A DNA stretch of 64,000 nucleotides, taken from NCBI GenBank assembly GCA_025174535.1, contig JALBUN010000012.1, positions 897,262 through 961,261 of the forward strand, in the 5' to 3' direction. The DNA is from Cantharellus purpuraceus (Eukaryota > Basidiomycota > Agaricomycetes > Cantharellales > Hydnaceae). Made by a program: the position numbers and the translations under genes. This document shows positions 1 through 64,000 of the stretch, in pieces; within the stretch, counting starts at the first letter, position 1; the number at the start of each line of letters is the position of its first letter. The notes beneath the pieces were generated by a model, which was given only the letters and a program-made list of their open reading frames with translations, had not been told where the DNA came from and did no database searches.

Positions 1-543
1 CCCCCTAATCCCCAGGGAGCTTCAGAGGATACAATCATGGACATGGACGGAGATATCCCAGTTATCCAGCCTATCATCGAGGAAGCTACCGAGTACCCCA
101 TCACCATGCCCGAAATTCGCATGCGCCATTCCTCATCATATGAGCCAGAGAAGGACCGTAAGTTTCCATCCATCCCGTATCTCACTCCGCATGTGTACAA
201 AAACCTGATCGAATACGCACCACCAGGCATTATCGTCACGGACCTCGATAGTTCCGAAGATGAGGCGGAGACACCCTCAGAGAGTTCTAGTGACAACAAA
301 TACTCAGTCTCACACGCCTTACTTTCACGTATCAATTCGACTGCTCTCGTGAATGACATTCCCCCGATCCCCGAATCAGATCCTTCTCAAGCTCTAGTCC
401 TATTCAAGCCCTCCCCTTGGTCCGCAAAAGATCCTCGTGAGCTAGAAGGAATCTACCGTGCCCGTGACGAGGAAAACCGTCATACCGATCGGACTGTTCC
501 CAAGATAGAGGAACCAAACACTGATGCGATGGAAATCGAGTAG
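1..543 (+). CDS. 3' end of an unidentified host gene
   Basis: The reading frame is open from the first base of the window to a TAG at 541-543, so this is the last exon of a gene that begins upstream. An in-frame ATG at 37 is probably internal. The visible 180 residues are acidic and rich in Ser, Pro and Glu, with an acidic Ser/Asp/Glu stretch near the middle and an acidic end (DAMEIE). I recognise no domain, and the composition suggests a disordered regulatory tail. What follows (544-898) is AT-rich, contains no convincing gene, and separates this gene from HAP2, which is convergent with it. Confidence 0.55.
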   Translation, partial: PPNPQGASEDTIMDMDGDIPVIQPIIEEATEYPITMPEIRMRHSSSYEPEKDRKFPSIPYLTPHVYKNLIEYAPPGIIVTDLDSSEDEAETPSESSSDNKYSVSHALLSRINSTALVNDIPPIPESDPSQALVLFKPSPWSAKDPRELEGIYRARDEENRHTDRTVPKIEEPNTDAMEIE

Positions 544-898
544 TTGCGACTTGTCTCCCAATTGCTGCTGGAGAATGTTGTATTATCGCCTCATATTGCT
601 TCCTGCTTAAATTTAACCATTTGTGGTCTGTCAGTCGGAGGCGTATATCACTAACGCTGATGAGGCCAAATGACCTTCGCTTACATGGCACTAGTACACA
701 ATAATCTATTGCTACGATATTCCGTGGGTTTCGGGATATACCTTTCCGAAGAGCGAAACGAGAACGGGAACAACCGAGAAGCGACAGCTACGAAAACGAC
801 ATACAAGCAGCACAACCAGTAATAGTGATAGATGCCTTACTCCAGGAAAACGGAGCAAAATGCAAATAAAGCATAAGAAAATATTCCCACGAGAACGG

Positions 899-2001
899 CT
901 ACTGCAGTCCTGGTCCGGAGAGTGATGGGACTGCGTTTAGATCCGAGTATTGCACATGTGCACCAGGTGACTGCGAGGGAGCACTCGTAGGATAGCCTCC
1001 CGAAACATCGCGTCCGCTACCAGGCACAGAGCTTCTCGGTGCATCCGTAAATGGACGGAACTCAGGTCCCGGACCTGTATTGACCTCACCATTGCCAGCT
1101 AGCATATCACCAAATGACGCCTCGTGTCTGCGGTTGGTCAACCCTGCTGCTGACTCTGAGGCCTTTAACGCCTTTCGCTCCTCGGCAGAAGGGTTTGGAT
1201 TAGGATGGAAAGACGAGGGGTCAGAGGACTCTGCGGCCTTTTGCTGGGCTGCAATTTCTTCTGCTGTGAGAAATCGCCCGCCTGGACCGCGTGGACGACG
1301 CATAGCATGCTTGTGTCGAGACTCATGTAGATAAGGCTGATGAGCGAGTAAGTACTGTGACTGCACGGCGTGACGAGATAGCCTACCTTACGTTGCCGGG
1401 ACAAGCGATGCAGCTCCTCCAGTCTCGCCCTCGCCACTCGTCTTTTAAGGATGCGATTATACTGCTTCGCATTGACATACAAAGGCTCCTCATCGATTGG
1501 CGCATCATCCTCACCATGAAGTGTATTGGGACCTTCACGATCATGAGACTCGGAAAGTGAACTATCGGCGTCGGCGGCTGCGCCGTTAGCGTATTCGTCT
1601 CCATCGTCTTCAGCAGACGAATGGGAGGGACCGGGAGTACTGTCACGTGGATCTGCTATTGACTGGGGTACAGGGAAGGGTCGACGCGGCAAGTGAGTAT
1701 GGGGATGCACGTGGGCGTCGGGAAGGAAACGCTGGGGCTGATGTTGAGGAAATGGGAGGTGTGTGCGCCGGTATGAGTGATGATCCTCCAGTTGGATCTG
1801 AGATGATGGCGGGGCTCCTGGCTGGCTGCGTGTGAGTGAGCTGGGTGAGGGAGATTGACCTGGACTCAAATTTGAGGGGCGAGAGAGGAAGAGGAAAGAA
1901 GGTGACTTGCCTGTGAGGAGAAAGTTGGGCTGACCCTGAATCTGGTACTGCCGGGATAAGGGCGGGGACCACAATTGGTTTCGATCGAGAGAGTTGTCCA
2001 T
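899..2001 (-). CDS. HAP2: CCAAT-binding factor subunit HAP2 / NF-YA
   Basis: Sequence-specific subunit of the nuclear CCAAT-binding HAP complex. Two exons (2001-1387 and 1336-899) flank a 50-nt GT-AG intron at 1337-1386 and give about 350 residues. Exon 1 ends with the NF-YB/YC association helix (EPLYVNAKQYNRILKRR, then RARLEELHRL). The DNA-binding segment spans the junction: RQRK before the intron, then PYLHESRHKHAMRR and RPRGPGGRFLTAEE after it. The His, Arg and Gly residues that contact CCAAT are therefore all kept. The N-terminal 170 residues and the C-terminal tail are low-complexity Ser/Pro/His-rich, as in fungal homologues. The start at 2001 is the first ATG of the open frame. The promoter is only 59 bp from the stop codon of the next gene and contains the palindrome GTCACGTGAC. 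Confidence 0.93.
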
Positions 2002-2045
2002 AAGACGTGGTTCAGATCACACGGACAGCGGAGTCCTCAAATTCA

Positions 2046-2055
2046 GTCACGTGAC
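2046..2055. promoter_or_regulatory. E-box palindrome GTCACGTGAC upstream of HAP2
   Basis: A perfect 10-bp palindrome with a CACGTG core lies 45-54 bp upstream of the HAP2 start. The identical 10-mer occurs at 12,424-12,433. CACGTG is the known core for bHLH factors such as Cbf1 and Pho4. Use of this site here is inferred. Confidence 0.4.
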
Positions 2056-2060
2056 AGTAG

Positions 2061-5000
2061 CTAAGTACATTTTCCCCCCACTCCTTCACCGGCACCGTCT
2101 TGCCCTCTCTTACTTTTGATGTACCGTGCAGTCGCAGCAATACGAAAGCCCCACGGATGTACAGCATGCTAATATCCCGGTCAGTCTGTGTGACAGGAGC
2201 GATTGATGTTACCTACTTGATAGTACTCTTGGATCTCCGGCCCTTCCATTATGAGTACATCCCCATGTCGCAAGGTCAAAGTAAGTACGATCGGTGGGGA
2301 CTTGCGCACAATACCCTCTACGGATTCTTCAGAATACCACCTACTCGGAATCGGACGGAACCGCATCGTAGCTGGTGATCCGAGACTGAGCGAGGCAATT
2401 ACAGGTCCCAAGTCCTTCTCGCCGTCGCTGTGAACTGCGCCATGTATTCAGTAAAACGTATGGCTAAGCTTTCTGACCTACACTCCATCTTCTGCTCTGC
2501 CATATATGCCGCCGAGAGAATCTCATTGAACGCTGGAGCATTCCCCATGACCAGTGACACCTGTCTACGGATCAGGGCCATAGCCTGGCTCACGGATGAG
2601 TATTTCTCGAGCGGAACTGAATGTGCAGCTGAATACGTAGTTACTGTCAGACCGTTCCAATATACATACCAGTGTTATCTGTCCCTCCGACATACTGCAG
2701 AAGTGGAAAACTGACATGTTCGACCAAAGTTATCGTGGGCAAAATCCTCGTACCTCATAGGGTTCACCAGCTAAAAACCAGTCAGTCTCGCATAGACGTA
2801 GCCGAGTTCTCCTCACAGTTTTGGGAGAAATAGTGCGAAAGCATCCTTCCCTTCACTGTAGATCACGAATGATCGTAAGTTCTTGGCGTCAATCATCAGG
2901 AGAATTGGACGCATACGTTTATGCTGTTATATACCGTAAGTAATCCTTTCTGTCACCCGAAGACAGAAACGTACATTTTTCATACTATATCTTCGGAAGA
3001 AACCAGGTTGTTTTGCATCCTGTTGATATTGGTGCCAAATACCATCAACAAGAGTCTGCGCGCTCTTCTCTGCTTGAAGAAGATGAATCACACCCCTTGA
3101 TGTAAGTTGAGCATAATATGGGAGAGGAGGAATTTGGATTGCACGAACCGATCCCAAGGTAGTCGAAAAGACTGGCATTTCAAGACCTCACCGGCGGGAC
3201 CGTCACGAAGCGTGCGTACTTCTAAATAAATACCTGAAGCTTTAGATGGATGGATCAAAGTCTTTCCAACAACAGCTGGAGGCGGCTGTATTCTCGATTT
3301 AATCTGAAGCATGTGCTGCGCCAGACAATTAACTAAAGAACTTGAAGACTGGAGGATATAGTATACCCACATGGCAGTTGTGGCATTCCCAGTGAGTCCA
3401 GTATTCTCTAAAGTGCACATCAGATGATCGCACAGTCGATATGATTTGCATAGCTACCTGCATGACAGCCTGCCGCACTTATCGCAGCACCAACCTTTCC
3501 AAAAGTGACGAGACGTTGTAACCTGCCGATGCTCTTTGCCCCTAGACTCCTTTCGTTGCACTGGTGGCTTTGGGCGGATCTGGAAGGTCAAGCCCTGGAA
3601 TTCGGATGGATCACCCTTATAAGTGAGAAATTTAGGATGGAATCCGCTGGCGTCCAGAGGCAGTGCAGTAGCATCGACCCGGCGGAAAAACAGACTGCAG
3701 TCTGAATTGGTACAGACCCAACCAAAATTATATATATTACGGCTGTGCTTAAAGCACTTCTGGCAAATTCTGGGAAGTGAAACGTTTGCCTCTGTATCTG
3801 ATAATCGGTCTGTCTTACTGTAAAACGATTATTAGCGTTTTAGAGTGTAAATGATCAGATAAACATACGCGTCCCACGGGATCCACCAAGGCCTACCCTG
3901 AGACTGGATCCATTGAAACATAAACTTCCACCTTACAAAGTAACCGCGTGGGCTCGCCGCTGAAGGCTCTGGTTCCTCTGTACAAACAATTAAACCCGAA
4001 GGTTTGAGCAACTTACGACGTACGTACCCCAAGCATGGGTAATCCAATAGTATCCAAGTACCACGTAGCCACGGTTTCCGAGGTCATAAGGGAACAGATT
4101 GTATCCATTTCCTGCTATCAGGACAACCGATTGTTTGAATTTCCATGAACTGAGCAGAGCATTACATGATGCGCTCCGGACTGTTTGATCGTCAACGAGG
4201 ACAGTCTGTCCTGTTACTCTATCTATCGCAGAGTTACCCCCTCTAACGTGTACGATGAGAAAAAGAGAATGAACAACAGGGGAAAGGCTCACGCATGCGA
4301 AATGATGCATGTCCCCTCTGCGTGCCACAGGTCTTGGCTACAACACACATTCAAGTTGAACTTCACACATCACCTCCACGCAGAACTAAGAACATACACT
4401 GCAGGGTGCCCATCGAGCAGATAACCACGAGCTCTTCTCTTTTGAGAATACACACCTCCTTGATATGAACGAAAATAGCTCAATGACTCACACAATTCCT
4501 GTCGAGACTGCATATCTCGTCAGATGAATAGCTTGCGACGGGGAGTTCACAATCACCTGTGCCCATACTGGCGGTACCATTGGCAAACGGGGCTTATGCC
4601 CTGTACTGTACGCGACAGGGGTATGTGGAGGTCGTGGGGGAAAATCAGGTAATATTAAGGGAATGAACTCAGGCTCCATCGGAAAGCGCGATGGAAGTGA
4701 CCAAAATTGCGTGTCCTCGATGCTGGGTGGTCTCACATCATTCGGTGGAGTAGGCGGTTCAAGCAATGCAAGCCACGGGGTATCATACTCGAAGTCTGCA
4801 GGTCCCAGCCATGGCTCATTGAAGCCGTCATCAGCATGGATCGAGTCACTGAGATCCAGGTCTTCGGACACAAGGGTGTTGTCTGAGTCTATGCGCTCTG
4901 ATGGAGACGGTGACCAAAACAATGGAAAGGCGGGTTGCTGAAGCTCCAAGGCGGGTTCCAAAGCAATCGACTCAAGATATTGAGAGCTGTTAACTTGAAA

Positions 5001-5413
5001 GCTTCGGGGAGGCATTCCCAAGAAGGTAGTAAAGTTATAGGCTCTCCTGAATGCATTCACTACTTGTAATGCATCTCTGAAATTGCCATGGTACGCATAT
5101 TGTGCAGTTTCGAAGAACATGTGAATGACCTTCGACTCGCTCAGTGGATCGGAGGAGTATCCCTGTTCTTTTTCGTTTAATGCGACAAAACGCCATTGTC
5201 TAAGCCAATCCAACTAGCGACAATTTGACGGATGAGCTGGAAGTTCATAGACAAAGAAGAACACACATGACTTTGCATCGACTGCATCATTTCAGCGGCT
5301 ATTGGCAGCCATGGTTGGTTCCTCAGATGCCTCTGGTCAAGAAGAGGATGGTAGCCTCCTTGCACCAAGAATTGACGCACATCATACCACTGCTCTGGAG
5401 GCGACGCAACCAT
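2061..5413 (-). CDS. AlkB-like 2OG-Fe(II) dioxygenase with Cys-cluster region, many introns
   Basis: I read one intron-rich gene from ATG 5413 (MVASPPEQWYDVRQ) to TAG 2061. The C-terminal part is an AlkB-type jelly roll: HSDGEKDLGPVIASLSLG with the HxD iron ligands at 2424-2432, then LRHGDVLIMEG and EYYQ, an intron, and HAV giving the distal His at 2166-2168, then FRIAATARYI with the 2OG-binding Arg. Upstream are Cys pairs resembling zinc ribbons (RICQKC..., CTNSDC, CCDKCGR, ECHNC) and a Trp-rich stretch (WKFMFQWIQ). Donor and acceptor sites connect the exons in phase wherever I checked, for example MQSH joined to LDWLRQW across an intron. Such enzymes remove alkyl groups from nucleic acid or protein, but the substrate here is unknown. 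That this is one gene rather than two is inferred from exon phase and from similarity to long fungal AlkB-like proteins. Confidence 0.7.
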
Positions 5414-5749
5414 CACACCTCCCTGCACTGCAGGTTATGCACCAAGTTCACAGTAGCTCACAACAGGTCTTTAGATCGCAGATGATTTAAAATTTTTAGC
5501 TCGTGAGTGCTTACAAAATAGATGCGCGTCTAGGTACTTCGACCGACCGTAATTAATTGAAACCCGCAAGACCTAGAACCTCTCAATGTTGCGAGAAATG
5601 CAGTACCACAAAAAAAACATGCATAAATCCCGTGCAAAAAGCAAGCCAGTTATAGCGAGATATGGTTAGAACGGTAATATCTGGCACTCAGACTTGAGCT
5701 GTGGGTAAATATTACACATGCGTCTATGATCCTTTATCATAAGACTTCG

Positions 5750-6419
5750 CTACTTGCTCGCAACAGCATGCTGCAATGCCTCGTAAACTTCCGCCTCGAT
5801 ACGCGCCTCAACCTTGTCCACTTCCGAGCCGTTTCCAGCGGCAACCTTTTGCGCCTCCGCTAGGTTCGTACGGATCGCCTAAAAAAAGAGCAATTCTGTA
5901 AAGGTGTCTAGAATGTACGAATGAACAGTGAGTGACCTCCGGAGAAAACTCTTCCAAGGGAGCCGCTTCAACCACATTAATCGTCAGCTTGTTGTTCGGG
6001 TGGACAGTTGCAAACCCTCCACTAGCTGTCAAGGGAAAAACAGTGTCAATATAATCATCTAGATAGTACATCATCTTCATGCACACCAAACCACTTCTTC
6101 GAGCCGCTGCCCGACTCTATGACTTCTATTACACCCGGTCGAAGGGGCTCAATAGAAGGTACGTGGTTGGCAAGAATACCCATATCTCCCGTTTGCGCCG
6201 CAATGTTTACTTGAACTACATCCGTGGAGTCGAAGAGTGACTAGATGCGTGAGGTCAGTCCAGTGGGTTTGCGGTGGAAACTATTCGCGCCATTACTTGG
6301 TGAGGAATTACCATAGAGAACTTGATCTTATCAGTGGCTTCAGCATATCCCCGTCGACCCAGAGTAAGTTTTGCTGCTGCACGTCGAGACGCAGAGCTTA
6401 CAAGTCGCAACGCAGCCAT
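5750..6419 (-). CDS. ATP16: Mitochondrial F1-ATP synthase delta subunit
   Basis: Central-stalk subunit of mitochondrial F1Fo-ATP synthase (the bacterial epsilon homologue). Four exons (6419-6297, 6240-6087, 6025-5937, 5878-5750) join in phase to give 164 residues, a normal length. Residues 1-22 (MAALRLVSSASRRAAAK...) are Arg/Ala/Ser-rich and lack acidic residues, as in a matrix-targeting presequence. The beta-sandwich follows: QTGDMGILANHVPSIEPLRPG, then SGGFATVHPNNKLTINVVEAA. A C-terminal helical hairpin ends in VEARIEAEVYEALQHAVASK. The ATG at 6419 was preferred to an in-frame one at 6467 because it starts a clean presequence. The start is only 72 bp from the divergent ATG6 start. Confidence 0.94.
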
Positions 6420-6491
6420 GGTATATGGAAACAGTAGCTTGATGGCGGCGCCCACAAGTACAAACATCTGCTGCTAGACGGCCTCCTCACC
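6420..6491. promoter_or_regulatory. 72-bp divergent promoter between ATP16 and ATG6
   Basis: Only 72 bp separate the start codons of two divergently transcribed genes, so promoter and both 5' leaders must share or overlap this stretch. No TATA box is visible and the sequence is GC-balanced. Shared control is an inference from spacing alone. Confidence 0.5.
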
Positions 6492-8189
6492 ATGAACTCA
6501 ACCGTTTGTACCCAATGCAAACAGCCATTGTTTTTGGATTCATCCTTAGTTGATCTTGCGCCATCTGCCTATGATATGATTGCAGGATCTCTACCTCCTT
6601 CCCATCACCAAATGAGTCCCACTGAGGCTGAGAAGTTGGCCCAACTTCCAGCCCCCAGTTCTGTTAAAACGGTGTGGCAGAGTTCTTCTCAGTCCACCTC
6701 CGATACCCCCTCTTCGCGTACTCAAGCTGCACCACGTGTTCCAGGGATTCAGGTCCCCGGAGAGTCTTTTGTATTGCTGCAGGATAGCGTCGTTCACAAC
6801 ATACCTTCACCGCCTAATATATCACCGTCGAGGCAGCAAAAGTCGTCATTCTCTTCTCGAAATCGCATCACACCAATGCTTAGCACCTCGAATAAACGCA
6901 GCAGCACATCTTTGAACCAACAACACCAGCCATCGACTCCTACTCCAGCGCCACCTAGCCCTTCACCTTTATCACACCATCTAGAGTCAACCGCACGCCT
7001 CTTCAAATTACTATCGAGTCGCACTGATCTTGATCACCCTCTCTGTGCTGAGTGTACACATCTTTTGATTGCTACTCTTAGCAAACAGCTCGAGGAGACG
7101 AAGAAGGAGCGTGATGGATACATTGCATTCGAGAAAGAGATTAGAAAAGAGAAGGAAAGAGAACGAGATGGTGCTACCCCGGAGGCTATTGAAAGGAAGA
7201 TCCAAAGATTAAAAGAAGATGAAAGGACCGCTGTCGAAGAGCTGAAGGCTGCTGAATCGGAGCGAGAGAGGTTGAACAGTGAGTTGCAGGTCTTGGAACG
7301 CGAAGAAACAGAACTGGAAGAGGAGGAGGCAGGGTTAGTGTGTTTGTGGTGTATGTATTCGAATGGGCACTTATTGAAATATCCAGATTCTGGCGAATGC
7401 ACAATGGAAACCTTTTGTCCTCTGCAGAACAAACTTCGCAATTGCGTTCTCTCAGAGCTGCCTACGCAGCGGATTCGCAGACTTTAGAGAAGCTGGAGCG
7501 GACGAACGTCTATTATGACGCATTCTGCATAGGGAACGTTGGCGTTTTCGGAACTATTAATGGTCTTCGTCTCGGGAGAGCTGGTGGTGTTGCGGTTTGG
7601 CAATCAATTTCTCAATTTTCTATCACTTCTAATGTATGCTTTGAGTAGGTCGAATGGTCAGAGATAAATGCTGCATGGGGTCAATGTACCTTACTCTTAT
7701 ATACGCTCGCTAGGAAGCTGGATGTGGCGTTTGAAAAGTGAGATACAGTTCCCTTCTGCTATTTACGATCTAACATCATTATAGTTACCGGCCTGTTCCG
7801 ATGGGGTCTTTTTCACGCATGGAGAAGATATCTGGTAGTGACAAGGCCATGTATGAGTTATATGGCTCTGGTGATCTCCACATCGGTCGAATCTTGCACA
7901 ATCGTCGGTTTGACTTTGGCATGGTTGCCTATCTGGATTGCCTGCGGCAACTTATTGAACATGCCAAGATACATTATCCAAGTGCTGACTTCCCACATCC
8001 GTGAGTGCAAAACACATCTCATCGAGTCTGTGTTCATGTGGGGGCATTAGCATTGTTAAGGACAAAATTGGCGACGTCTCAATTAAGCTACAGTTCAGCC
8101 AAGAAGAGAGCTGGACTAGAGCATTGCGCCATGTCTTACTTGCTCTGAAGCTACTTCTGAAGTCGGTCACCAACTCGAATCCTGGATAA
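6492..8189 (+). CDS. ATG6: Beclin 1 / Vps30 / Atg6 family autophagy protein
   Basis: Scaffold subunit of the class III PI3-kinase (Vps34) complexes in autophagy and vacuolar sorting. It starts [13 protein letters not shown]; this N-terminal CxxC and a second one ([11 protein letters not shown]) match the paired CxxC motifs known in Beclin. A Ser/Pro-rich linker leads to a long Glu/Lys/Arg coiled coil (about residues 190-285), and then the BARA domain: [75 protein letters not shown]. Four introns can be placed. The first starts at 7334 and the second excises the stretch after GGVA. Two more precede NYRPVP and [11 protein letters not shown]. The last exon ends PG-stop at 8187-8189. The ATG at 6492 begins the conserved N-terminus. 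Confidence 0.95.
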
Positions 8190-8318
8190 AAATTCATGTT
8201 GAAGCACGCGGAGATATTCTTTATTTCTAATAAATGGCCAACAGAGCAATAGATCAGAAGCCATCAAGGTTACAACTATTCGGACATCTATGGTGGGATC
8301 CTACAGCTTTGTTGGAGA

Positions 8319-11228
8319 TTACAGTCCATTCGGAAGTTCAGGCTCATCGTGTGGAAGCAGGTCTGGGACAGTCAGGACTCCACGTTCTCTAATAAAAGAT
8401 TCTGAATAGTGTTAGATACACAAGCTGAGTTGACGTACATTTCATCAACCGCTTTGAGCAAGTCATAATTTATCTTGTCACTAACAACCGAATCGAATTT
8501 GTAGTCAGGGTGAGAGCGGATGAACATCCGCATCCAGGTCGCAGTGGTGATCAGTGAGCCTGATATCAGGGATATCAATGGAAGATCCACGCTTAGCGAA
8601 AGACACGCCTCACCGTCAGCTCTACGCTTGATCAGGTTTAGGTACTTCCGAAGCCTTTCTTTCGTAGCGAATTCAACGTTGAGTGAGTTCAAGTAGGCGT
8701 TGATAACACCCATGAGACCTGGAAAGTCCGCACCCTAGTGGATTAAGGGTGAAAAAGCGTTTGATTCGATGTTTCAAACTGAGAAGTACCTTGCCATTGA
8801 TAATCTCATTGATTGTCATTTCTTCGTACTCTTCTTCGACTGGCATTCTCTCCAAGGTTATGGGCGGCTCGACATCGGGATAACAGTTCCTGAGTGCATT
8901 CTCTTTCCCCAACGGACCCGCGAGTGGGAAGGATGCACCATTAACCTTGGCTTCGCCACAAGGACTGGGCGATGCAGCTGCTTGCGCCTCCTTGCACGGT
9001 GTTGGTTGCAGGGTTGCGTCCGCCTCAGTGTGAGGACCGTCATGCCTGTCACCGGAGGGAGCAAAAGTCGGCTCTGTGCAAGGAAAATCTTCTCTGTGTC
9101 CAGCTGGAAACACGTCTCTTCGGAAATAAAATTTCTGCTGGTGTACGGCGTCTCTTTTCTGAGCTCGATTCATATTCTCATCGACCTTAGATTCGATCTT
9201 AAACATACGTAACCTAACAGTGAATAACACCACAAACCTTTGATATTGGGATGTAGAAATTCAACCCCAAGCGCAAGATGGCTCGCGACAACAACACGAT
9301 GAATACAGAAAACGCGGCGTTTTCAAAATCGGTGATTTGCACCTCCATGCTTCGGAACTCGACGCGCCATCCAATAGATGAATTTGGCGGTGGTGGTTTA
9401 AAGCGTAGCGTTTGCCAATTTGTGGACTGTATGTTCTGCAAGGTAAATAAAACGAGGATCAATAATTCCAGGGGTCAATCACAACGTTCGAGGAACTGAC
9501 TTCGAAATGGTCTGAGCTAACACTATCGTCTTGGTCAATCATCTCACTAAACACAACAAGAGGATCTCTTATAAATAAATGTGCGATGTGCTTGGCCAAC
9601 AAATCGTCTATGCCTGTAGGGAACTCCGGGGTCAGGACACTTTGAACAAAATCCAACTAACAGCTAATGCATACCATGCTTACGCAGTCTGTCGTAAATT
9701 GCTTCATCGTAAGGGAATGGGTTATCATTGTACTCAGGCCTGTTCCTCCAGTCTTGTGATAGGTACGAATCAACACTATCATAACGAGATTTTGGGATAC
9801 GGAACCTGCTTTCTTTGAGCGGCTGCTCAATTGATCGAGATTATCATGTCTGAAATTACAGAATTCAGAGGGAGGACAATCAATTACCTTTAGGCCTCTT
9901 TCCTCTTCGGTGCGGTCGTCAACGCTACCCGCTATGACGTTCCAGCGACAGTCGACGTCAGAGAGGTAGCCACGCCAGGCCGGGCTGGCAGCTGTCAAGG
10001 CCAGCTAAAAGACAACTTTGGTAAGAAGGCAGTACATGGTGAATAAAGGCACTAATTTTTACCATTATTGGGCCGATAGGGACAAACGCGTCGTAGAGCC
10101 TTCTTGCTTCAGAGACATTGCAGGCTTGGAACGTCAGCTGTAAACAACAACAGCCCATGCCGAACCCCATGGCATCCAAATAAATGTGATCTTGGAGCGC
10201 AGCGCCATTCTTTGCCTCTGTGTAAAGCCAATCCTTGAACACGATCGATCACACATGTGTAAATCGTCGCGCTAACCTGGATCTTCTGCATACACATCAC
10301 GGTCCCAGGGAGTCGTTGGATCCACAAATGGGCGTAATGTCCTCTCATCAAAGAATATGGGTAAGTTGATAGCCACCTTTGAACCCCGCCTCATCCGAAT
10401 GTTTGCCGTCAGGGTGCTGGTAGATCATTATTAACTGGGTTGAGAAGAAGTATATTTACATACGGAAAACGTGCATGCGGATTGGTAATTTCCTGGGGAA
10501 GAAACAAGCTATGACTTGCAACTGCGTCCACGGGGTTGAAATAGGGATCGGTAAAAATACCAGGCGCACCAAGGCGCGGGAATGAGGTGATCGTCAGAGG
10601 GACTTCATTAGCATTGAGGTATCGTCGTGCTAACTTCCGTCTACAGGAGGCACGATAGTGTTTTTACAAGCAGGTCTATGTTCAGCAAAGGCAGGAAAGG
10701 TAAAATATGAATTAATTACCGATAACGCATGTCCCTCTCAACAGAAAGGAGGTCTGGCAATGATCCTGTGTATGGAGCTCCGGGTGTAGCTTCCAGCATA
10801 TAACGACCATACTCCGGATGGAAAACGGGGACAGCGCCGCTGATGACGATGTTAAGCGTCCAATAGCACGACCCAAACGCACCAGAACTCACATTCCATC
10901 GGGATCTTGCGAAAAGTTCTGAAGATCTGCTACTACGTTGGCCAATTTTTGCAATATTTCGGCCTGTCGTAATGATAGACGTGCGCTCTTCTCCTGATCA
11001 TTGAAAGACACAACCATGTATTCAACCTGACGAAGAATCAGTGACGAGACCATATGCTGAGAGTTAAAAAGGATGCACCTCATCTCCCCAGAGCAATTCG
11101 TCGCCCTGCCTGTCCTTCAGCCTGTCCCATATATGTAGGAATTGGGTAATGCCATGGTCCCTAACATGGTCTGCATACTTCTTTCCCTCGTTCCAAGCGA
11201 GAGGGGTCCCCAGCGAAAGTAATCCCAT
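8319..11228 (-). CDS. GSH1: Glutamate-cysteine ligase catalytic subunit
   Basis: ATP-dependent ligation of Glu and Cys, the first and rate-limiting step of glutathione synthesis, in the cytosol. The start [12 protein letters not shown] at 11,228 is typical of the family. Conserved blocks in order: LLWGDE then [111 protein letters not shown], and C-terminal [12 protein letters not shown] with KINYDLL. More than ten introns interrupt it, and the last exon encodes [12 protein letters not shown]. Before the C-terminal helices there is a long low-complexity insert rich in Pro, Ala, Cys and Glu (about 8,850-9,090) that is probably a surface loop. The stop codon is at 8,319-8,321. Confidence 0.94.
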
Positions 11229-11249
11229 GGCAAGATGGCGTCAGCGGGA

Positions 11250-11650
11250 CTAATCGGCCGATCGGGTCCCTGTTAAAAACACTTGGAACTTGTGGCTTTG
11301 TAAGAAAGAGATGCAAGCTGCTGAGCAATCTTCTCCTGATGGGGCAATAACAAGTTCCTCTTTCCATAGTACGGGCATCGTAAGCACATAGGAACGATGC
11401 ACAAGCGCTGATATAGCTCCAGTCGATGACGAAAGAACTTCGCCCTGGATTACACATGGTATGTTAGATCTGCTTACAGCCCCAACAAACTTCGAAGTGA
11501 GAATTTTGGCAGCAACCTATTAGAAGTGGGTTCGTGCGTCACGTTCATGTCTCTCAGCGCTGACTTGGGTACAATTTTAACGTCTTCTATCGCAGTAGAA
11601 GTTAGAACACTGAAGGCAGTTGACCCTGAACTGCTGCCACTAGTAGCCAT
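11250..11650 (-). CDS. Possible small unidentified gene or leader ORF upstream of GSH1
   Basis: An ATG at 11,650 opens MATSGSSSGSTAFSVL and runs about 45 codons. A second protein-like stretch in another frame (SALVHRSYVLTMPVLWKEE...) ends at TAG 11,250. A CTAAC branch-like site followed by ATCCAG suggests an intron between them, but I could not fix the donor. It ends only 21 bp before the GSH1 start. It may be a separate gene, a 5' exon or an upstream ORF in the GSH1 leader. No family is recognised. Confidence 0.25.
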
Positions 11651-12854
11651 GTCGTTCCAAGTATGGAGTAGCTAGTGGTTATCAGAGTTTGCAATGGAAG
11701 TTATACTAGTAGGTTGTGAGGTTGATCATGGAGGCTTCTCGGTTGCTCCTTATCGTGAGAGCCTTAAGGCTCTCAGGTCAAGATCTTCTGGCCACTGTAG
11801 ATGCTCCTTATGGTGCGGTTCCAGTCACCCATTTCCTCTGCTGCTGATGTGACCAGGAATAGAAGCGGGGATGGTCTGACATGTGCTCTTGCCAGTGATT
11901 TTCATCATGGGCTATCAATGGCTGTGTTGTTATCACACAAGCTGGAAGTGGATTCAGGGAGAAAAAGAAGCAGACCCGCCCGCCCTGCGGCATATGGTGA
12001 GTAGTGCCTGATGCTATCCGAATAATTTCTTTTAGAGGAGGTCGACGTTTGCAACAGTTCCAATTATATATAGGCTTGTCTTGTTGCTGCCCAATGCCCA
12101 CGGCTGGGATTGGCCGGTCCCGTCGCCTCCAGGTCGCTTTTAGATTATTCACCGACTATATTTGTATCAACTGTTGACTCGTGTCTAACTCACAGCCCTC
12201 TCCGACGCTGCTTCTCGCGCATTTGTTGTGCAGTGCTTTATATTTTCAGACGTCTGATGCACATAGCTCGTGTATCCTCCCCTGGGCCATTCTAGCTCCA
12301 AGTATGTGTCACATCAACTTCCGGTAGCTAACTGTTTGCTGACATGCTGCTTGGCAGAAGTGTAAACCATGTGTGTTAGGTTCTGTATGAGATAGCTGTC
12401 GACTGTCAAAGCGAACGCGTCTCGTCACGTGACTCACAACGGATTCCGGGGGCATCTCTGCCGTTGCCCTTCTATATGCCAATCACCAACCAAATGGATG
12501 AATCGTTCAGTTGATGAGCAGCCTTAGAGCGCTAGTATTTCCCAGCGCTCATCGGTTTTGCTCCCACTATCGCTAGCTCTGGCCCAGCTCTGGCTCTCGT
12601 ATGACGCTCGTCCCTTCAATGAGGTCGCGTAGCACCGTGCAGGAACACACGAGAGCCGTTGGCTTTGCGTAAGTTGATGCCAAAGGTTACCCCTGTGGAT
12701 CAATTTGACCCCACCCCCTTCACTTTACAGCGTGCGGATCGCCGCGTCGTCTCGAGGCGACGTCGTGGATAGTACAGCTCTTCGGCATGTTCACCTTGCC
12801 TCCCGCTCTTCTGTATCTGTGAGCCATAGGTACGCAATTGTGTTGAAGAAGCTG
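11651..12854. other. Intergenic region without a convincing gene
   Basis: About 1.2 kb between the GSH1 leader and the membrane-protein gene. Only short ORFs without recognisable motifs occur. It contains an 18-bp perfect palindrome (11,757-11,774), an ATTGG (inverted CCAAT) near 12,110, and GTCACGTGAC at 12,424-12,433. It probably holds the promoters of both neighbours. Confidence 0.4.
11757..11774. repeat. 18-bp perfect palindrome
   Basis: GAGAGCCTTAAGGCTCTC reads the same on both strands. It lies in the intergenic stretch between GSH1 and the membrane-protein gene, roughly 110 bp beyond the leader ORF start. It could be an operator for a dimeric factor or a chance hairpin. Confidence 0.6.
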
Positions 12855-13616
12855 ATGCCACAATTACTGATGTCGACGACGTGTAGAACTCTTGTATTGG
12901 CCAGCGTGTTCGGCTCTGTTGGATTTGTCGCACTAGTTGTTTTGGTATGCCTGCTGGTTTGGTATTGGAAGGATCGTAGAGACACTTCTGAAGACATGAT
13001 ACTTGAACGGCCCACACACACTTTACAAGATTCACAAGTCTCGTCCATCTATCAAGTCTGTAGTTGTCAATTTTGACCGATCATCCCTAATTGTTCGCTC
13101 ACTTCCATATCCTGTTTACAGAATGCTGCGTTCTCCGCGCCGATCCAAAATTCTGCGGTATTCATTCCTGCGCCTGAGACGTCGAACTCTCCGGAACGAG
13201 CCTATATCCCCGACCACCCCTATGCCAAATCTTACACTCGCCATTCTATTCCCCCTACTCCTCCACCAGAGCACGTTACAGATTTACTAGCGCAGCCCCC
13301 GCGACTTCCTCCGCTAATCATGCCCCACCCATATACCCAGACTAGTCAGCAGCGGGACGAGCGTGTCGCCTCAGTACAACCTAGTACAGTCTACGAGTCC
13401 TTCATGAGCCGCGAGTCAGGGGCCCCGACACCTGAACCACAGGTCGAACCCATGGAGCCTAGCCCACTGGCAAGCACAGTAGGCGGTGCCCTGAGTCATC
13501 ATGTCGCGCAGTTTGATACTGCGCTTTCAACGACGCTTTCCGAAGAGATGCCGTCTAGTATGTCGGCGTCATCTTCTGTACCGTTGCGACCTGGTGGTAA
13601 GCAGCCCCGCCGGTGA
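12855..13616 (+). CDS. Single-pass membrane protein, unidentified
   Basis: Two exons (12,855-13,055 and 13,122-13,616) around a 66-nt GT-AG intron give about 231 residues. Near the N-terminus is one hydrophobic segment (VLASVFGSVGFVALVVLVCL), followed at once by a basic stop-transfer stretch (WKDRRD). The C-terminal about 180 residues are Ser/Pro/Glu-rich and look disordered (PPTPPPEH and similar). This suggests a short outside or lumenal end and a long cytoplasmic tail, as in many fungal plasma-membrane proteins, but I recognise no family. The start could also be the ATG at 12,870. GTCACGTGAC lies about 430 bp upstream. Confidence 0.7.
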
Positions 13617-14108
13617 CATATACTGGTGTAATATTTTCATAGACACATGACGCATTCATTCGCATTGTTTGGCGTGTATTCCTATCCTGCATGGACCAGT
13701 ATCTCTCGTGTTATGTCTCCCGTAATTTACTTATTGCAGACCCCGCGAGACATCGGAAGTCTCGAAATAGAAAGCGTGCTTGAAGAAGCGCTCTTAGGGG
13801 AGGGTGTATAAGGTTGGCGTCAGTTTTGCAAATAGTTTCAATGATATGTAATGACGTTCAGTCTTCCGTTCGAGCATACTCCGTCTTACTGCTGGCAATC
13901 TAGAAGAGATTGAAAATCAAAATGTAATCGCATTCAAAATACGGCTTCTGTCAAAATCAATAACGCCGCATATCAAAGCTACAATATATTCAACACTATT
14001 AAGCACATTATCTACATAGTAGAACAACAATGGTTACGTCCCCAACATGATTCAAACAAGAAGATTCGAAAAAAATAGGTAACCTTGAATAATATTAAAC
14101 GAACGCCA
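13617..14108. other. Convergent 3' intergenic spacer
   Basis: About 490 AT-rich bases between the 3' ends of the membrane-protein gene and the acyl-CoA ligase gene. No coding potential or repeat family was recognised. It presumably holds both polyadenylation regions. Confidence 0.5.
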
Positions 14109-16196
14109 TCAGAGCCTCGCCCGCTCTACGGCAAGGTCCTGGAACTCTAACTTCGCGCGCTCACGAAGTTCGCGGCGCAGGATCTTTCCCGAGGGACTTT
14201 TGGGGATCGAGTCACAGAAGATCACACCCCCCGTCAGCCGTTTGTAAGGTGCCATGCGCCTACTGACGAAGTTCTTAATATCGGTGTCTTTGACACCTGT
14301 GCGGGAGGGCACAACGTATGCACGAGGATATTCTTGGGCGTTTCTGTGCGGGACGTAAGCCGAGATGACGTGTAGAAGGAAAGGCTAGAACGTACACAGA
14401 AATACCGATCACAGCGGCGTCAGCCACGTCCTCGGACTTGAGAAGAAGGTCTTCGAGCTCCGCAGGCGCCACCTGGAAGCCATTCACTTTTATCAACTCC
14501 TATTACCAGAATTAATCATAGCGGAGGAGATAAGCAAGTGCGATACAGGCGCACCTTCTCTCGATCCACAATGTAGAACACGCCATTCGACTCAATGTAG
14601 CCTACATCACCTGTGTGCAACCATCCATCTGGCGTGATAGTGTTTCGTGTCGCTTTCGGGTTGCGCCAGTAGCCGCTGAAGACATTTGGGCCTCGGACAA
14701 GGAATTCACCACGCTCGCCAAAGCCGACTTCGCGGCCGTCGCTCTTGACGACTTTGGCTTCGACGTTGGGGCACAATTTCCCAACGCCAGTGGAGCATGG
14801 GTCATCCATTGTCCACCATGTGGCAGCCATGGTAGCTTCGCTTTGGCCTAAGTGGGGCTATGAGTTGCAGAAGTGTCAGAGGGTATCAATATGGCTTACC
14901 CCATGCCTGTCGAATCTTGACGGCACCGGACGGGTTGATGGCCAACTCAGCCTCAGCAGCTAACTTCTCCCCTAGCGGCGCCCCCCCTGCGAGAACATAT
15001 TTTACAGAGGAAAGATCGTACTTCTTGACCACCGGCGACTTAGCAAGCAGCACAGCAATAGGTGGAACAAAGGAAAGTGAGGATACGCCGTATTTTTGGA
15101 TGGTTGTAAGGTACTTTTCCAAATCGAATTTTGGCATGACATAGCATGTGTCACCCGTCTTGACAGAACGAATCAGATGGTGCTGTTGGCCGACTGAGAC
15201 GTGAATATGTCAGCGCCGAAAATTGAACCGAATAAATCACTGACAGCCATGATAAAATGGAAGGAAGCAAATGAATGTTTCTGGCCAGACGCGCCCGCCA
15301 TTCGCCTCTATTCGGCGGCTCCCCACATCTCGCAGAGCTAGCATCTGCTCGGTGTGTGAAACGATATTCCGATGAGAGATCATACATCCTTTAGGGAGGC
15401 CGGTGGTTCCACTGCTGTAATTAAGGGTGACAATGCTATAAATAGCCGGGGTGCAATGTTAGATGTCTGTTACGTCACAAATTGAATAGAAAGAATCACG
15501 TCTGAGAGACCTGTTCCAGGGTGGTCATACGCTTCCATTGCAGTTCTCCGTAGTTCAGTAGATCGTGGAAAGTAGAGAAGCCTGGAACGCTGCGGTTCTC
15601 GAAAAGAAAAATGTTCTCGGAGGGGATCCCAGCCTTGAGGGCGCAGGAGCGAACGAGGGGATAGGTGTCCTGAGATGCGAAGGCGGCTTTGGCCCCTGAA
15701 TTGGACAACTGATGCATAAGCTCTGCATATAAATGGTCAACCTGGAAACATCTTGATCAGGGGTGCGGGCCTACCAAATTCCCCGTACGCCGGGTTAGCA
15801 CCAGTGAAGATCGCGCCTGCACAGGTGGCGCCGAGGTAGAAGGCGGGGTAGTGGATCTGCAGATGACGTCGGCAGCTGCGATGCCAGCATACAACAGACG
15901 ACGAACCGAGTTGGAAGAACTAATCAAGACGACATCGCCTTCACAGATGCCAGCACGGTCTCGGAGACCCCTGGCAAGGCGTTTGGCAATCGATCGAAGC
16001 TGCAAGCCCGTGAGGAACCGGGAGGGATCCGCTGCGTCAACAAAGACGGGTTTGCGAAGATCATAGGTTGGCTTGTCTAGAAAGGGCGGACGATGAGAAT
16101 AGAGCGAGGGAAGAGATTGGACAAGGACATGCCAAAGAGCCAGGAAAGAAGGTCGACGTTTGGGATGGGAATGGAGTACTCTGCTTTGAAGATCAT
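14109..16196 (-). CDS. 4-coumarate-CoA-ligase-like AMP-binding enzyme, probably peroxisomal
   Basis: ANL-superfamily adenylate-forming enzyme that activates a carboxylic acid to its acyl-AMP and then to the CoA thioester. It starts [21 protein letters not shown]. Recognisable blocks are [18 protein letters not shown], the phosphate-binding loop [75 protein letters not shown], and [13 protein letters not shown] with the C-terminal catalytic Lys. The protein ends ARL, which fits the peroxisomal PTS1 consensus. Several short introns interrupt it; the first appears to be GC-AG (starting GCATGTCC after the codons for WLF). The substrate cannot be told: 4-coumarate ligases, fatty-acyl ligases and luciferase-like enzymes share these motifs. 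TOP1 lies upstream in tandem. Confidence 0.88.
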
Positions 16197-16618
16197 GGTA
16201 TGGAGCGGGGGGGAGAGGGAGGGAGAGAGCTTCCAGGAAGCATGGGAAGGAGGGGCAGATAAATAGTCTGAGAGAGGGTTCGCCAAAAGAGGCGAGCAGG
16301 GACTCAAGAGTCCGACGGGCGAAGCTTCGATAGATATTCACGTCAGGCGATTGTCAAAGGAACAAAGGGGTCATTCCGCTATTCGGCACAGAGCTAGGCT
16401 AGAAACCAAGTACATAATACAAGGCAAACAAACAGCTCTTTATCAGAAGTCTCTCCCTTGGCGAGCCTTCCAATTAGAGAACTTGCCCAATACGGCTTAG
16501 CCTATCAGTTTGCCGGTGTGAAAGGACCCTCCTCGGCACAGGCACACATACTAACCCTCTTCAGCCCACCCCGCGCATCCTCTATCCAGGCAGAACACCC
16601 TTTCCTAAAATGGCATCC

Positions 16619-19600
16619 CTAGAACTTCCAGTCATCCTCCACTTCCATAGCCCACGGGACTGCCAAACCATTCACCGGTCAGTTTCATCTGCGAGTGCAT
16701 CGCGAGAGCCACACGTACATTTGGCAAGCAGCGTCTTGCTAAAGATCTTCTCGATCGGCACATTGTGTGTCTTGCACCACGCAGCTGTGATTCTGCGCTC
16801 CGCAACCATATCAGCTTGGGGTACCATATACACAAATAAGCTTTCCACAAACCTAGGATCTAAATAATTGATTTTACTGAATATCATCATAAGCGTCACC
16901 GCCGCAACAGGTATTCAAACAACCATACGCACCTCGTGCCCAAGCTCACCTCCTTCCCCTCTTCGCGATCCACCATCTGCAGCCTGAAGTTCTTGATCCT
17001 GTCGTCTAATTTTTGGATCATTTCCTGCACCTTCTCTACTGTTCTCCCTTTCTTCGGCGTTATCTCATCTAGTTCCCTTTCCTGCTCTAGCCTCTTGTAT
17101 TCGGCTTTGATCTCCTTGATGCGCTCCTGCAGTACCTTGTCCCCTTGCGCCTTCTTACCGTCCGCCTCGAGTTTCTCATTCTCTTTGGCAAATTTCTTCT
17201 CTGCCTTCTCCATCTCCTTTTTCTGACACTCTTCCTCATACTTTTCTATCCACTCGTCATCTATATCCGACTCGTTTGCCCAGGCTGCCTTCTTTTTCAG
17301 CTTCTTGTCTAGCGAGAACATTTCATGTCGGAGCTTTCTTCGTTGGTATTTCAGTGTCCGTAACTGTTCAAAGCTCAGCCTCCTCGTTCGAAACACATGA
17401 GAAGCACAAGCCTTATCGTTCATTTTTTCCATAGATCCCGCGTGACCCTTGGGGACGGCACGCTGATGGTTACAAAGGATTGCCACCATGCGGTTCGCCT
17501 TGTTGTATGCATTCAATAGTTCCTGCTGGTTTGATGTATTCGGCATGTTGTTATCCAGCTGGTCTTGGAACGTGATTGACGCATTGTATGTACGAAACAC
17601 CTTGGCGGTCAGGCCCTTCATGTAAGATGCCAGGTGTTTGTTGAGACCTCCGGTCTGAAGCACATCTCAGCAGGTATCGTAGAGTGAAAGTAGTGGTCTC
17701 ACAGTAACACGGTCAAACAATGCGTCCTCGTCAGTCTTGCCGTCGCCCTTGAAGATGCGGATGTTTTTGAAGATTTGGTCTTCAACCTCGACCGTGTTAT
17801 AATACCTAATCGAATCCTTGCCCAGAAAATCGAAAACGAGCTTGTTTGGCGGTTGCAGTGTGACGTGCTCGCATCGTAACGAGCAACAGCCGACCGTATC
17901 CGCCTCATCCTCGCCTTTTTCGTTTCCTGCACGCAAAGCAAGTCTGTCTATAAAGTACATCGCCGTTGCACGTTGCCTGTCGGCCGAAAGCTTCGACTTA
18001 AGATCTGCACTGTAGTCCGCCCGAATTTCATCGACGTGTTTCTAATGTGGTAGGCGCTTCAATGAAATACGTTACATCGTCAGGAAAGATACTACCTTGA
18101 GCTCACGCGCCTTCTCAAACTTCTGCATGTCGCTCTGTCCCTTGAGCGAGCTCCCCGCAGCGAGGAAAACATACTTGAATTGACCATTGACGTTTTCTTT
18201 CCAGTTCGCGAGCCACGTGACAGTGTCATCGTGAACAATTGCCTTCCACTTGCCAGGCACGTTTGGTTGGGGAATAGGAATACCTTTGCCAATATTGATC
18301 GTGATATCCTCGGGTGTGACGCGTAGCTGCCACTGCCATCAGCATCGACTTGCACTAAGTAGTAAGTGATAGTGAACACCTTCAATGCACCCTTCTTCGG
18401 ATGGTCCCCCCGCCCCCGGAATAGCCCAGGTGGTTCAATCCTGAAATTACCAATTTTCTCTTTGCGGCCATCAAGTAAACATGTCTTGAATGGCCCCTCC
18501 AAGGCCTCTTTCTCAGCCTTGACTGCTTTCTTTTCTGCTGCGGTCATCGCTTTTCGCTTTGTCTTCTCAGCCTCGAAATAGTTAAACATGGGTGTGAAGT
18601 CGCAATCCTCAAAGCGAGTAATCATTGTGCCGTCTCTCTGAAAAAGTGGCAAAGTTGGTCGGTGGCGTGAGCGGCATAGCATATTGCCCTCACCGGTGGG
18701 TAATCCTTAAGAACAAGTTTGAAATCGTCAAAAAAGTTCTTTCTAAAAGTCGCGTTTTCGGCGTGTTCAGTGCCTAACATGGCGCCATAAAATCCTGCCA
18801 CTTCCTCTGACTCGGGAGCTAAATCTACAGGTTTACCTGAAGGGGATAATGAGATTGCGCCCTCAGTAAGTAGATAATACGCACCTTCATAAAACAGTTT
18901 AACATCCTTGGGTAATGGTTGGTATGGTGGAGGGAATAACACGCCATTGTGCTCCAGTGTCTTCCATTTGACAGAACCATCACCCTCAACGTCTGGTGGG
19001 GCATCCCACCAGCGGAAAATCTCTTCCTCTTCTTCTGTCTTCTTCCTGGTCGCATTTCCAACACCATCTTCATCTTTAGTCTTCTTCAGGGATCCTTTGC
19101 CTCTACCTTTGCCTTTTCCTTCAGCCTGTTTTTCAGACGTACTATCCTCCACCATCTCGATGTCCAGGTCACTTTTTGACTTGATCTTGGGCTTCACCTT
19201 TCCTTTTCCATTGACAACCTTGGGATTGACCTTCTTTGGAGTAGCTAATGGCGTGTCGTCTTCGCTGAAGGCATTATCGTCATCTTTCTTCTCAATTTTT
19301 GCCTTCTTCTTGACAGGTTTTTTTCGCTTGGGCTTGCGTTTGGAGTTCTTCTCGCCAAAGGAGCTGTCAGAAGGTTCGCTATCGTCGTCAAGTATGGCAT
19401 TGCTAGCACGACCATTCGCCCTGCGTCGGTTTCCATTGACAGAGGCCATGGACTCCTTGGCAGCGTGTATGCCAGACATGGGAACGGCCGTGCCCTTGCT
19501 TTGCTTTGGGGGCGACGCGAGAGGGATATCATCCTCCGACTCAGATGAAGTAAAGGCTGCCTTGCGCTTAAGAGAGGACTGAGCTGAAGAGACCCTCTTT

Positions 19601-19871
19601 GCCCGCGACTGAAATTGACGGGCAAAGCGAGAGATATAGTGCGATGGCAATCGAAAAGGAGAATTTGGCCACGATAGATAAATGGAGATTTTGATGTGGA
19701 GGAAGGAATGTAGCATCAACGAGCAGAGAATGTGAACAAGAGGATGCGTGAGAGAAGAGACTAACGCACTAGAGGTGCCTCGTCTTCGTCGACGCTCATC
19801 GCTGCGGCGTGTGAATCGGCTGCCACAGAGTGGCCAAGTGGTCTATCATCCTCAGAGCCAGAGGTAGACAT
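16619..19871 (-). CDS. TOP1: DNA topoisomerase I (type IB)
   Basis: Nuclear enzyme that relaxes supercoils by nicking one strand through a 3'-phosphotyrosine. It starts [16 protein letters not shown] and has a charged Lys/Glu-rich nuclear N-domain of about 220 residues. The core follows: [122 protein letters not shown], then a Lys/Glu coiled linker. The C-domain is SKINYLDPR, with the active-site Tyr codon at 16,864-16,866. Introns split DPR from ITAAWC and separate LLAK from [13 protein letters not shown] at the end. The stop codon is at 16,619. The start codon is 227 bp from the divergent complex I gene. Confidence 0.96.
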
Positions 19872-20098
19872 GGCACGGAAGTACAAGAGAGAGGATCAAG
19901 AGATGCAAAGAGGAAGTCGCTTGGATTTTATATCTGATGAAGAATGCCAGCGGCGTGTTCTCCACGCCACGTACAAGGTAACTCAAGCCTACCCTAAATC
20001 AACACGTGACCTTCTTTTCATTGTCCTTGTCACCTCGTCGCACTCTCGTGAGTATACTCCCCTTTCCTTCCTATCATATCGCTCACAACCTTCAGAAA

Positions 20099-20290
20099 AT
20101 GCCATCACTTTATCGCGACCCGTGGGCCAAACGCGAGGCCTGGCGCAAACACCCTGTCTTCTCAAACCGCGCCATGTTCCGGAACCTTTTTCCCGGCTTT
20201 GGCACAGCTGTCGTCGCATTTACCGCGTACGTCTTGTACGACAACCTTTATCGTCGTACACACAACCCCGACAAGCATCATTCAATGTGA
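20099..20290 (+). CDS. NADH:ubiquinone oxidoreductase B12-type subunit (NDUFB3-like)
   Basis: A 63-residue protein, MPSLYRDPWAKREAWRKHP..., with one hydrophobic segment (GTAVVAFTAYVLYDNLY). Length, the N-terminal DPWAKREAWR block and the single membrane helix match the accessory B12 subunit of the mitochondrial complex I membrane arm. The leader contains a plausible intron (GTGAGTATAC to CTTCAG) ending 3 bp before the start codon. Its stop codon lies 29 bp from the convergent TRM11 stop. Confidence 0.82.
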   Translation: MPSLYRDPWAKREAWRKHPVFSNRAMFRNLFPGFGTAVVAFTAYVLYDNLYRRTHNPDKHHSM

Positions 20291-20319
20291 ACAGTATCAT
20301 GTATATGACTGGATGGGGG

Positions 20320-22103
20320 CTATGGATGCGTATCAGCGGATTTGTTGAACCCGGAAAAATACTTTTCTCGAAAATCCTTGTGTGCAGGCACATGTTCAGG
20401 TTCAACTTCCTCGTTTCGAACGCGCAAGTCTGGTGGACCCCTGTCTAGCTGTTCCGTCTTCACTATGGTGATAAGCTGCAAGGAGCTTAGTACACAAACG
20501 CGCACGTTAATAAACTCACCCACCCGTCTCCCCCAAGCGCCAAAGTTTTCCAACGAATTTGATATTACCACCATACCTTCCAGTTGCGGAATGTCTACCT
20601 CAGCATACTCTTCGTTGACCGTAGGCAAGAAGAAAACCAATCGTCCTTGAGGCTTAAGTAGGTATCGCGCTAGTAGTAATAAATCAAATGCCAGCGTAGA
20701 AAGCTCGTATGGATGTGTTGGCGGAACATAAGTCGATGGGCTACAAATGTACAGTAAGTAGATCACGCAACGCCAGAGGCGGTAGACATAGCCGCCTACT
20801 CTTTCATCGCTGTGACATAATCTCGCATTGGAACTCCTTGTTTTCTTCCAAGACGTTTTGCACCTGCCCGGACCCCGTATGGCGGATCTGTAACGATAGC
20901 ATCAAAAATTTCACCGCACCGCCATGGGTTCCGAGTAATATCGAAGGTAAACAAATCAAATATTCGCTGGGCGAATCCGTATTGTGCAGCTGACCGAAGG
21001 ATGCCCGGGGAATGTTCTGAAGACCAAGTTTACATTGCCATGATAAACGAATATCTGCCCTGACCTTTTCCGCGCATTTGACGCCCATCAATATCTGAGC
21101 CAACGACACAGGCACCAAATTCGGCTACAGTCTACTAATATACTGTCAGCTGCAGAAGCATATAGCCCACGGAATTATTCGTACATGGAGCATGCTGCCA
21201 GTCCCTGCGAAAGGGTCATATACAAGTTTTCCAGGAGCAGACTTATCCATGATCAACAATGAAACTGACTATACCACACCACACTTACTAAGGTCTGGTT
21301 CGCCATCAAGAGGGACATCTCAGCATCCATAGATGTGTTTCCGTAGTACGCCCGCTTTTTCACGTCGTATTTTTTGATGAGAGACCTTGCCGTTCCTTTG
21401 GCTATCTATCAAGCGTGAATCGACAACAATGTGCTAATAAAGTGATAAAGCGGCGTAGAGACATACCAACCTCCCGAACCATACGCATATGAAGTCACCG
21501 TCACCGTCACCGTCGTACTTGGGTCGTAAGGAGGATTTGCCCTTCGAGCTATCTAATATGATCACTCTTGAGCCTGAAAGTTTATGGGATCGAAAACGGG
21601 GGCGCACACTCCTCGAAGCACCACAGCTCGAGGTCCGGTCGTGCGAGGCTTATGGGACCTTCCAAAGCCATATATGAGAAGCCCTCTACGACCTCCCGCT
21701 GGCGCGCCTTTGGGACGCTCTGGTTGTACCCAGTCACCATAAACTTCCACGAACTGCTTTTATACGGCGCCCATAGGTGCGGCCGGGTCTGGTTGAGTGC
21801 GTGAAGATCGGGATATGATGAGCCTGATGCGTAGAATTCATGTACAGATCTGTGAACAATCAATGTCAAAGGGTGTTGATAATCTTAGGAATATAAAACC
21901 ACGGACTTGATGAGGATACATCGTTGAGCAAGAAGATGCCCATGCTCCTCTCGCAGAACTTCTATAATCATGAAAGGGCGCGTGACGTCGGGATTGGGTG
22001 GTAAGACAACGTCAAAACCATAGGTTTGCGCAACAGAGAGCAACTCAGAGATACGGAAATCTGGATGCGCTTGCGCAAATTGAATCAGTAATCTGCGAGG
22101 CAT
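20320..22103 (-). CDS. TRM11: tRNA (guanine-N2)-methyltransferase, Trm11 type
   Basis: Catalytic subunit (with Trm112) that forms m2G at position 10 of tRNAs in the cytosol. The N-terminus MPRRLLIQFAQAHPDFRISEL with EHGHLLAQRCILIKSV matches the Trm11 N-terminal domain. The SAM-binding part has GSDIDGRQMRGKG (about 21,070-21,110), and the catalytic motif IV is DPPYGVRAGAKRLGR (about 20,841-20,897), the NPPY-type motif of N2-guanine methylases. The C-terminus holds FDLLLLARYLLKPQGRLVFFLP. Several short introns occur. The start at 22,103 is 175 bp from the divergent SWIM-protein start. Confidence 0.9.
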
Positions 22104-22278
22104 TTGGGATGCTTATTTGGGATGCTTGTTTAGTCGATAGACACCAGTCGCAAGTCACATCGGACTTGAAAGTGATCTCTCAAGCAAAACTATGTGGCGA
22201 GTTCTGTCTAGCTCTGCATTATAAATTCTACCCTCAAAGCTTAAAGCTTAAAGCCTCGCTTTATCGAGAGATGACATT

Positions 22279-22911
22279 ATGCCCCACCCAGATTTACAGC
22301 AACTCATTGAATCAACTGTCACCTCCATGAATGGCGGCAGTGGTCAGCGTGCGTCAATTAAAGCACATCATCCTTGCTAACGAAAGCACTAATGCCCCGC
22401 CACAGCTTCAGACGAGACGCTCCAAGCTTTGCAGTTCCTCTTTCCCGAGAGCCTTATTCTTGCTGCCTTTGATCTTATAGACCGAGGTAGAGGTTTGTGC
22501 GAGGTGGACCTTGCTACTCTCGCTCGTAAGCCTCACAAATCAGACAGTGTTTAAATACGAGACGCCGTGGGGTCGTGCCTTTTTCGAGGTTTTTGGCTCC
22601 AAAGGACGCTACCCAGTTTCTGTGGATTTACCTGCTCCGGTGTCCACATTTTGCGGCTGTCCGGCATTTGCTTATAGCGTACTGCTTTCGAATAACCAGG
22701 CAATGGTGAGCTCATAAAGACACGCCAATAAATTTGTGGACTAAGCCCATGGCTTGGTAAGTGCAAGCACGTACTTGCGGTACAGATTGCCCAGAGGTTG
22801 GGCAAGTGTGTCGAACGTATAGTGACTCAGGATGAACTTGTTGCCATAATTTGTCAAGATGTGGACTGTGACCAGGACCCCTATGTGGCCAGTCTGGCCC
22901 ATGGTGACTAA
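22279..22911 (+). CDS. SWS1: SWIM zinc-finger protein, SWS1 / ZSWIM7-like
   Basis: Four exons (22,279-22,342; 22,406-22,486; 22,548-22,705; 22,762-22,911) join in phase to 150 residues. The C-terminal half carries the SWIM motif CxC-xn-CxH: FCGCPAFAYSVLLSNNQAM, an intron, then CKHVLAVQIAQRL. It is preceded by ETLQALQFLFPES and YETPWGRAFFEVFGS. Proteins of this size and layout partner Rad51 paralogues in the Shu complex, which supports homologous recombination. The role is inferred from the family. It is the last intact host gene before the transposon island. Confidence 0.85.
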
Positions 22912-22982
22912 ATAACTTGTCTGGGTTGCATATGTGAGTCTTTGGATGCAGGTACACTTTGTCACTGTGTGTATAACCATTC

Positions 22983-23052
22983 CTTCAGATGTATTTGTTG
23001 GGCAATGTGATATACAGTGTGGTTTCTTTCTAAGTTAAGTTCTACATGTGTA
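22983..23052 (-). mobile_element. About 70-bp relic of the family D LTR
   Basis: This stretch (with TTGTTGGGCAATGTG and ACAGTGTGGTT) closely resembles 45,480-45,550 in the family D terminal region. It directly abuts the family A LTR that starts at 23,053, marking the left edge of the island. Confidence 0.55.
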
Positions 23053-23580
23053 TGTTACGCACTAGGTCCAATTGGGGGTTGGAGATTGGGTCAGAGGTTG
23101 GGTTGGAGTCGGAGAAGGAGTCGGGGTATGTTGTGGGGGTCAGAACAGACTTGGCTTCAGCTTATGTGCTGCACCCTCACTAATACCAGTGTCCGAGATT
23201 TCAGAGACAGAGTATGACTTAGATAGTTTGGATCAGACTTAGGAACTAGGCATGATTCGATATTCAAACTGGGGAATGAAGTCCCCAGTTGGACAACTTA
23301 AATACATATTTGAAATCTAATAATAATTACTCCAGTGATGGGTCTCCGAGGCTGACGGCCTTACATGAGTATGTCTGATTCCGACGGGGACAGATGTCCA
23401 GGTTCCTATGGTGATGCTGATGCATCAATTGGAACTGGAGACAGATGGGCAAGATCGGTGGTGACAATTAGACAGATAATTGGAGACGTGATGGCTTCCA
23501 AATGGAGTATAGGTTTCATGTGCATGGGGATCTGAGTGGATCAGATGGGGATCTGGGCATTAATGAATGTAGTCATAATA
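23053..23580 (-). repeat. Family A LTR, left end of element E1
   Basis: A 528-bp copy of the family A LTR (begins TGTTACGCAC). It aligns along its length with 29,167-29,672 and 36,261-36,798 and, reversed, with 42,755-43,282 and 48,856-49,371. It would be the 3' LTR of minus-strand E1. Its last bases read TAATA rather than TAACA and it abuts an LTR-B piece. Confidence 0.85.
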
Positions 23581-23962
23581 CTGCAGCACAACTCCAGAAA
23601 CAATTTAATGTTTGTACTTTGGTTACAATCCTTTGTATTGGTCAATGCAAACTGTATGCAGAAAAGTAATACATTTCTTAGCAGCAAGAAATGAATAAGA
23701 CTTCCAGAGTCTAGAGTTCATAGATGCTTAGGGGTCCAGATATTCTGAAAAGAGGGGAATGCACTTAGAGGCTAAAGGAAGTAGGTGGATGAATCCAACC
23801 ATCCAACCAGTGACACTCTGAAGCAGGTAACAGTGATGTGTGAAGTAGTCTAGCAACTGCTTCACATGAGTTCAAGATCCTAATGCTATGCAAAGGCAGT
23901 ACACACTAGTAACTTAAACAAGAGCACTAATGGCAGGACTATTGACAGACAATCTCACCCTG
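23581..23962 (+). repeat. 5'-truncated LTR-B fragment
   Basis: Starts at CTGCAGCACAACTCC and matches the inside of LTR-B at 61,892-62,270 (+) and 46,440-46,815 (-). About the first 90 bp of LTR-B and its 3' end are missing. Confidence 0.8.
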
Positions 23963-24425
23963 TGTTAAGTGCTGAAAACTCGGAGTTTAAAGGAGTAGCT
24001 GGTGTTCGGATACTAGTGAGGAAGGGGATGGGACTTTACTGTTCCAGTTCAACCGGAGACAGATGGGGACAAATAACTATTGAGTCGGATCGAGTGGACT
24101 TGGCTTCAACTTATGTGTTGCGCCCCCTTGAATTGTCGGTCCAATATTTTGGAGTTTGGAGTACGGAGTTGGATCAAAGATCTGGAGTTCGACTTGTCAA
24201 GAAGATACTTGTCAAGAAGCTAGTAACCAAGAAGCTGATGGGGAATCTTAGTTGATATACGAACTACTGTAACATACAAGAAGTAGCCTGTATAAGTATG
24301 TAGAGAATTGAATGGTAAAACTAAAAGCGATAAGACAATAAGACTAATATGGAATACAACATGGAAAGGAGTTTGGAGTTTGGACTCATGTCTGAACTAA
24401 TACTAAACAATTAGAAAGTATAACA
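23963..24425. repeat. LTR-like unit G, distant relative of LTR-A
   Basis: About 463 bp bounded by TGTTAAG and ATAACA, with the same TGTTA/TAACA ends as LTR-A. It has a local match to LTR-A (GGACTTGGCTTCAACTTATG). No target duplication is seen, so this may be a divergent LTR joined by rearrangement. The E1 polyprotein is cut off at its edge. Confidence 0.5.
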
Positions 24426-27400
24426 GTTGTTGTAACCCATAAGAAGGAGACTACTAATGAGGAGAACAATAGCGGGGTCTGGAGTTGATGGAGGTGGAGT
24501 TGATGGAGGTGGAGTTGATGGAGGTGGAGTTGATGGAGGTGGAGTTGATGGAGGTGGAGTTGATGGAGGTGGAGTTGATGGAGGTGGAGTTGACGGAGGT
24601 GGAGATGGAATCTGGAGATCGGAACTCGGTGTTACAGGATGTAACAGCATTGATATATGGAAGACCAGATGAACTGCTTGGAAGTGGTCCAGGAGGCAGA
24701 GGGTGAAGGACTTGCTGCCTGCGTGAGCAATGACCTCATAAGGACCTAAGTATTTCTCAGAGAGTTTCTTTGATGGGTGGGTGGTCCGGAAGTGTTTGGC
24801 CTTAATGAATACTTTGTCTCCGATTTGCAGGTCTGGAGCCGGAATGCGGCATCGGTCTGCGGAGACTTGATATTGTTTCTGGGCATTGGAGATGGTTTCT
24901 TGGAGATGTTGGTGTAGTTGATTGAGGTCGGTTACAAATTGGCGGGCTTTGGTGGAGGCAAGTTCTTTTTCAGGGTGGATGGAGATATTTGGATGATAGC
25001 CTTTGTTAGCAAAGAATGGAGAGACGCCAGTAGTCGCATTCGGAGCGTTGTTGTAGGCAAACTCTGCTATCGGAAGTAGATCAGCCCAGTTGTCTTGTTG
25101 ATAGTTACAATAGACTCAGAGATATTGTTCCAGGGACTGATTCATTCGTTCCGTTTGTCCATCTCCTTCCGGATGGTATCCAGAGGTGAAGTGAAGTTTC
25201 ATGTCGAGAGCCTTTCCTAGTGTGCGGAAGAAGGAGGACACGAACTCCGAGCCCTGATTGGATGTGACATGCGATGGGACTCCATGTTTAGAGAATACGT
25301 GGAGAACAAACAATTTAGCTAGTGAGGTGGAGGTGATGGTGTCATGCGTCAGAATGAATAGTGGCTGTTTAGTGAACCTGTCGACAATCACGAGTATAGT
25401 GTCGTATCCGAGCAATGGGGAGTTTCTATGAAATCCATGGAGATGGAGTTCCATGGTTGCTCCAGGACTGGAAGTTGCTTAAGTGTTCCGTAGGGTTTGT
25501 GCCTTTGCAATTTTGAGCGCATACACGTGCAGGAGTTACAGTAGTGTTGAATGTATTCTCGCATTTTAGGCCATACGTAGTAGTCCCGTTGGATTAATCC
25601 TTGTGTGCAATTTTGCCTGAAGTGGCCTGAGATCAGGTGATCATGGTAATACTGCAAAACTTGGAGTCAGAGACCATTGGCATTGGGGATGTATATCTGG
25701 TCGTTGTGTCGGAGGTGTCCTTCAGGGTCAAGTGACCATTTCAGATCGGAAGGGTTGTCCAAGTGTTTAACTGCAACAGGATTGGATCAGAGTGATGAGC
25801 AGATGTTGGAGCGGAGTTGGTCAATGTCCATAATGGTGACAGCTCGGAGGGTGGCAGTCATGAGGGTGGATGCTCATAGGGACAATGTCAGCTGCTCATT
25901 AGTAAACACAGGACAAAAGTTGTGTGGGTTTACAGTGGCATAGTTGCTACTCCCTTCTTTAGGGTAGATGTCCCAGTGTCTAGTTAATGCGTTGGGCTTT
26001 GCTCCAAGTTGACCAGGATGAAAACGGATAACGAGATTGAACTGAGATAGGTATTCGGACCATTGGACTTGTCTCTGGGTGAGTAGTTTCGTTGTGGAGA
26101 AGTATTCCAAGTTTTTGTGGTCAGTTATGATATCCACCAGATCGGAGGGGCCTTCAAGGTAGTGTCTCCATATCCAGAAGGCTTCATATATGGCAAGGAG
26201 CTCTTTGTCATGGACATCATAGTTCAGTTCAGGGGGTGTAAATGTATGCGAGTGAAAAGCGATTGGATGGACTTGTCCGTCGTCTGGAGAGATGATGGAC
26301 AGGATTGCAGCAAGTGCATAGTTGGAGACATCGGTCTCTAATAGGATAGGAACATCTGGAACCCAATGAGTCAGTATCGGAGCAGAAGTAAAGGCCTTTT
26401 TCAAGGTCTCAAAGCTCTGTCTACATTCATCAGTGAAATTCCATTGGATACCCTTCCTAGTAAGTCAGGTGAGCGGAACAGTGATATTGGAGTAGCCGTA
26501 AATGAAGCGGCGGTAGAAGTTGGCGAACCCCAGGAAGGACTGTACGTCTTTGACTTTCCGGAGTTCCAGCCATTCCTGTATGGCTTTGATTTTGTCATTG
26601 GACATTGTCAGTCCTGCCAGGGAGAGGATATAGCCTAGATACTTGACTGAGTCGGAGTGGAATTTGCATTTGTCAGTGATGTGTCCAATGTTCTTCTTCG
26701 TTATCTGAATATACCAAAATGTCGTCTAAGTAAACAAGGATGATCACATCAAGGAGGTCGGCGAAGGTATCATTCATGAACCTCTGGAAGGTGGCCAGAG
26801 CATTGGTTAGTCCGAAGGGCATGACACACCATTCGAAAGATCCATATCGTGTGCAGAAAGTCATTTTCCATTTGTCGCCTTCTCGGATGTGGACTAGATG
26901 GTAGGCATGTCAGAGATCTATTTTGGAATAGATCTTAGCCTTTTGAGGACTCTCGAGTAGGTCTGTGGTGCAGGGTATTGGGTATTGGGTATTGGTCTTT
27001 CTTGGTGATCTTGTTGAGTCCACAGAAGTCAACACATAGACGGAGTGATCTGTCCTTTTTGTGGACAAATAGGACCGGAGCTCCATGGGGAGATAGGGAT
27101 GGGCAGATGAAGCCTGTGGCCAAGTTCTCGTCTATGAATGTTTGGAGAGCCAGTAGCTCTTTTTGGGATAGCGAGTAGATAGGGCCAAGTGGAGGGGTGG
27201 AGTTGTCATCCAGTTCAATCTTGAGATTGAATGGTTGGTGTTCTGCTAGGGAGTCGGCTTTAGACTTGCTGAACACGTTGGCGAACTCATGATACTCCTT
27301 AGGAACCATAGATAGGTCCGGTGGAGTTGATCGGGCGGAACAAGCAGTGAGGAATATCGGATCGGAGAGGTGGACCTGGAATGTGTGAGAACCATCCAGT

Positions 27401-28156
27401 TTGCTTAGTCTGGCAAAGACCATAGCATCCACCATTGATATAAACGGAGGGGTAGATGGAGTATCTATTGGAGTGGAGTCAGTGGAGGCGGAAGATAGTT
27501 TCACACCTAAAGTTGCTGGTGATGTCAGGAAAGACACAGCCTGTACTGGGGAACAGAATGTGATATGGCCCAATGCCCAGTCAATCAATGGATTGTAGCG
27601 GGTGAGCCAATTATGTCTGAGAACCACAGAACAGCTGGAGTCAAGTGGAGTAACATAGAATGTAAGGTTCTGGATTTCTCCAACAGAATTGGATAGACAG
27701 ATCTATAGCTTGTGAAATAACAGCATTAGTAGTGCCATCAAATAATTGGAGCGATATCGGAGTTATGGTGTATGTATGGAGTTTATGTAAATTGGAAAAA
27801 GAGGAATTGAGGAAATAATGAGTAGAACCAGAGTCAATTAATGATTGGATAGTGGTATTGGGAATGGAGTTGGAGTAGATGAGGAGGGTAAGGGAGTTGG
27901 AGTGGGAAAGAGTGGTTGTGTTCAGGTGGACCTCGTTTGTCATATGGGGAGTACCAACGCAGCCCTCAGCCCATATGGAGGCTATAGGGCTGCTTACTAT
28001 TTTTTTGGGTCTGTTGCTTTTGCGTCGGACTTGTCCGTCATGGCATTGGCAGCACAGCCCTTTGCCTTTGCTGCGGATGAGGTTGCCTTGTTGCAATCCT
28101 TGGCTTGGTGGCCAGGCTTTCCGCAGAACAGACAGAGGTTGTTGTCCATGCAGCAC
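24411..28156 (-). pseudogene. E1 pol (protease, RT, RNase H, integrase), family A Ty3/gypsy, decayed
   Basis: Read on the minus strand: retroviral-type protease (SLIDSGSTHYFL, about 27,830); RT ([15 protein letters not shown] and [15 protein letters not shown], about 26,700-26,830, catalytic box intact); RNase H ([37 protein letters not shown]); integrase HHCC zinc domain (HDHLISGHF ... CNSCTCMRS) and core (IVDRFTKQPLF, FTSGYHPEGDGQTERMNQSLEQYL). It is broken by several frameshifts, a TGA at 26,465-26,467, and a roughly 50-bp deletion near 26,676 relative to E2. The catalytic integrase DRG motif reads NQG. After the PPPST expansion the frame runs into LTR-like unit G, so the chromodomain is lost. 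Confidence 0.88.
24481..24600. repeat. Eight-copy 15-bp minisatellite inside pol
   Basis: Eight head-to-tail copies of GGAGTTGATGGAGGT, with one substitution in the last copy. On the minus strand they lie in frame with the end of the E1 integrase and encode repeated PPPST, expanding the linker that joins integrase to chromodomain. In the E2 copy the same place reads only QPPPPPIIIEGD. Confidence 0.92.
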
Positions 28157-29134
28157 TGGTGTTCCTGCTGGGTAAGTTTTCCATCCTTCCCCAGCTTGGT
28201 GGAGAGGTCTGGAGTACTCTTGTGAGCTCTGGAGTTATTGCTGGTGCCGGAGTTGTTCTGACCAGAACTGGAAGCAGCAGCGTTACCCGTGTTTGACTTC
28301 TGGCCTGAGTTGGCAGTGGTCCTCTTATTGGACCCCTTGTTGGACTTTGGGGTCTTGTCTGATGATTTGTCCAATTTGTTGTTGGCCGAATTTTCACTGG
28401 AGACCTCAGATTGACATTCCCAATAATGGGCATCAATGGATTGGGTGAGCTTGTGAAGGTTAACCAAAGTATCCAGCTTACCGACATGTGATATCTTGTC
28501 CTTGATGTGGGATGGGAGTCCAATGTAAAATTGGCATCGGAGTGTGGCGTCGCCCCATTGGACATTTGGGGCTAGCTGCTGGAAACTCACAATGTATTTT
28601 GCAATTTTGTGATTTTCCTTCATCCAAAGTCAATCAAGTTCATTCTTGGCATCGGCCTCAGGGTTGTAAGGACCAAAATTGGTCTGAAGTTTGGAAATGA
28701 AGTTGGAGTAGTCATCTGACCATATTGGCTCATTGGAATCATCCATGAGCACCAAAGTAGTCCAGTGCGGTGCCTTTGAGATAGGACATGGCGAAGGTGA
28801 CCTTTGCCCGATTGGATGTGAATGTGTTGGAGTGGTTGCAGAAATTCAGCCGGCATTGCACCAAGAATGGCTGGAGCTTTTGCAGAGTGGAGCCATCGAA
28901 TGGGTTGGGTTCCTGGACCAAGGTCTGGGACTTAGGGGCTTGTGGGTTATGGATGCTGCTGGTGAGCAGGGAGATGGCTTGTGCCAGATTTGGAGAGGGC
29001 GGGGTGTCCTCTTCTTCATTGACGGCCTCTATGTGGTCTGTCGGTTCTTTGACGACCTTGGGGATGGTGTCAATGCTGGGAGCGGGCACCTCGACGGTTC
29101 GTGCATGTTCGGAATTGGCGGTAGATTGTGGCAT
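27997..29134 (-). pseudogene. E1 gag, family A
   Basis: Capsid-like protein starting MPQSTANSEHARTVEV, with PFLVQCRLNFCNHSNTF and VTFAMSYLKGTALDYF typical of gypsy gag. A Ser/Asn/Thr-rich tail contains one zinc knuckle (CLFCGKPGHQAKDC). The frame changes near 28,740 and there is a TGA at 28,630-28,632; the plus-strand copy has CAA at the matching site 49,910-49,912. The start lies about 35 bp inside the LTR, so the leader is unusually short. Confidence 0.85.
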
Positions 29135-29166
29135 TGGTAGAAGTGAGTATGGTCGTTCGAATATAC

Positions 29167-29672
29167 TGTTACGCACTAGGTCCGATTGAGGGTTGGGGGT
29201 TTGGTCGGAGTCTTGGTTGGAGTCGGAGAAGGAGTCGGGTATGTTGTGGGGGTCGGAACGGACTTGGCTTCAGCTTATGTTCTGTGCTCTCACTAATACT
29301 GGTGTCCGAGATTTCAGAGATGGAGTATGACTGAGAGAATTAGGATCGGACTTAGGAACTAGGCATGATTCGATATTCAAACTGGGGAATGAAGTCCCCA
29401 GTTGGACAACTTAAATACATATTTGAAATCTAATAATAATTACTCTGGTGATGGGTCTCTGAGGCTGATGGCCTTACATGAGTATGTCCGAGTCTGACAG
29501 GGATGGATGTCCAGGTTCCTATGGCAATGCTGATGCATCAATTGGAACCAGAGATGGATGGGTGAAATCAGTGGTGACAATCGGACAGGTAAATGGAGAT
29601 GTGGCGGTTTCTAAATGGAGTATAGATTTCATATGCACGGGGATCTGGGTGTTAATGAATATAATCATAACA
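29167..29672 (-). repeat. Family A LTR shared by E1 and E2
   Basis: 506 bp, TGTTACGC to CATAACA. On the minus strand it is followed by E1 gag (5' LTR role) and preceded by a polypurine tract (AAATGGAGAGAT, complement of about 29,674-29,685), so it also acts as the 3' LTR of E2. One LTR therefore bounds two internal regions. Confidence 0.85.
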
Positions 29673-29693
29673 ATCTCTCCATTTAAGGCTGAG

Positions 29694-30055
29694 TGTGAGG
29701 GCGACGCTGATGACGAGGCCACAACAACAAGATACTCAATAAGTGAGAGCCAATAAGAAATAATGCCAGCTGGTACAGTGGATATCCTCAGTCTATACAG
29801 CTGTTTCTGATAAATACATGGGACTTACCTGGTACAGCGGATATCCTCAGAGATCAAGCTGAGGGGATCACACTGCACCAAGGCGAGTCTTTATACTAAA
29901 TGATGGAGACGGATAGGAGAACCAAGATAGGGGAGGAAGGATAGGGGAAGTGATAGGGGCAATGAAATAGGGGAGACGCACCCTGACAGGCTGCGCTGAT
30001 AGGGGTATCAAGAGAAAATACTAAAAATAGAATATGACTTATTTGAACCCTGACA
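29694..30055 (-). mobile_element. Solo LTR of the E5 family with CTGAG target duplication
   Basis: 362 bp, the reverse complement of the E5 LTR (TGTGAGGGCG to CCCTGACA). It is flanked by CTGAG on both sides (29,689-29,693 and 30,056-30,060). The paralogous array site near 36,820-36,830 has the same flanks without the insertion, giving an empty-site control. Confidence 0.93.
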
Positions 30056-30139
30056 CTGAGCCCCTGAGGCCTCATGTCCATGGATTGAATAGGTGAGACA
30101 GTTGGGCGCAGTCGGAGTTATACTGGGGGTCTGGAGACA

Positions 30140-30147
30140 TATAAAAG
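30140..30147 (+). promoter_or_regulatory. TATA box of the antisense accessory gene, copy 1
   Basis: TATAAAAG lies 15 bp before ATG 30,155 and 36 bp before in-frame ATG 30,176, on the strand opposite to pol. The same box with the same spacing is at 36,901-36,908 in copy 2. A start site about 30 bp downstream would favour ATG 30,176. Confidence 0.6.
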
Positions 30148-30261
30148 GAGGGGCATGATTGAGGTGTTATCCCCAATGATGTCAAACCCTTTGGCAAGCA
30201 TGAGCGTGGCCAAACTTGAGCAGTTGCTCTTGGCCCGACAGAAGGAAGAGGAAGAGGAGCA

Positions 30262-30732
30262 GAGATGGAAAGAGGAGGAGGAGGCAGAATGGAGACGGAA
30301 GGAGGAGGAGGAGGCAGAACGGAGACGGAAGGAGGAGGAGGAGGTGGAATGGAGATGGAAGGAGGAGGAGGAGGCGGAATGGAGATGGAAGGAGGAGGAG
30401 GAGGCGGAATGGAGATGGAAGGAGGAGGAGGAGGCGGAATGGAGATGGAAGGAAGAGGAGGAGGCAGAACAGAGATGGAAGGAGGAGGCAGAACGGAGAT
30501 GGAAGGAGGAGGCAGAACGGAGATGGAAGGAGGAGGCAGAACGGAGATGGAAGGAGGAGGCAGAACGGAGATGGAAGGAGGAGGCAGAACGGAGATGGAA
30601 GGAGGAGGCAGAACGGAGATGGAAGGAGGAGGCAGAACGGAGATGGAAGGAGGAGGCAGAACGGAGATGGAAGGAGGAGGCAGAACGGAGATGGAAGGAG
30701 GAGGCAGAACGGAGATGGAAGGAGGAGGAGGA
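30262..30732 (+). repeat. Coding tandem repeat, 30-bp then 24-bp units
   Basis: About seven 30-bp units (EEEEAERRRK-like) are followed by ten 24-bp units (GGAGGAGGCAGAACGGAGAT plus 4 bases) encoding EEAERRWK. Copy 2 (37,010-37,200) has only a few 30-bp-type units and no 24-bp array, so the array expanded after the copies diverged. All unit lengths are multiples of three, which keeps several frames open on both strands. Confidence 0.9.
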
Positions 30733-31201
30733 GTGGAGATGGAAGGAGGAGGAAGCGAAAGCAGAGCGAGCCTGCATAGTCAAGGAACTTGCGGCTGCAA
30801 TGGAGGCTGCAAGACTGAAGGAAGTGGAAGAGCAGGTGCACGAGCTAGCAGCCGCCATGGAGGTAGAGGAGGAGGTGACCGGGGCAGGGGCAACCAGTCA
30901 CTTGGGGAGTCCGAGTGTGCCAGTACGGGCATGGACCCCTGAGGTTGCCATCATCTCGATTACACAGACAGAATCAATCTGTCCAACGACTGCCCTATGG
31001 TGGACTCGCCGTTATGCCTGCAGTCACGGCTGTTATTTGCGGTGGGTGCGGCGGAGGTGGAGAGGGTGGAAGTGGAGGCGGTTCCTGATGCCAATATGGA
31101 GCTCAACGCAAATGCAGAGCCCAAGGGCATGGATGTTGGGATGGATGCAGAGCTGGATCTGACCTCAAATTGTTACAAGGAGATGGCTTGGGTAGCCACG
31201 G

Positions 31202-32611
31202 TGTCGGTTCGCTTAAGGAATAGATCCTATAAGCCTGCGCGCAACGGTCCTAGCAAGCAGACGGTGTGTAACGCAGTTGTTCAGCACTCCAAAGATCAAT
31301 CAGGGCGAGGAGTACGTAACAGGGAAGTGGGATAGTGCTCTGTGGTTGGATGAGGATGGGAGCAAAAGGTCGGTCCCGATGGCTGATCGTGCTCTGTGAC
31401 TGGATGACAATGCGGAGCCTGGTTGGGAGGTACGCGAAAGCTGGTTTCAGGAGAATCAACCTCTCGGTGGCGGAGGGAAATCTGATCGTTGAACCAAGGT
31501 GTTTACCTCGGTGTAGAGATGATGGATTGTGATGTAGAGCGTAGAGCGTAGACTTAGAGCGTGGACTTTGACTTTAGAGCATTGGCTGAAAACTTGTTGA
31601 TTGATTCCAAAGGCGAAGACTAGCGCCCTTTTATATACAAATCCCCAGGGCACAACGACACAATATGAGGAGCAAATGATGCAATATGATGCAAGAAATG
31701 CTGATCAAGCCAGCTGACGAAGCGTGTGAAGTTGAACTACTAAAGGGGGTAATCATGGAGAAATGAAACGACAGATAGGGGGTAATCTTTGTAAGAATAG
31801 GGGGTGATGAGTAATAAAAGAACCAAAAATAGAACAAGGATGAGTAAGTCGTGTATGAATGAATTAAAAGATGAAACAGGGGTGAGTCATATAAAAGAAC
31901 AATAGAAACGTCCACCAATACCATCTTCCCTACGGCTCCAAAGGTTAATTGACCCTGAGTCACATGAGGACTTCCGTCAGCATCCACAACAAATACTCCT
32001 TATTGTCTTAGTGATCCGTCTCCATATGGTATCCCGTTCCAAGAGTATTCGGTCCCTTTGCCTGACACGATGTAACCTGAGTCGGATTGAAGTGGGAGGA
32101 TAGGTCAGCGATGGCGACTGAAATTCTACCTCACGTTCGACTCTTCTATCCGTGTTACGATATAGAGGTGAAATGTCGAGGAATGTATATGGGGAATTGT
32201 GAAAGAATATGGGATTGCCAATGGCATAAGAGAGACATGGTGGGGATCTTGGACGTTGAAAGAGTTTTGGAAGTATTTTGACACGTGGAGGTGGCTTAAC
32301 ATGCCCGTGGAGCTCGGCGTATTTTTGATAGTCCTCTGTGTCCAGAGACCAGTGTGATGTATTATTAGAAGTGATGTTGGAGAGGGGAATAGAATGGGAA
32401 GCCATGTGAATGATGATGAAAGGATTGGTGTGAATAGAAGGCTGATAATGATCGATGGTGATGAAACATGAGTGACGATCGATGGCTTGAATTAGAGACT
32501 GAGGTGGATAGGGAGTTGCGGCGCTATTTAAAAGTTGATACAAAAAGACGCTGGCGGAGTTGGACTGTCAGAGTGGTTCGATATGCGTCCTCGATGCGTC
32601 CTGGCTCGTCA
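31202..32611 (-). mobile_element. LTR-like unit H (1.41 kb) in the antisense gene, ACGG target duplication
   Basis: Begins TGTCGGTTCG and ends GGCTCGTCA (TG...CA), flanked by ACGG at 31,198-31,201 and 32,612-32,615. A second copy lies at 38,091-39,505. It has no gag or pol inside, so it is either a long solo LTR or a small non-autonomous element. It carries a conserved ORF on the minus strand. Confidence 0.8.
31977..32405 (-). CDS. Small conserved ORF in LTR-H, copy 1
   Basis: 142 residues, MASHSIPLSNITSNN..., with HWSLDTEDYQKYAEL, a PPP block, LSYAIGNPIFFHNS and a basic end (LERDTIWRRITKTIRS). The copy at 38,865-39,299 encodes nearly the same protein. It also resembles the small ORF at 58,032 in E5 (WSVDSRD, PPPQV, YYIGDPLFIGNY). 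It has no hydrophobic segment and no known domain that I recognise. Confidence 0.55.
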   Translation of the reverse strand: MASHSIPLSNITSNNTSHWSLDTEDYQKYAELHGHVKPPPRVKILPKLFQRPRSPPCLSYAIGNPIFFHNSPYTFLDISPLYRNTDRRVEREVEFQSPSLTYPPTSIRLRLHRVRQRDRILLERDTIWRRITKTIRSICCGC

Positions 32612-33556
32612 ACGGTCGAAGCTCACAAAAGGGCAGAGCTCTATGCTGCTACCACCAAGAAGAACCTTGAGGTTGCAGTTTTTTCATTGAAGGTGCACCC
32701 GAGTGCTGATACAGAGAAGCGGGAGGCGGATCAGAGGGTCATATGGTGCAAAGCGGAGAATCGTGTATTGGTGACCCATAAGGAGCTATGTGTCGCTAGG
32801 TCAGCGATCCAGCTTTGCAAGCACAAGATGGAGAAGGCAGCGGCTGAACAGCAGGACAAGGAGGAGGTGAGGGAGCACTTGGAGGCCACATTGAGAAGGG
32901 GCGGACCACCCAAGGCTCTGGCTCCGATGGAGCCATTCGGCAGGCCTGGTGTAATTTGCGACTTGTGTTGTGATGTGGGCATGGAGTGTGTGTGGCCTAC
33001 TGGCCCAACTCGCTGCCTTCAGTCCTGCGATCGTTGTTGGGGTTGGAAAGGAGGGTGTAGGATTGATGGCAAGTTCAATCCCTGGAGTTGGAGCATCAAG
33101 CCCCGACTAGTGGTACAAGGAGGGGTGGAGAAAGAATTGGAAGGTCGTCCGACCAAAAAGTGGTGGACAGAGACGGGTGCTGTGGCAGCTGGGGGTAGCG
33201 GTGTCAGATCGGAAGGGGCAATGACTGGTGCAGGTACAGGGTGCATCTCTGTGCCCAACAGTACTGTGGGCCAGCTTATCCGGCTGGTTAACCTTCAGTC
33301 GGAGCACCTCTGGTGGACGGAGGGGTTGTTAGTGGAGTTGGTGAAGATGATCAAACGGAAGGAGGTTCTGGAGGGTCAGCAGACTGCTGAGTTGTGTCGG
33401 CTGTGGAAGTTCATGGCCCCTTTGGATGAGGATTCAGATATGGGGGATGAGAAAGATTGGGTGTCAGATGTAGAGAGTGATGATGAGTTGGAGACGGCAT
33501 CAGAGATGGAGCCTGAGGTAGACAAGGGGAAGGGAAAAAGGAATCACAATGTATAA

Positions 33557-33714
33557 CATAACAAAATGAAAATGAAAATGATTTTAATATTTTGGAGCAG
33601 AGAAAATGGGCAGAGTGAGATTCCTTCAGAGTTTGGTGCAGACTTGTAATTTTCTTTTGTGACTTGTAATAAAATGATGATGCGAAATAATAGAATTAGC
33701 ATTAGTAATCAAAC
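33557..33714. other. Convergent 3' spacer between antisense gene and pol
   Basis: About 160 AT-rich bases between the stop codon of the antisense gene and that of E2 pol. The same spacer is present at 60,578-60,736 in the plus-strand copy. It probably supplies 3' ends for both transcripts. Confidence 0.5.
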
Positions 33715-36260
33715 TTAAAGATTCATAAGAGGGCCAGGTTTGTCTGGATAAGCGGAGTGAAAATCAGAGACAGATTCAGATGTGTGATCAAGTTTGGACA
33801 CAGAGATCCATGAGGACTCTTCATCGGTGCCTTCATATCCAGTCCATTTGACTAAGTACTGGAGCTTGCACTTGTATCAACGATCAATCTTTGAGTCCAG
33901 GATCTCAGATATCTCATATTCATTATCTCCTTCGATGATGATCGGAGGAGGTGGAGGTTGTGTGCAACCAGAGATCTTGTTTGTAGTAGCAGGTTTGAGC
34001 ATTGATATATGGAAGACCAGATGAACTGCTTGGAAGTGGTCAGGGAGGCAGAGGGTGAAGGATCTGCTGCCTGCGTGAGCAATGACCTCATAAGGACCTA
34101 AGTATTTCTTGGAGAGTTTCTTTGACGGATGGGTGGTCCAGAAGTGTTTGGCCTTAACGAATACTTTGTCTCTGAGTTGCAGGTCTGGAGCATTGGTCTG
34201 CAGAGACCTGGTATTGTTTCTGAGCATCAGAGATGGTTTCTCAGAGATGTTGGTGTAGTTGATTGAGGTCGGTTACAAATTGGCGGGCTTTGGTGGAGGC
34301 AAGTTCCTTCTCAGGGTGGACGGAGATGTTCAGATGATAGCCTTTATTAGCAAAGAATGGAGAGACGCTGGTAGTTGTGTTTGGAGCGTTGTTGTAGGCA
34401 AACTCTGCAATCGGAAGTAGATCAGCCCAGTTGTCTTGTTGATAGTTACAATAGACTTGGAGATATTGCTCCAGGGACTGATTCATTTGTTCTGTTTGTC
34501 TGTCTCCCTCAGGATGGTATCTGGAGGTGAAATGAAGCTTCATGTCAAGAGCCTTCCCTTATGTGCGGGAGAAGGGGGGTGCGAACTCCGAGCAGACATG
34601 ACATGCGATGGGACTCCATGTTTAGAGAATACGTGGAGAATGAACAATTTAGCTAGTGAGGTGGAGGTGATGGTGTCATGCGTCGGAATGAATAGTGGCT
34701 GTTTAGTGAACCTGTTGACAATCACAAGTATGGTGTCAAATCTGAGTGATGGGGGGAGCTTCTCTATGAAATCCATGGAGATGGAGTTCCATGGTTGCTC
34801 CAGGACTGGAAGTTGCTTAAGTGTTCCATAGGGTTTGTGCCTTTGCAATTTTGAGCGCATACACATGGTACAGGAGTTACAGTAGTGTTGAATGTATTCT
34901 TGCATTTTTGGCCATATGTAGTCTCATCGGATTAACCCTTGTGTGCAATTTTGCTTAAAATGGCCAGAGATTGGGTGATCATGATAATACTGCAAAACTT
35001 GGAGTCAGAGACCATTGGCATCAGGGATGTATATCCAGTCATTGTGTCGGAGGTGTCCTTTGGGGTCAAGTGACCACTTCAAATTGGAAGTGTTGTCCAA
35101 GTGTTTAACTGCAACAGGATCGGATCAGAGTGATGAGCGGATGTTGGAGCGGAGTTGGTCAATGTCCATAATGGTGACAGCTCGGAGGGTGGGAGTCATG
35201 AGGGTGGATGCCTGTAGGGACGATGCCAGCTGCTCATTAGTAAACACAGGATGAAAGTTGTGTGGGTTTACAGTGGCATAGTTGCTACTTCCCTCTTTAG
35301 GGTAGATGTCCCAGCGTCTAGTTAATGTGTCAGGCTTTGCTCCAAGTCGACCAGGATGGAAATGGATAATGAGATTGAACTGAGATAGGTATTCGGACCA
35401 TTGGACTTGTCTCTGGGTGAGCAGTTTCATTGTGGAGAAGTATTCCAAGTTCTTGTGGTCTGTTATGACGTCCACTGGACCGGAGGGGCCTTCGAGGTAG
35501 TGTCTCCATATCCAGAAGGCTTCATATATGGCAAGGAGCTCTTTGTCATGGATGTCATAGTTCAGTTCGGGGGCGTAAAAATGTACGTGAGTGAAAAGTG
35601 ATTGGATGGACTTGTCCATTGTCCAGAGAGATGATGGACAGGATCACGGCAAGTGCATAGTTGGAGGCATTGGTTTCTAATAGGATAGGAATGTCTGGAA
35701 CCCAATGAGTCAGTATCGGAGTGGAAGTAAAGGCCTTTTTCAAGGTCTCAAAGCTCTGTCTACATTTGTCAGTGAAATTCCATTGGGCACCCTTCCTAGT
35801 AAGTTGGGTGAGTGGAACAGTGATATTGGAGTAGCCGTAAATGAAGCGGCGGTAGAAGTTGGCGAACCCCAGGAAGGACTGTATGTCTTTGACTTTCTGC
35901 AGTCCTGGCCATTCCTGTATGGCTTTGATTTTGTCATCGGACATTGTCAGTCCTGCCAGGGAGAGGATATAGCCTAGATACTTGACTGAGTCAGAGTGGA
36001 ATTTGCATTTGTCAGCGCAGGCAAAGAGGCCATGTTTTCAGAGATGTTGGAGTACCTCTTGGACATGTGTCCTATGCTCTTCTTCATTGTCCGAATATAC
36101 CAAAATGTCATCTAAGTACACAAGGACGGTCACATCGAGGAGGTCGGCGAAGGTATCATTCATGAACCTCTGGAATGCGGCCAGAGCATTGGTTAGTCTG
36201 AAGGGCATGACACACCATTCGAAAGATCCATATTGAGTGCAGAAAGTCGTTTTCCATTTG
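33715..36260 (-). pseudogene. E2 pol fragment: partial RT, RNase H, integrase, chromodomain
   Basis: Minus-strand remnant entering at the RT fingers/palm ([34 protein letters not shown]) and continuing through RNase H ([29 protein letters not shown]), integrase zinc and core domains, LGPYEVIAHAGSRSFTL, and a chromodomain (YLVKWTGYEGTDEESSWIS). Relative to E1, everything upstream of the RT palm (gag, protease, RT fingers) is missing and RT abuts the LTR at 36,261. A deletion near 34,560-34,600 removes the catalytic DRG region. A TGA precedes YKCKLQYLVKW in the chromodomain. Confidence 0.85.
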
Positions 36261-36798
36261 TGTTATGCACTAGGTCCGATTGGGGTTGGAGATTGGGTCA
36301 GAGGTTTGGTTGGAGGTTTGGTTGGAGTTGGAGAAGGAGTCGACTACGTCATGGGGGTCAGAACGGACTTGGCTTCAGCTTATGTGCTGCACCCTCACTA
36401 ATACCGGTGTCTGAGATTTCAGAGACAGAGTATGACTTAGAGAGTTAGGATTGGACTTAGGAACTAGGCGTGATTCAATATTTGAACTGGGGAATGAAGT
36501 CCCCAGTTGGGCAACTTAAATACATATTTGAAATCTAATAATAATTACTCCAGTGATGGGTCTCTGAGGCCAACAGCCTTACATGAATATGTCCAAGTCT
36601 GACGGGGATGGATGTCCAGGTTCCTATGGTGATGCTGATGCATCAATTGGAACCAGAGGCGGATGGGCGGAATCAGCAGTGACAATCGGACAGGTAGAGG
36701 GAGACATGATGGTTTCCAAATGGAGTATAGATTTCATATGCATGGGGATCTGAGTGGATTGGATGGGGATCTGGGCGTTAATGAATATAGTCATAACA
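36261..36798 (-). repeat. Family A LTR between E2 and E3
   Basis: 538 bp, TGTTATGCAC to TCATAACA. Its first base reads TATGCAC where two sister copies have TACGCAC, a CpG to TpG change. It abuts E2 RT on one side and, on the other, a polypurine tract and the start of the second antisense gene. Confidence 0.88.
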
Positions 36799-36900
36799 GT
36801 ATCTCTCCATTTAAGGCTGAGCCTTTGAGGCCTCATGTCCGTGGATTGAGTAGGTGAGACGGTTGGGTGCAGTCGGAGTTATACTGGGGATCTGGAGACA

Positions 36901-36908
36901 TATAAAAG
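36901..36908 (+). promoter_or_regulatory. TATA box of the antisense gene, copy 2
   Basis: TATAAAAG, 15 bp before ATG 36,916 and 39 bp before in-frame ATG 36,940. Position and sequence are conserved with copy 1 although the following coding repeats differ. Confidence 0.6.
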
Positions 36909-36915
36909 GAGGGGC

Positions 36916-38090
36916 ATGATTGAGGTGTTATCCTCAGCAATGTCAAACCCTTTGGCAAGCATGAGCGTGGCTGAGCTTGAGCAGTTGCTCTTGGCCCGAC
37001 AGAAAGAGGAGGAGGAGGTGGAATGGAGGCGGAAGGAGGAGGAGGAGGAGGAGCGGAGATGGAAGGAGGAGGAGGAGGCGGAATGGAGATGGAAGGAGGA
37101 GGAGGAGGTGGAATGGAGACGGAAGGAGGAGGAGGAGGCGGAACAGAGACAGAAGGAGGAAGAGGAGGTGGAGCGGAGGCGGAAGGAGGAAGACAGAAGG
37201 AGGAGGCAGAGATGGAATGGAGATGGAAAGAGGAGGAAGCGAAAGCCAAGTGAGCCACCCAGGAAGTCCAAGTGTGCCAATACGGGCAGGGACCCCTGAG
37301 GTCGCCACCATCTCCATTACATGGATGGAGACAACTCGTCCGACAACTGTCCCTATGGTGGACTTGTTGTTACGTCCGCGGTCACGGCCATTATTTGGGT
37401 TGGGGGTGGCTGAGGAAGATGAAGCGGCGAGGTGGAGAGGGTGGAGGTGGAGGCAGATCCCAATGCCAATATGGAGCTCAAAGCCAATGCAGAGCCCAAG
37501 GCAGGCGTGGATGTGGGGACGGATGCAGAGCTGGATCCAACCTCAAATTGTTACGAGGAGATGGCTTGGGTAGCGGTCGAGGCTCAAAATTGAGCAGAGC
37601 TTTATGCTGCTACCACCAAGAAGAACCTCAAGGTCACGATCTTTTCATTGAAGGCGCACCTGAGTGCTGATATGGAGAAGCGGGAGGTGGATCAGAGGGT
37701 CATATGGTGCAAGGCAGAGAGTTGCGTGTTGGCAACCCGTAAGAAGGAGCTGCATGTCGCTATGTCAGCAATCCAGCTTCGCAAGCATGAGATGGAGAAG
37801 GCGGCAGCTGAACAGCAGGACAAGGAGGAGGAGAGGGAACACTTGGAGGCCATGTTGAGAAGGAGTGGACCACCCAAGGCTCTGGCTCCAACGGAGCCAT
37901 TCGGCAGGCTGGTGTAATTTGTGACTTGTGTTGTGATGCAGGCGTGGAGTGTGTGTGGCCTACCGGCCCAACTCGCCGCCTTTGGTCCTGTGATCATTGT
38001 TGGGGTCGGAAAGGAGGGTGTAGGGTCAATGGGAAGTTCGATCCTGGAGTCGGGGCGTCAAGCCCTGACTAGTGGTACAAGGAGGGGCGG
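36916..38090 (+). pseudogene. Antisense accessory gene of family A, copy 2, truncated
   Basis: Same N-terminus as copy 1 (MSNPLASMSVAELEQLLLARQ), a shorter charged repeat, a middle with AELYAATTKKNLKV and ADMEKREVDQRVIWCKAES, and the Zn2Cys6 region (CDLCCDAGVEC, then CDHCWGRKGGC). Frameshifts occur in the repeat and near 37,590 (TGA) and 37,915. It is cut at 38,090 by the second LTR-H copy. At 37,570-37,580 it preserves the uninterrupted site where copy 1 carries LTR-H. Confidence 0.7.
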
Positions 38091-39505
38091 TGTCGGTTCG
38101 CTTAAGGAATAGATCCTATAAGCCTGCATGCAACAGTCCTAGCAAACAGACAGTGTGTAGCGCAGTTGTTCAGCACTCCAAAGATCAATCAGGGTGAGGG
38201 ATAAGTAACAGGGAAGTGGGATAGTGCTCTGTGGTTGGATGGGGATGGGAGCTAAAGGTCGGTCCTGATGGCTGATCGTGCTCTGTGACTGGATGACAAT
38301 GCGGAGCCCGGTTGGGAGGTACACAAAAGCTGGTTTCAAGAGAAGCAACCTCTCGGTGGTGGAGGGAAATCTGATCATTGAACCAAGGTGTTTTACCTCA
38401 GTGTAGAGATGATGGATTGTGATGTAGAGCGTAGAGCATAGACTTAGAGCGTGGACTTTGACTTTAGAGCATTGGCTGAAAACTTGTTGATTCATTCCAA
38501 AGGTGAAAACTAGCGCCCTTTTATATACAAATCCCCAGGGCACAACAACACAATATGAGGAGCAAATGATGCAATATGATGCAAGAAATGCTGATCAAGC
38601 CAGCTGACGAAGCGTGTGAAGTTGAACTACTAAAGGGGGTAATCATGGAGAAATGAAGCGACAGATAGGGGTAATCTTTGTAAGAATAGGGGTGATGAGT
38701 AATAAAAGAACCAAAAATAGAACAAGGATGAGTAAGTCGTGTATGAATGAATTAAAAGATGAAACAGGGGTGAGTCATATAAAAGAACAATAAAAATGTC
38801 CACCAATACCATCTTCCCTACGGCTCCGAAGGTAAATTGACCCTGAGTCACATGAGGACTTCAGTCAGCATCCACAACAAATACTCCTTATTGTCTTAGT
38901 GATCCGTCTCCATATGGTATCCCGTTCCAAGAGTATTCGGTCCCTTTGCCTGTCACGATGTAACCTGAGTCGGATTGAAGTGGGAGGATAGGTCGGCAAT
39001 GGTGACTGAAATTCTACCTCACGTTTGACTCTTCCATCTGTGTTACAATATAGAGGTGAAATGTCGAGGAATGTATATGGTTCAACGGAATTGTGAAAGA
39101 ATATGGGATTGCCAATGGCATAAGAGAGACATGGTGGGGATCTTGGATGTTGAAAGAGTTTTGGAAGTATTTTGACATGTGGAGGTGGCTTAACATGCCC
39201 GTGGAGCTCAGCATATTTTTGATAGTCCTCTGTGTCCAGAGACCAGTGTGACGTATTATTAGAAGCGATGTTGGAGAGGGGAATAGAATGGGAAGCCATG
39301 TGAATGATGATGAAAGGATTGGTGTGAATAGAAGGCTGATAATGATCGATGGTGATGAAACATGAGTGACGATCGATGGCTAGAATTAGAGACTGAGGTG
39401 GAGAGGGAGTTGCGGCACTATTTAAAAGTTGATATGAAAAGATGCTGGCAGAGTTGGACTGTCAGAGTGGTTCGATATTCGTCCTCGATGCGTCCTGGCT
39501 CGTCA
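38091..39505 (-). mobile_element. LTR-like unit H, copy 2
   Basis: 1,415 bp, TGTCGGTTCG to TGGCTCGTCA, highly similar to 31,202-32,611. The flanks do not match (GGGGCGG versus GTGCC), and LTR-A sequence follows directly, so recombination or deletion has replaced the original right flank. Confidence 0.8.
38865..39299 (-). CDS. Small conserved ORF in LTR-H, copy 2
   Basis: 144 residues, MASHSIPLSNIASNN..., nearly the same as the ORF at 31,977-32,405. It has two extra codons (HNSVEP versus HNSP). The reading frame is open in both copies although the surrounding retroelement genes are broken, which hints at constraint or recent copying. Confidence 0.55.
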   Translation of the reverse strand: MASHSIPLSNIASNNTSHWSLDTEDYQKYAELHGHVKPPPHVKILPKLFQHPRSPPCLSYAIGNPIFFHNSVEPYTFLDISPLYCNTDGRVKREVEFQSPLPTYPPTSIRLRLHRDRQRDRILLERDTIWRRITKTIRSICCGC

Positions 39506-39914
39506 GTGCCCTCACTAATACCAGTGTCTGAGATTTTGGAGATGGAGTACAACTTAGAGAGTTAGGATTGGACTTAGGAACTAGGCGTGATTCGATATTT
39601 GCACTGGGGAATGAAGTCCCCAGTCAGGCAACTTAAATACATATTTTGAAATCTAATAATAATGACTCCGGTGATGGGTCTCCAAGGCCGACAACCTTAC
39701 ATGAGTATGTCCAAGTCCGATGGGGACAGATGTCTGGGTTCCTATGGTGATGCTGATGCATCAATTGGAACTGGAGATGGATGGGTGGAATCGGTGGTGA
39801 CAATTGGACAGGTAGATGGAGATGGCGGTTTCCAAATGGAGTATAGATTTCATATGTGTGGGGATCTGAGTGGATCGGACAGGGATCTGGACATTAATGA
39901 ATATAGTCATAACA
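39506..39914 (-). repeat. Truncated family A LTR
   Basis: Matches the distal about 410 bp of LTR-A (from CTCACTAATACC to TCATAACA). The proximal end was lost at the LTR-H junction. Confidence 0.82.
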
Positions 39915-40799
39915 CAGTTCCAGTGTCACCATCAAAGCTTTATTATGGGCTTTGATTATTTTATAGGGCCCAATATACCTGGGCACTAGTTTGCTGGTTC
40001 TACCCTTAGGTAGAGTCAAGTTTTTTGTTGAGAGATAGACTTTGTCACCTTTCTGGAAGGTTGGACCTTCCCAATGTTTCTTATTGGCATGAAATGTCTG
40101 AATGATGCAACTTTCTATAATCACATCATGTGCTGCTAGCAGGTTCATTTGAGCCTGCTGTGCAAATTGTTTGACACCCTTGAACTTGGTGTCATTGTTA
40201 ATGGGCATGCCTATTCTAGGCATATACCCATGGTTAAGCTCAAACGGAGTAAACCCCGTTGTTGAGCTTATGTTGGAGTTTAGCACAAACTCCACCATTG
40301 GACACTTGGGTGCCCAATCCTTCTGATCACTTTGTATAACAGTACAAAGTATTTGGCCAATGGAACGATTCGCTCGTTCCGTCACTCCATTCATTTGTGG
40401 ATGGGGTGCTGTGGACATGAGGAGTTTCACTCCCATCATCCACTGTAGTTCATGCCAAAAGATAGATGTGAATTTCAAATCTCAATCAGACATGATCGAG
40501 TCTGGTACACCGTGAAGGTGTACAACTTCTTTAAGGAATAGCCATGCTACTCCTTTCGCTGTTACATGCATGTTTGTAGGTATTATATGTACCTGCGATG
40601 TGAAGCGATCTATGACTACCAGTAGGTAGTCATAGTCATTTGATCTTGGTAATGGACCCATAAAGTCCATACCTATCAATTGCCAGGGCCACTCCAGTAC
40701 TGGCAAGCTATGAAGAAGCCCTGTGGGTTTCTTCATACTGTCTTTATTCATTTGGCACTTCACGCACAAAGTGCAGAATGATTCGACATCAGTGGTCAT
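39894..40799 (-). pseudogene. Family D integrase
   Basis: Two open stretches: CTLCVKCQMNKDSMKKP (zinc domain CxxC), WQLIGMDFMGPLP and LLVVIDRFTSQVHIIPT (core with first Asp), then TAPHPQMNGVTERANRSIGQIL (third catalytic residue Glu), LNSNISSTTGFTPFELNHGY, GDKVYLSTKNL and YIGPYKIIKAH. The second Asp sits at the break (SIMSD), where a TGA separates the stretches near 40,482. The C-terminus runs into LTR-A sequence, and no chromodomain is visible. Confidence 0.85.
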
Positions 40800-41086
40800 G
40801 CTTGACCACCAGTACAGCCATCAAATGTAATTTGTGGTTTTTAGTCAACCAAAATGGCCAATTACTTGGTGTGCATGGTTGATTATTATTTCAACCAGCC
40901 TCCTCCCCTTCAGGAATGCTGAGCAGGGTATACAGATGAAACAAGATAAGAACTCCCACCACCTAATCTGTCTAGGAGACAGGTTCTTTTGGGTCTTGAA
41001 GTATTCAAGACCCTTGTGGTCAGTTACTAGGATAAACTTTCATCCTAGTAGCTTATCTTCCCATCTCATTAGGGCTTTGAGCACAG

Positions 41087-41446
41087 CTATAGTCTTGTGC
41101 TTGTGGGTCTTATAGTGCTGTTGTGCAGCACTAAATTTCTTGGATAGGAATCTGGCAGGCCAACAGGTCTGCCAATCTTTTCCTTGTCCATAGATGGCTC
41201 CAACTCCAGTTTTGGAGCCATCAGTAATAACCCAAATAGTATTGGGGCATCGATGGGCTTCAATATTGGAGCCCTACACACTAGGAGCTTGATGCTTTCA
41301 AAGCATTTCTCCAGCAGTGGTGTCCATAAGAATGGACAATAATTATGAGCACAACCCAATAAAGGGGTTGTGTATGCAGTTATGTCTGGCATATAGTGAG
41401 CCAGATACTGCACTAGTCCAAGAAAATGTTGGACTTCGTGGTACAA
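41087..41446 (-). pseudogene. Family D RT/RNase H connection remnant
   Basis: VQHFLGLVQYLAHYMPDITAYTTPLLG matches the conserved segment that follows the RT thumb in gypsy pol (FLGLANYYRRFI type). It is followed by a short, frameshifted RNase H piece. The YxDD-bearing RT core that should precede it is absent. Confidence 0.75.
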
Positions 41447-41898
41447 CCTAGGTCATCTCCACTCTCATATTCACTTGTCAGGATCCATGAGATTAATCTT
41501 GTGGTTAACTTCCCTAAATGGGGGAAGTTCTAAGGGTATGCTGCCAAATAGGTCAGCATACTTTTCTTTCCATTGGTCCCTCAACTGAGGGATCTGATCA
41601 GCCATGTAATCGGTTGATTCTTCATGAGATGAAGCTATTTCTTATTTGAATCCTTCATTGGGGGGTCCTTTACCAAGTCTAGTCCTTCTTTTAGGAAGGA
41701 CTGTGTTGTGGGTAGCTCATGTTTAGAGTTACCCCCTTGGTGTCATTTATTCATGCCAATACTCCTTCTTCGCATTGAGTTTATACCCCATGATGGGGTA
41801 CAAAGAGTATTGGCATTATGCTCTTCATTGGTGGGGACTTCTTCAGTTCCCATCATGATTCAGCCTGGGCCATTAAAGTCCAGGCATATTCCTAGCTT

Positions 41899-42150
41899 TC
41901 ATAGGAATGGGGTACCAAATATTACATTGTAATACTCAACATTGGTGACATTGAAATATTCTTCAATGTCCTGACTACCAAATTTTATGGTAGTGTGAGT
42001 ACCATAATTGGTACTCCTGCTCCCAATGCACGCTAATTGCAGTGCAATGGGTTGCTCTAGCACAAAGGTTTTCCTACCTGTCACTTGTGTAAATTCAGGG
42101 GATATCATTATCCCCTCACTCCCACTGTCTAATAGACAGTGAGCCACCAA
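41899..42150 (-). pseudogene. Family D aspartic protease
   Basis: CLLDSGSEGIMISPEF carries the DSG catalytic triad of retroviral-type proteases, and VIFGTPFL matches the conserved ILG-type flap end. The reading frame is short and stops before RT, in line with a decayed polyprotein. Confidence 0.75.
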
Positions 42151-42754
42151 TCTCCCAATACCCAGAGATTGTTTTATTGTCTATGCATGGTCTATCTGGT
42201 TGTGCTGTTGACTTCTGTTGGCTCCTATGATTATACATAGGTTTGGCCAATCTGTCGACACTGACAGCAGCTATATGCAGCTGTTGTGATTCCCTGCTTC
42301 TCGGGAATCTTGTTGCACTACAGAAACACACTGCATAGGTGTGTTTCAGTGGAATTTGATCATTGGGTCAAATTCATATTGCATTAGAGCGATACATTGG
42401 CATAGCCTCCTTTTCAGGGGCATCATCTTGGTCGTCCCATTTGTATGGGGCAACCTCTTCATCCCATTTATCAGCCACTTCTATAGCTGGTATTTTCCCA
42501 TCTAGATGGTCCTTGGGATCATCCATTGCTTCTTCATGTTCTCCCTCTATTGGGGAGAATCTGTCTACATTGTCCTCCACTATGTGTGAGAACATGTCTT
42601 TTTGGACCACAGCCAACCTTACATTGCCCTTTAGTTTGGGGCAGCTGGGTCACATGTGACCTGTCTGGCCACATTTGTAGCACACAACGTTACTAGTAAT
42701 GTTGTTCAATCGATCACCACTCATGTGTGCTGGTAGCTTTGATTGATAATTACC

Positions 42755-43282
42755 TGTTATAACTATATTCATTAACACCCAGATCCCTGTCTGATCCACT
42801 CAGATCCCCATGCATATGAAATCTATACTCCATTTGGAAACCATCACATCTCCATTTATCTGTCCAATTGTCACTGCCAAACCTCACCCATCCATCTCTG
42901 GTTCCGATTGATGCATCAGCATCACCATAGGAACCCGGACATCTGTCCCTGTTGGACTCGGACATACTCATGTAAGGCCATTGGCCTTGGAGACCCATCA
43001 CTGGAGTAATTATTATTAGATTTCAAACATGTATTTAAGTTGCCCAACTGGGGACTTCATTCCCCAGTTCAAATATCGAATCACACCTAGTTTCTTAGTC
43101 TGATCCTAACTATCAAAGTCGCACTCCATCTCCAAAATCTCAGACACCGGTATTAGTGAGGGTGCAGCACATAAGCTGAAGCCAAGTCCGTTCCAACCCC
43201 CACAATGCACCCTGATTCCTTCTCTGACTCCGATCAAACCTCCAACTGAACCTCTGACCCCCAATTGGACCAGTGTGTAACA
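42755..43282 (+). mobile_element. Solo family A LTR in family D gag, TTACC target duplication
   Basis: 528 bp, TGTTATAAC to GTGTAACA, in the reverse orientation relative to the E1-E2 LTRs. Flanked by TTACC at 42,750-42,754 and 43,283-43,287. It splits the family D gag between the SNNYLFKG stretch and the zinc knuckle, so family A was active after D inserted. Confidence 0.93.
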
Positions 43283-45015
43283 TTACCCTTGAAAAGGTAA
43301 TTATTGGAATTGGACCTGGAGCTTCCATTATGGGGTTCCAACCTTGACACACTCATTTGTTGTGAGTGTGTATTGGGAGCTGTATACACATGTCCTTGGG
43401 GTGTGGGTTGACTCCCCATATTCATCATACCAGTAGTTCTATTGACTACTGGTCTATGGGTTGAGGAGGACATGTTAGTTGCATTCTCTGGGCATCGCAT
43501 ACCATGGTGGTATCATGTTGCTTCCTCTATCATTTGAGCAGTTTCATACAACTGCTTGATACTGCTAAACTCAGCATTGAAGCCCTTTTTGAGGACTTCT
43601 TGTCTCAGAGGTTCACCCATTGCGGTTACAAACCTCTTCCTGTATGTGTATGTGTCCAGTGGCATTATCATGTGGCCTGCATACTTATCTAGGTCATTCA
43701 CTAATTTGTGAACGGTCCTTTGACCCTGTATTACAGAGTCAAATTTATTTGACACATGGTGATGCATCAGGGTGTGTAGGAATCTACAGTGCAATCCTTG
43801 GATTGCAGTTTCCAGGGTCCAGTCTTGGACTGCCCTGTTGTAGTGTTCTACATTCCTGTAGAACCATTCCTGGGCCTCACCTTTAAGGTGAGTGCCTAAG
43901 TACAATAGCTGAAACTTTGTACTTGATGGCCTTAGGAGATTATTCATCTTCAGCCATCGTAGCATACCTGCTACAAAGATCTCAAACTCTTTGAAATCTG
44001 CACCTCCTGCGTATTGCTCAGGAGGTGATACTTTAATGCCTGCCTTGGCAAGTACAGACTTCTCTGTGTCTGTGTCTCTGTAATCAACTATGGCTACTTG
44101 CACCATGCGAGTAATGCCATCAATAGGATCAATTGTGTCCAATTGATGCAGTATGCCTTGACCTTCTAGGGTCAATGGTGCTGATTGTTCCCTATTATGG
44201 GAAACATCTTCTTGAGGTACCCATTGGGTATCTCGTTGCTCATGGTGGGTGTCTCCTGAGAGGCCCACTGCTTGTATGCGTTGATAACTGTTCAGCGCAT
44301 GTTGCAACTGTCGATTCAAATCAACAGCCACATTGAGCTCTTGCTGGGGCTGCTGCTCTCTAAACAGCTGGCCAAGCTCCTACTCTGCATGTTTAGCCTT
44401 CCATTTGAGGGCTAATCTATGTTTATGAGAAACCTCAACTTCTTGTTGTTTCCATAGCTCAATCTCTTGATTGAGCTCCTTTGTCATAGATTGAGGAGTT
44501 TCCTCTTCAATCTGGATCAGTAATCCTTGCCTCACTGGGATTACTGGGTCTCTAATTCCCTCCATTGGGAAAATTTCATTTCCTCTGTCTAACTGATCAT
44601 TTGGTTGGACCCTCTCACCCTGAGGAGGTCCAGACTCTCTGGATTCATATTCTTGTCGAGAATCTGATCTTCAGCAATGTGACTTGCATCGCTCAGAGTT
44701 CTCTTGGAGCGATTTTAACATCATTCCTAGCTCTGCTATTTGCTGCCTCATAGTAGTGGCAGCATGCCCTGCTTCAGCAGCCATCTTAGCTGCCTGAGCA
44801 CTAGCTTCGCTAATGCTCTCCATCCCATGTTGATTATGCATGAGTTGTTCAGTCAATCTTGCGATTGACCTGTGGGTTTCACGCCACTCCATGCTGCACA
44901 ATTCCCTAGTAGAAGTATTGCTACTTCTACTTGTGCTCATATATTGAGCATGTTCCTTTCCTTTAGGAACATTGGAGACAGTGGATGACTGTCTCCTCCT
45001 TTCTTCTCTAATCAA
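43283..45015 (-). pseudogene. Family D gag region
   Basis: Long gag: IARLTEQLMHNQHGMESISEA coiled N-part, Glu/Lys-rich middle (IELWKQQEVEVSHKH), then the capsid-like part with LAKAGIKVSPPEQYAGG, FVAGMLRWLKMNNLL, LKGEAQEWFYRNVEHYN and YAGHMIMPLDTYTYRKRFV. Frameshifts separate the three stretches. The zinc knuckle (CYKCGQTGHM then a TGA, then PSCPK) lies beyond the inserted LTR. Confidence 0.75.
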
Positions 45016-45706
45016 AGAACCACTCGATGAAGGGTTCTTGTTTGACAGACAATCTATTGTGTGATCATCTGTGTGGTCTCACGATTGCAGTGACTCTCTT
45101 CTAGAGTCTTCCTTATGAGAAGTCCCTGTGACTTCTCTAGGGTCTAGCTCCCCTTCCTGGGAGCTTCTGCTGCTGGCTACATGCTGCCATTCATCATTTA
45201 TGATGTCCTGTGCACTGCCAGCATGACTCACTCTACTGCAAGTCATCATTATGATGACTCCTTTCTTTCTTCTATCTTTGTAGGCTAACTAAGTTAGTCT
45301 ACTAGTTGCTCACTTATATGAGCGACTGGGGGGGTTGGTATACATCTGTACACCAGCAACAGCTGGTTTTCTAGTATTGACTGGAAAACTTTAATAATGA
45401 GGAAGAATCAATTGATTCTTCCTTTGGAAGTTCAAAAAAGTGTTAATGGGTGTCTTAGTTCACACCATTGCACAGAACTCAACCAAGTGTATTGGTTGGG
45501 CGATGTGTTGTACAGTGTGGTTGTTACTAAGTTCTGTCTACTATATGTGGACCCACACGTGTACTTGGGTCCACTGGCTTACATAATAACTATACATATG
45601 CACTATGGGTGCATATATCTACCAAGAGGGCAGCATTCCTTAAGGGAATACTGCATATATTAATTGTACTTATATGTTATAGTAAGTAAGTACCTTGGGT
45701 ACTTAC

Positions 45707-46109
45707 ATCCGAGCAGCTATCACTATGGATGTTGATACACTCCACTCCGATATCCAATCTGCACTCCAATCAGATCCAGCCATCTCTGATCATCTCAATA
45801 AACCAATCAATCACTGGTCCATTGACCTGGAAGGCTTACTCTGTCTTGACAACCACATCTACATCCCTGATGTGAACAATCTCTGACTCCATGTACTCCA
45901 GAACAAGCATGATCATCTGATCTCTGGTCACTTTGGACAAAACCAAACTATAGATCTAGTCAGGCAAGACTATGTCTGGTCCAAACTCTGTGGTTCCATT
46001 AAGTCCTATATCAAGTCATGTACCATTTGTATGCGCTCAAAGTCACAGAGACATTGTCCTTATGGACTACTCAAGCAACTCCCCATTCTGGAGAGTCCAT
46101 GTATTGCCT
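45707..46109 (+). pseudogene. Family F integrase zinc-domain fragment, plus strand
   Basis: Encodes MDVDTLHSDIQSALQSDPAI, INHWSIDLEGLLCLDNHIYI, then HDHLISGHFGQNQTIDL and CTICMRSKSQRHCPYGLLKQ, the H-H-C-C domain that opens gypsy integrase. It stops at LPILESP, exactly where the minus-strand piece at 47,960 begins (WNSISMDFIKKF). Confidence 0.8.
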
Positions 46110-46902
46110 GAGTTATTTGAGTAATGGTGACTCATGCTCTAACTCCTGCCATGACTCATAACTATTAATAGGTAGAAGGATTAGTCAGCTCCTGTAGATA
46201 CAGTATATAAGGAGGCCATTTTGCCTCTGAATAAATAACCATTTCTACTCCATCATTTGCACATCAGTGTGACTAGAGTGACATACAGTGTCATCCTCTA
46301 TATCTCAGTAACTGTTGATTGTTCAAGGGTCACTTACAGTTGTGTAACTGTATTCGATTGCACTTGAAGTAGTGATTGTCCTGCTTTGGGAATGAGTGTA
46401 GTATCTACCTCATGTGACTACAAATCTACAGGGTGAGATTGTCTGTCAATAGTCCTGCCATTAGTGCTCTTGTTTAAGTTACTAGTGTGTACTGCCTTAG
46501 CAGAGCATTAGGATCTTGAACTCGTGTGAAGCAGTTGCTAGACTACTTCACACATTGCTGTTACCCACTTCAGAGTGTCACTGGTTGGACAGTCAGATTC
46601 ATCCACCTACTTCCTCTAGCCTCTAAGTGCATTCCCCTCTTTTTGGAATGTCTGGACCCCTAAGCATCTGTGAACTCTAGAATCTGGAAGTCTTATTCAT
46701 TCCCTACTGCTAAGAAATGTATTACCTTTCTGCATATAGTCTGCATTGACCATTACAATGGATTGTAACCAAAGTACAAATGTTAAAATCATTTCTGGAG
46801 TTGTGCTGCAGTAGGATTTGATATTCTTCTCAGCTGTTCATTCATGGAATTGTGGTGATTTAGAGTTTTCCCTAACACCATAATTTTGTAGGTTCCAAAA
46901 CA
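46110..46902 (-). repeat. LTR-B copy, minus orientation
   Basis: About 790 bp; read on the minus strand it starts TGTTTTGGAACC. It matches 61,800 onward (+) and 23,581-23,962 (+). It follows the family F chromodomain on the minus strand, so it is the 3' LTR of family F. Confidence 0.82.
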
Positions 46903-46924
46903 GTAGGTTGTGTGGAAATTGGAG

Positions 46925-47970
46925 ATAATCTCCATCACATGTCCTAGTTCTGAGGCTGGTAGCCAGGAGGTTTCTTCATCTGTTCCTTCATATCCTGCCC
47001 ATATGACAAGGTATTGCAGTTTACATTTTCATCTCTTGTCAATCTTGGAGTCCAGAATCTCTGAAATCTTGTACTCCAGTTCTCCATCTATGACAACAGG
47101 AGGGTCTGGAGTTAGTTCTTGACCAGAAAATGGATCTGGAGTTGAGGGTTCAAGCATGGAAACATGGAAGATGGGGTGAATGGAGCACATGCTTTCTTGG
47201 AGATGGAGGGTAAAGGAGTTAGAGCCTGCTTGAGTGATGATTTTGAAAGGACCAAGGTATTTCTCTGATAGTTTCTTGGAAGGTCTCATGGTATGGATAT
47301 TGTCAGATTTGATGAAAACCTTGTCTCCAACCTTGAAGTCTGGAGCCAGGGATCGGTGGCAGTCAGCAGAGGTGGAATAATGGAGTTGGGCATCAGAGAT
47401 GGTCTTTTGGAGATGCTGATGGAGTTTGTGGAGATCCACAGCAAAATCTTGAGCTCTTGAAGAAGTGAGGTCTTGTTCAGGATGTATGGAAATGTTTGGG
47501 TGGTAATCCTTGTGGCAAAGAATGGAGATAAGCCAGTAGTGGTGTTTGGAGCATTATTATACATGAATTCTGTGAGTAGGAGTAAGTTGGACCAGTTGTC
47601 CTGTTGGTAGTTGCAATAGACTTGGAGATACTGTTCCAGAGTCTGGTTCATTTGTTCAGTTTGCCCATCAGCTTCCAGATGGTAGCCAGAGGTGGAGTGG
47701 AGTTTAATGTCCAAAGCTTTTCCAAGGGTTCAGAAGAAAGAGGACATGAACTCCATGCTTGGAGAAGACATAGAGCACAAATAGTTTTGCAAGCATAGGA
47801 GCTGTGATGGTGTCAACTGTAGGAATGAAAATGGACTGCTTGGTGAGGTGATCCACAATAACTAGCATAGTGTCATAACCAGAGGATGCTGGGAACTTCT
47901 TGATGAAGTCCATGGATATGGAATTCCATATTTCCCAGGCTGATCGGCACAGCTTTGGGTAGGTACAGCT
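46925..47970 (-). pseudogene. Family F integrase core and chromodomain
   Basis: Minus strand: WNSISMDFIKKFPASSGYD, MLVIVDHLTKQSIFIPT, FVLYVFSKHGV, then STSGYHLEADGQTEQMNQTLEQYL, KVGDKVFIKSDNI, KYLGPFKIITQAGSNSFTL, VSMLEPSTPDPFSGQ, and a chromodomain start (EYKISEILDSKI). Frameshifts occur near 47,720 and 47,520. It is a close relative of family A pol. Together with 45,707-46,109 it accounts for one integrase split across two orientations. Confidence 0.82.
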
Positions 47971-48379
47971 TCTATTGAACTCTCCACCAAAAATGGAGTC
48001 AGGAGGAGCTGTGGTTGCCAAGATATTGAGCATGTATTGGCAGTGGTGACCAGATTGGGTCGGAGATTGAAATGAGTCATGTGATTGAAAATGAGTCAGT
48101 AGATCAGGTGATTCTGCTGACTTTGAAGCTGCTGACATCTGCGAAGTTTTGTGGGTCCATGTGGGTCCAAAACTTTGCCCAGCAGGACAATAAATTTGTG
48201 AACCTATTTCTGCATGGAAAATTCCTGAAAAAAAATATGAAAAAATAGAGAATATTTGAATGGCCCTGAATCAAGAGAATGCAGCATGTATATGCTGATA
48301 TTTTAAGGCCATAAAGTGAAAATATACAATTTTGGGACCATAAACAAGATCTTTTCAGGAAAACCAGTTCCCATACATT
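47971..48379 (-). repeat. LTR-C-like repeat, copy 1
   Basis: Shares with 62,670-63,163 a run of similar blocks (ATATCAGCATATACATG, CAAATATTCTCTATTTTT, TTTCCATGCAGAA, TGGGTCC-type direct repeats, CTTGGCAACCACAGC). At its outer end a purine-rich tract precedes TG on the minus strand, as a polypurine tract precedes a 3' LTR. The two copies are diverged. The LTR nature is inferred. Confidence 0.5.
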
Positions 48380-48409
48380 CATCCCCCCTTCAAATATTCT
48401 CCGATACTT

Positions 48410-48853
48410 CTAGTCACTCTCCCCCTCTACTATTCCAACCTCATCCGCATCACCTGAGTTGCTAGCTGCATATGGGTCTTCATACACATGAGTTGAGAGT
48501 TGTGGGAAGGAAGGAAGGGAAGGACCTTTGACACATGGGTCACCAGTAGAGACAGGGTTGGCAGCACAAACAGGAGAAGAGGGCATGTTAGGAGGAGTGA
48601 TGATGTGAATCGAGTTGGAGTGGAAAGAGTCAACATAACCGCTGACAAGCGCTTGGTGCCTTTCAAGAAGTTGCCTCACCATAGGTTTCCATAATACAAG
48701 CTGCTTCTTGTTAGCTTCTTCTCCATCTCAGTCAGGTTCACAGGGAGAAGAGCGAGGTCTTTTGACAGACTCAGGATCAGAGTGAGTCTGGAAGGATTGA
48801 GCAGTTGGGAGGAGTGTACTGGAATGCTCAGAGGACCTGGAGTCATCCTCCAT
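48410..48853 (-). pseudogene. Unidentified ORF next to LTR-C, one TGA
   Basis: Minus strand: MEDDSRSSEHSSTLLPTAQS..., a TGA near 48,728, then ANKKQLVLWKPMVRQLLE, VSGYVDSFHSNSIHIITPP, ending VGIVEGESD. About 147 residues, acidic and Ser/Pro-rich. It abuts the E4 LTR at 48,856 and may be the 3' end of an element-borne or captured gene. No family is recognised. Confidence 0.4.
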
Positions 48854-48855
48854 AT

Positions 48856-49371
48856 TGTTATGACTATATTCATTAATGCCCAGATCCCCGTCCAATCCAC
48901 TCAGTTCCCCATGCATATGAAATCTATACTCCATTTGGAAACCATCACGTCTCCATTTATCTGTCTGATTGTCACCGCCAAATCTCACCCATCCGTGTCC
49001 GGTTGCGATTGATGCATCAGCATCACCATAGGAACCTGGACATCCATCCCTGTCAGACTCAGACATACTCATGTAAGGCTGTCAGCCTTGGAGACCCATC
49101 ACCAGAGTAATTATTATTAGATTTCAAATATGTATTTAAGTTGCCCAACTGGGGACTTCATCCCCAGTTCGAATATCGAATCACGCCTAGTTCCTAAGTC
49201 CAATCCTAACTATCTAAGTTGTACTCTGTCTCCGAAATCTTGGACACTGGTATTAGTGAAGGCGCAGCACATAAGCTGAAGCCAAGTCCGTTCCAACCCC
49301 CATGACGCACCCTGATTTCCGCTCCGACTCCGACCCAATCTCTGACCCCCAATCAGACCTAGTGCGTAACA
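48856..49371 (+). repeat. Family A LTR, 5' LTR of plus-strand E4
   Basis: 516 bp, TGTTATGACT to GCGTAACA, inverted relative to the E1-E2 LTRs, as expected for a plus-strand element. Family A gag starts about 32 bp downstream. Confidence 0.88.
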
Positions 49372-49403
49372 GTATATTCAAACTGCTATACTCACTCCTA
49401 CCA

Positions 49404-50520
49404 ATGCCATGATCCACCGCCAATTCCAAACACACATGAACCGTCGAGGTGCCCACTCCCAGCATAGACACCATCCCCAAGGTCGTTGAAGAACCAACGG
49501 ACCACATAGAAGCCATCAATGAAGAGGACGATACTCCGCCCTCCCCAAATCTGGTGCAAGCCATCTCCCTGCTCGCCAGCAGCATCCGTACCCCACAAGC
49601 CCCTAAGTCCCAGACCAAGGTCCAGGAACCCGACCCATTTGATGGCTCAATCCATGAAAGCTCCAGCCATTCTTGGTGCAATGCCAGTTGAATTTCCACA
49701 ACCACCCTGATGTGTTCACATCTGATCAGGCGAAGGTCACCTTCACCATGTCCTATCTCAAGGGCACCACACTGGACTACTTTGAGCCAGCGCTCATGAA
49801 CAACTGTGATGACCCAATATGGTCAGAAGACTACTCCAACTTCATCTCTGAACTTTGGACCAATTTTGGTCCTTACAACCCTGAGGCCAATGCCAAGAAT
49901 GAACTCGATCAACTTTGGATGAAGGAAAATCACAAAATTGCAAAATACATTGTGAGTTTCCAGCAGCTAGCCCCAAAAGTCCAATGGGGTGATGCTGCAC
50001 TCTGATGCCAATTTTATGTTGGTCTCCTATCCTGCATTGAGGATGAGATATCATGTGTTGGTAAGCCAGATACTTTGGTAAACCTTTGTAAGCTCGCCCA
50101 ATCCATCGATGCCCATTATTGGGAACATCAATCTGAGGTCTCCCACAAAAATTTGGCTAACAACAAATTGGACAAATCATTGGACAAGACCCTAAAGTCC
50201 AACAAGGGGTCCAATAAGAAGACCACCACCAACTCAGGCCAGAAGTCAAACACTGGTAACGCTGCTGCTTCTGGTTCCAGTCAGAACAACTCTGGAACCA
50301 GCAATAACTCCAGAGCTCACAAGAGCACTCCAGACCTCTCCACCAAGCTGGGGAAGGATGGAAAACTTACCCAGCAGGAACACCAGCACCGCATGGACAA
50401 CAACCTCTCTGTTCTGCGGAAAACCTGGCCACCAAGCCAAGGATTGCAACAAGGCAACCTTGTCTGCAGCAAAGGCAAAGGGCTGTGCTGCCAATGCCAC
50501 AATGGACCCAAAAAAATAGT
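49404..50520 (+). pseudogene. E4 gag, family A
   Basis: Starts with the same MP-TGA-STANS context as E1 gag (MPQSTANS there), followed by VPTPSIDTIPKVVEEP, VTFTMSYLKGTTLDYF and ENHKIAKYIVSFQQLAPKVQ. A 2-bp deletion at the zinc knuckle (about 50,405) destroys its first Cys pair. Several TGA codons (about 49,409, 49,431 and 50,002) sit where E1 has CAA or CGA. Confidence 0.82.
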
Positions 50521-52462
50521 AAGCAGTCCTCTAGCCTCTGTACAGGCTGAGGGCTGTGTTGGTACTCCCCATATGACAAACAAGGTCCACCTGAACACAT
50601 CCACTCTTTCCCACTCTGACTCCATTCCCGATACCACTATCCAAGCATTAATTGACTCCAGTTCTACTCACTGTTTCCTTGATTCCTCTTTTTCTGATTT
50701 ACATAAACTCCATACATACACCATAACTCCGATATTGCTCTGATTATTTGATGGCACTACTAATGCTGTTATTTCACGAGCTATAGATCTGTCTATCTGT
50801 TTTTCTGTTGGAGAAATCCAGAACCTTACATTCTATGTTACTCCACTTGACTCCAGCTGTTCTGTGGTTCTTGGACATAATTGGCCCACCCGCTACAATC
50901 CATTGATTGACTGGGCATTTGGCCATATCACATTCTGTTCCCCAGTACAGGCTGTGTCATTCCTGACGTCACCAGCAACTTTAGGTGTGAAATTATCTTC
51001 TGCCTCTGCTGACTCTGCTCCGATAGATACTCTGCCTACCCCTCCATCTATATTGATGGTGGATGCTATGGTCTTTGCCAGACTAAGCAAACTGGATGGC
51101 TCTCACACGTTCCAGGTTCACCTCTCTGATCTGATGTTCCTCACTGTCCATTCTGTCTGATCAACTCCACCAGACCTATCTATGGTTCCTAAGGAGTATC
51201 ATGAGTTCACCAACATGTTCAGCAAGTCTAAAGCCAACTCCCTAGCGGAACACTGACCATATGATCTCAAGATTGAGTTGAATGACAACTCCACCCCTCT
51301 GCTTGGCCCTATCTACTCACTATCCCAAAAAGAGCTACTGGCTCTCCAAACATTCATAGATGAGAACTTGGCCACAGGCTTCATTTGCCCACCCCTATCC
51401 CCCCATGGAGCTCCGGTCCTATTTGTCTGTAAAAAGGACGGATCACTCCATCTATGTGTTGACCTCCATGGACTCAACAAGATCACCAAGAAAGACCAAT
51501 ACCCAATACCCCACACTGCAGACCTACTCAAGAGCCCATGAAAGGCTAAGATCTATTCCAAAATAGATCTCCGACATGCCTACCATCTAGTCTGCATCTG
51601 AGAAGGCGATGAGTGGAAAACAATGTTCTGCACTTGATATGGATCTTTTGAATGGTGCGTCATGCCCTTCGGACTAACCAATGCTCCAGCCACGTTCCAG
51701 AGGTTCATGAATGATACCTTCACCGACCTCCTTGATGTGACCGTCCTCATTTACTTAGATGACATTTTGGTATATTTGGATAATGAAGAAGAGCATCAGA
51801 CACATGTCTGAGAGGTACTCCAACATCTCTGAAAACATGGCCTCTTAGCCCATGCTGACAAATGTGAATTCCACTCTGACTCAGTTGAGTATCTAGGCTA
51901 TATCCTCTCCCCTGCAGGACTGACAATGTCCGATGTCAAAATCAAAGCCATACAAGAATGGCCAGAACCACGGAAAGTCAAAGACATACAGTCCTTCCTT
52001 GGGTTCACCAACTTCTACTCCCGCTTCATTTATGGCTACTCTGATATCACCGTTCTGCTCACCTGACTTCCTAGGAAGGGTACCCAATGGAATTTCACTG
52101 ATGAATGTAGACAGAGCTTTGAGACCTTGAAAAAGGCCTTTACTTCTGCTTCGATACTGACTCATTGGGTTCCAGATGTTCCTATCCTATTAGAGACCGA
52201 TGCCTCTGACTATGCACTTGCCGCAATCCTGTCCATCATCTCTCCAGATGATGGACAAGTCCATCTGATTGCTTTTCACTTGCGTACATTCACACCCCCT
52301 GAACTGAATTATGACATCCATGACAAAGAGCTCCTTGCCATATATGAAGCCTCCCGGATATGGAGACACTACCTCGAAGGCCCCTCCAATCCAGTGGACA
52401 TCATAATGGACCACAAGAACTTGGGATACTTCTCAACAATGAAACTACTCACCCAGAGACAA
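50521..52462 (+). pseudogene. E4 protease, RT and partial RNase H, interrupted by E5
   Basis: Protease-like LIDSSSTHCFLD, in which the DSG triad has become DSS. RT has [55 protein letters not shown] and [16 protein letters not shown]. RNase H has LLETDASDYALAAILS and [14 protein letters not shown] codons at 51,254, 51,539, 51,635, 52,064 and others replace Arg or Gln codons of sister copies. The frame is cut at LLTQRQ by E5 and resumes at 58,882. Confidence 0.87.
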
Positions 52463-52824
52463 TGTCAGGGTTCAAATAAGTCATATTCTATTTTTAGTAT
52501 TTTCTCTTGACACCCCTATCAGCGCAGCCTGTCAGGGTGCGTCTCCCCTATTTCATTGCCCCTATCACTTCCCCTATCTTTCCTCCCCTATCTTGGTTCT
52601 CCTATCCGTCTCCATCATTTAGTATAAAGACTCGCCTTGGTGCAGTGTGATCCCCTCAGCTTGATCTCTGAGGATATCCGCTGTACCAGGTAAGTCCCAT
52701 GTATTTATCAGAAACAGCTGTATAGACTGAGGATATCCGCTGTACCAGCTGGCATTATTTCTTATCGGCTCTCACTTATTGAGTATCTTGTCGTTGTGGC
52801 CTCGTCATCAGCGTTGCCCTCACA
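52463..52824 (+). repeat. E5 5' LTR
   Basis: 362 bp, TGTCAGGGTT to CCCTCACA. It contains TATAAA at 52,623-52,628, consistent with an LTR promoter. It also has two copies of a 21-bp motif (CTGAGGATATCCGCTGTACCA) bounding a 59-nt GTAAGT...CAG segment. It is preceded by the GACAA target duplication. Confidence 0.95.
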
Positions 52825-52892
52825 GAAGATCAAGCTCATAAGGCGACCCCACACCTCATAACACTTTCCCTATTAACTACTTCACCGATACC

Positions 52893-54035
52893 ATGACCGA
52901 TCAGCTTCCTGAAGCCTATTGGGACACTCTAGGTGAAAGTGGTGGCTTTCTGCGAGCGTTGTTCAACACCCAGGCGCAGCAGCTCCAGCAGCTGCAACTC
53001 CAGAACCAGCACCTCCAAAGCCAGTTAGCCAATGTCCAGAACAACCTAGCAGATGCTGCCACTGCTGCCGCCATTGCTGCAGCACAGACCATCTCTCAGA
53101 CCACCTCATTTCCCACACCTTCTCCTACATCGTCATCCGTTCGCCCAATAAGGGCAGCCGAACCAGCCAAATTCAATGGAGATCGTGCAGAGACGGAAGG
53201 TTTCATTAGCTCTATCAGGCTTGCCATTGCAGTCCAGCCTACATCTTTCCCAGATGAGCGGACCAAGATCCTCTATGCCCTCTCTTTTATGACAGGAGGT
53301 TCTGCTGAAGTATGGGCGCACAATGAGACACAGGCAGTCATTGACAGGACCTCACCGCTCTCCACCTTGGAGGAATTCATTAAGCAAGTGGAGAACACTT
53401 TTGGGGACCCTGACCGCTCTCGAACAGCACGAACAAAGCTACATGATCTTAGGATGACACCTGGCATGTCAGCGGATGAATACACGGCACAGTTTGAGAT
53501 ACTAGCAGGAAGGACTGGGTTTAATGATGCAGCACTGGAAGATGCCTATGCCCGAGGGCTCCCTGCAATGATTCTTGACAAGATCCATGCACAGCCATCC
53601 CTCCCGTCCGATCTCAAGGCATGGAAGGAAGCGGCCTGTCAAATTGACCGCAACCACCGTCGTCTTCTAGAAGTGAGACGTGCTCAGACTTCCCTCACTC
53701 CTGCCCGCTCTACCCCATCCCGCCCTCACAGCACTCCGGTCATCTCTGTACCAACTACCTTGGCAACCTCTAATGGTGCTGCACCTATGGATATTGACTC
53801 CAACCGCCATCGCATTGAGACTCGGACATGCTACAACTGTGGAAAGCGTGGCCATATATCCCCAGCATGCCCTGAACCACGCAAGGAACTTATCCGAGCT
53901 GATCTCACACAAACAGCAATTGCAGGCATGATATCAGAGTCAGTAGCAGCTGCACTGAAGGCCAAGGAAGAAGCGCAGAAGGCAGTAATTCCAAAGCAAG
54001 AGGAGAAGCAGGATTTTCAGGCCAGTCAGCAGTGA
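52893..54035 (+). CDS. E5 gag
   Basis: Intact 380-residue gag. N-terminal Gln/Leu-rich coiled region (QQLQQLQLQNQHLQSQL), an Ala-rich segment, then the capsid domain: PAKFNGDRAETEGFISSIR, LYALSFMTGGSAEVWAHN, FGDPDRSRTARTKLHDLRMT, SADEYTAQFEILAGRTGF. A linker leads to one zinc knuckle (CYNCGKRGHISPAC). The start at 52,893 is the first ATG after the LTR leader. No stop codon interrupts it, unlike the family A gags. Confidence 0.93.
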   Translation: MTDQLPEAYWDTLGESGGFLRALFNTQAQQLQQLQLQNQHLQSQLANVQNNLADAATAAAIAAAQTISQTTSFPTPSPTSSSVRPIRAAEPAKFNGDRAETEGFISSIRLAIAVQPTSFPDERTKILYALSFMTGGSAEVWAHNETQAVIDRTSPLSTLEEFIKQVENTFGDPDRSRTARTKLHDLRMTPGMSADEYTAQFEILAGRTGFNDAALEDAYARGLPAMILDKIHAQPSLPSDLKAWKEAACQIDRNHRRLLEVRRAQTSLTPARSTPSRPHSTPVISVPTTLATSNGAAPMDIDSNRHRIETRTCYNCGKRGHISPACPEPRKELIRADLTQTAIAGMISESVAAALKAKEEAQKAVIPKQEEKQDFQASQQ

Positions 54036-54211
54036 AGAGCATGCCCTGCCTGACAAACCGGTTTTCAGTTCTTGAATCATGTACTGTAGGGCTCACAAGC
54101 GATATGTTACACGCACACTCCCTTGTCCATCAGACTGAAACCAAAACAGCCATGCCTGAAACCCCTTCTCAACTTCCAGCTAAACATGATGACCCTCCTC
54201 GTCTCTACCTT

Positions 54212-57200
54212 TGATCTGCAGACATCTGTCGATGTACAAGAATTCCCATGAAAATCCATTCGGTAGACACTGGATACCCTCTAGCCGTGGATGCACTCCT
54301 CGATAGTGGTGCTACAGGAATGTTCATTGATGCAGAATATGTCAAAGCAGAGAAACTTTGAACACGCCCTCTACCACGTGCCATACCTGTTTATAACATT
54401 GATGGGACCCCAAATGAAGCAGGTTCAATCAAGGAAGAAGTCGATCTCATCTGCACATATGGGACCCATACCGAACGTGCCACATTTTCAGTCACAAGCC
54501 TGGGAACCTTTGGCATAATTGTTGGGCACACCTGGCTTGTGAGGCACAACCCAGAGGTAGACTGGCGTACAGGAAAGGTACAGATGACTCGCTGCCCTGA
54601 TTCATGTGGAGAAGTACCAGAACACAAAGAGCATTCACTTGGTACAACTCCTTCAAATGGCAAGAACTCACACGGGAAACCCCAATCTGAGGGAGACCGA
54701 ACATTTGTTATCTTTGTAGAAGACTTGGAGAATATCTATGCTGGTTCAACAGTTTCTCAACAGCTCGCACAGAAGGCTGCAGAATCTACTCCAGTCAAAA
54801 CCTTTGAGGAGATTGTCCCAAAGGCGTACTGGGGATTTAAGGATGTTTTTGCAAAGGAGTCCTTTGACCAACTTCCACCTCGAAAACTGTGGGACCACGC
54901 TATTGAACTCACTCCAGGAGCGCAACCCTTTAGCACAAAGGTCTATCCAATGTCCCCAAATGAGCAGAAGGAGTTGGACGCATTCCTTGAGGAGAACCTA
55001 CGGAATCATCGTATTCGTCCTTCCAAGTCACCCATGGCATCCCCTGTCTTTTTGTGAAGAAGAAGGACGGTAATCTTCGTTTTGTGCAAGACTACCTCAA
55101 GCTGAATGATATCACAATCAAAAACGCCTACCCACTACCCCTGGTACCAGACATCATGAATAAAATTGACGCAGCCAATGCCAAGTACTTTACCAAGCTT
55201 GACATCCGATGGGGATATAACAATGTGCGTATTAAAGAGGGCGATGAGTGGAAGGCAGCCTTTCGAACCAATCGTGGTCTATTTGAACCCCTGGTCATGT
55301 TCTTTGGTCTCACAAACAGCCCAGCAACCTTTCAGACGATGATGAATGGCATTTTCAAGGAGCTCATTGACGATGGCACTATGGTAGTGTTCATGGGCGA
55401 CATCCTCATTTTCACTGAATCCCTAGAACAACACCACACGATTGTGCAATCTGTCCTTGAAATTCTTCGGTCCAACCACCTGTACCTCAAACCAGAGAAA
55501 TGCCTTTTCGCAACAGAAGGTAGATTATCTTGGATTGATTCTCTCACAGGGACAGGTAGCTATGGACCCAGTTAAGGTGGTCGGAGTCAGGGACTGGCCC
55601 ACACCATGCAATGTGACAGAAGTCAAATCCTTCCTGGGTTTCATCAATTTCTATCGTCGCTTCATTGAGGACTTCTCACATATCACAAAGCCTCTGAATC
55701 GGTTAACAAAGGCAGATACACAGTGGTCTTGGATACCTGATGGCCCAGAACAAGAAGCCTTTGATAAACTCAAGCAGCTTGTCACGTCAACTCCAATCCT
55801 TGTCCTCCCAGATCAAACCAAGCATTTTCGACTAGAGACAGATGCTTCAGCATATGCAACAGGTGCTGTTCTATCTCAACTCTGTGACGATGAGAAATGG
55901 AGGCTGGTAGGTTTTGTATCCAAGAGCCTTTCAGATGCAGTGCGCAACTATGCCATCCATGATAAGGAATTGCTCTCAGTCATCCGTGGACTAGAAGAAT
56001 GGCACCACATCTTGGAAGGGACCAAATACAAGATTGAAATCCTTAACGATCATCAAAACCTCACATATTTCCGTACAGCTCAGAATCTCAATCGTCGACA
56101 AGCTCGCTGGTCACTATACCTTTCTTGTTTTGACTTTGAACTGATCCACCGTCCTGGACGACATTCAGCCAAACCTGATGCCCTCTCACGACGTGTAGAT
56201 CATAAGCGGGGGAGGAAGATAACCAGAACCAGGTTCTTCTTGGCCCTGAGCTGTTCCACATCGATGCGACATTCACCTATCCAGGGCCAGAAGCTCAAAT
56301 GATCACAGGAGAAGGAGACATATTCCTGGTACGTGTGCGGAACTGCACCAACAGAGATGAAAAGGTTGTAAAGGCTCTTAAGGAACTTGGTCCCTCTCGG
56401 AATTTACGAGGACAGGAATGGACCGAGGAGAATGGACTTGTCCTCTATCGTGGCAAGGTATATGTCCCTCTTGACCCAAAATTGCGCCATGACATTGTAA
56501 GGGCACACCACGATACTCACATTACAGGTCACCCTGGTTGCTGGAGAACAACAGAACTTGTATCCTGCAGCTACTGGTGGCCTGGATTTGGGCGATACAT
56601 TGCCAAATATGTCAAGGGATGTGACCTCTGCAATCGGACAAAAACTTTCCCTGCTCCTCCTATGGGTAAACTCCTGCCTAATCGTGTCCCAGATCGGAGG
56701 TGGCAAGTGATATCTGTTGACCTTATTGTAGAACTACCCATCAGCCATGGCTATGATGCACTCCTTGTTGTTGTGGACCGTCTTTCCAAACGAGCACATG
56801 TTATCCCTACCACCTCTGACATCAACTCCATAGGAGTTGCACGACTTTTACGAGACCATGTGTGGAAACACCATGGCCTTCCTGAGGAGATCATCAGTGA
56901 CCGTGGCACCCAGTTTGTCTCTCAATTTATGCGTGAGCTCAATAAGCTTTGGGGGATCAAGGTTGCAGCATCCACAGCATATCATCCACAAACCGATGGT
57001 CAGACGGAAAGGGTAAATCAAGAAATTGAACAATACTTGAGGCTTTTAGTCAATCAGCGCCAGGATGACTGGATTGAGTGGGTTCCTCTTGCAGAATTCA
57101 CATACAACAACCGCATCCACTCCTCCACACAATCAACCCCCTTCATGCTTGATACAGGCCAACACCCAAGGCTTGGGCTAGAGCCAATCCGAGAGACACG

Positions 57201-57880
57201 ACTTGAAGCACTGGAAGAATTCACTGAGCGTATGGAGACAGCCACCACTGAGGCTCGCTCTGCCCTGGAAAAGGCAGCAGATGATATGGCACGATTCTAT
57301 GATGCCCATCGGCAAGCAGCCCCAGTATACAAACTTGGTGACAAGGTCTGGCTCAATGCACAAAATATCACCACCACCCGTCCAACCAAGAAACTTGATC
57401 ACAAATGGTTAGGACCGTATGTGATTAATAAGGTGGTCTCACGAAATGCCTATGGCCTTCGACTTCCCCCAATCTTTGGTCGCACTCATCCAGTGTTCTC
57501 TGTTGTCTTACTCCGTCCTTATGAAAAGGATCCCATCCCTGAACGCCAGTCATCTCCTCCACCACCTCCAGTCATTTGAGATGGAGTACAGGAATATGAA
57601 GTTGAGAAGATCCTTGACAGCAGAGTTTTCCGAGGAAGACTGGAATACCTGGTGCGTTGGAAGGGCTATGGAGCTGCTGTCGACCTCTGGATCCCAGCTA
57701 AGGATGCCAGTGGGGCTAGAAGGCGCATTGCAGACTTCCATCAGGAAAATCCTGAAGCCCCAAAGGCGTATTTCGGCAGCCACCTATGCGGCTCTTCCCT
57801 TCAGTCGCTTTGAGAACTTCACAGAACCTCCCAAACAGGTCCTCTTTGATTGGACAGCTGGCAGGAACCCAACACGTGGT
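54212..57880 (+). pseudogene. E5 pol: protease, RT, RNase H, integrase, chromodomain
   Basis: Protease (ALLDSGATGMFID); RT ([32 protein letters not shown]); RNase H (LETDASAYATGAVLSQL, AIHDKELLSVIRGLEEW); integrase zinc domain (HHDTHITGHPG ... CDLCNRTK) and core (SVDLIVELP, ISDRGTQFVSQF, ASTAYHPQTDGQTERVNQEIE: all three acidic residues kept); chromodomain (YEVEKILDSRVF, YLVRWKGYG). The RT box usually YxDD reads FMGD at about 55,394. Single-base frameshifts lie near 55,053, 55,520 and 56,212, each in or beside a homopolymer. TGA codons at about 54,358 and 57,577 fit CGA decay. Confidence 0.9.
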
Positions 57881-57964
57881 ACTGGACACATTTCAGAGCC
57901 GCAGAATAGGCACAATGAAGCTTAGCGCTCACCAAATTCATCCATGCCGAAATTCCACTAACTG

Positions 57965-57972
57965 TATATAAG
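57965..57972 (+). promoter_or_regulatory. TATA-like box before the E5 small ORF
   Basis: TATATAAG about 60 bp upstream of ATG 58,032 and after the end of pol, a spacing compatible with a separate promoter for the small ORF. Confidence 0.4.
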
Positions 57973-58031
57973 CCAGTGAATCCACTTCCCCTTCCTCAGT
58001 AAAACCATCATCGTTCACTACCCAACCCACC

Positions 58032-58480
58032 ATGCCTTACCAGTCTGAATCCACCCCTCTACGCTCACTCCGTTCCTACCCCTCAATCACTTGGTCAGTT
58101 GACTCAAGGGATACTGCACGTGCTGTAGAGGATTATAACCTCACATCTCCACCTCCACAAGTTCATTTCCCCTTCTGGCATCGTAATCCATCCAGACGCC
58201 AGACATACTACATCGGGGACCCTCTATTCATCGGCAACTATGACATACCATATGCCTTCCAAGGGCTCGCCGGTAAAGTCACCTATGAGGGAGGGAGATG
58301 ATACTTGGGGCAGTTTTCAGCACGAACAATCCCATATCCCCTGGAGAGTTCACCATCCCACTTTACCCCAAGGCAGAGAAGAGTCACCATCAACACTCGT
58401 CATGGGCTCTACTTTGGCAGAGAGTGAGAAGGGACCTTGCAGAGTGCTTCAGGGTGTGTCTCTCTTGAGATGGATGGGAC
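58032..58480 (+). pseudogene. Small accessory ORF of E5, downstream of pol
   Basis: MPYQSESTPLRSLRSYPS..., ITWSVDSRDTARAVEDYN, SPPPQVHFPFWHRNPSRR, YYIGDPLFIGNYDIPYAF, then a TGA at 58,299-58,301 (consistent with a decayed CGA) and further Arg-rich sequence in the same frame (RQRRVTINTRHGLYFGRE). Motif order (WS-D, PPP, Arg-rich, Y-IG-P-F) matches the ORF in LTR-H. It has no membrane segment, so it does not look like an envelope protein. Function unknown. Confidence 0.5.
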
Positions 58481-58521
58481 GATAGTGCATATCGAGACGA
58501 CATGCATTAAGATGGAGGTGA

Positions 58522-58881
58522 TGTCAGGGTTCAAATAAGTCATATTCTATTTTTAGTATTTTCTCTTGACACCCCTATCAGCGCAGCCTGTCAGGGTGCG
58601 TCTCCCATATTTCATTGCCCCTATCACTTCCCTATCTTTCCTCCCTATCTTGGTTCTCCTATCCGTCTCCATCATTTAGTATAAAGACTCGCCTTGGTGC
58701 AGTGTGATCCCCTCAGCTTGATCTCTGAGGATATCCGCTGTACCAGGTAAGTCCCATGTATTTATCAGAAACAGCTGTATAGACTGAGGATATCCGCTGT
58801 ACCAGCTGGCATTATTTCTTATCGGCTCTCACTTATTGAGTATCTTGTCGTTGTGGCCTCGTCATCAGCGTTGCCCTCACA
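58522..58881 (+). repeat. E5 3' LTR
   Basis: 360 bp; nearly identical to the 5' LTR apart from one substitution (CCCCTATTT versus CCCATATTT) and two one-base losses in C-runs. Followed by GACAA. Confidence 0.95.
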
Positions 58882-60577
58882 GACAAGTCTGATGGTCTGA
58901 ATACCTGTCTCAGTTCAACCTTGTTATCCATTTCTGTCCTGGTCGACTTGGAGGCCGGATGCTTTAACTAGACACTGGGACGTCTACCTTAAAGAGGGGA
59001 GTAGCAACTATGCCACTGTAAACCCACACAACTTTTGTCCTGTGTTCACTAACAAGCAGCTGGCATCATCCCTACAGGCATCCACCCTCATGACTCCCAC
59101 CCTTCAAGCTGTTACCATTATGGATATCAACCAACTCTGCTCCAACATCTGCTCATCTCTCCGATCCGATCCTGTTGCAGTTAAACACTTGGACAACCCT
59201 TCCGATCTGAAATGGTCACTTGACCCCAAAGGACACCTCTGACACAACAACCGGATATATGTCCCCAATGCCAATGGACTCTGACTCCAAGTTTTGCAGT
59301 ATTACCATGATCACCTGATCTCCATTTTGGGCAAAATCACACACAAGGGTTAATCCAACAAGACTACATATGGCCAAAAATGTGAGAATACATTCAACAC
59401 TACTGTAACTCTTGCACCATGTGTATGCGCTCAAAATCGCAAAGGCACAAACCCTATGGAACACTGAAACAACTTCTGGTCCCAGAGCAACCATGGAACT
59501 CCATCTCCATGGATTTCATAGAGAAACTCCCCCCATCGCTCAGATATGACACCATACTCATGATTGTTGACAGGTTCACTAAACAGTCACTATTCATTCT
59601 GACACATGACACCATCACCTCCACCTCACTAGCTAAGTTGTTTGTTCTCCACGTATTCTCTAAACATGGAGTCCCATTGCATGTCACGTCCAATCGGGGC
59701 TCAGAGTTCATGTCCTCCTTCTTCTGCACATTAGGAAAGGCTCTCAACATGAAGCTTCATTTCACCTCTGGATACCATCCTGAAGGAGACAGACAAACAG
59801 AATGAATGAATCAGTCCCTGGAACAATATCTCTGAGTCTATTGTAACTATCAACAAGACAACTGGGCTGATCTACTTCCAATCACAGAGTTTGCCTACAA
59901 CAACACTCCAAATGCAACTACCGGCATCTCTCTGTTCTTTGCTAATAAAGGCTACCATCTGAACATCTCTGTCCACCCCAAGAAGGAACTCACCTCCACC
60001 AAAGCCCACCAATTCATAACTGACCTCAATCAACTACACCAACATCTCCAAGAAACCATCTCCAATGCTCAGAAACAATACCAAGTCTCTGTGGACCAAT
60101 GCTGCATTCCGGCTCCAGACCTGCAACTCAGAGACAAAGTATTTGTTAAGGCCAAACACTTCTGGACCACCTGTCCATCAAAGAAACTCTCCAAGAAATA
60201 CTTAGGTCCTTATGAGGTCATTGCTCGCACAGGCAGCAGGTCCTTCACCCTCCACCTCCCTGACCACTTCTGAGCAGTTCACCCGGTCTTCCATATATCA
60301 ATGCTTGAACCTGCTACTACAAACGAGATCTCTGGTCGCATGCAACCTCCACCTCATCGAAAGAGATAATGAATATGAGATATCTGAGATCCTGGACTCG
60401 AAGATTGATCATTGATACAAGTGCAAGCTCCAGTACCTAGTCAAATGGACTGGATATGAAGGCACCAATGAAGAGTCCTCATGGATCTCTGCATCCAAAC
60501 TCGATCACACATCTGAATCTGTCTCTGATTTTCACTCTGCTTATCCAGACAAACCTGGCCCTCTTATGGATCTTTAA
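58882..60577 (+). pseudogene. E4 RNase H end, integrase and chromodomain
   Basis: Resumes the E4 frame after E5: [14 protein letters not shown], then the integrase zinc domain (HDHLISILGKI ... CNSCTMCMRS), core (SISMDFIEKLPPS, IVDRFTKQSLFILTHD, SNRGSEFMSSFF, FTSGYHPEGDRQTE), KYLGPYEVIARTGSRSFTL and chromodomain (YLVKWTGYEGTNEESSWIS). The catalytic DRG reads NRG. TGA codons occur at about 59,242, 59,803 and 60,412. It ends LMDL-stop at 60,575-60,577. Confidence 0.85.
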
Positions 60578-60736
60578 GTTCCATTACTGATGCTAATTAT
60601 ATTATTTCGCATGATCATTTCATTACAAAGTCACAAAGGAAATTACAAGTCTACCCCAAACTCCAAAGGAATCTCGCTCTGCCCCATTTTTCTCCACTCT
60701 GAAATATTACAATCAAAATCACTTTCATTTTTCAAG

Positions 60737-61018
60737 TTATACATTGTGTTTCCTTTTTCCCTTCCCCTTGTCTACCTCAGGCTCCATCTCTGATGCCGTC
60801 TCCAACTCATCATCACTCTCTACATCCAACACCCAATCCTTCTCATCCCCCATGTCTGAATCCTCATCCAGGGGGGCCATGAACTTCCACAGCCGACGCA
60901 ACTCAGCAGTCCGCCAACCCTCCAGAACCTCCTTCTGTTTCATCATCTTCACTAACTCCACTAACAACCCCTCTGTCCACTGAAGGTGCTCCAACTGCAG
61001 GTTAACCAGCCAGATAAG
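60737..61018 (-). pseudogene. Antisense accessory gene of family A, copy 3, C-terminal remnant
   Basis: Minus strand, convergent with E4 pol: LQWTEGLLVELVKMMKQKE, RRLWKFMAPLDEDSDMGDE, ending GKGKRKHNV. It matches the last about 90 codons of copy 1. The 5' part was removed where the solo LTR at 61,019 now sits. Its position and orientation relative to pol are the same as in copy 1, which shows that the gene belongs to the element. Confidence 0.82.
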
Positions 61019-61321
61019 TGTGAGGGCGACACTGATGACGAGGCCACAACAACAAGATACTCAATAAGTGAGAGCTGATAAGAAATAATGCCAGCTGGTA
61101 CAGCGGATATCCTCAGAGATCAAGCTGAGGGGATCACACTGCACCAAGGCGAGTCTTTATACTAAATGATGGAGATGGATAGAAGAACCAAGATAGGGGA
61201 GGAAGGATAGGGGAAGTGATAGGGGCAATGAAATAGGGGAGATGCACCCTGACAGGCTGCGCTGATAGGGGTGTCAAGAGAAAATACTAAAAATAGAATA
61301 TGACTTATTTGAACCCTGACA
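61019..61321 (-). repeat. E5-family LTR lacking a 59-nt segment
   Basis: 303 bp, reverse orientation, TGTGAGGGCG to CCCTGACA. It is 59 bp shorter than the full LTR, missing exactly one 21-bp repeat plus the spacer. No target duplication is visible (ATAAG versus GCTGC), so its flanks have been rearranged. Confidence 0.85.
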
Positions 61322-61568
61322 GCTGCCCAACTGGGGACTTCATTCCCAGTTTGAATCACACCTAGTTCCTAAGTCCGATCCTAACTCTCTAAGTCGTACT
61401 CCATCTCTGAAATCTTGGACACCGGTATCAGTGAGGGTGCAGCACATAAGAGAGCCAAGTCTGTTCTGACCCCCACAATGTCCCCCAACTCCCTCTCCGA
61501 CTCTGACCAAACCTCCAACCCGACCTCCGACCCAATCTCTGACCCCCAATTGGACCTAGCGCATAACA
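61322..61568 (+). repeat. Family A LTR fragment (E6)
   Basis: The last about 247 bp of a plus-orientation LTR-A (CCCAACTGGGGACTTC to GCGCATAACA), followed at once by a family A gag start. Confidence 0.82.
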
Positions 61569-61600
61569 GTATATTTGAACTACCATACTCACTCCTACCA

Positions 61601-61799
61601 ATGCCACAATCCACCGCCAATTCTGAATGCACACGAACCGTCAAGGTGCCCCCTCCCAGCATCGACACCATCCCCAAGGTCATTGAAGAACCAATGGACC
61701 ACATAGAGGCCGTCAATGAAGAGGATGACACTCCGCCCTCCCCAAACCTAGTGCAAGCCATCTCCCTGCTTGCCAGCAGCATCTGTACACCACAAGTTC
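61601..61799 (+). pseudogene. E6 gag fragment, family A
   Basis: MPQSTANSECTRTVKVPPPS, HIEAVNEEDDTPPSPNL, ending LASSICTPQ, where LTR-B begins. It corresponds to the first about 65 residues of E1 gag with no stop codon. It shows that the LTR piece before it was a 5' LTR of another plus-strand copy. Confidence 0.8.
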
Positions 61800-62530
61800 T
61801 GTTTTGGAACCTGCAAAATTATGGTGTTAGGGCAAACTCTAAATCACCGCAATTCTGTGAATGAACAGCTGAGAAGAATATCAAACCCTGCTGCAGCACA
61901 ACTCCAGAAACGATTTAATGTTTGTACTTGGTTACAATCCTTTGTATTGGTCAATGCAGACTATACGCAGAAAGGTAATACATTTCTTAGCAGCAAGAAA
62001 TGAATAAGACTTCTAGAGTCTAGAGTTCACAGATGCTTAGGGGTCCAGACATTCCAAAAAGAGGGGAATGCACTTAGAGGCTAGAGGAAGTAGGTGGATG
62101 AATCTGACTGTCCAACCAGTGACACTCTGAAGTGGGTAACAGCAATGTGTGAAGTAGTCTAGCAACTGCTTCACACGAGTTCAAGATCCTAATGCTCTGC
62201 TAAGGCAGTACACACTAGTAACTTAAACAAGAGCACTAATGGCAGGACTATTGACAGACAATCTCACCCTGTAGATTTGTAGTCACATGAGGTAGATACT
62301 ACACTCACGCCCAAAGCAGGAATATCACTACTTCAAGTGCAATCGAATACAGTTACACAACTGTAAGTGACCCTTGAACAATAACAGTTACTGAGATATA
62401 GAGGATGACACTGTATGTCACTCTAGTCACACTGGTGTGCAGAAGATGGGTAGAAGTGGTAGAATATGTTCCTATTTCAGAGGCAGAATGACCTCCTTAT
62501 ATATTGTATTTACAGGAGCTGACTAATGCT
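61800..62530 (+). repeat. LTR-B copy, plus orientation
   Basis: Begins TGTTTTGGAACC and matches 46,110-46,902 in reverse. It diverges from that copy after CTATTAATAGA near 62,555, so the 3' boundary is uncertain. It interrupts family A gag. Confidence 0.78.
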
Positions 62531-62700
62531 TCTGGAATATTCTACCTATTAATAGATGGAAACTACTGGAAGGTTGTGGAAGGTGGAAGAAAGGGGTAGA
62601 ATATTCCAAGCCAATCACAGGTTCTGGAATGTTCTATCTAATAATAGAAGGAAACAGCTAGAATGTTATGGAAAGAATATTCCAAGGCAATCACCTGATC
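62529..62700. repeat. Imperfect tandem duplication with internal inverted repeats
   Basis: Two diverged units of about 85 bp, each starting TTCTGGAATNTTCTA and ending AATATTCCAAG-CAATCAC. Within the first unit GGAATATTCTACC is mirrored by GGTAGAATATTCC, a 13-bp inverted repeat. Confidence 0.7.
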
Positions 62701-63163
62701 TGATCCCTGAACTAGGCACTGATCAGGCAAAAAGAAGAGTGTCCACCCTGTTTTCTGCACTGGTTTGCACAGCCATGGATAGCCACATCTCAGGTGATGA
62801 TCTCCACAGAAAATAGTGCCCTGAGAGGCTGTGGTTGTCAAGTTACAGAATATTTATTGATCAGAGACATCTGAGCTTGAATTCAGGCCAAATGCCTGGT
62901 CCAAAGGCAGAGTGCTGACTGTGTGAAGGTTTGTGGGTGCCTATGGGTCCACAACTGTAGCACAGCAGAATAAGAGCATTCTGGGCTGAGTTCTGCATGG
63001 AATATTCCCAAAAAAAATATGGAAAAATAGAGAATATTTGAATAAGTCCATTCCAAGTACAAGCACCATGTATATGCTGATATTTAGGAACAGAAAAGTG
63101 AAATAGAGCACATTGATGTTGCATAAATAGAATTTGATAGGGAAAAGGTGGTTCCCATCCACC
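62701..63163 (-). repeat. LTR-C-like repeat, copy 2
   Basis: Diverged copy of 47,971-48,379 in the same orientation. On the minus strand it begins TGGATGGGAACC after a purine-rich tract. It marks the right edge of the transposon island. Confidence 0.5.
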
Positions 63164-63381
63164 ATCTCCCTTAGGTTGCCCTTACATTCTCATACTTTTC
63201 TTTTTTCTTTCCCTTCCTTGTATGCTTATTCCCTGGTCGCGCGAGAGAACGGTGGCAACACAATTGAATTTTGCTAGCCTCTCACATATGACCAACAGAT
63301 TGGATATAGCAAGGATTGAAAATGAGTTAACTAGTTTTTTTGCATAAAAATCTACAAAGTAGCATAAAGATAACCTTGGGC
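63164..63381. other. Right edge spacer
   Basis: AT-rich sequence between the last repeat and the 3' end of the right-hand host gene. No repeat family or gene recognised. Confidence 0.4.
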
Positions 63382-64000
63382 CTAGTTATAAAACTCGCTT
63401 GTCGCAATTGTATCCTCTCCCTTTCTAACGGTACTGATGTAATCCCGGTTCAGCCTCCAATCTACAAAATTTGCGAACTCCATAACAGCCCTTGCAAGAG
63501 CTTTCAACCCAACAGAAGTAGCAGGGCGTGTTATATTCACGTCGTGATCCATATTGATATCCATTTTGTGGTCACCATCTTCATCGGATCGTGGTTCTGA
63601 AAGTTTTGATAATGAAGAGAATGGACGAGCTTCTGAACGAGATATAGCGGTGGTATCCGACGGAGAAGGCAAGGGAGAAGTAAGGGTACTGGAAGTCGTT
63701 GAAGCTGTTGTAGAGGAACCAGTCGACTCCTTGCCTAGGCCATTATTAGTGGCTGTATCGGCTTCCGCGCGATATGCAAGCCACGCCGATAATTTTCGCA
63801 TGTCTTGAACGTCAGCAAAGCCCCACCACCGGTCTGAGCTCGATTCGTCCCCGCTTTCGTCGTCATCCGTGTCATTTTCGGACCTACGCTGGACTACAGC
63901 GCCGGGCTTCCCAAAAACGGCGATGAACCACCCCCATCGCTTCAATGCGAATCGTTCACCTTCACTCGGCAATCGCTCCTTCTTACCCCGTTGGGGGCCG
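63382..64000 (-). CDS. 3' part of an unidentified host gene
   Basis: The frame is open from the right edge of the window to TAG at 63,382-63,384 (about 205 residues), so the gene starts outside. It begins in a basic stretch (RGKKERLPSEGERFALKRW), followed by GWFIAVFGKPGAVV, an acidic Asp/Ser run and WWGFADVQDMRKLSAWLAYR. The rest is Ser/Thr-rich with a C-terminal VGLKALARAVMEFANFVDWR. The Trp-rich WWGF...L..WL pattern is loosely reminiscent of WHIM/DDT-type chromatin-remodelling subunits, but I cannot assign it. No stop codon or frameshift is seen, in contrast to the transposons beside it. Confidence 0.6.
   Translation of the reverse strand, partial: GPQRGKKERLPSEGERFALKRWGWFIAVFGKPGAVVQRRSENDTDDDESGDESSSDRWWGFADVQDMRKLSAWLAYRAEADTATNNGLGKESTGSSTTASTTSSTLTSPLPSPSDTTAISRSEARPFSSLSKLSEPRSDEDGDHKMDINMDHDVNITRPATSVGLKALARAVMEFANFVDWRLNRDYISTVRKGEDTIATSEFYN

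What the first reader, a model, noticed from the sequence alone, without database searches (positions are those of the whole stretch)
39950..45706. A gypsy retrotransposon saturated with short perfect hairpins
Across about 5.7 kb of family D, inverted repeats with 6-11 bp stems and 1-10 nt loops occur roughly every 30-40 bp, in integrase, protease, gag and the non-coding end alike. I counted more than 40 by eye. Exact cases: 40,505-40,523 (stem 7, loop 5), 40,610-40,635 (stem 11, loop 4), 40,991-41,013 (stem 10, loop 3), 41,025-41,050 (stem 9), 41,194-41,223 (stem 11), 41,784-41,800 (stem 8), 42,123-42,141 (stem 9, loop 1), 43,790-43,807 (stem 8, loop 2), 43,876-43,892 (stem 8, loop 1), 45,403-45,420 (perfect 18-mer), 45,547-45,574 (stem 9), 45,686-45,706 (stem 9, loop 3). 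Inspected stretches of E5 and family A pol are not like this, and the LTR-A inserted in D is not either. Conserved protein motifs are kept, so the pattern must be carried largely by codon choice. Possible causes: template switching during reverse transcription that perfects quasi-palindromes, or selection for a structured RNA (packaging, masking from RNAi). I know of no described retroelement with this property.
Basis: partly seen in the sequence, partly recalled or inferred. Interest (0 to 1): 0.93.

Follow-up and report, generated by a model that had tools for sequence, protein, structure and literature searches.

The report
Retrotransposon packed with tiny DNA palindromes
A fungal jumping gene carries short, perfectly matching hairpins about every 40 to 60 letters along its whole length, far beyond chance and in every copy examined, which suggests that its own copying process writes palindromes or that it needs a densely folded genome.

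Summary
In the window D spans 39,915-45,708, less an inserted family-A LTR at 42,754-43,282. It has 62 perfect inverted repeats (stem ≥7, loop ≤10) against 2.8±1.0 in dinucleotide shuffles. In 200 codon shuffles each, gag, IN and an ORF3 piece never reach the observed counts. All 41 D-bearing loci examined are saturated: 11.5 per kb in D against 1.5 outside. D is a Ty3-type LTR retrotransposon with an extra uncharacterised ORF3 before the 3' LTR. ORF3, absent from the window copy, is saturated too.

Stems are Watson-Crick perfect, loops run from 0 to 11 nt, sense G·U pairs are not preferred, and complementarity stops abruptly. A third to a half of the hairpins differ between D lineages, yet density stays high. 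This fits templated palindrome correction during reverse transcription better than ordinary selection on RNA folding. But a few compensated changes, a strong C-G/G-C polarity of the stems and a loop-base bias suggest that folding matters. No single template-switch event was caught, so the cause stays open (0.4 against 0.35). Ten paper searches listed no such retroelement; the nearest case is nematomorph mitochondrial coding palindromes.

The parts
39915..45708 (-). D copy in the window: Ty3-type LTR retrotransposon, truncated at its 3' end by a family-A LTR, with internal deletions against L031 near 40,936 (~500 bp) and 41,472 (~650 bp, which in L031 holds reverse-transcriptase sequence); hairpin-saturated throughout
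45441..45708 (-). 5' LTR of D (about 268 bp; sense begins TGTAAGTACC); hairpins at 45,682-45,706, 45,596-45,616, 45,547-45,574, 45,480-45,498
   Evidence: many matches in the genome end at query 268-272 (solo or 3' LTRs), others run on to 279 (5' LTR plus leader)
43513..44331 (-). gag ORF, 272 aa (Ty3_capsid PF19259, E 8e-6, below the curated cut-off)
41902..42180 (-). protease region (open piece with DSGSEG; the matching piece of L031 hits Asp_protease_2 and RVP_2)
40848..41273 (-). RNase H region, broken frame (the matching L031 pieces hit PF17917)
39915..40820 (-). integrase: zinc-binding PF17921, weak core PF00665 (below cut-off), C-terminal SH3_Tf2-1 PF24626
42754..43282 (.). family-A solo LTR inserted in D; not saturated; not part of D
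40610..40635 (.). example hairpin in integrase, stem 11 loop 4
41193..41222 (.). example hairpin, stem 11 loop 8 (corrects 41,194-41,223)
45400..45423 (.). perfect 24-nt palindrome, stem 12 loop 0, in the leader
44001..44027 (.). example hairpin in gag, stem 9 loop 9; in the divergent copy L050 the hairpin at this place has an 11-bp stem, loop 1

Best explanation
D is an old, decayed family of a Ty3-type LTR retrotransposon whose whole sequence (LTR, leader, gag, pol, ORF3) was loaded with short perfect palindromes while it was active. Most likely cause: during reverse transcription the nascent cDNA folds back at a short imperfect palindrome, the reverse transcriptase copies the first arm into the second, and then resumes. 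This is quasi-palindrome correction by template switching. Repeated over many cycles and filtered by the need to keep the proteins working, it keeps hairpin density high while individual hairpins come and go. Shown: saturation, its presence in all sampled copies, its absence from the other elements and ORFs tested, Watson-Crick perfection, no sense G-U preference, abrupt ends, turnover, some compensated changes. Inferred: that the reverse transcriptase is the agent, the snap-back step, and that no function is needed.
For: Other LTR elements and host-like ORFs tested in the same window sit at or near chance, so host replication alone does not explain it. Stems are exact. In column majorities, mismatches inside otherwise long stems are A-C 13, G-U 10, other 8 (CpG-variable columns included). 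One-sided changes in older lineages are A-C 20, G-U 14, other 13 plus A-C 8, G-U 11, other 1. At stem edges A-C is in mild excess (69 v 43 expected) and G-U is not (38 v 32); A-C in sense is G-T wobble in the cDNA strand, as a fold-back of cDNA would allow. Complementarity beyond the outer mismatch is at chance at once (201 of 835 v 0.249). Loops are flat from 0 to 11 nt then stop; spans are mostly 19-26 nt. Lineages share only part of their hairpins: 27 of 41, 9 of 18 and 7 of 15, yet all are dense. Precedents: template switching creating perfect hairpins (PMC8794818; abstract and sections 8 and 9 read); nematomorph coding palindromes with the same all-or-none identity and turnover (PMC6649704; abstract, Discussion and passages read).
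Against: No single multi-base template-switch event could be shown; the clustered differences found are confounded by CpG decay or need two events. Unbiased correction should leave stems diverging as fast as loops with mostly two-sided changes; instead one-sided changes outnumber compensated ones (47 v 5). Loop-proximal pairs are strongly 5'C-G3' (inner three pairs 106 v 35 at stem >=7, 140 v 62 at stem >=6; shuffles at stem >=6 671 v 726), and the first loop base is C in 29 of 77 sense loops (p 1e-4), which this model does not predict. The pair asymmetry (C-G 258 v G-C 191, A-T 292 v T-A 267) is opposite to the one PMC8794818 derives for snap-back correction of G-U. The rRNA yardstick for abrupt ends did not discriminate.
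Confidence: 0.4

Rival explanations
1. Selection for a genome that folds into many short local hairpins (RNA or single-stranded cDNA): for example dispersed packaging stem-loops bound by Gag, a compact RNA that resists pairing with small RNAs, or protection during reverse transcription. Individual hairpins are interchangeable, density is what is selected.
For: Stem polarity 5'-G..CC[loop]GG..C-3' (stem >=7: inner three pairs CG:GC 106:35, outer three 48:76; ORF3 31:17 and 18:26) and first loop base C 29 of 77 look like a shared structural grammar. Compensated pair changes: 5 of 516 cells in nine older rows (two lie in overlapping hairpins and one joins adjacent bases), 3 of 92 in L050, 1 of 89 in L051, against 5 of 13,216 in the main burst. 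Stems less diverged than loops and spacers between lineages: 6.0% v 15.9% and 13.1%.
Against: No G-U preference in the sense strand. The stem-conservation test is biased because stems were called in one of the two sequences compared; the unbiased lineage-to-lineage comparison gives 6.7% stems, 6.8% loops, 9.0% spacers, not clearly different. Loops of 0-2 nt are as common as loops of 3-4 (17 v 17), though as a matter of general knowledge such inner pairs cannot form. Sense is no more stable than antisense. An E. coli rRNA region, a selected structure, has only 1.3 such repeats per kb.
Confidence: 0.35
2. Both: template switching supplies perfect hairpins and a mild advantage of folded RNA or cDNA keeps those with stable loops.
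For: Explains perfection and turnover together with polarity and compensated changes.
Against: Less economical; neither part is shown directly.
Confidence: 0.18
3. Chance, base composition, CpG decay (many TG/CA) or assembly artefact.
For: D is strongly CpG-depleted (o/e 0.18), which raises TG/CA.
Against: Dinucleotide-preserving and codon-preserving shuffles never reach the counts; 41 loci on many contigs agree.
Confidence: 0.01
4. Insertion of a mobile palindromic unit, or an element-specific DNA-level function of palindromes (for example binding sites).
For: Palindromes are strand-symmetric.
Against: The hairpins have different sequences (list), no self-repeats over 100 bp are found inside L031, and many lie within conserved coding frames.
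Confidence: 0.06

Closest known systems
Ty3-type (gypsy) LTR retrotransposons with Ty3_capsid gag
   Same: Gene order gag-PR-RT-RH-IN between LTRs, Ty3-like capsid, Tf2-1-type SH3 after IN; 148 gag relatives in public predicted proteins from jgi and ena sources
   Different: Hairpin saturation; an extra ORF3 of about 600 codons, no Pfam family, 9 uncharacterised relatives, between pol and the 3' LTR
Coding palindromes in mitochondrial genes of Nematomorpha (PMC6649704; abstract, Discussion and passages read)
   Same: Perfect inverted repeats inside coding frames, all-or-none identity, gains and losses between relatives, template switching proposed by the authors
   Different: Mitochondrial host genes, repeats up to 284 bp; here a nuclear retroelement with palindromes of about 14-30 nt
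Template-switch hairpins in RNA genes (PMC8794818; abstract, sections 8 and 9 read)
   Same: Proposed mechanism for perfect stems and instant compensated changes
   Different: RNA genes and DNA replication; pair asymmetry there is G-C and U-A, here C-G and A-T
Genome-scale ordered RNA structure of some RNA viruses (recalled; only a search listing seen)
   Same: Structure dispersed over coding and non-coding parts
   Different: As recalled it is a statistical excess of folding energy with ordinary imperfect helices, not a saturation with perfect short palindromes

Membership tests
Ty3-type LTR retrotransposon | LTRs flanking the element | tested here: met
   LTR of about 268 bp; by position, a 5' LTR before gag (e.g. 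C37, C35) and an LTR about 117 bp after ORF3 in 4 places (C48, C23, C10, C18) found in two capped lists of about 40 matches each. No copy with both LTRs was read as sequence
Ty3-type LTR retrotransposon | order PR-RT-RH-IN (IN after RT) | tested here: met
   L031 pieces in order: Asp protease, RVT_1, RT_RNaseH, Integrase_H2C2, SH3_Tf2-1
Ty3-type LTR retrotransposon | Ty3-like capsid in gag | tested here: inconclusive
   PF19259 E 8e-6, 25.8 bits, under the curated cut-off of 29.1; many of its relatives carry PF19259
Chromovirus branch | chromodomain at the end of IN | tested here: inconclusive
   The 78-aa piece at L031:828-1061 looks like one to the eye but hits no Pfam family at E 0.01; only one decayed copy was tested
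Template-switch (quasi-palindrome) mutagenesis | perfect inverted copies with abrupt ends | tested here: met
Template-switch (quasi-palindrome) mutagenesis | multi-base changes in one arm explained by one copying event | tested here: inconclusive
   candidates confounded by CpG decay
Selected RNA secondary structure | compensated changes | tested here: met
   5 + 3 + 1 compensated cells in older lineages, few and not all independent; in the main burst the two-sided changes are mostly CpG decay
Selected RNA secondary structure | G-U tolerated more than A-C in the transcribed strand | tested here: not met
   G-U is never clearly above A-C (11 v 8 is the only set where it is higher)

The most novel reading that the evidence does not exclude
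A retroelement lineage whose own reverse transcription writes short perfect palindromes over its whole genome, so that the element evolves as a self-renewing field of hairpins constrained only by its proteins, possibly exploited for packaging or for hiding from small RNAs.
Probability: 0.4. Interest if true: 0.9.

Novelty: new variant of a known kind. Interest (0 to 1): 0.78.

Why it matters
If palindromes are written by reverse transcription, this family is a natural record of template switching at a density that makes the process measurable, and shows that a polymerase habit can shape codon choice over about 9 kb. If instead they are selected, it is an extreme case of genome-wide structure in a retroelement, with a stem polarity that could be tested as a packaging or protection signal. 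Either way it is a clean system for the open question of how perfect stems arise and persist in coding sequence.

Tried and rejected
Covariation within the main burst: 54 of 1,046 pairs had two-sided alternatives, but mostly these are CpG sites decaying independently to TG and CA, so not compensation. Stem conservation looked strong but is inflated by calling stems in one of the compared sequences; the fair version is not clearly different. rRNA as yardstick for abrupt ends was uninformative. Relatives' DNA from public contigs: gag in viral contigs and genome contigs found none, and no scan of metagenome contigs was available, so no DNA from other species was compared. 'Second family H2' was first taken as separate, then shown by position to be ORF3 of D. 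ORF3 fold: mean pLDDT 35, not used. Rfam and tRNA scans of 39,000-46,500 found nothing. Paper searches: (66, 67 and 75 returned no paper); none of the titles listed describes such an element.
Full report
What is there. The window lies at the end of contig C12 of a 40.15-Mb assembly. D occupies 39,915-45,708 on the minus strand, cut by a family-A LTR on its left and carrying another family-A LTR at 42,754-43,282. Compared with locus L031 it lacks about 500 bp near 40,936 and about 650 bp near 41,472; the latter holds reverse-transcriptase sequence in L031. Open pieces read in order give Ty3 capsid (below cut-off), aspartic protease, reverse transcriptase, RNase H, integrase zinc finger and Tf2-1-type SH3. 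The copies L041 and L043 go on into a second saturated stretch. In four places its genome matches end about 117 bp before a D LTR in the same orientation (both lists capped), so it is ORF3 of D, about 600 codons, no Pfam family, with 9 uncharacterised relatives. By addition D is roughly 9.3 kb; I did not read any copy with both LTRs.

Is it more than chance? Yes. In 5,265 bp of D in the window: 62 perfect repeats of stem ≥7 and loop ≤10 against 2.8±1.0 in 10 dinucleotide shuffles; 37 v 0.6 at stem ≥8; 17 v 0.1 at stem ≥9. Six other parts of the window are at or near shuffle level (the mild exceptions are given under the observation check). With 200 synonymous codon shuffles the D gag, IN and ORF3 pieces exceed every shuffle at stem ≥6, ≥7 and ≥8, while none of eight other ORFs does (one equals its maximum at one setting). 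Across 41 loci D segments hold 1,428 repeats in 124,333 bp (11.5 per kb, range 9.2-18.0) and the rest 217 in 143,799 bp (1.5 per kb, which still includes at least 46 in ORF3). Of 49 loci 8 were dropped as duplicates; two pairs of the 41 are halves of one copy and several others are near-identical duplicates of one another, so the 41 are not independent. An E. coli rRNA region holds 1.3 per kb.

Shape of the hairpins. In per-piece column majorities 99 stems of ≥7 were found with loops up to 20. Loop sizes are flat from 0 to 11 and then drop to background; total spans are mostly 19-26 nt; centre spacing has median 40. Beyond the first mismatch complementarity is at chance (201 of 835). Sense G·U is not preferred: inside long stems A·C 13, G·U 10, other 8 (both column classes summed). 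At stem edges A·C is 69 (about 43 expected) and G·U 38 (about 32 expected); the A·C excess would read as G·T wobble in the cDNA strand, but against each other the two stand close to their composition (69:38, expected about 58:42 in percent). Polarity is strong: at stem ≥7 the three loop-proximal pairs are C-G 106, G-C 35, the three outer pairs 48 and 76; at stem ≥6 140:62 and 84:99; shuffled controls at stem ≥6 671:726 and 761:684; ORF3 agrees weakly, 31:17 (p 0.06) and 18:26. The first loop base is C in 29 of 77 (p 1e-4); the last is A in 37 of 77 (p 0.08). These patterns were looked for after seeing the data.

History. The main set of copies is a burst: by piece, median divergence from the column majority is 1.1-4.0% outside CpG sites, with heavy CpG depletion. 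Within all rows taken together, 54 of 1,046 pairs show two-sided alternatives, mostly CpG decay products in independent combinations. Nine alignment rows of older D lineages, from five loci, and two gag copies at 62% and 72% protein identity give the evolutionary test. 27 of 41 hairpins of the older rows sit at the same place as in the main set, 14 do not; seen from the main set 27 of 56 are shared. L050 shares 9 of 18 and L051 7 of 15. Non-CpG pair cells in the nine rows: 461 unchanged, one-sided G·U 14, A·C 20, other 13, compensated 5, other two-sided 3. L050: 81 unchanged, 8 one-sided, 3 compensated; L051: 76, 12 and 1. My hand estimate under independence is about 1.9, 0.5 and 0.6 two-sided changes of any kind, so compensation is in excess but rare; some of the cells share ancestry or lie in overlapping hairpins. 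Stems diverge less than loops and spacers (6.0, 15.9, 13.1%), but the comparison free of that selection of stems gives 6.7, 6.8 and 9.0%.

Mechanism. Both templated copying and selection predict high density with turnover. Perfection without sense G·U preference, flat loops down to 0 nt, abrupt ends and restriction to one of the elements tested favour copying during reverse transcription. Polarity, the loop base and the scarcity of compensated relative to one-sided changes do not follow from the simplest copying model and leave room for selection. I therefore give 0.4 to copying, 0.35 to selection and 0.18 to both. That the phenomenon itself is real is close to certain.

Known or new. Nematomorph mitochondrial palindromes (PMC6649704) and template-switch hairpins in RNA genes (PMC8794818) are the nearest described cases that I read in part. 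Ten paper searches, of open-licence papers only, listed no retroelement described as saturated with palindromes. As an element D is an ordinary Ty3 kind with an extra ORF; the saturation is what sets it apart.

Noticed in passing
L043:7558-9550 and L041:9188-10000 (+): ORF3 of D, about 600 codons, uncharacterised, conserved core (MNLxDVDVWMWLQ) in 9 relatives; hairpin-saturated (29 repeats in 2 kb).
   Followed up: partly
window D pieces against G000:C2 near 384,700-389,500: Each of three D pieces searched (41,000-42,000, gag, LTR) has a match shown as 100% on contig C2 about 41-46 kb from that contig's end, while the window is the end of contig C12: recent segmental duplication or overlapping contig ends.
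   Followed up: no
window 39,915-45,708: CpG o/e 0.18 in D against 0.62 in the rest: strong CpG decay of this family.
   Followed up: partly
protein hits P0029 and P0127: A gag relative and an ORF3 relative both come from ENA contigs of 4,655 bases: perhaps one contig with a compact D relative.
   Followed up: no
window 30,118-31,162 and 36,977-37,573: Two stretches of short tandem repeats with overlapping repetitive ORFs.
   Followed up: no
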